IMG/VR virus record: IMGVR_UViG_3300021142_001088
Span: 1 to 41,810 of that record
Origin: a virus
Length of the DNA: 41,810 nucleotides
Strand: one strand, 5' to 3'
Within the stretch, counting starts at the first letter, position 1, and each line of letters starts with the position of its first letter. The notes beneath the pieces were generated by a model, which saw nothing but the letters and a program-made list of their open reading frames with translations, was not told the DNA's origin and made no database searches. Both the position numbers and the translations under genes were made by a program. Positions 1 through 41,810 of this stretch are shown in pieces.

Positions 1-587
1 CTTACAGCAATCTTCTGTTGTAATTCGGCTGCCTTGCGTTGCTTTTCAATTAGCTTAATGTTTTTCTTTACTTTAGCTCTCGCTCTTTCAAGAACAACAG
101 GACTTACACGGTCAAGATGACTGATTCCCTCCAGATGATCAAATTCATGCTGAAAAATTCTAGCAGTAAATCCATTAAAAGTTTCTTCCTTAGTTTCACC
201 ATTGAAATCTATGTAACGAACCTTAACGGATGATGGTCGAGTAATTGGTAGAAACAAACCCATGAAAGAAAGACACCCCTCTTCAAATTTCTCCTCTCCA
301 TATGATTTCAGAATCTCTGGATTAAAACAAGCAAAACCAACATCTTTAGCTCCCATCACAAATACACGATATGGAAGACCAACTTGATTAGCAGACAATC
401 CAACACCACGATATTTAACCATAGTTTCAATCAAAGAGATAGCAAGATACTTTGGATCAACTGGAGGATTGGTGAAATCAAAAGGCTCAAGCTTCTGTTT
501 CAAAATTGGAGAATACTTATCCACAAGATCGTACAACTCATATGAGTACATATGACCATCAACAAATTTAATTTTCTTTTCACTCAT
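1..587 (-). CDS. def: Peptide deformylase, 3' end beyond window
   Basis: This gene encodes a metal-dependent peptide deformylase, which removes the formyl group from the N-terminal methionine of new proteins. The ATG is at 585-587 and the frame is open to base 1, so about 195 residues are visible and the C-terminus is missing. All three family motifs are present: GVGLSANQ (residues 61-68, the GxGLAAxQ motif), EGCLS (104-108, with metal ligand Cys105) and HEFDH (147-151, with metal ligands His147 and His151 and catalytic Glu148). The visible end is lysine-rich and helical. Deformylases are known accessory genes of marine T4-like phages. It lies one base downstream of the YspA-like gene, at the end of the gp47-gp46 run, and is probably co-transcribed with it. 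Confidence 0.95.
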   Translation of the reverse strand, partial: MSEKKIKFVDGHMYSYELYDLVDKYSPILKQKLEPFDFTNPPVDPKYLAISLIETMVKYRGVGLSANQVGLPYRVFVMGAKDVGFACFNPEILKSYGEEKFEEGCLSFMGLFLPITRPSSVKVRYIDFNGETKEETFNGFTARIFQHEFDHLEGISHLDRVSPVVLERARAKVKKNIKLIEKQRKAAELQQKIAV

Positions 588-588
588 A

Positions 589-963
589 TTACACCTCAAT
601 AACTTTAATACCTTTATATCTTGTTAGTTTGATCATATTAGCCGTACCAGCACCACCTGGAAATGCGAATAAAAGATCAAATCCAAAATCTACCATATCT
701 TTGTTTCTCTTTGGTCCAGCAGATTTTCCATGTTTTTTCCAATTAGCTGGAAATCCATGTGGTTCATGAGGAAACGTAATACATCTGGATTCTGCCCATT
801 CTCTTGCGTGAAGATCTGCCCCAGTAGGACAATCACCAACAACTAAAACAATCTGTGGATTTTCATCCAAAATCTGATCCAATGTTTTCCAAACAAGAGC
901 AGGATTGTTGTAATTTCTTCCACCAGTTACTGCTACTCTATAGATGCCTTGAAAAAGGGACAT
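589..963 (-). CDS. YspA-like SLOG-family protein (DUF2493 type)
   Basis: A 124-residue single-domain protein with a Rossmann-like start (VAVTGGRNY, residues 11-19) and the phosphate/nucleotide-binding segment VVGDCPTGADLHAREWA in the middle. These features match the YspA / cpYpsA-related SLOG family, which is thought to bind nucleotide-derived ligands; the ligand here is unknown. The start codon overlaps the gp46 stop by one base (TAATG), so translation is probably coupled. A later GGAGTA segment and a conserved lysine near the end fit the fold. The family assignment is good; a cellular role cannot be read from the sequence. Confidence 0.85.
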   Translation of the reverse strand: MSLFQGIYRVAVTGGRNYNNPALVWKTLDQILDENPQIVLVVGDCPTGADLHAREWAESRCITFPHEPHGFPANWKKHGKSAGPKRNKDMVDFGFDLLFAFPGGAGTANMIKLTRYKGIKVIEV

Positions 964-2666
964 TATACGATCCTTGAAAAGTTCTTTACCTTGTCAAAGC
1001 GAATCACACTTCTGAACTTATCCATTAAAATATCACCCTTATGTGATATGACAAACACATTAGTATCATTCAGAGAATGAATCAACTTCATGAATTCTTC
1101 TGTTCCACTATGATCTAAAGAACTATCAAATACTTCATCAAGAATCAAAAGATTTGTATTCATGCTATTTTTCATCTTTGCTATTGCTCTCCAAGTAAAA
1201 AGCAATGCTAAGTCAATACGCATCTTTTCACCCTCTGAAAAGTTTTCATAGCTGAATACATCTCTAAAGCGAGATTTAATTGTCTCCTTGAACTCTTCAT
1301 CAATTTCAAAGTTCACAAAGAAATCCATAGATGCTAGGTACTTATTCACCAATTTGTTGATGATAGGTAAATATTGCTTAATGATCTTAGCTTTAATTCC
1401 AGAATCTTTCAGAAGAGATGAAGCAACATCAATATAACTCTTTTCCTCAGAAAGCTGCTTACGTTCTTCATTAAGCTTCTCTAAAGAGATGACCAGCTCT
1501 TTAGAAACATTCATCATATCGTCACTTAGAACTTTTTTGTTCTTTAATTCATCAATTTCCTTAGCAAGCTTTTTGGTGTACTTCTGGAGCTGCGCAATAG
1601 AGGCATTGATTCTTGTGATTTCACTATTATGTGCCGCAATTTTCTTATGAATTTCGTTAATACTTATTAGTTTCCCACTGACTTTATTATACTCTTCTTG
1701 AAGTTTTTCTAAGCCACCAGACAGTTCATCAATCTTATGATTACATTGAGTGATTTTTTCATTTTTGTTATTGATAGTCTGATCGCAAGTTGGGCATGTA
1801 CTATTCTTTGTGTAGAAGTCAATATCTTTACGCGCCTTAGTCAGATTCTGTTCAATCTTAGCTTCAAGCTGATTTAGCTTCTTTTGCTTATCTTTATAAG
1901 TAGATTCATCATTCACATTTTTCAAAAGAGAATCTATATGACGCTGAATAAGCTTAACATCGGAAGTAAGCTTCTCTATCTGAGCGCATTGATCATCGTA
2001 TTCTTCTTGTTTCTTTTCAATTTGGTCTTTATTGTTCTTTTTGGCATCCTCAATGAACTTCTTTTGAAGTTCTATCTTAGATAGAACACTATCAATCTGA
2101 TTCTTGATATCTGAGCTTCTGGTCTTGATGGTCGTCAGACGATCCTTCACAATGACATTCATTGAAGAAAAGACATCAATATCTAATAGGTCATCAATAA
2201 TGGTGCGACGATCATTTGCCGTCAACTGCATGAAAGGAACAAAAGAAGAAGATCCTAGTATAACGATTTGCGTAAATGCCTTGTAGTTATACTTAAGAAT
2301 TTGTTCCTCAAGAACTTCTTGATAATCCTTGCGCGCGGCGGCCTGATTAATTAAAATTCCATCACAAAAAATTTCAAATTTTGCTGGTTTAATTCCACGG
2401 ACTACTTTGTAATTCTTGTTGTTTACTCGAAATTCTACCTCAACCAAACAATCCTTTTCATTAATAGAATTAACAAGAGTTGGTTTGTTGATATTACGAA
2501 AAGGCTTACCAAACAATCCAAAACACAAGGCATCCAATAGAGTAGACTTACCCGCACCGTTCGTACCAACGATAAGAGTGTCTGGAGATTTGTCTAGTTT
2601 AATTTCAGTAAATACGTTTCCCGTACTTAAAAAATTACGCCACTTTACAGTCTTAAAGTTTATCAT
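963..2666 (-). CDS. 46: gp46 recombination endonuclease subunit (SbcC/Rad50-like)
   Basis: ATPase subunit of the gp46-gp47 nuclease, which resects DNA ends for recombination-dependent replication and helps degrade host DNA. At 567 residues it is close to the T4 protein. Walker A is GTNGAGKS (residues 34-41). Long charged coiled-coil arms flank a Rad50-type zinc hook, CPTC (291-294). The ABC signature FSEGEKMRIDLAL and Walker B LLILDE lie in the last 100 residues. The start overlaps the gp47 stop by four bases (ATGA), so the two subunits are translationally coupled. Confidence 0.97.
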   Translation of the reverse strand: MINFKTVKWRNFLSTGNVFTEIKLDKSPDTLIVGTNGAGKSTLLDALCFGLFGKPFRNINKPTLVNSINEKDCLVEVEFRVNNKNYKVVRGIKPAKFEIFCDGILINQAAARKDYQEVLEEQILKYNYKAFTQIVILGSSSFVPFMQLTANDRRTIIDDLLDIDVFSSMNVIVKDRLTTIKTRSSDIKNQIDSVLSKIELQKKFIEDAKKNNKDQIEKKQEEYDDQCAQIEKLTSDVKLIQRHIDSLLKNVNDESTYKDKQKKLNQLEAKIEQNLTKARKDIDFYTKNSTCPTCDQTINNKNEKITQCNHKIDELSGGLEKLQEEYNKVSGKLISINEIHKKIAAHNSEITRINASIAQLQKYTKKLAKEIDELKNKKVLSDDMMNVSKELVISLEKLNEERKQLSEEKSYIDVASSLLKDSGIKAKIIKQYLPIINKLVNKYLASMDFFVNFEIDEEFKETIKSRFRDVFSYENFSEGEKMRIDLALLFTWRAIAKMKNSMNTNLLILDEVFDSSLDHSGTEEFMKLIHSLNDTNVFVISHKGDILMDKFRSVIRFDKVKNFSRIV

Positions 2667-3724
2667 GATTCTAGATTCTGTGCTTCTTTGTAAATTTCAC
2701 GCATGATAGTCTTTAGCTTATCAGCTTCTATACTAAGTTCAAGAGCATCAATATATTTTTCCAAGATAGTAATCGTATCGTCAGACTGATCTACTATATC
2801 TTCATCTGAAATTTCAGAATAGTCTGTAAAGTCTTCAACGATAGACATATCAATGGTTGAAGCTTTGTACATGTTATCCAAAAACAGATCATATAGAATT
2901 GGATTTGTTTTATTAGCGACAATTACCTTTACATATGAGTTCTTGTACATATCATAGTCTTTTTGTTCGATAGATTCAAGAGTTTCTAACTTATCATCAT
3001 AGACTATTTTGTAGAACATCTTGTAAGGATTCTCAATGAATTCCAATTCAAGAGTGTCTGTATCAAAAACATGAAATCCACGGGTATCATTATAATCAGC
3101 CCAAGTCATTTCGTAAGTGTTACCCAAGTATGTAATATGTCCATCACTTGAGCGGTGATGGAAGTGTCCTGAGTAAACTGTCTCAAATTTATCAAAGAAC
3201 TCTCGGCTAAGACCATCATGACATACATTACCACGATCCATTTCAAAACCAGAAATTTCAAAATGCCCAAAACAAATCTTGGCTGGAGTCTTTTTAATAA
3301 ACTCAATAGTATCATTCATGTTGGTATGATTAATCCAAGGAATGATAGCAATTTGAGTCTTGTCAAAAGTGGCTGTTTCTGGATAAGAATATATGGTCAT
3401 ATTACGAGTAGAGAATAATTCCTCCATCGCATTAACCTCATTAGTATTACGATATGGCACATCATGATTTCCAACTATTACATGAAAATCAATGTCCAAT
3501 TCTTCCAGTCTGTTGATGAATCGTTTTCTTAATGAGTGGAGTGTCGTAAAATTAATGTATTTGCGACGATCAACCATGTCTCCCAAATGAACAACAGTTG
3601 TAATATTATTATCAATAATATACGGGAAAAAGATGTTTTCCCAAAACTTAAAGAAGAATTCATTAAAAGCTGGATGATCTCCTCTAGCGCCGAAATGAGT
3701 ATCGGTGATCAAAGCTATTTTCAT
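2663..3724 (-). CDS. 47: gp47 recombination endonuclease subunit (SbcD/Mre11-like)
   Basis: Nuclease subunit partnering gp46. The 353-residue protein has the metallophosphoesterase motifs in order: DTHFG (residues 8-12), HLGDMVDRR (46-54), VGNHD (84-88), GHFE near 153 and SGHFHHR near 185. These supply the two-metal site of Mre11-type nucleases. The ATG is preceded by an AAGGA ribosome-binding site seven bases upstream. A sigma70-like promoter lies just before the gene (3755-3783), which suggests this is the first gene of the gp47-gp46-YspA-deformylase transcript. Confidence 0.97.
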   Translation of the reverse strand: MKIALITDTHFGARGDHPAFNEFFFKFWENIFFPYIIDNNITTVVHLGDMVDRRKYINFTTLHSLRKRFINRLEELDIDFHVIVGNHDVPYRNTNEVNAMEELFSTRNMTIYSYPETATFDKTQIAIIPWINHTNMNDTIEFIKKTPAKICFGHFEISGFEMDRGNVCHDGLSREFFDKFETVYSGHFHHRSSDGHITYLGNTYEMTWADYNDTRGFHVFDTDTLELEFIENPYKMFYKIVYDDKLETLESIEQKDYDMYKNSYVKVIVANKTNPILYDLFLDNMYKASTIDMSIVEDFTDYSEISDEDIVDQSDDTITILEKYIDALELSIEADKLKTIMREIYKEAQNLES

Positions 3725-3754
3725 TTAAAGTCCTTAGACAATTACCTATTGGGT

Positions 3755-3783
3755 ATTATATATCATTAAGCCCCGATAATCAA
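3755..3783 (-). promoter_or_regulatory. Sigma70-like promoter upstream of gp47
   Basis: On the minus strand a -35 box TTGATT (3778-3783) and a consensus -10 box TATAAT (3755-3760) are separated by exactly 17 bases. The -10 ends about 30 bases before the gp47 ATG. The arrangement fits recognition by host RNA polymerase and so early expression of the recombination nuclease. Activity is inferred from sequence alone. Confidence 0.7.
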
Positions 3784-3784
3784 G

Positions 3785-4339
3785 TTATTCTAAAGCATCA
3801 TCATCCATTAACAATTCAAGTGACTTTTTTACTTTCTTCTTCTTCTTTAATTTAGCCTTCTCGAAATTGTCGATAAACTCTGAAATATTATCATACTGCT
3901 CATATTGACGCTGAACACCACCTTCCTCAGTCTCAAATTGTTCGTATTCATCCAAAATACCAATTTGTTCTGTGGATTTATACTTTACATACAATTGCTT
4001 CTTTTCTTTATGAATGCGACGAATGAAAGCAAAATATATGATCTGTGTAAAATAAGCAAATGGATTCTTTGACTTCTTTGGATCAAAGTTATCGAAGTAC
4101 ATGACGCAATTTTCAATGGCGTCGGCAATCATTTCATCTCTGAACGAATAGGAAATGAAATTAGGTTTGTGAGATAGGTTTTCAGCAATTAACATTAAAC
4201 ACTTGCCGATATAGTCTGGAATCTTTGGTTTTGGTGTTCCTTCACGCTTTGCCTTTCGACAAGCCTTTCTATAATCCTCAATTGTCTTTAATAGATCATT
4301 GTTGTTTACATAGTGATTTTTTTTCTTAGTTTCTGCCAT
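3785..4339 (-). CDS. 55: gp55 late-transcription sigma factor
   Basis: Phage sigma factor that directs RNA polymerase to T4-type late promoters with help from the sliding clamp. I place the start at the ATG at 4337-4339 (184 residues): an AAGGG ribosome site lies upstream, and the resulting N-terminus, MAETKKKNHYVNNNDLL, aligns with T4 gp55. The upstream TTG alternative adds an unlikely leader. Core segments FRDEMIADAIENC and NPFAYFTQIIYFAFIRRI match the gp55 family. The C-terminal SLELLMDDDALE resembles the clamp-binding tail of T4 gp55. Late promoters matching its expected specificity occur across the structural genes of this window. Confidence 0.93.
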   Translation of the reverse strand: MAETKKKNHYVNNNDLLKTIEDYRKACRKAKREGTPKPKIPDYIGKCLMLIAENLSHKPNFISYSFRDEMIADAIENCVMYFDNFDPKKSKNPFAYFTQIIYFAFIRRIHKEKKQLYVKYKSTEQIGILDEYEQFETEEGGVQRQYEQYDNISEFIDNFEKAKLKKKKKVKKSLELLMDDDALE

Positions 4340-4366
4340 AATAATTTGACCCTTTAATGTTTCATG

Positions 4367-4393
4367 TGTATAATAGACAGTGTAGTCTGTCAA
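4367..4393 (-). promoter_or_regulatory. Possible promoter with dyad upstream of gp55
   Basis: A perfect -35 hexamer TTGACA (4388-4393) is followed 15 bases later by a TATACA -10-like box (4367-4372) on the minus strand, about 28 bases before the gp55 ATG. The spacer is shorter than ideal. A short inverted repeat (GACAG / CTGTC) overlaps the -35 and spacer and could be an operator or chance. Confidence 0.4.
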
Positions 4394-4401
4394 GTGATGG
4401 T

Positions 4402-4797
4402 TTAATTACTCTTATCCTTATTACTCTTATTTTTAGTATCAAAAGATATAACTTTCTTTTCAGAGTCCATATATTCAGTCTTAGACTCTTCCTTTTTCTT
4501 CAAAGGTGCACGATCTTCGATCAGATCAAATACCACTCCCTGATAATATTCCTTAATGTCTTCCTCAATAAGAGATGAATAAAGAACATGTTCTATTTCT
4601 ATAGTACATGTGTTGCTGAGAGCAACACCTTGAGGAATCCAGTTGTGCATGTAGATTGTCTGAGTACCATATTCTAAGTCAGCATCAATTATCAATTTCA
4701 TCGGATTGATAAAAGTCACACGGGTAGTTTCTTCAACTGATTCCGCAACGATATTTTCACCGTTTGTTAGCCTGTACAATTTAACCTGATTATCCAT
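4402..4797 (-). CDS. Sm-like small protein between uvsW and gp55
   Basis: A 131-residue protein. The first 90 residues look like a small beta barrel of the Sm/Lsm type: KLYRLTNGENIVAESVEE at the start, then several beta-strand segments and IEIEHVLYSS. The last 40 residues are charged and lysine-rich and probably disordered. An Sm-like protein of putative cyanophage origin has been described structurally, and I believe this is that family, but the match is from memory. A ribosome site AAGGT precedes the ATG, which overlaps the uvsW stop. A role in RNA binding is possible but unproven. Confidence 0.6.
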   Translation of the reverse strand: MDNQVKLYRLTNGENIVAESVEETTRVTFINPMKLIIDADLEYGTQTIYMHNWIPQGVALSNTCTIEIEHVLYSSLIEEDIKEYYQGVVFDLIEDRAPLKKKEESKTEYMDSEKKVISFDTKNKSNKDKSN

Positions 4798-6295
4798 TTA
4801 ATGATACCTTATAGGTAGAAATTTTAAATTTCTCTGAATGATAAATTCTGACACGCTCTGCGTAATGATTCATTGTGTAATTAACATACTTACCAATACG
4901 AAGATCATCAGAAATATCATATAGAGTTGCTGAATCCTTGTCGTCTCCCAAACGAAGACCACGACCTATTGATTGGAGATTTCTAATTTTAGACTTGCTA
5001 GGTGAGGCGAATATAATATTATGTAGGCGTCTTATATTCACACCAGTCGAAAACACACCGTAGGAGGCAACAATGATAGCATCATTTTGTTCTTCTGTGA
5101 TATGTCTTACTGCCTCACGATCAGCAGCTTCAGTTTCTCCACAGACAAAAAATATCTTCCTTTCTGGTTGATTTTTTGTCTTCTCAAGTATCTTATTATA
5201 CAGAATTTTTCCATGCTTTTCAACAAATTGAAACAAAATCAGAGTGTTTCCGTGTAGATCCAGAGATAAATTTGTCACAAAATTGTTACGTGCTTCGTTC
5301 CTAACGATGAAATCCATTTCTTGTTGAAAGTCCATGACTTCAACTGCTTTACATATATCTGGTGGATATTTTAGAATTAAGCATTTGATTTCAAGATCTG
5401 ATAATTGTTTCTTGTCTATGAGTTCTTTGGTTGTGATGACTTTGACTGCTGGACCAAAATGACCCTCAAGAGTAAGTTTATTTACGATGGTATCGTCAAT
5501 CGTACCAGTTGTTCCAATGCGATATTTGGCATTGGTTAATTTGGTCATGATGGATGTGAGTGATTTGGCTTTAAATCCATGAGCTTCATCACCAATTACA
5601 AAATCAAATTGCTCAAAGAACTTTTTTGGAAATTCGTGTATGCTTTGCCAAGTTGAAATAGTCATGGACTTTGAGATGAATTTGTCCTGACCTTGATATA
5701 TTTTTTGAACGTTGGTATCTACGTTCCAACCATTGGCGGTCGAGTAATCTTTGAAGTCACCGTACATTTGTTCAACAAGTGAGATAGTTGGAACAATCAA
5801 AAGCCCTCTTTTACATTCATTGTTTAATAGGTATCTGGTGAGAAGATATATGATTAATGACTTACCAGAGGCAGTAGGAGAAAGTAAAAGAACCTTACGA
5901 AACTTTACAGATTTCGTAAAGCCAGTAATTTGGTAATCTCTGGGTTCTATTGACTTTCCTCTTGAGGTAAGCTTTAATGTATCAGCAAATTCTTTTGCTT
6001 CTTTTTCTGTAAATGAATTAAAGTCTTGTACAGATGAATCAACTTCAAGTCTAATATTTCTTTCTTTACAGAACTGACGAAGGTAGAATATAAGTCCTCC
6101 ATATAGATAGGAGTTCTTTTTATTATAGAGTCTAACATAACCGTCCCACATTCTTTTTTTGTAAAGAGGATTAAATTGATAATTGGGTGCCTGAAAACTA
6201 AAGAATTGCCATAATTCCATATTGATACTTGGTTCAGTATCAATATGAACATAAACCTCATTTATTTTTGTTACGATGAATTTTTGATTTGCCAT
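4790..6295 (-). CDS. uvsW: UvsW RNA-DNA / DNA helicase
   Basis: Superfamily 2 helicase that unwinds R-loops and branched DNA and drives the switch from origin- to recombination-dependent replication. Its 501 residues nearly equal T4 UvsW. Motif I is SPTASGKS (residues 139-146), motif II is DEAH (236-239), motif III is the GTTGT segment (261-265), and motif VI is QSIGRGLRLG in the C-terminal half. The start ATG at 6293-6295 has no clear Shine-Dalgarno site, and the 3' end of an endonuclease gene overlaps its first 38 bases, so its expression may depend on reading through that gene. Confidence 0.96.
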   Translation of the reverse strand: MANQKFIVTKINEVYVHIDTEPSINMELWQFFSFQAPNYQFNPLYKKRMWDGYVRLYNKKNSYLYGGLIFYLRQFCKERNIRLEVDSSVQDFNSFTEKEAKEFADTLKLTSRGKSIEPRDYQITGFTKSVKFRKVLLLSPTASGKSLIIYLLTRYLLNNECKRGLLIVPTISLVEQMYGDFKDYSTANGWNVDTNVQKIYQGQDKFISKSMTISTWQSIHEFPKKFFEQFDFVIGDEAHGFKAKSLTSIMTKLTNAKYRIGTTGTIDDTIVNKLTLEGHFGPAVKVITTKELIDKKQLSDLEIKCLILKYPPDICKAVEVMDFQQEMDFIVRNEARNNFVTNLSLDLHGNTLILFQFVEKHGKILYNKILEKTKNQPERKIFFVCGETEAADREAVRHITEEQNDAIIVASYGVFSTGVNIRRLHNIIFASPSKSKIRNLQSIGRGLRLGDDKDSATLYDISDDLRIGKYVNYTMNHYAERVRIYHSEKFKISTYKVSLNG

Positions 6296-6923
6296 AGTGT
6301 GTCGCTAAATTATTAAAGTATTTTTTACAATCATCGCAGTATCCTTTATTTGGATATGACAACGATGTTTCTCGTATCTTTCGTAAACCTTCCTCTGAAT
6401 GTACTGTTTTAGGACCTTTCCATTTCTTGATCTTTCTTGTTTCTTTGAATTTTTCTATTGCTCTTTGTCTAGCATTAAAATACTTTTCGCTTTTATGTGC
6501 TATATTACTAAACTTTTTTTGATTATCAACATTAGAAAAAACACATTTGGCGGGAGATCTACCTCTATACCAAGAAGACTCAATCTCACTATCTCTCTCT
6601 ATTCTTTTTTCTTCTATACCATTTGTTATCCATATCATTCCTGAAACAGTATCGCCGCCATCTCCCTGTTCTAGAATTAGATTTGCGAATTCTTTTGAAT
6701 CAACAATATTTAATTTATTGGAATATTCTAATGCTATTTTCTTAAACTCGTCAACATCATTGGATTCGAAAAGTAATTCAGTAGTTATATCGTTTCCATA
6801 TTTTTTCAGATGTTTTTTCCACTGAACTCCACTTCCCAAATACACATCCCAATCATCTCTTTCGGTTTTACACAAATATTTTAAACCCGTTAAATTGTGT
6901 TTTTTAATCATTAAGCGTAACAT
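6258..6923 (-). CDS. Probable GIY-YIG-like homing endonuclease
   Basis: A 221-residue free-standing nuclease-like protein between uvsY and uvsW. The N-terminus (GLKYLCKT, then YLGSG, WKKHLKKYG and TELLFE) resembles the GIY-YIG-like domain of phage homing endonucleases, in which the YIG strand is KYLxKT. A WITNG segment, common in phage homing nucleases, follows near residue 98. The C-terminus holds a C2H2-type zinc finger (CDDC, then H and H about 13 and 20 residues later). AAAGGA precedes the ATG. Its end overlaps the uvsW start. The absence of a standard first GIY strand leaves some doubt about activity. Confidence 0.65.
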   Translation of the reverse strand: MLRLMIKKHNLTGLKYLCKTERDDWDVYLGSGVQWKKHLKKYGNDITTELLFESNDVDEFKKIALEYSNKLNIVDSKEFANLILEQGDGGDTVSGMIWITNGIEEKRIERDSEIESSWYRGRSPAKCVFSNVDNQKKFSNIAHKSEKYFNARQRAIEKFKETRKIKKWKGPKTVHSEEGLRKIRETSLSYPNKGYCDDCKKYFNNLATHYGKSKIHRNKNK

Positions 6924-6964
6924 AGATAATCCTTTTGATGGTAAGATATATCTATATAGGAGAA

Positions 6965-7408
6965 TTAATGATGTCCTTGTATAAACTTTTCCCAGCCCAT
7001 AAATTCTTTAATTTGCCAAGTACGGTTATTAAGTTCTTTCATGACAGCAGTACAGAATTCAATTGCCTGATCATGTAATGCTCTTTTGGCAAGAATCTTT
7101 GAAAGATCTTCATCAGAATCTAAGTATGTATTGATGTCGCCTTTGAGAGTAAATCTAAATGGTTCCCATCCGTACTTCTTGAGAGACTCTTGATCCATCT
7201 TTCCAGTATAGTATTCCCATTTGATCTTTTTCATGCGAGCAAGTTCAATATTACACTGTTTGGCAGCAAGAGAGTGAGCAACATGTTGCTTTACATATTT
7301 GGAATGAAGAATAGGAATTCGAATAATTTCTCTACCAGGATCAGTCTGATCAATCTCAGCATCTTTATCCCACATAGCAACTAATTCATCAATCATTAAT
7401 GGTTTCAT
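6965..7408 (-). CDS. uvsY: UvsY recombination mediator
   Basis: UvsY loads the UvsX recombinase onto single-stranded DNA coated with gp32. The 147-residue protein is mostly helical and close to T4 UvsY (137 residues). The region with LHSKYVKQHVAHSLAAKQC, then YYTGKM and the GWEPF segment, follows the family pattern. It sits next to uvsW, as in marine T4-like phages. The identification rests on overall pattern and synteny, because UvsY has no catalytic motif. Confidence 0.85.
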   Translation of the reverse strand: MKPLMIDELVAMWDKDAEIDQTDPGREIIRIPILHSKYVKQHVAHSLAAKQCNIELARMKKIKWEYYTGKMDQESLKKYGWEPFRFTLKGDINTYLDSDEDLSKILAKRALHDQAIEFCTAVMKELNNRTWQIKEFMGWEKFIQGHH

Positions 7409-7440
7409 AAATCATCCATATTAAAAACAAATATTCTATA

Positions 7441-7983
7441 TTATACCTTATCCAACTGAAAATAGCTAAATCTAAATGAGGCTTTTGCCGAAATAATTGT
7501 GTCAGCATCAGCTTCAGCATTGAAATCAATACCAGACACATTGAGTGGAAAGCACTCAATAAAACGAACTCTATAGTTAGGATTATTTTTGTTAGTAAAT
7601 ATGGAAAGAGAAGCGTCACTATAAATGATTTCTGTTTTTTCGTTAGTCTTCTTTAATGGAGGATTCTTTAATTGTAATCTCAAATCAACATATTCTTGTT
7701 GATTTACTGGAAACGTAAGACCACGAATCCAATCATGAACAGCCTTCCAAGACTTTAATTCTTCATCTACCATGAAGGTAATATCCAACGTTTCATATGT
7801 TAATTTATTACCTGGAACATATAGATCAATAAGAGCAGTAGGTTGCTTATATTCGACCAATGATAATCCTGGAAGATTTACCATATTACAAAAGAATGTC
7901 GTATCTGGTAGACGATCAAAGTTCAATTTAAACTTCGAAGCCTGTAAAAGATTTTGATTAGCTGGTGCTGCTGAAATAGACAT
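7441..7983 (-). CDS. Tail-tube-like structural protein
   Basis: A 180-residue protein with the pattern of the T4 gp19/gp54 tail-tube superfamily: a membrane-free beta-rich chain with VNLPGLSL (residues 36-43), the LTYETLDITFMVDEELKSW strand-helix signature, then WIRGLTFP. The true tail tube, gp19, is encoded separately at 15916-16557, so this is a paralogue, perhaps a tube-end or baseplate-junction protein. In cyanophages the gene after gp23 is often annotated gp3 (tail completion), which is an alternative name for it. It has its own AGGAA ribosome site and late-promoter-like box, downstream of the gp23 terminator. Confidence 0.65.
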   Translation of the reverse strand: MSISAAPANQNLLQASKFKLNFDRLPDTTFFCNMVNLPGLSLVEYKQPTALIDLYVPGNKLTYETLDITFMVDEELKSWKAVHDWIRGLTFPVNQQEYVDLRLQLKNPPLKKTNEKTEIIYSDASLSIFTNKNNPNYRVRFIECFPLNVSGIDFNAEADADTIISAKASFRFSYFQLDKV

Positions 7984-8008
7984 TAAAGTATTCCTATGGT
8001 TTATACTT

Positions 8009-8016
8009 TATTTATT
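8009..8016 (-). promoter_or_regulatory. Late promoter (AATAAATA) of tail-tube-like gene
   Basis: AATAAATA on the minus strand differs from the T4 late consensus TATAAATA only at the first base. It lies 26 bases upstream of the ATG at 7983, the same distance as at gp22 and gp19, and just after the gp23 terminator. Confidence 0.6.
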
Positions 8017-8022
8017 CCCAAT

Positions 8023-8052
8023 AAAAAAGGGGTGCCGTTTTAGCGGCACCCC
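8023..8052 (-). terminator. Intrinsic terminator after gp23
   Basis: A perfect 9-base-pair GC-rich stem (GGGGTGCCG at 8029-8037 with CGGCACCCC at 8044-8052) has a six-base loop. On the minus strand it is followed by a run of six T (8028-8023). It lies 41 bases after the gp23 stop. A shorter T run on the other side may let it act weakly in both directions. Confidence 0.93.
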
Positions 8053-8092
8053 AATTTTGTTTCACTTACCTTTTCTTATAGTTATTGAACTA

Positions 8093-9469
8093 TTATCTCA
8101 AGTTCTTAACTACAAACTTACGGTAGTACACGTTGCTATTGTTGTGAATAGCACCTAGTCCCTGAGTGTAACCTTCAGCAAATGGGTTAGCAACTAGACC
8201 ATAACGTGTCTTGAAGCCAATTTTTGGCTGGAAGGTGTTAGGGTCGATAGCGCGTACCATCTGTAGAGGAACGTATGGGCAGTAGAACAAGCCAGCGTCA
8301 TAAGCGACGTTACCCTTGTAACCAACCACAACGTAGTCAGCACCCGATACTGAGTATGGGTCAACATATACCTTCAAGCGACCGAATAGCATACCTGCGA
8401 AGGTGTTGCCAGTGTCGTCAACTGTTAGGTTTGTGTTGTTTGTTAGAGCTGACTGATAGTCAAGAAGACCTGACATCGCAAGAGCTGATGCTACGTCTGT
8501 TGAGCAGACTAGCATATTGCCCTTACCACGACGGGTATCCTTAGCGATCTTGTTGCTTTCACGTTCGATCTGATAGATCAAGCTCTTGTACTTTTCAACT
8601 GACCAACGGCCATCGGCATCAACTAGTGATGACTGACCAACTGCGCCAAGGTCGAAAATACCATGAACAGCCGACAACTGAGCACCAACCGCAGCAGTTG
8701 CGTACACTGTACGAATAACTTCACGGTTGATTTCGGCAAGAATTTCTGTTGAAAGAATGTTTGCCAATTCAGTTTCTGCGTCTAGACCATGAACAGCCTT
8801 GAGGTCCTGTGCGAGTTCTAGAGTGTAGGCTGCTGATAGAGCACGGGTATTTGCTGTTACAGTTACCTTTTCAATGCTGAAGCCCATCTGATTCATCGTT
8901 GTCGATGTATCTAGTGCTTCCGCAATGTTTGTTGGGTATCCGTAGCCAGTGTTTGCTGTGCCGAATGCCGCATTCGCAAAGTTCAAGTTAGGATCTGATG
9001 CGTTAACAATTGTGTTTGTTCCGTTACCTGACCATGCTGTGTTTGCTTCCTGGTATAGAGCTTCGTTTGATGGGTTTCCACCATTGATTGCTACGCCTGG
9101 AGCAGCATATGTTGAGCGCATTGCGAAGATAAGTCCTGTTGGACCTGTCATTGGCTGAACGCCGCAAAGGTCATATGCCATTAGGTTTGGTAGTGAACGA
9201 CGAACCAAGCTGATTAGGATTGGATCGAAACCAGCAACTGGACCACCTGCTGCCGCGCCTGAACCATAGCCACCCATGCCAACAGCATTAGCTGGTGTAC
9301 CACCAACTGACGACTCATGGAGAATGCCAGCTTCTTCGCGAAGAGCACGTTCCTGGTTCTCAAGAACGATAGCAGTTACCGCACGCTTGTATGGGTCAGT
9401 AATAGCACCTAGATCTGGGTGATCTAGGACTGGTGCCCACTTTGATTGAATTGCTTCTGAAAGATACAT
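8093..9469 (-). CDS. 23: gp23 major capsid protein
   Basis: HK97-fold major head protein, 458 residues, shorter than T4 gp23 (521) as in many marine T4-like phages. Typical family segments include the N-terminal helical region, DLCGVQPMTGPTGLIFAMR, the extended loop and the C-terminal VVGYKGN...FYCPYVPLQM. A likely gp21 cleavage site, ILHE/S, is at residues 49-53, with a low-complexity Gly-rich stretch after it, so the mature protein would start at Ser53. A strong AAGGAG ribosome site precedes the ATG. A terminator follows the stop. Confidence 0.98.
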   Translation of the reverse strand: MYLSEAIQSKWAPVLDHPDLGAITDPYKRAVTAIVLENQERALREEAGILHESSVGGTPANAVGMGGYGSGAAAGGPVAGFDPILISLVRRSLPNLMAYDLCGVQPMTGPTGLIFAMRSTYAAPGVAINGGNPSNEALYQEANTAWSGNGTNTIVNASDPNLNFANAAFGTANTGYGYPTNIAEALDTSTTMNQMGFSIEKVTVTANTRALSAAYTLELAQDLKAVHGLDAETELANILSTEILAEINREVIRTVYATAAVGAQLSAVHGIFDLGAVGQSSLVDADGRWSVEKYKSLIYQIERESNKIAKDTRRGKGNMLVCSTDVASALAMSGLLDYQSALTNNTNLTVDDTGNTFAGMLFGRLKVYVDPYSVSGADYVVVGYKGNVAYDAGLFYCPYVPLQMVRAIDPNTFQPKIGFKTRYGLVANPFAEGYTQGLGAIHNNSNVYYRKFVVKNLR

Positions 9470-9490
9470 TTATAATCTCCTTAAAGATTT

Positions 9491-10714
9491 TTATCGAGGT
9501 GTTGTTTTAGAGAGTGCATTTACATAACGTTCCATCGAAGATGATACTTCTGATGTTTGAACAGGCATTTCACTTTCTGTTAATGCGATTGGATTGTTTG
9601 AAGCCCGTTTCACCGATTTTGATGTGAAATAATTCTCACGAATCATTCCAATCTTCTTTACAAAGTCACCCTCTGTGGTGAACTCAACACCCTCTGCGAG
9701 TGTTTTTACTTTTTCAGCCTGTGTGGCGGTGAGTCCCTCACAAACCTGACTTACAAGTTCTACTCGCTTTGCTTCTACAATAGCCTGACTCAACTCAATG
9801 TTTGTGTTCAATGCTTCGTTTAGCTTGCTCTGTAGCTCTTCGTTCTCTGCTGCCATTGTTTCTAGAACATCGACTTTATCTTCTGGAATATCAATGTAGT
9901 GCTCTTCGAATAGATTCTTTAGAGCCTCAATGAATGATTCTGAGATTTCTGTCTTTAGACCAGATTCAATCGCAACTTCGTTATTATTCATCCATTCCTC
10001 AACCATATAGTTGAGATATGAATCAACCTGTTCCTCAAGCTCTGCCTTGATTTCCTCAATAGCATCCTGAGCTGAGTTTAGGATTTCTGTTTCCATTTCT
10101 TCAATCAATGGCAATGCGCGAGCAATTACTGCTGATTCGAAAATGGTTGAAGCCTTTGTCTTAAATTCTTCGGAAAGCTCTTCACCGTTGAATAGAGCAG
10201 ACATATCTTCATCTGATCCTCTCATTTCTCTAAGCTTTGCGAGAACCATTGACTTCTTAAGTTCTAGTGCTTCCTGAATTTCTTCTTCTGTAAGCTCTTC
10301 TGATTCGTCATATACTGACTCATCTTCTGTGCTTTCATCTTCATAAATTACATCTTCTTCTGAAGTATCTTCTTCTTCACTGAATGGGCGCATGTATTCA
10401 TGTCCCGCTGTTTCAGCGTCATTGTATTCTTCTTCAGGTGAAGTTGTTGGAGAACCCATTGTCTCTCCTGGCTGAGTAGGAAGCTTCTGCATCTTCTCGC
10501 CAGTTGACTGAGCAACTGATTTTCCTGGAGGTGTGGCAACACCACGAACTGCTGATGCCTTTGCTCCGATTGCTGTGCCCTGTGGAGTCTGGAGTGTTGA
10601 ACCACCAAGGTCAACAACGCCAGCATCCATGTGATGCATTGGCTCCGATGGTGCTGACGCTCTTGTTCTATTTAAAACTTCAGCGGCAGCTTCTGCTAGT
10701 GTACGAACTGTCAT
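9491..10714 (-). CDS. 22: gp22 prohead core scaffold
   Basis: Main internal scaffold of the prohead, which is degraded by gp21 during maturation. It is 407 residues, longer than in T4 (269), very acidic in residues 110-160 (repeated EEE/DE blocks) and helical or coiled-coil through the middle. The N-terminus MTVRTLAEA contains a gp21-type site (LAE/A, residues 6-9). Its place directly before gp23 and after gp21 is the T4 order. AAGGAG precedes the ATG and a consensus late promoter lies 26 bases upstream. Confidence 0.93.
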   Translation of the reverse strand: MTVRTLAEAAAEVLNRTRASAPSEPMHHMDAGVVDLGGSTLQTPQGTAIGAKASAVRGVATPPGKSVAQSTGEKMQKLPTQPGETMGSPTTSPEEEYNDAETAGHEYMRPFSEEEDTSEEDVIYEDESTEDESVYDESEELTEEEIQEALELKKSMVLAKLREMRGSDEDMSALFNGEELSEEFKTKASTIFESAVIARALPLIEEMETEILNSAQDAIEEIKAELEEQVDSYLNYMVEEWMNNNEVAIESGLKTEISESFIEALKNLFEEHYIDIPEDKVDVLETMAAENEELQSKLNEALNTNIELSQAIVEAKRVELVSQVCEGLTATQAEKVKTLAEGVEFTTEGDFVKKIGMIRENYFTSKSVKRASNNPIALTESEMPVQTSEVSSSMERYVNALSKTTPR

Positions 10715-10739
10715 GAGAAAACTCCTTAGATCTATGTCT

Positions 10740-10747
10740 TATTTATA
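10740..10747 (-). promoter_or_regulatory. T4-type late promoter of gp22-gp23
   Basis: Exact TATAAATA on the minus strand, 26 bases before the gp22 ATG and overlapping the gap after gp21. No separate late promoter is visible before gp23, so this one probably drives both genes up to the terminator at 8023-8052. Confidence 0.85.
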
Positions 10748-10750
10748 AAA

Positions 10751-11395
10751 TTACAATTTTGAGAGAAAATTCTCAAATTGTCGTAACTGTACCTCAACCA
10801 ACTGGCTTTGCTTTGCTTTCATTATGGAACGCTTCATCTCTGCGATATTGGCTTCTTTTACAATGCCGTTATCCCATACCCATTCTTTGTTTTCCATAAT
10901 TCCCTGCACGAACGCACCAGGTGCTGATGGATCAGCCACTATATCTGCCGCTGTGGCTAGATAGAAATCTGATTGTACATAATTAATACCATTTCTATTT
11001 TCAAGAGAACCCATACCTCTTGATGATACTCCAAGAACACCACCGCCTTCGATAATACCTTTGGCGATTCTGCCCATGTCTGTATCTAGAATCTTTGCCT
11101 TACCTTCGAAGATTGTTCCATCTTGTTTAAGGTTAGTAATCAAGTGAGAAACACGCTCTAGTCCAATAGTTGGTGACTCTGGATGTCCCAACTCACCATA
11201 AGCACGCTTCTTCTCAACGTATTCTTTTACATATCTGGCTACTTCTTTAGCCAAAATCTTTGATTCGTAAATACGACCATTCTTATTACATGTGTCAGCA
11301 ACTAGAAATGGACCTTGAATATAAAGGCACTTGACGCCATTATCTTCTTCGGTGAGGTATTTTACTTCCTCAATTGTTTCTGTGATAAGCTTCAT
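10751..11395 (-). CDS. 21: gp21 prohead core protease
   Basis: Serine protease (U9/S78 type) that matures the prohead by cutting after Glu in (L/I)xE/(A/G/S) sites. It is 214 residues, as in T4. The likely catalytic residues are His71 in ELGHPE, Ser124 or Ser125 in GVSSRG, and Asp151 in ADIVADPSAP. Many of its probable substrates are encoded immediately around it: gp22, gp23 and the small proteins upstream with LAEA-type N-termini. Confidence 0.96.
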   Translation of the reverse strand: MKLITETIEEVKYLTEEDNGVKCLYIQGPFLVADTCNKNGRIYESKILAKEVARYVKEYVEKKRAYGELGHPESPTIGLERVSHLITNLKQDGTIFEGKAKILDTDMGRIAKGIIEGGGVLGVSSRGMGSLENRNGINYVQSDFYLATAADIVADPSAPGAFVQGIMENKEWVWDNGIVKEANIAEMKRSIMKAKQSQLVEVQLRQFENFLSKL

Positions 11396-11397
11396 TT

Positions 11398-11982
11398 TTA
11401 TTCCTTTTTATCTGCTAGTTCACCGACTGGAACTTTCATTCCGTCGCCACCACTGTAATGTTTTCCTGATCTCAAATTCTCAGCGTATGCTTGAGCATGA
11501 CTTGAAATAATGTGATGAACATGCTTATGATAGATATTTGAAGGAACTCCTTCACCATCATCCCACATATGATACATGTCTGCGATATGAGCACCAATAG
11601 CATGACCGTGTGAGCTATTCATCATTCTTGCTGCGTGCTTCTTGGCGTCTTTAATACCATGAGCTTCCAAGTGACTTGCTGCTACCTTTTCTAGTTCTTT
11701 CTGTCTTTTTGCGGCATTACCTGCTCTATAAGTTTGAATCTCAGGAGTGTCGTGTCTGTGCCAAGGACCCAATTCATGTGACATGTAGCTTGGATGAGGA
11801 AACTCCATCTTTGTAGTATCATGAGCTGGTTCTTCTTTTTTCTTTGGCTTTGGAGCAGGAGCTTCCTTGGCAGCAGTTTTCTTAGTAACGGCGCGCTTAG
11901 ATACCTTGGCCTTTGGGCCTTCTGGCTTATTTTTAGCTGGCTTTTTCATAGCCTCTGCGATATACTGTTTTAATGTTATCAT
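11398..11982 (-). CDS. Probable internal head protein, His-rich
   Basis: A 194-residue protein of unknown function. Its first 11 residues, MITLKQYIAEA, strongly resemble the capsid-targeting sequence of T4 internal proteins (MKTYQEFIAEA) and end in a gp21-type site, IAE/A. A Lys/Ala/Pro-rich linker follows (about residues 12-55), then a histidine-rich helical domain (about 65-185) with several HxH and HH pairs. I infer that it is packaged in the head and trimmed by gp21. The histidines could bind metal, but no known enzyme motif is visible. It overlaps the upstream gene by four bases. Confidence 0.85.
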   Translation of the reverse strand: MITLKQYIAEAMKKPAKNKPEGPKAKVSKRAVTKKTAAKEAPAPKPKKKEEPAHDTTKMEFPHPSYMSHELGPWHRHDTPEIQTYRAGNAAKRQKELEKVAASHLEAHGIKDAKKHAARMMNSSHGHAIGAHIADMYHMWDDGEGVPSNIYHKHVHHIISSHAQAYAENLRSGKHYSGGDGMKVPVGELADKKE

Positions 11983-12254
11983 CTTCTAAGAATCCTGTTT
12001 CTAATTGCTACTGATCTATTATGTTTCCAAACTATTCTACTCATCTTTCCTATTCGTTTTCTAGCAGCCTTGATTGCCGACAAATGGCGGTGTCTCTTTT
12101 CTGCTGCTGACATTTTAGCGATTCTACCACTACGAATAGTGTAACCTTTCACATTAGATAATCTTCTCCATTTTCTTTGAACTTTACCAGCACGCACTCT
12201 TGCTCTCACGATTTTGTATCGTGCCTCAGCAAGAAATTGCTTAAAACTAACCAT
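11979..12254 (-). CDS. Probable internal head protein, highly basic
   Basis: A 91-residue, extremely Arg/Lys-rich protein. The N-terminus MVSFKQFLAEA again has the form of a T4 capsid-targeting peptide with a gp21 site (LAE/A, residues 8-11). The rest (RARVRAGKVQRKWRR, and repeated AARKR/RNRILRR blocks) suggests nucleic-acid binding. Similar small basic proteins are common in the head clusters of marine T4-like phages. Binding packaged DNA is an inference from charge alone. Confidence 0.85.
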   Translation of the reverse strand: MVSFKQFLAEARYKIVRARVRAGKVQRKWRRLSNVKGYTIRSGRIAKMSAAEKRHRHLSAIKAARKRIGKMSRIVWKHNRSVAIRNRILRR

Positions 12255-12690
12255 AGTTGTATGTTGAGTTGTAAGCGTTGTATACGTTAGCGAAGCCCTT
12301 ATCCTTATCCTTGTTTAATTGAATGATGAAATCATATGTATCACCAGCAGCAACTCCAATTGTCTGTAAACCAATGTTTCCAGTTGGTGTTGTAGCATTA
12401 TTTGGAATTAAAGCATCCAATGATCCAGCAGATGATCCACCATAGTTATAGATGGCTGTACTTGTACCACCTTCATAGTAAAGCTGAACAACAGCAGCAC
12501 CAGCAAGATCAACACAATGCTGAACTCTCGAAATATCCACTATTGGAGTCTGTGATGTATTTGCGAAAACCAATGTTTTTGGATTCAAAATGACAGTGTT
12601 AGACGAATCTGATCCGCTGTAATAACCAGTCACCTTAATAATTGTTGTACTTGCGTTATCAAGTATCATTTGTACTTGTGGGTTTGCCAT
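12247..12690 (-). CDS. Beta-rich virion protein of unknown function
   Basis: A 147-residue protein rich in Thr, Ser, Asn and Gly with alternating hydrophobic residues, the pattern of a beta sandwich or jelly roll. There is no signal peptide, membrane segment or capsid-targeting peptide. The position inside the head cluster suggests a virion protein, possibly a capsid decoration or internal protein. It overlaps the basic protein gene by eight bases. No family was recognised. Confidence 0.85.
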   Translation of the reverse strand: MANPQVQMILDNASTTIIKVTGYYSGSDSSNTVILNPKTLVFANTSQTPIVDISRVQHCVDLAGAAVVQLYYEGGTSTAIYNYGGSSAGSLDALIPNNATTPTGNIGLQTIGVAAGDTYDFIIQLNKDKDKGFANVYNAYNSTYNYG

Positions 12691-12700
12691 TTCTTATACC

Positions 12701-13156
12701 TTACTCCGTTGTGGTTGCTGTAAAGTCAGCAACCTGTTTAAAATCTTTAGGAGACTTTCTCAATTTCTGAGGAATTTTCTGATGACTATTTGTCCAATTT
12801 AACTTAGGATTCTTAATTAGTTTAAGAATTCTGGCAGCAATTGCTGGCTCTGCTTCAATTTTGTTTCCGTCATCGAAATTAATTTCTCCTGGTGTACTAG
12901 TCTTTACAATTCTTTCCAAACTCTTAACAATTGTTCCTTCTGCTACTCCAGAAACATATGTTCTGCCTGTTGGGTTTTTGGAAAATGGAACACTTACATC
13001 AAGGTTAAGTTTATCATTACGATAAAGCACAATGGTTTCTCCAGTTGGAAACTGACGAATTCCTCTGCGTCTTAACGTAATCATAGGTGGAGGGTCTGGC
13101 AGCTTACCTAACTTTCCCTCTTTCAGTGTTCCTCGAAATTCCGAAAACGTTTTCAT
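12701..13156 (-). CDS. Probable head-associated protein
   Basis: A 151-residue protein of unknown function. MKTFSEFRGTLKEG at the start combines the MKTxxEF opening of T4 capsid-targeting peptides with a gp21-type site, LKE/G (residues 11-14). The remainder is basic, with predicted beta strands in the middle and a disordered Thr-rich end. It overlaps the upstream gene by four bases (ATGA). Packaging in the head is inferred from the N-terminus and the location. Confidence 0.8.
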   Translation of the reverse strand: MKTFSEFRGTLKEGKLGKLPDPPPMITLRRRGIRQFPTGETIVLYRNDKLNLDVSVPFSKNPTGRTYVSGVAEGTIVKSLERIVKTSTPGEINFDDGNKIEAEPAIAARILKLIKNPKLNWTNSHQKIPQKLRKSPKDFKQVADFTATTTE

Positions 13157-13938
13157 TTATGGCTCTTATAACCTTTCTTTTTCATGTACCAAGCTAAAGC
13201 CCAAGGATTATCAATATCCTTATGCTTCTTCATCTTCTTCACGGTTCCTTCCCATCCTTCTGGCGCGACTTCATCAACCTGTTCAACAGATTCATTCAAA
13301 TCTTCTCTGTGGTGTTCTTCCCAATGAGATGCTGCTGCCTTACGATCAGCAGGAGAGAACATCTTGTGCCAAGGTGTACCATCACCATGATGTTTAGCAT
13401 AGCTCTGAGCAGCACGATCAGCATGATATCCCCAAAGCTTCTTTGCCTTTTCTGAATTATAGACGCCTTTGGAGTGCTTCTTCGCAAGATTATTCATGAT
13501 TGGCTGGTGGCTTGAGTGATACAAGTGACTATCATTGTCTGCGTGAAGAACTAGTTCTTTTGCGGCATCTGAAAGATGATGATAATCTTCATAGATCACT
13601 TCTTCGTTAACGGGTTCTACATCCTCATAAATTCTAAAAATACTTTCTGTACGGATGCCTTCTTTCAGAGCGTCCTTGATACGATCTTTGATTATACTGT
13701 TTGACATATTTTCGTCCTCTCTGACTAGATGGAATCTAGCACCGTTTGGTTGTCCCATTTGTTTGTATTTTTGAAAAGCATGATGAACTGATTGAAACGG
13801 GCCAGCCACAGTCTTTCCGCCTTGTACAATATAGTGGCCTTTCTGAGTAGGTCTTTTTGAAGAACTCAAATGACGATGAGCATCAGTTTCGTTTTTAGCC
13901 TCACCGATTAAAACTGGGTGTTTTTGACTCATGCTCAT
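13153..13938 (-). CDS. Multi-domain head-region protein, likely gp21 substrate
   Basis: A 261-residue protein with three segments seen in head-gene clusters of marine phages. Residues 14-75 are a small domain with GGKTVAGPF. Residues about 120-215 are helical and His-rich with KLWGYHADRAAQSYAKHHG and FSPADRKAAASHWEEH. The C-terminus holds GWEGTVKKMKKHKDIDNP and a basic end. A possible gp21 site, IGE/A, is at residues 11-14. Two in-frame ATGs (13938 and 13932) are possible; GAGG is well placed for the first. I do not know its function. Confidence 0.85.
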   Translation of the reverse strand: MSMSQKHPVLIGEAKNETDAHRHLSSSKRPTQKGHYIVQGGKTVAGPFQSVHHAFQKYKQMGQPNGARFHLVREDENMSNSIIKDRIKDALKEGIRTESIFRIYEDVEPVNEEVIYEDYHHLSDAAKELVLHADNDSHLYHSSHQPIMNNLAKKHSKGVYNSEKAKKLWGYHADRAAQSYAKHHGDGTPWHKMFSPADRKAAASHWEEHHREDLNESVEQVDEVAPEGWEGTVKKMKKHKDIDNPWALAWYMKKKGYKSHK

Positions 13939-13966
13939 TCTGCCTCTTTTCCGTGTTTAATTATTT

Positions 13967-13974
13967 GATTTATA
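13967..13974 (-). promoter_or_regulatory. Late-promoter-like box (TATAAATC)
   Basis: TATAAATC on the minus strand has one mismatch to the late consensus at the last base, 29 bases before the ATG at 13938. Placement and local AT content fit a late promoter for the internal-protein and gp21 genes. Confidence 0.5.
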
Positions 13975-13977
13975 ATA

Positions 13978-14064
13978 TTAGAATTCATCACCGTACATAT
14001 GTGCTTTTTTATCACCATGATCATGTCCTATGGCCGCATCCATACGTCTGTTCCGTTTCTTCAT
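13978..14064 (-). CDS. 28-codon overlapping ORF or shifted gp67 tail
   Basis: In the +1 frame relative to the end of the gp67-like gene, an ATG at 14062-14064 opens a 28-residue ORF ending in GDKKAHMYGDEF. It overlaps the last 44 bases of the gp67-like gene and has no ribosome-binding site. The peptide is charged and phage-like, whereas the annotated gp67 end (YGCGHRT) looks odd. It may be the real gp67 C-terminus reached by a +1 frameshift or hidden by a one-base error, or it may be chance. Confidence 0.35.
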   Translation of the reverse strand: MKKRNRRMDAAIGHDHGDKKAHMYGDEF

Positions 14065-14221
14065 GAACAACCATATCTACTTCGCCAGTGAACATGTTCT
14101 GTGCGATATCAATTCTTTTGGCAGAAATAGCATCTTCAATCTTTCCAGCAAGAGCTGTTTCGAAAGCTTTCTTGAAGCCTACTGCGTCTTTTAGTTCTGC
14201 GTGGTCTACAAATTTACTCAT
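14021..14221 (-). CDS. 67: gp67-like prohead core protein
   Basis: A 66-residue protein between gp20 and the internal-protein genes, where T4 has gp67. The helix FETALAGKIEDAISAKRIDIAQNMF resembles the T4 gp67 segment with the pattern AR-IDLI--EKIAIARN (family knowledge). gp67 is a small core component needed for normal head shape and is digested by gp21. The acidic C-terminal tail of T4 gp67 is absent in this frame; the chain ends VVHEETEQTYGCGHRT. See the overlapping 28-codon ORF for a possible shifted end. A consensus late promoter lies 41 bases upstream. Confidence 0.75.
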   Translation of the reverse strand: MSKFVDHAELKDAVGFKKAFETALAGKIEDAISAKRIDIAQNMFTGEVDMVVHEETEQTYGCGHRT

Positions 14222-14226
14222 TTTAA

Positions 14227-15834
14227 TTACCCGTTATTTGTGAATAGTGATGAGACTTTCTTATTTATATCCTGATCATTCGCAGTAGGTCCAGGTGTCT
14301 GCTGTGGAGGAGCAGATGGTCCTTCTGTCGAATCTTGCGGCATCTGTTGCTGCATTTCGGCTTGTTCTTCTTCTATTTGTTCTTTCATTTTTACAATTTC
14401 GTCTTCGTTCATACAGAGTACCTTCTCTTGTACCCAACGCTTTGAAAAATATGTTCCAACATATGGCTGAAGAGTTGTCAAAGAATTTACTCTGTTTTGA
14501 AGAAGTTCTGCTTCCTTAAGCTCAGAGAAGTTATTGTCTTTTAGAAAGTCGTAGTGAATCTGTTGTTTAAAACGATTCCACTCATCCAAAGTACAAATAC
14601 CTTTCAGAGCTAATTGACGAGCCAGAAGCTCATCAAAAAGAATAGAGAAACGCGAACGAAGCTTGTCAATGAACTTATCAAACTTTAACTCATCGCGAGT
14701 TACTTCATTTGATCGTCCCAGAGAGAATCCCTGTTGTGGTTCAAGTCTTGAAACAGGAACATTAAGCGACTTGTAAAGCTTCTTTTCAAAGTAGTTAACG
14801 TCATCCATCTGACCAAGATTTTGACCAGCAGGAAGAGTTGTAATTTCTGTTGACTTACCTTCACCACGGCGAGGCATCCAGAAGTCTTCAAGCATCGACA
14901 TATGCTTACGATCATCACGGACTTCGCCAGATGCCGCATCATATGTAAGTTTATTACGAAACTTAGTCATGATATCTTTAAGATATTGTTCTGCCTTGAT
15001 ACGTGGCATATTGCCAACGTCAACATAGAACACGCGGCGTTCTGGTGCTCTAGAAACACGATAAATTACAGTTGCGTCTTCAACGAAACGCAACTGGTTC
15101 ATTGGGCGAATTGCCTTATGAACATATGAAAGAACGGTTGACTTGGCTGGATCGAATAGACCAGAAGTCAAGTAAATAACTGAGTCATCTGATAGCTTTG
15201 TACCACCAGCATAGCTTCCAAGCAACTGTGGTGACTGAACGTTGTTGTTTACAATCTTTTCGTTGTAAAGATAGAACGTGTCAATGCGATCAACAACTTC
15301 TGTTCCACCCTGTGTCTTTTTTGTGATATTACGAATCTTACGAATGCGTCTTGGATCAATATAAATTAATTGTTGAATTCCAGATTTTGTATTTTCTGGA
15401 TCAATGACCACATTGTAATACATTCTACCATCAACATACCATCTACGGAATATATCAGATCCGTAATTATTAAAGTCTAGCAACATAAGCATGTGCTTGA
15501 ATTCATCACGAATCATATTTTTAATTTTGTCTGGTTGATCTAATTCATCCAAAACAATTTTAATAGTATCAGCACGGGATTCGTGAACGATTGATTCGTT
15601 CACGATATCCTCAATAGCTGATTCGATTTCGGGCTGCATCGCCATCGTGCGATACTTTGTGATCAGGTCAACTTCTGTTCTATAAGAACCGTCTAAGTCA
15701 ACGTATATACCGTAATGAGCACCACTTTGTATATTAATGGCACCGTCTTCGAGTTGCGGAGTAACAGGCGTAGGAAGGGAACGTTCCTCCCCTTCCTGAC
15801 GCTTGATTTCAAATCCAAATAATCGAATTGACAT
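14227..15834 (-). CDS. 20: gp20 portal vertex protein
   Basis: Dodecameric portal through which DNA is packaged and to which the neck attaches. I place the start at the ATG at 15832-15834 (535 residues, close to T4's 524), which has a GGGAG ribosome site eight bases upstream; a GTG five codons earlier is less likely. Family segments include MQPEIESAIEDIVNESIV, DPRRIRKIR, YVDVGNMPRIKAEQYL and the C-terminal Gln/Pro-rich tail. The C-terminal 60 residues are low complexity. The end of the gene contains the late promoter of the gp67-like gene. Confidence 0.97.
   Translation of the reverse strand: MSIRLFGFEIKRQEGEERSLPTPVTPQLEDGAINIQSGAHYGIYVDLDGSYRTEVDLITKYRTMAMQPEIESAIEDIVNESIVHESRADTIKIVLDELDQPDKIKNMIRDEFKHMLMLLDFNNYGSDIFRRWYVDGRMYYNVVIDPENTKSGIQQLIYIDPRRIRKIRNITKKTQGGTEVVDRIDTFYLYNEKIVNNNVQSPQLLGSYAGGTKLSDDSVIYLTSGLFDPAKSTVLSYVHKAIRPMNQLRFVEDATVIYRVSRAPERRVFYVDVGNMPRIKAEQYLKDIMTKFRNKLTYDAASGEVRDDRKHMSMLEDFWMPRRGEGKSTEITTLPAGQNLGQMDDVNYFEKKLYKSLNVPVSRLEPQQGFSLGRSNEVTRDELKFDKFIDKLRSRFSILFDELLARQLALKGICTLDEWNRFKQQIHYDFLKDNNFSELKEAELLQNRVNSLTTLQPYVGTYFSKRWVQEKVLCMNEDEIVKMKEQIEEEQAEMQQQMPQDSTEGPSAPPQQTPGPTANDQDINKKVSSLFTNNG
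14262..14269 (-). promoter_or_regulatory. T4-type late promoter of gp67-like gene
   Basis: Exact TATAAATA on the minus strand inside the last codons of gp20, 41 bases before the gp67-like ATG at 14221. Confidence 0.75.
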
Positions 15835-15874
15835 TACAAATACTCCCACTCAGGATAATTATCTCTCTTCAATC

Positions 15875-15882
15875 TATTTAGA
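15875..15882 (-). promoter_or_regulatory. Late-promoter-like box of gp20 (TCTAAATA)
   Basis: TCTAAATA on the minus strand has one mismatch to the late consensus. It lies 41 bases before the gp20 ATG, in the short gap after gp19. Confidence 0.5.
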
Positions 15883-15915
15883 CGCATTATTATTAGATCT
15901 AGTAGGTCTAAAGTT

Positions 15916-16557
15916 TTACTGTGGAGAAACTGGACTACCAGTACCAGATCCTGCTGGCAGACCAGATAATGGATTCGCAGAGGTAGAAGAAACGCCACTT
16001 GAAACCGATTCCCAGTATTGGTATGCGAATGTAACTGAGAACTCTTCGATTGAGTCGTTGTTACCCCAGTCAAGATCAATTGCGCTGATATCAACAGGGA
16101 ACATTCCTCTAAAGTTGTAAGTCTTAATTAGATTACCGCTTTTACCGTACTGATTAACGAGAGCATCCACAGCATAACTCTTGCCAGGTGTTGTTTGATC
16201 GGTCGAAACAGCATTACTATTACGAATGTTCAATCGTGGATCGTTGAGAGCATTCATCCACTTTTCCATTGAATTACGAACTAGAAAATCTTCATCATTG
16301 ATGATGTTGATTGTCCAGTCTTGGAATGTTCTGTTTCCAGCAACTTTAACTTCGCGGCCAAAGTATTGAATAGGAACAATTCCAATTGTTGATCCTGGAA
16401 GTTGAGCAGTCTTACACATAAAAGTTAATTTGTTACTTGTTGATGCGGAATCAATTCCAAAATTGGTATTGAAATTTGGTATTACAACCTCAAAGAGATT
16501 AGAACGTGCTCCGTCCAATCCTAGTTCTGATCTAAATCTTGTTACGTCAAAGGCCAT
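15916..16557 (-). CDS. 19: gp19 tail tube protein
   Basis: Subunit of the inner tail tube, 213 residues versus 163 in T4. Family features include the N-terminal FRSELGLDGARSNLFEV, CKTAQLPGSTIGIVPI, the FGREVKVAGNRTFQDWTINI strand pair and FSVTFAYQYWE near the end. The extra length is a Ser/Gly/Pro-rich C-terminal tail (after about residue 185). It has a clear AGGAGA ribosome site and a late-promoter box 26 bases upstream. Confidence 0.96.
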   Translation of the reverse strand: MAFDVTRFRSELGLDGARSNLFEVVIPNFNTNFGIDSASTSNKLTFMCKTAQLPGSTIGIVPIQYFGREVKVAGNRTFQDWTINIINDEDFLVRNSMEKWMNALNDPRLNIRNSNAVSTDQTTPGKSYAVDALVNQYGKSGNLIKTYNFRGMFPVDISAIDLDWGNNDSIEEFSVTFAYQYWESVSSGVSSTSANPLSGLPAGSGTGSPVSPQ

Positions 16558-16582
16558 TTTATATCTCCTAGATTATATTACC

Positions 16583-16590
16583 TATTTATC
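16583..16590 (-). promoter_or_regulatory. Late promoter of gp19 (GATAAATA)
   Basis: GATAAATA on the minus strand overlaps the gp18 stop codon region and lies 26 bases before the gp19 ATG. It has one mismatch, at the variable first base. Confidence 0.6.
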
Positions 16591-18367
16591 TTAATTGACC
16601 AACAATCTGTGTAAAGTCAACACCAGTTCTAGTAGCAATAAAGTTCAACTGAATGTAATTAATGCTTCTTGCTGGCTGAATATAAATGTCTCCGACAAAT
16701 TGATTTGCGTCTATAACGTCTGGTGTATTGTTTGTGCTATCGCACACTACACGGTAGTTGTAGATTCCACGGCGGCTCTGAACAGAACGCAAGAATGGCT
16801 CAACTAGGTTCACAAATTGTGACTGTGTGAATGAGTCGTTAAACTCAAACAAACTACCGCGTGCAGCTCTTGCGATTGTCTTTTCTAGAACAATGAACAA
16901 GCGACGAACATTGATGCGATCAAAAGCACTTGGTCTATTCAAGAATGTCTTGTCACCAAATAGAAGTGTACCTTCTCCTGGGAATGAGACAACTGGATTA
17001 ATACCAGCCTTGTAAAGAATATCACGATCTGCCTGATTTGGATTGTATGCTAATTTAACAATGTTCTGAATAGCGCCTCTTGACACACCCGCTGGTGAGT
17101 ACCAAGGATCTGCCGAAGCATCTGTACGAGCACATAGACCAGCGATATCACCGTTTAGAGGAACCCAAACGTACTTATCGTTGTATTTGTCGTACTGATA
17201 CTTCCATCCGCTATCAACAACAGCATATGAGCTAGTCAATGTAAGACCAGTGGTGTCATATGGAGTTACTGACTGCGCCCACTCAACAATTTCAGATCCA
17301 GTATCTGTTGTAACTTGAACAACTGATAGAGGTGGAGAAATGAAAGCGACACAATCCATGCGGTTCTGAGCAACAGTAATTGCCTCGTTCTGGAAATCAG
17401 ATGTTCCGTCACCCGTCATGAGCAATGAAATATCAATCTTTTCCTTGTCAGCAAAAGAATTTGTTAGAGCAGTGACATAATCATTCTCTGTAATAGCACC
17501 ATCAGCTCCGCCAGCAAAAATTGCGGTATTCGCAAACTCTGCTGTACTGAAAGAAGATGATGTGCTTACTAGACTTCCCCAGCTTGTTGGGTTGTCTGTT
17601 GGTGGATTAATTGAATAGAGGTACTTAGACTTACGGAATAGAACTTCACGGTAGTAGTTTGATGTTCCGTCTGTTGCCTTGGCATCCTTAAATTTCGACA
17701 AGCTCTGATACTTCTCAAGAATTGTTCCTGCTGTACCAGTGATGAAACCCAACTTGTCGATAACAAGAACGTGAAGTTCGTCACCAAGATATTGTCCTGT
17801 TACGTTTAGAACGTATGGAGAAGTATTTGGAGCATAATCGAACACATCAGCATACTGATGCCATGTTGAGTAAAGTGACGAAGCCGAATTGGTTGTAGCT
17901 TCTGACCAAGCTGTTGGGCTTGTATTTGCGAAGGTTAGAACCTCAATGCTGTTACCAATTGCTCCAGTATAACGCGCTGAGTACGATACGTCATTTGGAA
18001 ATACACTTGGGTTATCGTATGCTCCAGAAGCAGGATTGAAATAATCCAACTCGTTCTGAATTACAACTTGTGCTGAAGCGTTAGATGACGCATTGAACTG
18101 ACTGCTTGTGTTACCAGCTCTTACAACCTGTAATGAGTTTGAATAAGACAGGAAGTTAGCAGCCGTGAAAAATGATTTGCTGGTGTTAGCGTCTGGTTCT
18201 CCAAAACGAGAAACTAGCTGAATCTCGCTTGAAACTAAAGTTGGAGAATTAACTGGACCCCAATTAAAGGTTCCAACAATCGCACCAGTTGATACTGATG
18301 TTGCTGGAATTGTAGTTGTTAAATCAACTTCATTTACGCTAACGCCTGGTGATACTTGAAATGCCAT
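16586..18367 (-). CDS. 18: gp18 tail sheath protein
   Basis: Contractile sheath subunit, 593 residues (T4: 659). The N-terminal FQVSPGVSVNEVDLTTTIPATSVSTG and C-terminal RRLFIVLEKTIARAARG, FVEPFLRSVQ-like segment and IYIQPARSINYIQLNFIATRTG are typical of Myoviridae-type sheaths, where these ends carry the interlocking strands. AGGAGA precedes the ATG and a consensus late promoter lies 42 bases upstream. Confidence 0.97.
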   Translation of the reverse strand: MAFQVSPGVSVNEVDLTTTIPATSVSTGAIVGTFNWGPVNSPTLVSSEIQLVSRFGEPDANTSKSFFTAANFLSYSNSLQVVRAGNTSSQFNASSNASAQVVIQNELDYFNPASGAYDNPSVFPNDVSYSARYTGAIGNSIEVLTFANTSPTAWSEATTNSASSLYSTWHQYADVFDYAPNTSPYVLNVTGQYLGDELHVLVIDKLGFITGTAGTILEKYQSLSKFKDAKATDGTSNYYREVLFRKSKYLYSINPPTDNPTSWGSLVSTSSSFSTAEFANTAIFAGGADGAITENDYVTALTNSFADKEKIDISLLMTGDGTSDFQNEAITVAQNRMDCVAFISPPLSVVQVTTDTGSEIVEWAQSVTPYDTTGLTLTSSYAVVDSGWKYQYDKYNDKYVWVPLNGDIAGLCARTDASADPWYSPAGVSRGAIQNIVKLAYNPNQADRDILYKAGINPVVSFPGEGTLLFGDKTFLNRPSAFDRINVRRLFIVLEKTIARAARGSLFEFNDSFTQSQFVNLVEPFLRSVQSRRGIYNYRVVCDSTNNTPDVIDANQFVGDIYIQPARSINYIQLNFIATRTGVDFTQIVGQLR

Positions 18368-18408
18368 GTTGTTCTCCTGAGAATAGGCGGAGTTATTAAT
18401 ATCTTATC

Positions 18409-18416
18409 TATTTATA
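18409..18416 (-). promoter_or_regulatory. T4-type late promoter of gp18
   Basis: Exact TATAAATA on the minus strand between the gp17 C-terminal gene and gp18, 42 bases before the gp18 ATG. Confidence 0.8.
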
Positions 18417-18427
18417 AAAAGCCATCT

Positions 18428-19618
18428 TTACGGGAGATTTCCAAACCAGTCTTTACCGTAATCATCATCTATATTCAAAACTGTCTGCCAAACGATACCA
18501 TCTTGCTTAAAGTAGGATGGTTTATCCTCAAGCTCGTCTATTGTGACAGGAAGAGGGGGTAGTTCTTCCTCAATCTGTCTCATTTTCTCTTCATAAAGCT
18601 TCTGACGAATATCAAAAGAGGTTAAATCTTTGAAGTATTGCTGGGCAGTCAACCAAGCAAATAGAACCAGACACATAGCCAGATCGTCATGATTTCCTTC
18701 TTCGGCAGCATAAGTTCCGTCTCTTTTAAGAACAAAGGTAGAAAGTTCTTCTATAATATTGAAATCTTGAACAATAAGTCTAATGTTTTCAACCAATTCC
18801 TTTAGAGCATTACACCCCTGTCTTTTGACTCTTTTGGTAGTTTTAATACCAAGTTGCTTAGTTCTTCCCTGTTGGCTGAGATAATATTTACCGTTGGCTT
18901 CCTCTCCGTGGAACATGTTGTCATATTCCAGTTCGTAGAACACCAAGTCACAAACTTGAGCACCAACGTCATTATTTTCGATAACCAGATAAGCATCATT
19001 GTAATACTTGGCGGTATTTACTATAACGTTAGGAAACAACATAGGCGAAATTACGTTATTTCTATACTTAGCCACAATCTTGAAAGGTTCCTGAGAGGTA
19101 TCAAAAACAAGAAAAGCCGCATAGTCTAGTCCAAGTCCTCTGGATGGATCTGCCACTAGAATGTAAAAGTGACCTGGAACTGGTTCTTCGTAAAGCTCCA
19201 ATCCTTCCAGAATTTTCTTGATGGAACGAATAAAAGCCATGCTCTTAAGAGCAGCAGAGGAAATGAGAGTTCCAGAACTTCCAAGGAAGGTACAGTTGTG
19301 CGAAACCAAATCATTAGTATAGTATCGACCCCATTTATCAACATTCACTAAATCGTAAACATATTGATTATCTTTTATTGGGACTATATCTTTTACAATT
19401 TTTTTTGATAAAACGTCACCAGATTTTATGATGTTAGCGTGAATGAATGTGTGTTGATCTATTTCGAATAAATGGTCTTTTGTGCAAGTTATCTCACTAC
19501 CGTCAATAAATTTTATTTTTAATAAATTCGAAGATAGTTTTCGTTTGATATCTGAAAAATCAGACCAACCATCAGGGGTCAGAACTTGATATTGTTCGTT
19601 AATTTTAGTTTCTAACAT
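18428..19618 (-). CDS. 17: gp17 large terminase, C-terminal half with split-intein C part
   Basis: This 396-residue ORF starts with an intein C fragment (residues 1-108) fused to the nuclease half of terminase (109-396). The nuclease domain cuts concatemeric DNA at headful packaging. Its RNase-H-like acidic residues are visible in LVADPSRGLGLDY, LVIENNDVGAQVCD and GNHDDLAMCLVLF. The extein begins with Cys109 in CTFLGSSGTLI, which continues the sequence that stops at residue 596 of the N-terminal gene. The first 14 bases overlap the end of the HNH gene, so translation is probably coupled. Without trans-splicing this protein lacks the ATPase domain. Confidence 0.93.
   Translation of the reverse strand: MLETKINEQYQVLTPDGWSDFSDIKRKLSSNLLKIKFIDGSEITCTKDHLFEIDQHTFIHANIIKSGDVLSKKIVKDIVPIKDNQYVYDLVNVDKWGRYYTNDLVSHNCTFLGSSGTLISSAALKSMAFIRSIKKILEGLELYEEPVPGHFYILVADPSRGLGLDYAAFLVFDTSQEPFKIVAKYRNNVISPMLFPNVIVNTAKYYNDAYLVIENNDVGAQVCDLVFYELEYDNMFHGEEANGKYYLSQQGRTKQLGIKTTKRVKRQGCNALKELVENIRLIVQDFNIIEELSTFVLKRDGTYAAEEGNHDDLAMCLVLFAWLTAQQYFKDLTSFDIRQKLYEEKMRQIEEELPPLPVTIDELEDKPSYFKQDGIVWQTVLNIDDDYGKDWFGNLP
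19295..19618 (-). mobile_element. Split intein, C-terminal fragment (108 aa)
   Basis: Residues 1-108 of the C-terminal terminase gene. Intein block B is CTKDHLF (residues 45-51, with the TxxH pair Thr46 and His49), block F is YVYDLVNVDKWG (86-97), and block G ends in LVSHN (104-108) followed by Cys109 as the +1 nucleophile. These make a class 1 splicing site. The fragment contains everything after block A, which is the atypical split seen in known terminase inteins such as AceL-TerL (short N part, long C part). Confidence 0.92.
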
Positions 19619-20201
19619 CTACAATCCCATCTTTCCAAGTTTTATTTTTAATAATTTGTCTTATTAGAGTATCAGAAACTTTATATTTTTTTGATACTTC
19701 TTTACAAAAAAGATTATCGTATGTGAGTATCTTCCCATTTTTTGATTTTGTTCCTATTAGTTTTGAGTCAGCTAAGTCAATTTTATCAAAATATTTTTTT
19801 TTAATTTCATCAACTTCTTTTTTACTCAGTTTAGAAGGTCCCCCAAATCTTTTTCCAGTCCTATCTGTTTTTAATTTGTAACCTTTTTTATTTTTATTCC
19901 AAGGAACATTTCCAATTTTTGGACCAGATCTACCAATAAGCTCTGGTCTTTTTTTACCAGTTTGTATTTTTGAAATATAATCAACAGGAAGCTCCATCCT
20001 TTTTGATATTAATGCAACGGCACCCCAATCTTTTTGCTGATAATGTATATCAAAATGTTCTTGTATAGAAATACACATTAAATTATTAATATCATTATTG
20101 TTTCTATCACCGTCTTTGTGGTGTATTTCATAACTTCTACCTTCGTCATCTTTTGGTATTTTTCCAAAATGTTGTTCCCATATTCTTCTGTGTCTACTCA
20201 T
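19605..20201 (-). CDS. Free-standing HNH homing endonuclease between terminase halves
   Basis: A 198-residue HNH nuclease lying between the two terminase genes. The N-terminal domain has YEIHHKDGDRNNNDINNL (residues about 24-41) and EHFDIHY, giving the H-N-H pattern. The middle is basic (NKNKKGYKLKTDR), and the C-terminus has a helix-turn-helix-like DNA-recognition segment, FCKEVSKKYKVSDTLIRQII. It has a strong AAGGAG ribosome site and its own consensus late promoter. A likely role is to cut unbroken terminase alleles and spread the split arrangement. Known fractured phage genes often carry such a nuclease in this position. Confidence 0.93.
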   Translation of the reverse strand: MSRHRRIWEQHFGKIPKDDEGRSYEIHHKDGDRNNNDINNLMCISIQEHFDIHYQQKDWGAVALISKRMELPVDYISKIQTGKKRPELIGRSGPKIGNVPWNKNKKGYKLKTDRTGKRFGGPSKLSKKEVDEIKKKYFDKIDLADSKLIGTKSKNGKILTYDNLFCKEVSKKYKVSDTLIRQIIKNKTWKDGIVDVRN

Positions 20202-20223
20202 TTTAACTCTCCTTGTTTTATTT

Positions 20224-20231
20224 TATTTATA
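20224..20231 (-). promoter_or_regulatory. T4-type late promoter of HNH gene
   Basis: Exact TATAAATA on the minus strand in the 49-base gap after the terminase N-terminal gene, 23 bases before the HNH ATG. It would also transcribe the C-terminal terminase gene. Confidence 0.75.
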
Positions 20232-20250
20232 AAACTTAGAAAGTTACACT

Positions 20251-22134
20251 CTATTCTATTTTAGAGTATAGCTCGCCAATTGTAATTTTTTCTATTATAC
20301 CAGTTACTTTATTTTTTACTGTTATAAGTGTGTCCTCGCCAACACATTCCATTTCTTGTAGATATTTTTGTTCACCAAGAACTCTTTTTTGTCCTGCTGC
20401 CCATTCTTCTGTTCTTCCAGGAACTTGACGCCAGTTGGCTTCGATGGTTTTGAATCCATTAACACCTTCTTCAGCTTCCTTCCATATCTTATAGAAGTGA
20501 TTCATACCATTAGGAGTTGAAGATATTAGAATCTTAGATGTCGTACCAGAAGAAATTGTAGGAAACACAGATGAGAAAAATTCTTCTGCGACATTGTTTG
20601 GAACGAAGGCAAATTCGTCAAGATATAAAAAATTTATAGAATAACCACGGGATGCGCTTGATGACGTTGAATCAGCTAGAATACGACAATTGTTTTCTAA
20701 TTCGATATCACCTTTGTTCCATCCTTTGACACCCTGCTGTAACCATAACGGAAGTTCTTCATAAGCGAGTTTAATGCGATTAAGAATTTCGCGAGCAGTC
20801 TTTGCTTTGTTAGCCAGAATGGCAACGAACTTATCTTCCTCGAAAAGAATATACCAAAGAAGATAAGCAACAACCGTTGTAGTATTATGAGTTGGTATCA
20901 TTGTTCTACCACACAGGAAAAGATGGTTTTCAGCATCTACTTGAATACAGCGAACAGGAACAGAATTTGTTCTTTCTATTGATTCAATATAGATATTCTT
21001 CACCTGACAATTTCCTATGATATTTTTTTGTCTTGCCTTTTTTCTTTCAAGAGAAAAAAGTTTAAATTTGTCGGTGGTACATCTTATCTTGAAATAAATT
21101 TCTCCATTTATTATTCTTGAAGACTTTCGAGTTTTTATTCCTAGCGAAGTCAGAACAAAACGAACTTGATCAATAAGAGTCTCATTTTTTTGGTCGAATT
21201 CACATATACCATTTTTAGAGCAATAGCCATCAGAGTCCATAAGACCACGAATCAAAGACAGTCTTGATTCGAGAGAAGATCTCATATAATTTTCTGGTAT
21301 ACACTTATTTCCAAGAACCCCTATGTTTTTTAATTTTGGTAAGATCTCGTATATACCAAAATATCCGACATTAGGGGATCTTTTATCTGGTCTGAAATCT
21401 GTTATTTTGTATGTTGGTGTTAGTTTGTTTTTATAATGGTTATAATCGTCAATAGAACAAGTGATTCTGGCCGCGTCAGTATGACCATCTCCCAACCACA
21501 ATCCAAGCAAGTACGGATCTATTTGAAAAGATTCGTCTTTGTTTTCAAAATCAATATAATCAGATATAGGGATAGAAATTCCTTTGCTGGATTTTTTGGT
21601 TTTCTCCAATATCTCAACTAGATTTTTTGTTGTTGTTGTGATCTCTTTCTTATCAACAACAACAGTCCACATATGTTCAGCATCAGCAACAATTGTTTCA
21701 CCATTATCAAACTTTACACGAAAGCAAACATGGTCGTGCATGATATCTGTAGCAAATGTTACTTGTGTTAGCTTACCGTCAGTACCATAGATATGATCAC
21801 CAATTTTCAGATCACCCATAGTAGACCACCCATCGGTGGTTAGAATTGGGGTGTTTATATCAAGTGCCTTACCTACTTGACGACCAGCCTTCATCACGAC
21901 AAAACGATTATTTTCAATATCGTCTATAGTCTCTTTTTGAAAAGGATATAGATCAATATTGATAAAACCTCTATCTAGTGTTACGATCTTAACATAATTC
22001 TGAGCAAAGTAAATAGGATCATTTTTACATTTGATGTACTCACGAAGATGTTCTTCTGTGAGATTAAATGGAACTCCTACCTTTTTTAGTTTAGGATTTC
22101 CTAGATAACTATTTTTACGATTTATTGGATTCAT
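20251..22134 (-). CDS. 17: gp17 large terminase, N-terminal half with intein and split-intein N part
   Basis: A 627-residue ORF containing the terminase ATPase half broken by two intein parts. Residues 1-89 and 418-596 are terminase. Joined, they restore Walker A GRQVGKTTT; Walker B with the catalytic Glu is LYLDEF (503-508) and the coupling motif is ISSTPNG (537-543). Residues 90-417 are a complete intein. Residues 597-627 are a split-intein N fragment, after which the gene stops. The predicted spliced terminase (89 + 179 + 288 residues from the second gene) is 556 residues, similar to T4 gp17 (610). Its start overlaps the end of gp16. Confidence 0.95.
   Translation of the reverse strand: MNPINRKNSYLGNPKLKKVGVPFNLTEEHLREYIKCKNDPIYFAQNYVKIVTLDRGFINIDLYPFQKETIDDIENNRFVVMKAGRQVGKALDINTPILTTDGWSTMGDLKIGDHIYGTDGKLTQVTFATDIMHDHVCFRVKFDNGETIVADAEHMWTVVVDKKEITTTTKNLVEILEKTKKSSKGISIPISDYIDFENKDESFQIDPYLLGLWLGDGHTDAARITCSIDDYNHYKNKLTPTYKITDFRPDKRSPNVGYFGIYEILPKLKNIGVLGNKCIPENYMRSSLESRLSLIRGLMDSDGYCSKNGICEFDQKNETLIDQVRFVLTSLGIKTRKSSRIINGEIYFKIRCTTDKFKLFSLERKKARQKNIIGNCQVKNIYIESIERTNSVPVRCIQVDAENHLFLCGRTMIPTHNTTTVVAYLLWYILFEEDKFVAILANKAKTAREILNRIKLAYEELPLWLQQGVKGWNKGDIELENNCRILADSTSSSASRGYSINFLYLDEFAFVPNNVAEEFFSSVFPTISSGTTSKILISSTPNGMNHFYKIWKEAEEGVNGFKTIEANWRQVPGRTEEWAAGQKRVLGEQKYLQEMECVGEDTLITVKNKVTGIIEKITIGELYSKIE
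20254..20346 (-). mobile_element. Split intein, N-terminal fragment (31 aa)
   Basis: After extein LQEME (ending at residue 596) the protein continues CVGEDTLITV and ends 31 residues later at SKIE. The first Cys and the GEDTLI segment are intein block A. The N fragment contains only block A and is far shorter than in canonical split inteins of about 100 residues. The partner is the 108-residue fragment at 19295-19618. The splice would join Glu596 to Cys109. Confidence 0.92.
20884..21867 (-). mobile_element. Class 3-type intein with LAGLIDADG endonuclease in terminase Walker A
   Basis: A 328-residue insertion between Lys89 and Thr418 of the terminase gene. It begins with Ala, not Cys or Ser, and ends THN before +1 Thr. 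Three separated residues match the class 3 'WCT' signature: Trp67 in block B (EHMWTV), Cys307 in block F (RCIQVD, where most inteins have Asp) and Thr326 in block G (PTHN). Two LAGLIDADG helices, LLGLWLGDG (120-128) and LIRGLMDSDG (205-214), keep their acidic residues, so the homing nuclease looks intact. Confidence 0.9.
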
Positions 22135-22537
22135 TCTTAATCATTTTCAAAAGTTCAGTAGTGGAACCATTAAAGATTATCGCTTTATCAATACTAACTT
22201 TAGATGAACCATCAGTCTCAGATGTAAGTTCTTTCTTATCTTTCTGTAGCTTTAGAAGCTGATGAGCGGCATCAGCTTGTGTTTTTAATAGATTAGCCAG
22301 AACTTCTGCGGCTCTTGGATGCTGTCCCTCACGAAGAATATCCATCATCATATCCACAGCTTTTGCGCTATTTTCAACTACATCGTAAATATTGCGGCGA
22401 GCATATTCAGCATCATCTTCAATCTTTGAATCAGTTGTTGTTAATTCTGTCTTTTCTCCAGTGACATGCTCTTTATCTTCCACTATCTCAACATCAAAAA
22501 TGTCAGTCAGTGGGTCATTTGAATTTTCAGTAGTCAT
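22115..22537 (-). CDS. 16: gp16 small terminase subunit
   Basis: Regulatory subunit of the packaging motor, which forms a ring and helps the large terminase recognise and cut DNA. I choose the ATG at 22535-22537 (140 residues), because an upstream start would overlap gp15. The chain is helical: an acidic N-terminus, then a central region AEVLANLLKTQADAAHQLLKLQKDKKEL that forms a coiled coil. It overlaps the large terminase start by 20 bases. T4 gp16 is 164 residues. The assignment rests on helical content and order between gp15 and gp17. Confidence 0.88.
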   Translation of the reverse strand: MTTENSNDPLTDIFDVEIVEDKEHVTGEKTELTTTDSKIEDDAEYARRNIYDVVENSAKAVDMMMDILREGQHPRAAEVLANLLKTQADAAHQLLKLQKDKKELTSETDGSSKVSIDKAIIFNGSTTELLKMIKNESNKS

Positions 22538-22541
22538 AATA

Positions 22542-23546
22542 TTATATATGTTCTGTAATACTCTCAATAAAACCAAAGCTTGTTTCTAAGTTTGCGTTTG
22601 GTGGATTTGGTGTGACTTCTATCGTCACCATTGTTGAGGAAGTTGGCTCTATACTTAATGGTCTATGTGAAGCTTTTGTGATTGTTCCAATCACGTTTGA
22701 TGTGAGATTAAAATCACCAGTTCTACAAGTAATGACTAGTGTATTGCTTGTTGGGTCCCATGATGAAACTTCGGCTGTAGCAGTCGATTCAGAAAGGAAT
22801 CTTCCTTGATATACTATTTCTCCAAACTGATAATCACCAAATCCTGGATTTAGAGTCAATGATAGGCTATTACCTCTTGATCCAGGATAGCTATTGATAT
22901 TACCTTTGGCATCAAGAATAATCTTGCCACCAGCGTTGACTGGACCAAAGAACCATGTCTTCATTTTAAATCTTAAAGTCCATATTAGAACACGCACAGT
23001 TGTAGATGTATCACCTTCATACTGATTGCTATAATCAACGGATTCAAGAATGATGGGAACGTCTCTTACAATATCCATAGAATCAACGAAGGTCATTGAT
23101 AGCGTATAATCTGGATTGAAGTATGGAAAAATCTGTTCAACAATCTGAGTTCCATCTTCCACATTGCGAACATACACATCGACTTCAAAATCAATATTGT
23201 AAGGCACACCAGCATACTGTTGATTTACTGATGTTCTATCATTTGGATTTGGACTAAAATTACTATTAAATGAAGAGGTCTTTCTGGTTTCATCATACGC
23301 AATATTTGTCATTTCAAATGACATTCTAGGAAGTAAAATCTGAATCTGTTTATGTAGATCAGGATTGCCGTATAGACGAGTAATAAAATCTTCTTTACCA
23401 GCGTAAGTCAAAGGAACAGTTATACGATCAATTTCGTTAAGAGTATCCTTTTCATATCGGACCAATTGAATATGCTTAAAAAGCGTACCAAACGCAACAA
23501 CTGTACGTCTAAGAGTTCTATAGTAAAAATGTTGATTTGATAGCAT
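22542..23546 (-). CDS. 15: gp15 tail terminator / sheath stabiliser
   Basis: Caps the tail tube and sheath at the neck. The first about 215 residues match the T4 gp15 pattern: NQHFYYRTLRRTVVAFGTLF, RITVPLTYAGKEDF, QILLPRMSFEM and the RVLIWTLRFKMKTWFFGP segment. At 334 residues it is longer than T4 gp15 (272). The C-terminal part carries an extra small beta domain (GEIVYQG, then STATAEVSSW, then NVIGTITKASH) that is also found at the end of gp14 in this genome. The ATG directly follows the stop of the preceding gene (TAAATG). Confidence 0.93.
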   Translation of the reverse strand: MLSNQHFYYRTLRRTVVAFGTLFKHIQLVRYEKDTLNEIDRITVPLTYAGKEDFITRLYGNPDLHKQIQILLPRMSFEMTNIAYDETRKTSSFNSNFSPNPNDRTSVNQQYAGVPYNIDFEVDVYVRNVEDGTQIVEQIFPYFNPDYTLSMTFVDSMDIVRDVPIILESVDYSNQYEGDTSTTVRVLIWTLRFKMKTWFFGPVNAGGKIILDAKGNINSYPGSRGNSLSLTLNPGFGDYQFGEIVYQGRFLSESTATAEVSSWDPTSNTLVITCRTGDFNLTSNVIGTITKASHRPLSIEPTSSTMVTIEVTPNPPNANLETSFGFIESITEHI

Positions 23547-26500
23547 TTACCAGGTATCCCCACTCCAAGCAACGCGCTGCCATATATTACCTGTCTGCGG
23601 AGATTGTAAGTAAGTAATATTTGGAGAGTCACTGATATCAGCATCAAGATAAATTATATAGCTTGGACCATATCCAGTAGTATTAAGACTATTTGATAAT
23701 ACGTTAGCTGTTTCTGTTCCGTTAGAAATCATCCACCCAGCTCCTGGAACAGGTTGCCCATCATAACCAGACCAGTAAGGAATCCAATAAGTATTGGCTC
23801 CGTATTGTTGGTTAATCCAGCCATAAGGATTTGGATTAATAGAAGAAATTCCAGGATATGTATAGATAACAGCTCCTTGAAAGTTTTCAGCACAATAAAA
23901 AAAGTGTGTACTATTTGCCGAAATCATTCCGACAACATCTCCAGATTGACCTCTTGATGTTGTTGGTACATATACCACAGCAAGTTTTTGTCCAGATGAA
24001 AAAAGTATTGGATTGAAAAATTTCCAATTTCCAGATGAATCAACTTCAACACTTTCATAACCATTATTATAGAATTGTATGAATCCGTCGCCACTTGAGA
24101 ACATTCCAGTATCAAACGCACCATCATTTTGGAAACTGTATCCGTGACCATCAAGAGAACCTTCGGTGGCTAGAACCTGATTTACAAGAAATCTTCCACC
24201 CGTATCCAATATTGCTGTTGCTGAACTATTGGATAATGTTGAACCGCCACCAGCACCGCCACCAGCACCATATTGAGTATTGTTGCTGTACTTAATTACG
24301 CCATTATTTGGAATAATTAAATTCCCATCTTTGTCGAAGTTCCAAGTAACAGTATAATATTGAGTATTCGCAGAGACATATACATTACCCGAATAAGATT
24401 GGATGAACATATCTGATGGAGTATTTGGATCATTTGGAATGTATATCTGACCCCCACCATTTCCACTAAAATGAATGCTTTGTCCAGTCAAATATAATTG
24501 ATCAAATTCTGGTTGATTATATGTGTTAAGTGGCTGGTCAAACAGATCAGCAGCAGTATACTGCACTGTGCTATCTGGAAAAACAAGAGCAGAAGTATTA
24601 GCAAAACTCCATTCTGTGATTACATTGTAAAGACTTACATTGTAGTTTCCACCCAATACTGAAACAGAAAGATCTCCAGTCTGTTGTGATAGAGTTCCAG
24701 GTGTTACATTTAGAGTGATGTCGTTAACTAGTATATTTTCGTTAAGATATGGAAGTCTTGATTTAGCATAAGCAAATGGTCCAGCAGTTCCAAGACCAGT
24801 TCCATCTGTAGGAACTCTTAACAACAATGCTTTAAAATGATCATTTGATGTGTCGATTCGTGTGAATGCGGCAATTGACATAAAGCTATTTTTAACAGCA
24901 AGAGGTTTATCTGGAGAATACCCCCACTGAATATATGTTGGTGAGCCAATACCAGTCAGGTCTTTTAATTGATTTATCCAAATTAAATTACCATTGACAA
25001 CTTCAACTTTGGCAATAAATAATGTATTCTGATCATTAAATGTATTCTGATCATTAAAAATGGTATACATCGATCCAGTTAAATACAAGTTTCCATTCTC
25101 ATAAACTATACCAAAACCAGCCGCACTATAATTACATCCAAAATCTGAAAATCTTTTTGACCAAACTAGACTACCATTGGTGTCCAATTTTACAAGAAAA
25201 GCTGGATAGCCTTCTGATGAAGAATATGCCCCAGAAAATACATAAACATTATTATTTTCATCAGTAACTACATTGAAACCGTAACCAGATGTGTTATTGA
25301 ATTGTCCAACAATTGTTTTTTCCCAAATTCTTGCTCCACCAGCATTGGCGTATTTACCGACGTAAATGGTATCACTATTATTAGGAGCAGTTATTAAATA
25401 ACCAGTAACTACAACATTATCTTGCTTATCAATTGCTAGATTGAAATCTGTCTCATTATTTGTGTTGTATAGGAAATTATGGTATAATAGGTTTCCTGAC
25501 GAATCAAACTTACACATCAAAATTCGAGTTACATTATTACTATTATCTACCATCTGACCAACAGTGAACACATTACCACTTGAATCGCTAGCAATAGCAA
25601 ATTCTGATTGTCTATACAATCCTGTTAAATTTGTTTGCCAAATAATATTTCCATCTGTGTCCATTTTGACAACATAGGAATTATTTTGAGGATTATAAAA
25701 TTCATCTAGAGATAAGAAAATATTATCGCTAGAATCAATGAATAAAGCATCGCTAAACTTATATGATTCGCTAGGACTTCCAATCTGTTTCTGCCAAATT
25801 TCATTACCACTCGCATCAAATTTAACAACATAATTAGTATTTGATGAATTATCATCACCACCAAACAAATAAGAATTATTATTACTGTCTATAACAACAC
25901 TTGAACCGTAGTTATTATTTGATGTCGTAAAATCACCAATAGTAGCAATCCAAGAAATATTGACGTTTGATTTTATGATGATAGGCTCATTATTTTGAGC
26001 CGTTGATATGACATTATTATCGAATATGATGTTACCAGTATTTGATCCGCCAGTAAATAGATCACCATTTAAGTAATACTCACTAGCATTGATTGAGCCA
26101 GAGCCCATATCTTCTCCAGATGTATTACCTATGAAAATACCACCATTATGTCCTAGTGTTAGAACTGAACGCTGATTTAAAGAATCCCATAGAAATAGCT
26201 TGTTTCCACCAACAACTGCTTGCCACTTCACTGTTGGAGATCCAAAGTAGTCGTCTGTGATTGTTAAAGCAACAAAATCTCCTGGAGAGCCACCATCCAA
26301 TACTAAAGCACTTTCGCCATTAGATGTGCTATCTGGATGCTGAATAACAACAGTAGAAACATTTAAATCTGTTGGTTTTGGAAAAATATACTGACCAGTA
26401 ACACTATTGTATATTACAGAAGCAGCACCAAATACACCGTTACTATTGAACTGTAGCTGACCAGTATTTCCAGAAACAGAATTCAAATTAGCTTTATTAT

Positions 26501-26663
26501 AGGCAGCGTTTGCTTGTTCTACAGCGTTGCTCTGCATGTTGGCAACATTAGCCAAATGATTTTCAATAGCCACATAGTTAGTATCGAATATCGACAGATT
26601 CGCATGTTGCGGCTGTGTAAATATTCTGATTGGAATTGGAAAATCGTTTGATGTGTAAGTCAT
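23547..26663 (-). CDS. Large beta-propeller virion protein inserted between gp14 and gp15
   Basis: A 1038-residue probable adhesin or neck/tail fibre. Residues 1-110 resemble N-termini of marine phage fibres (QANAAYNKAN, GQLQFNSNGVFG). The region of about 235-640 has roughly seven repeats of the SBBP/beta-propeller kind, such as VVKFDASGNEIW, VVKMDTDGNIIW and LVKLDTNGSLVW, each about 55 residues. The C-terminus has SRGQSGDVVGMIS...FFYC and ends IWQRVAWSGDTW, a motif frequent at phage fibre ends. No such gene lies here in T4. Role in binding is inferred. Confidence 0.85.
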   Translation of the reverse strand: MTYTSNDFPIPIRIFTQPQHANLSIFDTNYVAIENHLANVANMQSNAVEQANAAYNKANLNSVSGNTGQLQFNSNGVFGAASVIYNSVTGQYIFPKPTDLNVSTVVIQHPDSTSNGESALVLDGGSPGDFVALTITDDYFGSPTVKWQAVVGGNKLFLWDSLNQRSVLTLGHNGGIFIGNTSGEDMGSGSINASEYYLNGDLFTGGSNTGNIIFDNNVISTAQNNEPIIIKSNVNISWIATIGDFTTSNNNYGSSVVIDSNNNSYLFGGDDNSSNTNYVVKFDASGNEIWQKQIGSPSESYKFSDALFIDSSDNIFLSLDEFYNPQNNSYVVKMDTDGNIIWQTNLTGLYRQSEFAIASDSSGNVFTVGQMVDNSNNVTRILMCKFDSSGNLLYHNFLYNTNNETDFNLAIDKQDNVVVTGYLITAPNNSDTIYVGKYANAGGARIWEKTIVGQFNNTSGYGFNVVTDENNNVYVFSGAYSSSEGYPAFLVKLDTNGSLVWSKRFSDFGCNYSAAGFGIVYENGNLYLTGSMYTIFNDQNTFNDQNTLFIAKVEVVNGNLIWINQLKDLTGIGSPTYIQWGYSPDKPLAVKNSFMSIAAFTRIDTSNDHFKALLLRVPTDGTGLGTAGPFAYAKSRLPYLNENILVNDITLNVTPGTLSQQTGDLSVSVLGGNYNVSLYNVITEWSFANTSALVFPDSTVQYTAADLFDQPLNTYNQPEFDQLYLTGQSIHFSGNGGGQIYIPNDPNTPSDMFIQSYSGNVYVSANTQYYTVTWNFDKDGNLIIPNNGVIKYSNNTQYGAGGGAGGGSTLSNSSATAILDTGGRFLVNQVLATEGSLDGHGYSFQNDGAFDTGMFSSGDGFIQFYNNGYESVEVDSSGNWKFFNPILFSSGQKLAVVYVPTTSRGQSGDVVGMISANSTHFFYCAENFQGAVIYTYPGISSINPNPYGWINQQYGANTYWIPYWSGYDGQPVPGAGWMISNGTETANVLSNSLNTTGYGPSYIIYLDADISDSPNITYLQSPQTGNIWQRVAWSGDTW

Positions 26664-26671
26664 TTTTCTAC

Positions 26672-27661
26672 CTATATTTGTTTTGTTGGTTTCTTAGTGC
26701 CTATACCAAAATTCGTCTGTTCACCAGAATCATTATAGAAATCTGTTTCATTTACAGAATTATCTACAAATATAGTGTTGTCTGATGGTGGTGTAACTTG
26801 AGTTGGTTCACCAAATGGATTCTGTTCACTGAAATCCAATATCTGATCTGCCAAAAGACCCAATTCATAATTATTATCCAACGGATTATCTTCATTATTT
26901 AGTTGGTTGTAACTAAAGAGCATATAGCTCGCATTTGAAGATGCTCCGATTATTGAATTATTTGTTAAGAATAGACCTTTAATCTCTTTCAACTGTAATG
27001 TACATGATGGTAAGTTCCAAGAAACAACAACGGCTGATGCAGTTGATGATTCTAGAGAATCTCCCTGATATACTGTTTCGCCTAGTTGGTAAGTGCCAAC
27101 TCCTTGGCTAACCATAGAAAAATCATAGTAGGTCGAAACGCTATCAATCGCAGCATCAATTTCCAGAATACCAGTTGTGACCTTTTCATTACTGTAACGG
27201 AATCTCTCGCATATTAATTCAAAACCATAGAAATTTTGATTACCAAATGCGTAGAAAAAGAACTGCTGATTGGTGTGCTTGATTTCAAATAGTGCTTCAA
27301 AATTTGTTAACCAAAGAAGATCTCCTTCTCTTGGTCTTTGATAATCACTTGGAACTCTTGCTTTGAATGCTCTGGTTGGCATCAGAAAGCTGATCTGATT
27401 TTGAATTTCCAGACCAAATTTACTGAACAATTCCTGACCATCGAAACTATCCACATTCTTGACATATACTTCGACTGGATATGCTGCTCCGAATACTTTG
27501 GTAGGATCGTCACCGAAAATCAGGTCAACTTCTGATTCTGAAGATCTAGGAATGTAGAACGAGTCTATTCCCCAAATCTTAACTGTCTCTCCAATCAGGT
27601 CTTCATAGAGACGCTGTTCAGCCTTAGAGTTGAAATTATTAAAATAGTGATTTATGGGCAT
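26672..27661 (-). CDS. 14: gp14 neck protein
   Basis: Forms the neck ring with gp13 that joins the head to the tail. Residues 1-185 match T4 gp14 features: IWGIDSFYIPR, DLIFGDDPTKVFGAAYPVEVYV, FDGQELFSKFGLEIQNQ and REGDLLWL. At 329 residues it exceeds T4's 256. The extra C-terminal part has the small beta module GETVYQGDSLESSTASAVVV also seen in gp15, plus a disordered tail. It lies directly downstream of gp13. Confidence 0.94.
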   Translation of the reverse strand: MPINHYFNNFNSKAEQRLYEDLIGETVKIWGIDSFYIPRSSESEVDLIFGDDPTKVFGAAYPVEVYVKNVDSFDGQELFSKFGLEIQNQISFLMPTRAFKARVPSDYQRPREGDLLWLTNFEALFEIKHTNQQFFFYAFGNQNFYGFELICERFRYSNEKVTTGILEIDAAIDSVSTYYDFSMVSQGVGTYQLGETVYQGDSLESSTASAVVVSWNLPSCTLQLKEIKGLFLTNNSIIGASSNASYMLFSYNQLNNEDNPLDNNYELGLLADQILDFSEQNPFGEPTQVTPPSDNTIFVDNSVNETDFYNDSGEQTNFGIGTKKPTKQI

Positions 27662-27665
27662 TTAA

Positions 27666-28424
27666 TTAACCTTGTAACCACTCGGCTGGCATCTCATAAG
27701 CATCACGTAATTCTTTCTCCAATAAATCTTTTTCAGTAATAGCTTCATCATATATTTGTTGACCGTTTATCGCAATACCACCTGGAAGTTGAGCACCAGC
27801 AAATTTCTTTAGATTATTACCCCATTGCTCTTTGATAAGACATGTGGTATAACGCTTGAGCCAGTTGTCATTCCAGAACAAAAGACCATCACCTGGAAGA
27901 ACAGCGTAAACCTCAGCAATGATATAAGATCCTAATCCAATCTTTCCTTTCCAGTCAGCATCGACATATAGCTTATTATCAAAACGGTTGTAACGAATAG
28001 GAATTTCACCAATGAACAGCATTTCTAAAGTGCGAATGTGCTGGTTAGCAAGTTCGAAATAAACATAGTCAGCGGATGTGAAGTCATAAAGTTCGTTCAA
28101 ACGAATCTGATAGTTGATATCGAACATATTAAACTGGTTAGTTGCCCCAGAGTTAACTTGTTGGGTGGAGAGAGTAAAGATGCGAGTAACACCTATAACA
28201 TTGCTATCCATCGAAATATATCTATTGTCGATATCCGCCTGAGTCACTTTATGCGAGGCATAGATCTTCTGAACAGCATCAAAGTGATACTGCTGCCATA
28301 ATGTAATAGCTTCATCAATACGGTCTTCTACCTGATCAGGATCAACATTGATCTCAATTACAGGGAAACCCAATCTTCTTAGACAATAATCTCTAAGATC
28401 TGTTCTGCTTGCAGGAACTGCCAT
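27666..28424 (-). CDS. 13: gp13 neck protein
   Basis: Head completion protein that binds the portal side of the neck. It is 252 residues, somewhat shorter than T4 (309). Family segments are LRRLGFPVIEINVDPDQVEDRIDEA, WQQYHFDAVQK, YDFTSADYVYFE and LKRYTTCLIKEQWGNNLKKF. An AAGGA ribosome site precedes the ATG. It is the first gene of the minus-strand structural run and has a late-promoter-like box 40 bases upstream. That leader also contains the -35 of the opposite gene. Confidence 0.95.
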   Translation of the reverse strand: MAVPASRTDLRDYCLRRLGFPVIEINVDPDQVEDRIDEAITLWQQYHFDAVQKIYASHKVTQADIDNRYISMDSNVIGVTRIFTLSTQQVNSGATNQFNMFDINYQIRLNELYDFTSADYVYFELANQHIRTLEMLFIGEIPIRYNRFDNKLYVDADWKGKIGLGSYIIAEVYAVLPGDGLLFWNDNWLKRYTTCLIKEQWGNNLKKFAGAQLPGGIAINGQQIYDEAITEKDLLEKELRDAYEMPAEWLQG

Positions 28425-28453
28425 TTGACTTTCCTTTCGAAAAAATATATAAT
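28425..28453 (+). promoter_or_regulatory. Sigma70-like promoter of the epimerase gene
   Basis: On the plus strand TTGACT (28425-28430) and TATAAT (28448-28453) are separated by 17 bases. The -10 ends 32 bases before the ATG at 28486. It fits host-polymerase (early) expression of the only plus-strand gene. Confidence 0.75.
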
Positions 28454-28463
28454 AGACTTGTTC

Positions 28464-28471
28464 TATTTATT
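28464..28471 (-). promoter_or_regulatory. Late-promoter-like box of gp13 (AATAAATA)
   Basis: AATAAATA on the minus strand, 40 bases before the gp13 ATG, in the divergent region shared with the epimerase promoter. It has one mismatch to the late consensus. Confidence 0.55.
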
Positions 28472-28485
28472 TAAAGTGTAACTCT

Positions 28486-29277
28486 ATGAATATCGTGACT
28501 GGATATAAGGGATTTATCGGTTCTCACCTCATGAATCGTGTAAAAGACCCCGTTGGCTTCGATATTGTAAACTGTTTTGATCTTATTGATTCCTTTGAAG
28601 AATGGAAGGATGCTGACTGTATTTATCATATGGGAGCCATTTCTGACACCACCGAGACTGACTTTGACAAGATTTATACCTTTAACATCTATTATACAAT
28701 CAAACTCTTTGAAAAATGTATCGAATATGGAGTTCCCATTAAATATGCCTCATCTGCCTCCATATACGGAAACTCCGAAATACCACTACAACTCAATCCT
28801 TTAAACCTATATGCCATGTCTAAGGCCACCATAGACCTATGGGCTGGGGATAATCTTGAAAAGTTCAAGCATATACAGGGTTTTCGTTTCTTTAACGTCT
28901 ATGGCAATGGAGAGGATCATAAGGGCAATCAAGCCAGCCCAATTCATAAATTCCGTAAGGAAGTGGAGGAAAAAGGAACCATCTCTATTTTCGAGGGTTC
29001 TCGCGAATTTTGGCGAGATTTCGTATGTGTAGAGGATGTGTGTCATATTATGCTAAACAATGAGCTTCCTTCTGGAATATATGATCTGGGCTCTGGAATC
29101 ACCTGTTCTTTTCAAACTGTCGCAAAAATCATTAAAGACAAGTATGGTGGAGAAATAAAGACAATTCCTTTTCCAGATCACCTAAGAGGTAAGTATCAAA
29201 TACACACCTTCTCTAATAATCCAAAGTATAAGTATAAATTCAAGGATCTCTTTACTTGGATTCAGGAACAGACTTAA
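28486..29277 (+). CDS. NAD-dependent sugar epimerase/dehydratase (HldD-like)
   Basis: An extended short-chain dehydrogenase, 263 residues, shorter than typical bacterial members (about 310). The nucleotide-binding motif is GYKGFIGSH (residues 6-14). The catalytic segment is SSASIYG and then YAMSK (Tyr and Lys). FRFFNVYGNGEDHKG resembles ADP-glycero-manno-heptose 6-epimerase and related nucleotide-sugar enzymes, so a heptose-type substrate is likely but not proven. It is the only plus-strand gene, with a sigma70-like promoter, and converges with the glycosyltransferase gene by a 26-base overlap at the 3' ends. Confidence 0.92.
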   Translation: MNIVTGYKGFIGSHLMNRVKDPVGFDIVNCFDLIDSFEEWKDADCIYHMGAISDTTETDFDKIYTFNIYYTIKLFEKCIEYGVPIKYASSASIYGNSEIPLQLNPLNLYAMSKATIDLWAGDNLEKFKHIQGFRFFNVYGNGEDHKGNQASPIHKFRKEVEEKGTISIFEGSREFWRDFVCVEDVCHIMLNNELPSGIYDLGSGITCSFQTVAKIIKDKYGGEIKTIPFPDHLRGKYQIHTFSNNPKYKYKFKDLFTWIQEQT

Positions 29278-30616
29278 AGATGCGAATTAGAATCTCAAGG
29301 TCAGCATCAAAGACAAGAAAAGAGTCGAAGTTCAAAGAAGCACAAATCATTTGGGCCATATCAACTGTAAATCCTGTTTTGTGGGCCATATGAGTCTGAC
29401 CTCTGGCTATAGATGGAGTATGACCGTATAGCATGTCCAGAGCGGTGATGGGTCCAACTGGAGAATCATATATCTTTCCTAACAGATTACCCCATGTAAT
29501 GTTTGCCGCAACTCTCTTTAGATTTGGAACAACGATACGAATCTCACCACCTGGTTTTAGAACTCTATACCATTCTTCCAGACATATTTTGATTTCATGA
29601 AAATGAACATGTTCTAGAGCGTGAGCAGAATAAACAGCATCCACTGAATTATTTGGAATCATTGATAGATCCATCATGTCAGACACTATGTTTGGATTTA
29701 AAGATTCATCCTCATCAATCGTGATTTCAGTAAAATCTGCCATTTCATCAGCGTGTGCCGCGTTTTTAATACTGACTTTTCCAGCTCCAACATTGAGAAC
29801 AATTTTTGTATCTTTGGGTAACTGATAGTGTTGTTTATACGGAAACTTATCCCACAATGTCTGCCAATCAATTAGAGGGTCCCAATCAGACCACATTCCC
29901 ATATGAAGAGCAGCACTTGGCATTGGAGTAAACAAAAGATATTTTCTTTCTGAGAATAGTTTATTGATAGTCTCATCCTCACAAATTTCATCGTATGCGT
30001 GCTTACCCATTGCTTCAAATAGATCCCATTCTTTTAAAACAGTTTCATGTGTTGTCATAAAACAGCAAGCTGTGTGATATGCTGTTCTCCAGTGTCTTTT
30101 TGCTCCGACAATAACCTTGTAAAAATAAGGCTTATCTACCAACATCGAGTATCTCAATGGGTGGTCATAAGGAAAAATACAGACATTATGTTTGCTTAAT
30201 TCTGTGGCATGAAAGAATACATCAATCATTTCCCATAAGCATGATTCGTAATAGAGATAATCATCTTGAGCAAAGTAAACCAGTCCACTACCTCTTTCTT
30301 TTCCTATTTCATAGGAACGTAGAATACTTGGCATGATTCCACCATTTTCAAGATGCTCCAGTTCAATCTCAAAGGTAGATGTTTTAATAGTCTGCTTCAC
30401 AAGATCAAGAAATTCTTCATCCGAATGATCATCTAACACAATGAGTCTATAATTCACTGGAATAGTTGTTTGTTGATTTCTAGCCCAGTTGATTGTATTG
30501 ATTAAAGACTTAAAGCATCGTGTAGATACTTCAAGTTTACTTGCTTTACAAAATCTCTCATCTTTTCTGGCACTTGATTTTGTATGAGATTGAAGAACCA
30601 CTAATACATCTAACAT
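29252..30616 (-). CDS. Fused glycosyltransferase-like and methyltransferase protein
   Basis: A 454-residue two-domain protein. The N-terminal half (about 1-265) has GT-A features: LDDHS (61-65), QDDY (117-120, DxD-like) and RHWRTAYHT (174-182). The C-terminal half (about 270-454) is a class I SAM-dependent methyltransferase of the Methyltransf_11 type, with motif I VLNVGAGK (273-280), the ALEHV segment and YRVLKPGGEIRIVVPN. The N-terminal half is related to the separate protein at 34175-34960. Sugar and acceptor are unknown. Confidence 0.88.
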   Translation of the reverse strand: MLDVLVVLQSHTKSSARKDERFCKASKLEVSTRCFKSLINTINWARNQQTTIPVNYRLIVLDDHSDEEFLDLVKQTIKTSTFEIELEHLENGGIMPSILRSYEIGKERGSGLVYFAQDDYLYYESCLWEMIDVFFHATELSKHNVCIFPYDHPLRYSMLVDKPYFYKVIVGAKRHWRTAYHTACCFMTTHETVLKEWDLFEAMGKHAYDEICEDETINKLFSERKYLLFTPMPSAALHMGMWSDWDPLIDWQTLWDKFPYKQHYQLPKDTKIVLNVGAGKVSIKNAAHADEMADFTEITIDEDESLNPNIVSDMMDLSMIPNNSVDAVYSAHALEHVHFHEIKICLEEWYRVLKPGGEIRIVVPNLKRVAANITWGNLLGKIYDSPVGPITALDMLYGHTPSIARGQTHMAHKTGFTVDMAQMICASLNFDSFLVFDADLEILIRIFKSVPESK

Positions 30617-31308
30617 TTTAAATCTACTCCATAATGCTTTGCGATTCCATGTTTACCATGAAATCCTAGACTTTTACCCAACCAAGGACTTGACACATTA
30701 AGCTCTATACTAAAACGATCAGCTAATTCTGGCGGCGCATATTTTATTCCAAATTTTGTTTCGAAGTGCTTTCTGTATTGTCTACAAAGAAGATTATCTT
30801 CTGGAATGATAACATTTCCGTAATCTTCAAAAGGAGGCAGAAAACCAGAAGCAGAATCATATACAGCATCATGTACTTTAATTTCAGACTTCACAGCATC
30901 ATAGAACTTTTTTGATCTCAACGAAAATCCACCATTACCGACATTATACTCTTCGTAGAAAGGCCAAACTGCTCCAATATAATCATATTCAAAAAACTCA
31001 TCTGTCCATGCTTCTCTGTTGACAGCAAATCCATCTGATTGAATTATCAGATTAAACTCAGTCTCGACAACCTCTGGAATCATTTTTAGGGCAACATAGT
31101 TATAATTAGAATGAAAATATTCCATTCTGGGAATTTTATGCCATCTAATATTCAGAGGACAGTCCGAAATAGGAAAAGGAGCATCACTGAACCAGTACAC
31201 GCATTCAATATCTACAACACCTTCTAATACATCAGCGGTTTTTTTTAAAGCCATAGCTGATGGAGTGTGATTCAAAGCATCAACGCAACTTATGCTTATT
31301 GATTTCAT
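30610..31308 (-). CDS. DUF5672-like glycosyltransferase-related protein
   Basis: A 232-residue protein with segments typical of DUF5672: FNLIIQSDGFAVNREAWTDE, the YDYIGAVWPFY segment and VGNGGFSLRS. These resemble the donor-binding DxD-like and acceptor regions of glycosyltransferases. It lies in a tightly packed run, overlapping the next gene by seven bases and the previous one by four (ATGA). A transferase role is family inference. Confidence 0.82.
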   Translation of the reverse strand: MKSISISCVDALNHTPSAMALKKTADVLEGVVDIECVYWFSDAPFPISDCPLNIRWHKIPRMEYFHSNYNYVALKMIPEVVETEFNLIIQSDGFAVNREAWTDEFFEYDYIGAVWPFYEEYNVGNGGFSLRSKKFYDAVKSEIKVHDAVYDSASGFLPPFEDYGNVIIPEDNLLCRQYRKHFETKFGIKYAPPELADRFSIELNVSSPWLGKSLGFHGKHGIAKHYGVDLKC

Positions 31309-32639
31309 GACATATATTCATCGACCAATTCTCTGGCTCTCTTAAGAGGACCAGACCAATCGCGGGGTTTAGTTTGCTTAATTACCTTGAAGTTATCTCC
31401 ATACCAAGGAGTTGTTTCATCAGTTCTTGTACTAGTCCATGTGTAATATTCGGCAATAGGAACCATCACAATAGTTCTTTTTCCGATAGCACCAGCAGCA
31501 TGAACAAGACTAGTACATGAACTCACGATAACATCCATCTGATCAATAAAGTCTAGTGTGTCATCCCATGTATTTAATTTATCTTTCATGTTGATACATT
31601 TAGGATGAGTTTTTTCTTTATCAAAATAGTAAATCTCGGCATTGGAAGGCATTGCCTCTACCAACTGATCTAATGGAATTCTTCTATAGATATCCTGTTC
31701 AAAATAAGGATTACCGTTACACTTAATACCAATTCTAAATTTACCATTATTCGGAATTATATTTCTCTCTTGTCTTAAAGGAGTCAAATATGGACCAGTC
31801 CATAGCTCATCTTCTGTGAGATTCATATATCCTGGCAGAGCCATCATATGAGTCCAAAGATATTCCTTCTTGAAGAATAGGTTGTTAGTGACAACCTCAT
31901 GACCATGACGGCGAAAAAGATCAACGGTGTCTGGTCTATACATATGCCAGCTAGAATATAGAATGGGTTTCATATTATATTTCTTGAACCAATCTAGAAA
32001 ACGAATATTGATGATTTCATCTCCTACTCCACCCTCACCGTTGACGATGATAGTTTTTCCAGGTTGTATGATTCCTTCCCATAAAGTCATTTTCATAACA
32101 TCTTCAAACATATGATTCTTTGGTTTGAATTTAGTGATGAAATTTCTGATGCCATTGGCAGTATCACCAGAACGTAATTGACTTCCACTAAGAGTGAATT
32201 CAATTGATTCTTTCATTTCTGGATCAGTAGCAATTACTTGTCGAATGATATTTTCTGCTTCTGGTTTGTTTCCTTTCAGGGATATATTAAAAGCCTTCTG
32301 CATGACCGTATTAGCATCATTCGGCTTTTGCTTCAAATTCAAGTCAATATAAAACAAAGCTTCTTCTGGCATATTCAGAGCATTATAAACCTTGTAGAGA
32401 TTTTCTCTGGCATTAAAGAGTTGTTCTGAATTTGAGCTATTGACATATGTGAACTGAGCAGCTTTTAATCTCAGATCATCATGTTTAGCAATGAGACTAA
32501 GTTCTCCCAGAGTATCATAATCCTCTAGAGTTTTTGCCTGTTCTTCAAAGTAATCCAATATCTTACAAGCTAATGGATAGTTGTAATCTTTGGATACAAT
32601 GTGTTTGATTACGTATTTTAGTTTGTCACGATCAATCAT
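31305..32639 (-). CDS. TPR plus GT-B glycosyltransferase-like protein
   Basis: The start at the ATG at 32637-32639 gives 444 residues; a TTG five codons upstream is the alternative. The first about 180 residues are helical TPR-like repeats (EEALFYIDLNLKQKPNDAN and KPEAENIIRQVIATDPEM). The rest has a GT-B layout related to heptosyltransferase / GT9 and GT41-like phage proteins: GEGGVGDEIINIRFLDW, FRIGIKCNGNP, RRIPLDQL, and VSSCTSLVHAAGAIGKRTIVM near the donor site. Overlaps on both sides indicate operon expression. Confidence 0.83.
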   Translation of the reverse strand: MIDRDKLKYVIKHIVSKDYNYPLACKILDYFEEQAKTLEDYDTLGELSLIAKHDDLRLKAAQFTYVNSSNSEQLFNARENLYKVYNALNMPEEALFYIDLNLKQKPNDANTVMQKAFNISLKGNKPEAENIIRQVIATDPEMKESIEFTLSGSQLRSGDTANGIRNFITKFKPKNHMFEDVMKMTLWEGIIQPGKTIIVNGEGGVGDEIINIRFLDWFKKYNMKPILYSSWHMYRPDTVDLFRRHGHEVVTNNLFFKKEYLWTHMMALPGYMNLTEDELWTGPYLTPLRQERNIIPNNGKFRIGIKCNGNPYFEQDIYRRIPLDQLVEAMPSNAEIYYFDKEKTHPKCINMKDKLNTWDDTLDFIDQMDVIVSSCTSLVHAAGAIGKRTIVMVPIAEYYTWTSTRTDETTPWYGDNFKVIKQTKPRDWSGPLKRARELVDEYMS

Positions 32640-33177
32640 ATTCTTTAATAACAACCAATCTTATGTGAAATTCTTTAATGATTCCGTTATGTTCAGTGAT
32701 ATATCTCTGAACCTCGTTAGCTGGCTGACCATTAAAAGCCTTGATATAGAATTCTTCTGGAATTTCCTTAACATCAAGAATTTCAAAATCAACATTGTAG
32801 TAATAAGCAAGCTTTGATAGCGGAGTTTCTTTGTTAGTATCATTAAACTTCTTGCTGAAAATCCAAAGACCTAGAGGTGTAATTGGACGACGATGAGTTG
32901 GATCAGCTAGAAAAGTTTCATGCTTAGGATGAGGAACTCTAATGCTAATCATAGCACCATGCTTACATACTCTATAAAGTTCTTGTAGAACATGAAAGTA
33001 TCCTTCTCCCAAATGCTCAAGAACATGGTGAGCAATCACCTCATCGACTGAATTGTCTGGAAAAGGAAGATCTTCCTTTTCAATATCAAGACAGTAATCT
33101 GGCTTACAATTAGGATCATGATCTATAGTCACAAATCCTTCGAATTTTTCGTCACCAGCACCAATGTTTATCTTCAT
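32632..33177 (-). CDS. SAM-dependent methyltransferase
   Basis: A 181-residue class I methyltransferase from the ATG at 33175-33177, which has a GAGGAT ribosome site and follows the previous stop. Motif I is INIGAGDEKFEGF (residues 3-15), acidic motif II VTIDHD, and the motif IV/V region is DEVIAHHVLEHL with LYRVCKHGAMISIRVPH. It resembles the methyltransferase half of the fusion at 29252-30616. Likely acts on a sugar or lipid in the cassette. Confidence 0.88.
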   Translation of the reverse strand: MKINIGAGDEKFEGFVTIDHDPNCKPDYCLDIEKEDLPFPDNSVDEVIAHHVLEHLGEGYFHVLQELYRVCKHGAMISIRVPHPKHETFLADPTHRRPITPLGLWIFSKKFNDTNKETPLSKLAYYYNVDFEILDVKEIPEEFYIKAFNGQPANEVQRYITEHNGIIKEFHIRLVVIKEYD

Positions 33178-33184
33178 AATATCC

Positions 33185-33520
33185 TCACGCGAACTTATTA
33201 GTAATTTTTGGATGACTTGTTTCGGGTGTGCGGCAGTCAAACTGACGACATGATTTTGGTCGTCTCTCATATATAGAGCACTTCTGATTGATCAGGTACA
33301 TACATCCACCATGTTCAGCTTTTGGAATAGCAACAACAGGACGATCACATCCATCAACCTTCATGAAAGAATATACATATTGCCCAGACATTAATTCTTC
33401 TTCTGTCAAATACGGAGAAAGATTTGAACAGCAGTCAACACATGAACCACATGGAACATCAGATAGTGGAACATCGTATTCCACCAAAATTCCTTTAAAC
33501 TGAAATGTTTTAATTTTCAT
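33185..33520 (-). CDS. YkgJ-type cysteine-cluster protein
   Basis: A 111-residue protein starting at the ATG at 33518-33520, whose A is shared with the TGA of the upstream gene (TGATG) and which has GGTGGA just before it. The cysteine pattern CGSCVDCC, then GGCMYL, KCSIYERRP and SCRQFDC is that of the YkgJ / Fe- or Zn-cluster family. Metal binding is likely. A function in this glycan cassette is not known. Confidence 0.85.
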   Translation of the reverse strand: MKIKTFQFKGILVEYDVPLSDVPCGSCVDCCSNLSPYLTEEELMSGQYVYSFMKVDGCDRPVVAIPKAEHGGCMYLINQKCSIYERRPKSCRQFDCRTPETSHPKITNKFA

Positions 33521-34191
33521 CAATCCACCGCCAGAATATTCCAAATAGCAAGATAGCCTTCTAGGCCCATTATATCAAACTCGACACATTTATTCAAATC
33601 CATACTTCTAAATGCTGCGTGTTCCACATCAACATTTTGAATCATCATTGTCATCATTACACGTTCTAGAAAAAGAATAGCATCATCCACAAGAGAACCA
33701 CACACAGACCAAATTCTACTGTGAAAATGCATCGCGCCTTTTATATATTTTGACGCATCTCTGGTTCTATAGACATACTTTCCATAAAGAGAATCGTAAT
33801 CATTAATGTTAAACTTATCAGTCAATTTGTAACGACCTGAAATCTTAAAAATTCTCTTACATGTCAGATTGTGTTTGATGAAATCAAGAGCCACAGCCAT
33901 CATGTAAGTTTCTCCCTGACCTTTCATAGCATTATTATTAAACTCTTTAACTATTAATCTATCAGCAATAGAAATAAATTTTTCTACTTTAGATTGTAAT
34001 ACTTTAATAAGATCTTCGGTCAATGGCGAATTATCAATCAACAAAATGTAAGAATTAGGAACACGTTTTCTAATAGACTCTATGGTTTCTAAGGTCTGTT
34101 CGTATCTCGTCTTGTTGTCAATCAGGCTGTAAAGTGGAGTTGTAATTATAGTGGAAGTAATTACGAACACATAATCAGTGAGCAAATTCAT
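33520..34191 (-). CDS. Glycosyltransferase-like protein of unknown family
   Basis: A 223-residue protein from the ATG at 34189-34191; the longer reading would use TTG. The start resembles phage sugar-cassette proteins: VFVITSTI, then TIESIRKRVPNSYILLIDNS, KGQGETY and RIFKISGRYKL. These suggest a GT-A-like fold, but I do not recognise the exact family and see no clear DxD. It overlaps the upstream gene by 17 bases and is coupled to the cysteine-cluster gene. Confidence 0.72.
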   Translation of the reverse strand: MNLLTDYVFVITSTIITTPLYSLIDNKTRYEQTLETIESIRKRVPNSYILLIDNSPLTEDLIKVLQSKVEKFISIADRLIVKEFNNNAMKGQGETYMMAVALDFIKHNLTCKRIFKISGRYKLTDKFNINDYDSLYGKYVYRTRDASKYIKGAMHFHSRIWSVCGSLVDDAILFLERVMMTMMIQNVDVEHAAFRSMDLNKCVEFDIMGLEGYLAIWNILAVD

Positions 34192-34960
34192 TCCACCACA
34201 TCGCCCAATCAATAAAAGGTTCTATATGTTCCTTGTATTGAAGATGTAAAGCCAGACTTGGAATAGGACTGAATCTCAGTGCTTGTCCTGAACGCCATAT
34301 TCTTCCTATAGTGTTATTTTCATCAAAGTGTTCAGTGCGAGGCTTGAGATAATCACCATTATATTTAAGAGCCAATGTTTCAAATATAGACCAGTATTTC
34401 TTATACAACTCTGGTGTACACATCAAGACTTGTGTAGTCTGTAAGGCGGTTCTCCAGTGTCTATGTGAACCAGTGACGATAAAACCAGGAGCATCTGGTG
34501 GATTGTACAGGTGTGGATCATTAAAAGGATAGATTACAATTTCTTTGTCTGGTATTTTAGACTTAAAAATCTCATATGATTCTAACATTTCCTGAACAGC
34601 CGTCAAGCAATGTATATAGTCATCCTCAATAGAGTATGTCAAATCAGCGGTACTGTCTCTACACATCAGCCACTGCTCATATGATGAATTATTGTATCCA
34701 GATTTTTCTAGATTGATAATCTTTAAATCAACATCACGAATCCAAGGTAGATTTTTTAAATAGTTAAGTGTATCTTCCGAAGAATGATCGTCAAGAATAG
34801 TAAGACTGATATCATGATCTTTGACAATATTACAACTATTGACTAAAGAAGTAACACACCCTTTTACTATCTCATTTTTTGGTTTATTACAGTATCTCAC
34901 ACGCCAGTCATTATGAACATTAGTGTGATCACAAGTTCTCATCACAATATCTAATTTCAT
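34175..34960 (-). CDS. Glycosyltransferase-like protein (paralogue of fusion N-half)
   Basis: A 261-residue protein with the ATG at 34958-34960, which overlaps the sulfotransferase stop (ATGA) and has GAGG seven bases upstream. LDDHSS, EDDY (DxD-like) and RHWRTALQT occur in the same order as in residues 61-182 of the fusion protein at 29252-30616, and the ends (SLALHLQYKEHIEPFIDWAM versus SAALHMG...LIDWQTLW) also match. The two genes are paralogues. Substrate unknown. Confidence 0.82.
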   Translation of the reverse strand: MKLDIVMRTCDHTNVHNDWRVRYCNKPKNEIVKGCVTSLVNSCNIVKDHDISLTILDDHSSEDTLNYLKNLPWIRDVDLKIINLEKSGYNNSSYEQWLMCRDSTADLTYSIEDDYIHCLTAVQEMLESYEIFKSKIPDKEIVIYPFNDPHLYNPPDAPGFIVTGSHRHWRTALQTTQVLMCTPELYKKYWSIFETLALKYNGDYLKPRTEHFDENNTIGRIWRSGQALRFSPIPSLALHLQYKEHIEPFIDWAMWWNEFAH

Positions 34961-35730
34961 CTCCACACCTCAAGTCCAGTAAACTGATTCATAATATCTG
35001 GGGGTAACACGGGATCTCGTTTTATAAACTCCACTTTCTTTCTAATCTTATGTAGACCGTGAATACCAGCATCAATATCATACTCATCATAAGAACCTTC
35101 TACATTATCGAAGTCATGTTTGAAATATGGTTCACCAATAAAATTGTAAAGAGCACACATAGTCATCTCTGGATTCTTGGCAAGATTTTCATACTCTATT
35201 AGCATGATTTTTCTTTTCTGAGGACCAGTGATTGCTTCTTTTAGACTATCATAAGCAAAACGCACAGTGTGACCAGGCATCATCAGAGCATTACTGCGAG
35301 TGTATACTGTTTCTGATTCTTGCTCACCATACATTTTAGACATAGTGAATGGATTTCTTCGAAAAAGAACCTCAAAGGAATCAAGAATCCAATTGATATC
35401 GCGAACACAGCAAATTACTTTTGATTTTGGATTTGTCACTTCCAATAAGGGAAGTAGAGAACTCCATCCTCTGTTTGTATTAAAACAAACTTCTTGAGGA
35501 ATATGACTATGATATGTTTCTATCATATTTTGAATTAACTCAATTCTTTTATTCTCAGGACACTGTAATGCGTATCCAGGTCCAGCATGAGATTCTTTGA
35601 TAATAGAACGAACAAACCTAGCAAGAGGGTTCGATATATTAGAATAGAATTTAGGATTTTGATTTAGAATACTTGTTAATAATGTAGAACCAGATCTCGG
35701 AAGTCCCGAGATAAAATGATAACGTTTCAT
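34957..35730 (-). CDS. Sulfotransferase family protein
   Basis: PAPS-dependent sulfotransferase-like protein, 257 residues. The 5'-phosphosulfate loop is HFISGLPRSGSTLL (residues 5-18) and the 3'-phosphate-binding segment is VICCVRDINWILDSF. Both are key donor-site motifs. The acceptor could be a glycan or a peptide; it cannot be predicted. GAGG precedes the ATG. A TATAAATA box lies 76 bases upstream inside the RCC1 gene. Sulfotransferases occur in other marine T4-like phages. Confidence 0.9.
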   Translation of the reverse strand: MKRYHFISGLPRSGSTLLTSILNQNPKFYSNISNPLARFVRSIIKESHAGPGYALQCPENKRIELIQNMIETYHSHIPQEVCFNTNRGWSSLLPLLEVTNPKSKVICCVRDINWILDSFEVLFRRNPFTMSKMYGEQESETVYTRSNALMMPGHTVRFAYDSLKEAITGPQKRKIMLIEYENLAKNPEMTMCALYNFIGEPYFKHDFDNVEGSYDEYDIDAGIHGLHKIRKKVEFIKRDPVLPPDIMNQFTGLEVWR

Positions 35731-35743
35731 AAAACCTCATTAA

Positions 35744-36949
35744 TTAAAATGATATATCAGTGACACCATATGATGTGGCATAGCCAGCAGCAACCTGCTT
35801 CCAAGTATTTATACCTCCCACAACCGATATAGGACTTGATGTATCTCCAGAATCATTATTACCAAGAGCACCGCTTATATTATATCCACAAGCCCATAAA
35901 GTTCCATCTGCTTTTATAGCAAAAAAATTATGAACACCGCAAGTACAAGAAACCCAGTTTGTTCCACCGCCAATAACAGTTACAGGACTTGATCTATTTG
36001 TTCCGTCTCCAGTTCCTAATTGCCCATTACCGTTTGAACCCCATGACCAAAGAGTGCCGTCTGTTCTAATAGCCAAAACTGATTGTGTATCACCACCACC
36101 CTCATTTATAGCCTTCCATGTAAATCCTCCCAATACACTAACAGGACTTGATCTATTTACTGTTGTTCCATCACCTAAATTTCCGTTTGTATTTTGTCCC
36201 CAACTCCACAAAGTTCCATCACTTCTTAATCCAATACTAAAATAGTTACATGCTGCCATGTCGGTCCACGTAAAGCTGCCTATAACAGCAGTAGGAACAG
36301 ATTCTGAACTTGCTGTTCCATCTCCACCCTGACCAAAACCATTGTAACCCCAGTACCACAAAGAACCATCCGTTTTTAATCCAAGAGTAAGTAATTTACC
36401 AGAAGAAACTCTATACCAGTTAGTTCCTGTAATTTTAACTGGACTTGATCTTGATAAAGTAGTTCCGTCTCCTACTGAACCGAATGAATTATCTCCCCAA
36501 CACCATGCCGTTCCGTCTGTTTTAACAGCCGCAGTGTGAGCATATCCACAAGAAATTTGTGACCAGTTTGTTCCTCCACCACTTGTTGTGGTAGGACTGG
36601 ATCTGCTCAATGTTGTACCAATTCCTAATTCTCCGTCAACATTACTTCCCCACATCCAAAGAGTACCGTTAGTTTTTACTCCTCCAGCAAATTTATCAGC
36701 ATAACCACCAGCACTAATTTGTTTCCAGTTTACACCACCACCAGAAGTTGTTCCTGGGCTAGATCTTGATGCTGTTGTAGCTCCAAGAGATCCTAACTGT
36801 CCTATCGAATTTGAACCCCAACTCCAAAGAGTACCAGCATTTAAAAGAGCGCGGGGCATGAGAATGCTAGAAAGATCACTTCCAAAAAAGTTAACGTTAT
36901 CCGTTACTCTATAGTTAACAATTGTTAAATAATTGTTGGCTAAAGTCAT
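35744..36949 (-). CDS. RCC1-repeat seven-bladed propeller protein 1
   Basis: A 401-residue protein. After about 38 residues there are seven RCC1-type repeats of roughly 50 residues, each with a GTLWSWGSN...GQLG core (for example GTLWMWGSNVDGELG and GTLWYWGYNGFGQGG). Seven repeats make a complete beta propeller. The short N-terminus may anchor it to a fibre. Its position among tail-fibre genes suggests an adhesin or fibre tip. The start overlaps the previous stop (TAATG). Confidence 0.88.
   Translation of the reverse strand: MTLANNYLTIVNYRVTDNVNFFGSDLSSILMPRALLNAGTLWSWGSNSIGQLGSLGATTASRSSPGTTSGGGVNWKQISAGGYADKFAGGVKTNGTLWMWGSNVDGELGIGTTLSRSSPTTTSGGGTNWSQISCGYAHTAAVKTDGTAWCWGDNSFGSVGDGTTLSRSSPVKITGTNWYRVSSGKLLTLGLKTDGSLWYWGYNGFGQGGDGTASSESVPTAVIGSFTWTDMAACNYFSIGLRSDGTLWSWGQNTNGNLGDGTTVNRSSPVSVLGGFTWKAINEGGGDTQSVLAIRTDGTLWSWGSNGNGQLGTGDGTNRSSPVTVIGGGTNWVSCTCGVHNFFAIKADGTLWACGYNISGALGNNDSGDTSSPISVVGGINTWKQVAAGYATSYGVTDISF
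35806..35813 (-). promoter_or_regulatory. Possible internal late promoter for the sugar cassette
   Basis: Exact TATAAATA on the minus strand within the 3' part of RCC1 gene 1, 76 bases before the sulfotransferase ATG. The distance is longer than at other late promoters here, so it may be chance. Confidence 0.4.
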
Positions 36950-37443
36950 TATACTTCTCTCAACCTAAAAACCTGTATCAAACCACTGGTGAATGAATGA
37001 AACAACCAAGGTCTGAAAAATATTCCTTGTGATGGTCCTAATTGATAATCTACTGTTAGATTCCATTCAAACAGATTTCTGTAGTTGAATTTAAATCCTT
37101 GAAGAGCATTGTTAGAACCAGACTGATGTTCGTATATATTAAATATGGTCCTATCTAAAGCAACGACAAATATCCATTCCTTTAAAGTATCAAAAGGCTC
37201 AAAATGAATGAAGTGTTCTGGTCTTCTAAAAATTCCAGAGTTTTCTTTTATCACGGTCACAGACATGTTTAGAGTTTTTGAAAACAGTTGATCAGCATCA
37301 ACTGGAACCATATTGAAATCAACCAACTCTGTTCCAAAATCAAATTGCTTGAAATGCGGAAGCGCATCTATTACAGCAGTGATTCTTCTGGCTTCTTCTG
37401 GTTTATAGAAATCGTCAACTGTCATTGTTTTAATAAGAGCCAT
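36949..37443 (-). CDS. Small accessory protein, possible 2OG-Fe(II) oxygenase fold
   Basis: A 164-residue protein starting at the ATG at 37441-37443, which overlaps the previous stop (TAATG). The C-terminal pattern IFFRPWLFHSFTSGLIQVFRL resembles the last strand of phage 2-oxoglutarate/iron oxygenases (H...R spacing), and HFIHFEPFD could be a metal site. Not all ligands can be placed, so an enzyme role is tentative. It sits between two RCC1 genes. Confidence 0.6.
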   Translation of the reverse strand: MALIKTMTVDDFYKPEEARRITAVIDALPHFKQFDFGTELVDFNMVPVDADQLFSKTLNMSVTVIKENSGIFRRPEHFIHFEPFDTLKEWIFVVALDRTIFNIYEHQSGSNNALQGFKFNYRNLFEWNLTVDYQLGPSQGIFFRPWLFHSFTSGLIQVFRLREV

Positions 37444-38672
37444 TACCAATTATTTCCTTCGTGAATTGCCACCATAGAAGTATCTACCCACACAAATTTC
37501 CAATCTGATTGAAAAACAGAAACAGTTGTTGTTGGACTGCTTCTACTTGTAGTTGTTACTCCATCACCTAGTTGCCCGTTGCTATTATCACCCCACAACC
37601 ATAGTGTTCCATCTGTTCTGATACCACCAGAATTATTACCACCAGCATCTACTTGTTGCCAGTTTGTTCCTCCCCCAGCAGTAGTAACTGGACTTGAAGC
37701 ACTGGCTGAAGTTGCTCCTCCAGTTCCAAGTTGTCCAACTGAATTACTTCCCCAAGTCCATAAAGTTCCATCAGATTTGATAGCAGCACAGTGAGCAGTA
37801 CCAGCAGCAACCTGTTTCCAAGGTGGTACAATTCCTCCGATAACAGATATTGGACTGGATTTAGCTACTACAGTTCCATCACCCAATTGTCCGTTACTAT
37901 TATTTCCCCAAGTCCAAATATTACCGTCAGTTTTTACAGCGGCCATAAACCCAGCAGTAGAAGCTACAGAAACCTGACTCCAGTTTGTTCCGCCACCAGA
38001 AGTAGTTATAGGACTTGATTGTCCAAGAGCTGTGGAACCATTGCCTAATTGACCATTAGAATTGCCACCCCATGTCCATAAAGTTCCATCTGTTTTAATA
38101 GCTGCTGTTGATGGTCCAGCAACATATATTTGTTTCCAGTTTGTTCCACCACCAGCAGTAGTTACTGGGCTTGACTTGTTTGTTGTTGTCAAATCTCCTA
38201 AAGCACCGAGTGTATTAGTTCCCCACATCCAAAGAGTGCCGTCAGATTTGACAGCACCCATATGTGGAGAAGTACCAACTCCACCAACTTGTGACCATGT
38301 TACCCCAACACCTGAAACTTGAACAGGACTTGATACTGAAGCAGTTGTGGCTCCAAGATTACCTAGATTACCTCCAGAATTCGTGCCCCATGTCCAAAGA
38401 GTCCCATCAGTTTTTACACCAACACCTCCTGTTCCACCATATGTAGTAACTTGTTTCCAGTTTGTTCCGCCACCAGCAACTGTTCCAGGGCTTGATTTGT
38501 TTACAGTTGAGCCATCACCCAAAGAACCAAGTGTATCAAGCCCCCAAGTTAATACTTCGGGTTGTATCATATTAGGAACTAACGAAGGATAATATGTCAT
38601 AATGTATTGTTTAGTAACATATTTGTTACCAACATCAATTCCATCACTGTCTTTAAAACCAAGACCAGTCAT
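37443..38672 (-). CDS. RCC1-repeat seven-bladed propeller protein 2
   Basis: A 409-residue paralogue of the neighbouring RCC1 proteins. Its N-terminus (GFKDSDGIDVGNKYVTKQY) resembles short leaders of marine phage fibre proteins. Seven repeats follow, with cores such as GTLWTWGTNSGGNLG, GTLWTWGGNSNGQLG and GTLWLWGDNSNGQLG. Coupled to its neighbours by one-base overlaps on both sides. Probable receptor-binding or fibre component. Confidence 0.88.
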   Translation of the reverse strand: MTGLGFKDSDGIDVGNKYVTKQYIMTYYPSLVPNMIQPEVLTWGLDTLGSLGDGSTVNKSSPGTVAGGGTNWKQVTTYGGTGGVGVKTDGTLWTWGTNSGGNLGNLGATTASVSSPVQVSGVGVTWSQVGGVGTSPHMGAVKSDGTLWMWGTNTLGALGDLTTTNKSSPVTTAGGGTNWKQIYVAGPSTAAIKTDGTLWTWGGNSNGQLGNGSTALGQSSPITTSGGGTNWSQVSVASTAGFMAAVKTDGNIWTWGNNSNGQLGDGTVVAKSSPISVIGGIVPPWKQVAAGTAHCAAIKSDGTLWTWGSNSVGQLGTGGATSASASSPVTTAGGGTNWQQVDAGGNNSGGIRTDGTLWLWGDNSNGQLGDGVTTTSRSSPTTTVSVFQSDWKFVWVDTSMVAIHEGNNW

Positions 38673-39295
38673 TATGGCTCCAGAACAACAGCATCGACTT
38701 CAGCAAGAGATTGACAAGCATCAATTTCTGCTGCTTTATTCACTTCCCATGTAAATTGATTTTGAATATATGTTGCTCCAGCAGCAACAACATTTCCAAG
38801 ATCTGCTTTTGTCAGAGTCAACCAAGCTTCTGGAAATTTCCACTGAACAGTATCATTATCTCCCATCAAAAGATATTTCTGAATGAATATATTTCTACCA
38901 TCTCTTGAAGTATCTATTGTGACTGTTGTATTTTGAACAGTTGCTGTTGTTCCAGAAATTTCTTTGTTATAACGATTGGCCGCAACAATTGGTTTTAAAG
39001 CACCCTTAACCCAGTTCAAATCACTATCAAGAACCTGATATGATGCTGTTGCCACATTGTTTGAAAAATCCCAAAATGGCCCGTGACAATATTGAATCTT
39101 TGGATTGTGTGGGGGATATTCGACAATAGCTGGAAGAATAGAATTATTAGCATCAATAACAACAGGACCACCTGGATCATCTCTATTTAACTGAAAGTCA
39201 AGACCCAAATCATCGGTTATGGTTGATTGAAACGAATAATAGTTCCATCCTCTTGGACCATTTATTACTGAATTGTTTGAAACTAAAACGTACAT
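38672..39295 (-). CDS. Tail-fibre accessory protein (DUF4376-like)
   Basis: A 207-residue protein. The C-terminal half follows the pattern GRNIFIQKYLLMGDNDTVQW, FPEAWLTLTKADLGNVV and FTWEVNKAAEIDACQSL, which I associate with DUF4376-type phage tail-fibre proteins. The N-terminal half is beta-rich. It may act in fibre assembly. It lies between two RCC1 genes. Confidence 0.68.
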   Translation of the reverse strand: MYVLVSNNSVINGPRGWNYYSFQSTITDDLGLDFQLNRDDPGGPVVIDANNSILPAIVEYPPHNPKIQYCHGPFWDFSNNVATASYQVLDSDLNWVKGALKPIVAANRYNKEISGTTATVQNTTVTIDTSRDGRNIFIQKYLLMGDNDTVQWKFPEAWLTLTKADLGNVVAAGATYIQNQFTWEVNKAAEIDACQSLAEVDAVVLEP

Positions 39296-39303
39296 TATGA
39301 CTC

Positions 39304-40617
39304 CTATTGTCCTATCGCAAGAGTGTAATCGCCACCAGCGGAAACTTTAATCCAATTTATATTAGATGGAATCTGAGTTGGACTAGATCTTGAATTTGCG
39401 GTAGTTCCATCACCAATCTGACCGAAGTTATCATTACCCCACATCCATAAAGTCCCGTCTGTTTTTACAGCAGCCATTATCGAAGAATTGTTTGCGAACG
39501 ATCCAGAGATCCCCCCAGAAGGCCCACCCACATCGACTTGCTTCCATGTTGTTCCTCCACCCGCTACGGTGTTTGGGCTCGATGTACTTGACGCAATAGG
39601 TGTATTTTGACCTAATGTTCCAGTAAAGTTAGAACCCCAAGTCCAAAGAGTTCCATCTGTTTTAATACCAGCCATTGAAAACATTCCTACAGCCACACTT
39701 TTCCATGAAGCCGAGCTAATAGAACCAACAACTGTCACTGGGCTAGATATACTTGTTGCTGTTGGTCCATTTTGACCAAGCATACCAGCGATATTAGCCC
39801 CCCATGTCCATAAACTACCATCTGACTGTATAGCAGCAAATGTTGTGTAATTATTATTAGCTGAAATACCAGAAACCCACCCAGAACTTCCAGTCGCAAC
39901 TTTGACCCAGGGTTTTCCAGCACTAGGTACTGATGCTGGACTTGATATAGAAGCAGAAGTAGCACCGAAAGAACCCAATTGCCCTACTTGATTTGAACCC
40001 CATGTCCATAAAGTTCCGTCTGATTTAATAGCGGCGCATGTTGTTCCATCATTTGCTAAAGCTATCCAGTTTGTTCCGCCACCAGCAGTTGTTACTGGGC
40101 TTGATTTAGCTACACCAGTATTATCTCCTAATTGACCATAGTTGTTTGAACCCCATGTCCATAAAGTTCCATCTGATTTAAGACCAGCAGTTGTACAATA
40201 ATATGTAGTAGTACCACCTACTACTTGAAAGGCAGCATTTCCAATAGAAACATCTTTCCAGTTTGTTCCACCACCAGCAGTTGTTACTGGGCTTGATTTA
40301 GCTACACCAGTATTATCTCCTAAAACACCGTTAACATTTGTACCCCATACCCATAATGTACCATCTGATTTGACTCCAGCAGAATAAGTGTTTCCTCCTA
40401 GTGTTGAATGGACACTAGTAGATATTTTTATCCAGTTTGAACCACCACCAGATGTTGTTACTGGACTGGATCTGGGTGCGACTGTATTATCTCCCAATTG
40501 CCCAGTTCCATTATATCCCCAAGCAAATAGTTTATTACCAATAAATTGATCAAACAATTCATAGTCTGTAAAAAATATTCTAGAAAAATCATTATTAGCA
40601 GCTAAGAATCCTGTCAT
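39304..40617 (-). CDS. RCC1-repeat seven-bladed propeller protein 3
   Basis: A 437-residue RCC1 protein, the longest of three. The short N-terminus (MTGFLAANNDFSRIFFTDYELFDQF) is followed by seven repeats (KLFAWGYNGTGQLG, GTLWVWGTNVNGVLG, GTLWTWGSNNYGQLG, GTLWTWGSNQVGQLG and so on), some with longer loops. Two blades share a 66-base nearly identical DNA segment. The start overlaps the preceding fibre gene stop (TAATG). Confidence 0.88.
   Translation of the reverse strand: MTGFLAANNDFSRIFFTDYELFDQFIGNKLFAWGYNGTGQLGDNTVAPRSSPVTTSGGGSNWIKISTSVHSTLGGNTYSAGVKSDGTLWVWGTNVNGVLGDNTGVAKSSPVTTAGGGTNWKDVSIGNAAFQVVGGTTTYYCTTAGLKSDGTLWTWGSNNYGQLGDNTGVAKSSPVTTAGGGTNWIALANDGTTCAAIKSDGTLWTWGSNQVGQLGSFGATSASISSPASVPSAGKPWVKVATGSSGWVSGISANNNYTTFAAIQSDGSLWTWGANIAGMLGQNGPTATSISSPVTVVGSISSASWKSVAVGMFSMAGIKTDGTLWTWGSNFTGTLGQNTPIASSTSSPNTVAGGGTTWKQVDVGGPSGGISGSFANNSSIMAAVKTDGTLWMWGNDNFGQIGDGTTANSRSSPTQIPSNINWIKVSAGGDYTLAIGQ
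40065..40130 (+). repeat. 66-base direct repeat inside RCC1 gene 3, copy A
   Basis: The segment starting TCCAGTTTGTTCCGCC and ending ATTATCTCCTA recurs at 40257-40322 with one mismatch. It encodes the same part of two propeller blades and could support blade gain or loss by recombination. Confidence 0.9.
40257..40322 (+). repeat. 66-base direct repeat inside RCC1 gene 3, copy B
   Basis: Second copy, 192 bases after copy A, differing at one base (A for G). One blade length separates the copies. Confidence 0.9.
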
Positions 40618-41810
40618 TATTTAACTCCAGTTTTCTTCTCAAGCACTTCTACTCTTGTTGATAGATCTTTAACGGCTTCGATAAGAACAGCAATAATACC
40701 AGAGTAGTTGACAGACTTCTCTTGTTCTTCATTTGTTGAAACAAGTTCTGGAAGAACATTCTCAAGTTCCTGAGCAATAACACCAAGAGAAGGATCACCA
40801 AATTCTTTCCATGTAAATCTTACACCACGCAACTGACTAATAATCTCAACAGCTTTTTCAACTGTCTCAATATTTTCTTTCTTAAAGAGATCAGACAAGC
40901 TATTAAAGATAGTAGCATTTAACTGACCAGTCGATGGAGTGAATGTGAGTTTAGTGCTTGATGTGTTAGGAGCAAGAGTTCCAGAAGAAGCTGCTGACAA
41001 TACTGGATAGTATGTAGCAGCACTTGCTGTTTCGTTTACGATGCTTGAGCCACCACCAGAAACACCTTGGATACCCTGAATACCTTGAATACTCTGTGTT
41101 CCTTGAATACCCTGAATTCCTTGAATACCCTGAGATCCAGTACCTGTTGATCCTTGTGATCCCTGTGTTCCTTGAATACCTTGGATTCCTTGAATGCCTT
41201 GAGATCCAGTACCTGTTGATCCTTGAGATCCTTGTGATCCAGTGCCAGTTGTTCCTTGTGATCCCTGAGATCCCTGTGTTCCTTGAATACCCTGAATACC
41301 CTGTACACCTTGAGATCCAGTACCTGTTGAACCCTGTGAACCCTGAGATCCAGTACCTGTTGATCCCTGAGATCCTTGTGATCCCTGAGTTCCTTGTATA
41401 CCCTGAATACCCTGTACACCTTGAGATCCAGTACCTGTTGATCCTTGTGTGCCCTGAGTTCCTTGAATACCCTGAATACCTTGGATACCCTGAATACCCT
41501 GAGATCCAGTACCTGTTGAACCCTGAGATCCTTGTGATCCCTGAGTTCCTTGGATTCCTTGAATGCCTTGAGATCCAGTACCAGTTGTTCCTTGAGATCC
41601 CTGAGATCCAGTACCTGTTGATCCTTGTGAACCCTGAGTTCCTTGAATGCCCTGAATACCTTGAATACCCTGCGTTCCTTGAGATCCTTGTGAACCCTGA
41701 GAACCTTGGATTCCCTGTGTTCCCTGAGTTCCCTGAGTTCCTTGAGAACCTTGTGTTCCCTGAGATCCTTGTGTTCCCTGAGATCCTTGTGATCCCTGAG
41801 TTCCTTGAGT
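40617..41810 (-). CDS. Collagen-like tail fibre with S74-type chaperone end, 5' end beyond window
   Basis: The frame is open from the right edge, giving 397 residues of the C-terminal part. Upstream is a long collagen-like stretch of G-x-Q triplets (GIQ, GTQ, GSQ, and GSTGTGS breaks), about 250 residues in the window. After VSGGGSSIVNETAS it passes into the chaperone domain: FTWKEFGDPSLGVIAQELENVLPELV and a final coiled coil, LIEAVKDLSTRVEVLEKK. This resembles the S74 intramolecular chaperone that trims itself after trimerisation. A long trimeric fibre is likely. The N-terminus is not visible. Confidence 0.88.
   Translation of the reverse strand, partial: TQGTQGSQGSQGTQGSQGTQGSQGTQGTQGTQGIQGSQGSQGSQGTQGIQGIQGIQGTQGSQGSTGTGSQGSQGTTGTGSQGIQGIQGTQGSQGSQGSTGTGSQGIQGIQGIQGIQGTQGTQGSTGTGSQGVQGIQGIQGTQGSQGSQGSTGTGSQGSQGSTGTGSQGVQGIQGIQGTQGSQGSQGTTGTGSQGSQGSTGTGSQGIQGIQGIQGTQGSQGSTGTGSQGIQGIQGIQGTQSIQGIQGIQGVSGGGSSIVNETASAATYYPVLSAASSGTLAPNTSSTKLTFTPSTGQLNATIFNSLSDLFKKENIETVEKAVEIISQLRGVRFTWKEFGDPSLGVIAQELENVLPELVSTNEEQEKSVNYSGIIAVLIEAVKDLSTRVEVLEKKTGVK
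41057..41810 (-). repeat. Collagen-like minisatellite region
   Basis: Tandem nine-base G-x-Q codon units with few sequence variants, interrupted every 24-60 bases by the GSTGTGS unit (TACCTGTTGATCC-type blocks on the plus strand). It continues beyond the window. Length variation by slippage is likely. Confidence 0.92.

Follow-up and report, generated by a model that had tools for sequence, protein, structure and literature searches.

A phage large terminase encoded by two genes and interrupted by a class 3 intein and an atypically split intein with an HNH endonuclease gene

Introduction

How can a phage build one packaging motor from a large terminase gene (TerL, gp17) that is interrupted by a full intein and, further downstream, by a second intein whose two fragments belong to different genes? 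This question is raised by a locus in the window, the whole stretch of 41,810 nucleotides of viral DNA analysed here (IMG/VR record IMGVR_UViG_3300021142_001088). The window is a metagenomic contig. Split inteins are main tools of protein engineering and their origins are known mostly from isolated end states. The locus and its relatives provide a series of alleles that differ step by step, a nuclease domain which two catalytic families share and which is tied to a single terminase site, and a direct example of the transfer of a split intein as one block. The value of the locus lies in the allelic series and in the site-specific nuclease domain. The explanation which we regard as very probable is that a single terminase is made from two chains by one splicing reaction in cis and one in trans, and that the HNH gene belongs to a mobile unit.

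Layout of the terminase locus

The coding sequence of TerL is distributed over two minus-strand ORFs, 22134-20251 (627 aa) and 19618-18428 (396 aa), and a separate HNH gene (20201-19605, 198 aa, also on the minus strand) is located in between. The three ORFs are preceded by the small terminase gene and followed by a tail sheath gene (Table 1). The arrangement of gp17 over two ORFs around an HNH gene had been proposed from the sequence before, and it matched at every coordinate. The segment lengths also bear out the full intein in Walker A and the 31-residue N-terminal intein fragment (IntN) which ends the first ORF, and the second ORF does open with a C-terminal fragment (IntC) of 108 residues. 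The exteins of 89, 179 and 288 residues add up to the predicted 556 aa and rebuild a T4-type terminase, with matches to Terminase_6N (9e-12) and Terminase_6C (3e-12) in Pfam, to PHROG 36964 (7e-135) and to T4-type gp17 structures (1.5e-35 to 3e-33). Since the segment boundaries lie on splice junctions which restore a T4-type TerL, they support the splicing explanation.

Table 1 Features of the terminase locus and its upstream neighbour
Feature	Position	Strand	Evidence or remark
Small terminase (gp16)	22115..22576	-	PF11053, phrog_445 1.3e-30; immediately upstream of TerL, overlapping
TerL N-extein part 1, 89 aa, to Walker A lysine (GRQVGK)	21868..22134	-	PHROG terminase
Class 3 intein, 328 aa (ALDINTP...IPTHN), with LAGLIDADG domain	20884..21867	-	PF14528 1.2e-8, PF05204 1.3e-5, 6rix 1.6e-28
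TerL extein part 2, 179 aa: remaining ATPase domain, Walker B LYLDEFAF, motif SSTPNG	20347..20883	-	
IntN, 31 aa (CVGEDT...LYSKIE), then TAG stop	20254..20346	-	In-frame homologue in L007-L010: 87% identity
T4-late-promoter-like motif TATAAATA	20224..20231	-	23 nt upstream of HNH start
HNH endonuclease gene, 198 aa: I-TevIII-like catalytic domain and TerL-site-specific C-terminal domain	19605..20201	-	
IntC, 108 aa (MLETK...LVSHN)	19295..19618	-	ATG overlaps HNH gene 3' end by 14 nt
TerL C-extein, 288 aa (CTFLGSSGTL...), nuclease domain, stop included	18428..19294	-	gp17 nuclease domain 3c6a 1.5e-35

One splice in cis and one in trans follow as a prediction from this anatomy. In chain 1, the ATPase half, the class 3 intein would excise in cis and thereby restore Walker A. 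The 31-aa IntN at the C-terminus of this chain would pair with the 108-aa IntC at the beginning of chain 2, the nuclease half, and trans-splicing would join ...QEME to CTFLG... and link the ATPase domain to the nuclease domain.

An assembly or frameshift error which breaks an intact gene, named in the original prediction as the finding that could overturn it, is refuted and its probability virtually negligible, because relatives with only 75-80% identity (L015, L016 and L044) share the split layout. The break is also present with another nuclease in many loci, and no evidence for an assembly error was found. Furthermore, a contig of 12,008 bp (L077 = L006/L073) matches the window with 100% identity along its full length and contains the complete broken layout, though it may share reads with the window. 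L005, a contig of 5.35 kb from a different sample, has 99.94% identity, but it covers no more than the HNH tail, IntC and the C-extein.

The class 3 intein in Walker A

Position 1 of the Walker A intein is an alanine (ALDINTP), with no Cys, Ser or Thr nucleophile at this position. The triplet Trp B:12, Cys F:4 and Thr G:5, which is part of the definition of class 3 inteins (PMC5222942), is found in the motifs ADAEHMW, PVRC and PTHN, and the +1 residue is a threonine. The class 3 status of the original prediction therefore stands with Ala1 and all three residues of the triplet, which in the alignment is also kept in L046, L049 and L056. The best solved match is the class 3 MchDnaB-1 intein (6rix, 1.6e-28); the match begins at Ala1 and ends at the terminal HN and thus spans both ends of the splicing domain. 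Like the window intein, MchDnaB-1 (6rix) and MsmDnaB-1 (6bs8) possess Ala1 and the WCT triplet (PMC7664689). However, the solved representatives are DnaB inteins of 139-146 aa (PMC7664689), whereas the intein described here is inserted into the Walker A motif of a phage terminase and holds a LAGLIDADG domain. A predicted structure model of it was poor (pLDDT 56) and was discarded as too weak.

The atypically split intein

The locus is a fractured gene, with TerL broken by a split intein and a free-standing endonuclease gene between the halves, and the intein is an atypically split TerL intein of the AceL/Cat kind, a kind which is already known. With 31 aa the IntN falls within the 15-37 aa of atypically split TerL inteins, and the best solved match of IntC is CatC, a consensus atypically split intein (6dsl, 5e-15 by sequence). 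All residues expected for splicing, namely Cys1, the block B His, the terminal His-Asn and Cys+1, are present, and the latter three elements are kept in all 17 rows of the IntC alignment. The structure was modelled on the in-frame homologue L008, a single chain standing for the two fragments of the window. This model has an intein fold (pLDDT 84) and 57 PDB matches at E<=1e-3, Cat and VidaL among them, with a Foldseek value of 2.6e-7 against Cat. Its helix 32-38 corresponds to IntN residues 23-29, which places the split near helix 1. The atypical split had also been part of the original prediction, and it is upheld by the 31-aa IntN ending at helix 1, the CatC-like IntC and the intein fold of the in-frame homologue.

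AceL-TerL, GOS-TerL and Cat are atypically split inteins which are divided near helix 1 (PMC13014065). The window shares with them a short IntN (about 25-30 aa) with the split behind helix 1, a long IntC, a terminase as host gene, Cys+1 and the best solved match to CatC; the likeness to AceL-TerL is one to its published description and to Cat. In contrast to these inteins, the window has the additional class 3 intein in Walker A and, in the gap, an HNH gene with a site-specific domain. An HNH homing endonuclease ORF between the halves of the gene of an essential enzyme is also found at the split PolB intein of Pseudomonas phage MIJ3, but there the enzyme is a DNA polymerase and one intein is reported (PMC6892783).

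Purifying selection acts on the extein segment E2, IntN, IntC and HNH (dN/dS 0.05-0.24); for E3 and certain IntN pairs, dS has reached saturation or is unreliable. Fractured genes are reportedly enzyme genes which a split intein has divided into two halves, and the endonuclease gene that lies between these is free-standing; a Vsr-like endonuclease is said to be present in half of the published loci, as an optional feature. Unlike the fractured genes of Dassa et al. 2009, the locus of the window encodes a nuclease of HNH_3 and not of the Vsr-like family, its intein is split at the N-terminal atypical position, and its relatives include alleles without a nuclease as well as alleles with re-fused halves.

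The split is located near the boundary between the two domains of TerL in the alignment with gp17, and accordingly one may imagine that the halves act unligated as separate ATPase and nuclease subunits and that the intein pieces are remnants. This is quite improbable, as IntN and IntC retain all splicing residues under purifying selection, the intein fused in frame in L008/L010 remains open, and Walker A also holds an intein, so that splicing is required regardless.

Insertion sites and distribution

A terminase profile over the collected loci reveals four insertion sites in TerL: A in Walker A, C in Walker B, D in motif III and B, the split site of the window. Site B is split in more than 20 distinct TerL clusters and contiguous in four; the loci were collected via their IntC, and these counts give no overall frequency of such terminases. 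A full intein combined with a split intein in one terminase had been thought singular, which did not hold. A cis intein at A together with a split site B is found repeatedly, in no fewer than five lineages of TerL, and this recurrence is new. The cis intein is of class 3 in the window, L046, L049 and L055/L056 and class 1-like in Vibrio phage VP-1 and L044. Also new is that the TerL of some relatives is broken twice. L018/L020 have A and C split and B contiguous, L026 and L060 have C and B split, and L054 has A and B split and a full intein at D. These loci suggest that a packaging motor, although essential, can cope with between one and three steps of protein splicing.

Among deposited phage genomes, the Vibrio phages VP-1 and K469 are split at site B and the TerL of PspYZU05 at site C. 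In the complete genome of the Campylobacter Fletchervirus Los1, TerL is split at site C (Walker B) by a related intein, and its halves are located about 24 kb apart on opposite strands. The IntC relatives in the T4-like isolates PspYZU05, G2494 and Fletchervirus were considered as representatives of site B and rejected, for they reside at the Walker B site. The site B IntC had no relative in GTDB contigs (bacterial genomes), and no tRNA genes as insertion sites in the window.

The HNH endonuclease and its site-specific domain

The protein encoded between the two halves matches PF13392 (1.5e-15). Its catalytic half is 48.5% identical over 97 aa to genes of T4-like phages annotated as intron-like endonuclease or I-TevIII. 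The likeness to the I-TevIII-type HNH endonucleases of T4-like phages is confined to this half, whereas the C-terminal half, before which the match stops, is specific to the TerL intein site. In the first round, a profile of the C-terminal half detected the GIY-YIG nucleases which L021 (6e-9), VP-1 (1e-7), L029, L045, L065 and L038 encode in this terminase gap, and no nuclease at other terminase sites. Compared with 50,697 phage records, the C-terminal half gave a single match, the nuclease of VP-1 at the same site. Furthermore, a search of viral contigs with the HNH alignment revealed 16 further full-length homologues (L093-L108, 42-53% identical), each of which adjoins IntC at site B of the terminase, whereas none of the matches limited to the catalytic domain is found there. 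A sequence search of the PDB with the HNH protein gave no match.

Thus, the C-terminal domain is found only in nucleases of one TerL site, linked to either an HNH or a GIY-YIG domain, which is new. Because its matches are confined to site B, we infer one domain which is restricted to this site, presumably for DNA recognition, and which is combined with two exchangeable catalytic domains. The HNH protein would then be a homing endonuclease that cleaves DNA at the terminase site recognised by this domain.

The annotation of I-TevIII-type HNH genes in T4-like phages as intron-like endonucleases also brings to mind that a self-splicing intron with the HNH gene inside might join the two coding halves in the RNA, in the style of the terminase of phage ICP1, whose split TerL is joined by RNA splicing (PMC10448857). 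We consider this highly improbable, since a catalytic intron RNA at the break had no Rfam match in the locus at E<=1 nor in the window at the gathering cut-off, the excised stretch would include two conserved protein-splicing fragments, and the resealed allele encodes these fragments in frame.

Expression signals

The motif TATAAATA is located at the same position of the insert in every HNH-bearing allele read, and a sequence resembling a ribosome binding site (AGGAGAG) is found downstream of it. The window contains five copies of TATAAATA, not above the chance expectation of 3.4, and four of the five precede a start codon of their own strand by no more than 80 nt. It is thus its position and conservation which speak for TATAAATA as a putative late promoter. 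Because TATAAATA is situated upstream of HNH and the end of the HNH gene shares 14 nt with the beginning of IntC, the insert would allow the C-terminal half of TerL to be transcribed late and translated in a coupled manner, and so would drive the expression of chain 2.

Transfer of the intein unit

According to the splicing explanation with a mobile HNH gene, the whole IntN-HNH-IntC block would spread as one unit into terminases which lack it. Two relatives, L015 and L016, are identical to 100% in IntN, 99.8% in the HNH gap and 99.1% in IntC, whereas the identity of their exteins is 80% (E2), 67% (E3) and 67% (N1). The identity rises and falls stepwise at the ends of the intein. This pair, on which the evidence for transfer is based, shows a transfer of the IntN-HNH-IntC unit from one phage to another, diverged one, the breakpoints lying where the intein begins and ends. 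This is new, and the identity pattern is the footprint of a fractured intein homing as a unit. The element is always found at the same site and its breakpoints coincide with its ends, as in the case of a site-specific homing endonuclease. Over seven loci the correlation between distances is equally strong for HNH, IntC and the C-extein (r about 0.93), a measure by which co-transfer with the intein and vertical descent look alike.

Probable loss of the HNH gene and resealing of the intein

After loss of the HNH gene, the terminase gene would either stay split or re-fuse in frame. Near-identical alleles exist in which the HNH gene is present (L044), its body is absent (L064) or it is removed in frame with the intein contiguous (L008/L010), and this series is new. 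IntN and the visible IntC of these alleles are identical or near-identical and the exteins 92-97% identical; the contigs of L064 and L044 end 78 and 116 nt into IntC, respectively. In L008 (...TCTAAAATAGAAT/TGAGACTATCGATG...) a single open frame runs through IntN, the four residues LRLS and IntC, and the bases coding for LRLS form, in L044, the 3' end of the HNH gene. L064 contains short remnants of both HNH ends and its gene is still split; it is a candidate intermediate, with the remnants about 120 nt from the contig end. Alleles of the L008 type lie inside four contigs from four samples. L064, L044 and L008 stem from the IMG samples 3300032241, 3300000553, 3300006121 and 3300006123. Two further contiguous cases, L018/L020 and L061, have split closest relatives.

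Loss of the HNH gene followed by resealing of the intein is likely, because L008/L010 branch within the HNH-bearing alleles in two trees, a conclusion that is independent of the gaps at site B of L058 and L054 (435 and 564 nt), which hold no nuclease. The difference between L008 and L044 is a clean indel (GAAT/TGAGAC versus GAAT/AGAGTG...AAAGA/TGAGAC) and can be read both ways. The reversed direction, with the contiguous allele of L008 and L010 as the original and the HNH gene as a later insertion, is nevertheless unlikely in view of this nested position. In addition, the divergence of HNH between lineages (81-83% nt) is close to that of IntC (77-78%), and L064 retains scraps of both HNH ends, although about 120 nt from the contig end. 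The question of direction concerns the history of the relatives and not the working of the locus in the window.

With loss and resealing as the preferred order of events, it is probable that the splitting of inteins is reversible in nature, and that a terminase can hold as many as three inteins, distributed over four possible sites and with two of them split, so that an essential motor is made from three genes. The split and the resealed intein (IntN 87% and IntC 78% identical) form a natural matched set for comparing the function of an intein in cis and in trans.

Split terminases in related loci and named phages

In two of the related loci (L018 and L020) the large terminase is encoded by three genes together, broken once at Walker A and again close to Walker B, and nuclease-like ORFs lie in the gaps; the one in the second gap of L018 is of the GIY-YIG type. 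At site B, the site of the split intein in the window, both loci carry a contiguous mini-intein. As predicted from sequence, two trans splices and one cis splice would be needed for these terminases.

Split terminases are also found in named phages. In Campylobacter phage Los1 the two halves lie on opposite strands about 24 kb apart and are bounded at site C (Walker B) by an IntN and an IntC. They are annotated as DNA packaging protein, and an intein is not mentioned in the portion of the record text available. The terminase of Escherichia phage G2494 is also broken at site C, with the IntN joined to a nuclease-like ORF, and its sole annotation is a misc_feature. In Vibrio phages VP-1 and K469 a GIY-YIG nuclease is fused in frame to the IntN, and the IntC ORF, in a different frame, lies at or overlaps the end of this fusion.

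Inteins at Walker A in related loci

The Walker A intein of L008 conceals a nuclease ORF out of frame (EDxHD/Vsr-like; PF18741, 1e-4), and its own frame is uninterrupted across the same 840 nt. The arrangement recurs in the HNH-bearing relative L044; L010 has the same intein as L008 without the nuclease ORF. The terminases of L054 and L055/L056 are near-identical but differ in their Walker A inteins. The one in L054 is split and accompanied by a DUF559/Vsr-like nuclease, and the one in L055/L056 is a cis intein of class 3. Both terminases also possess a LAGLIDADG intein at motif III.

Other genes of the window

Besides a long ORF and two genes with RCC1-like repeats, the window encodes a nucleotide-sugar epimerase; no other gene of good size lies on the plus strand.

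Coordinates of terminase loci and other features
Source	Positions	Feature
L018	2331-7116	three-gene terminase
L020	690-4485	three-gene terminase
Los1 (L081; KX879627.1)	8-625; 24983-26311	terminase halves
G2494 (L083)	1245-4356	split terminase
VP-1 (L002)	1837-4053	split terminase
K469 (L003)	1-1962	split terminase
L008	4172-5011	279-aa nuclease ORF
Window	23547-26663	1038-aa ORF; no PHROG match at 1e-3
Window	35744-36949; 39304-40617	PHROG matches named regulator of chromosome condensation
Window	28486-29277	nucleotide-sugar epimerase
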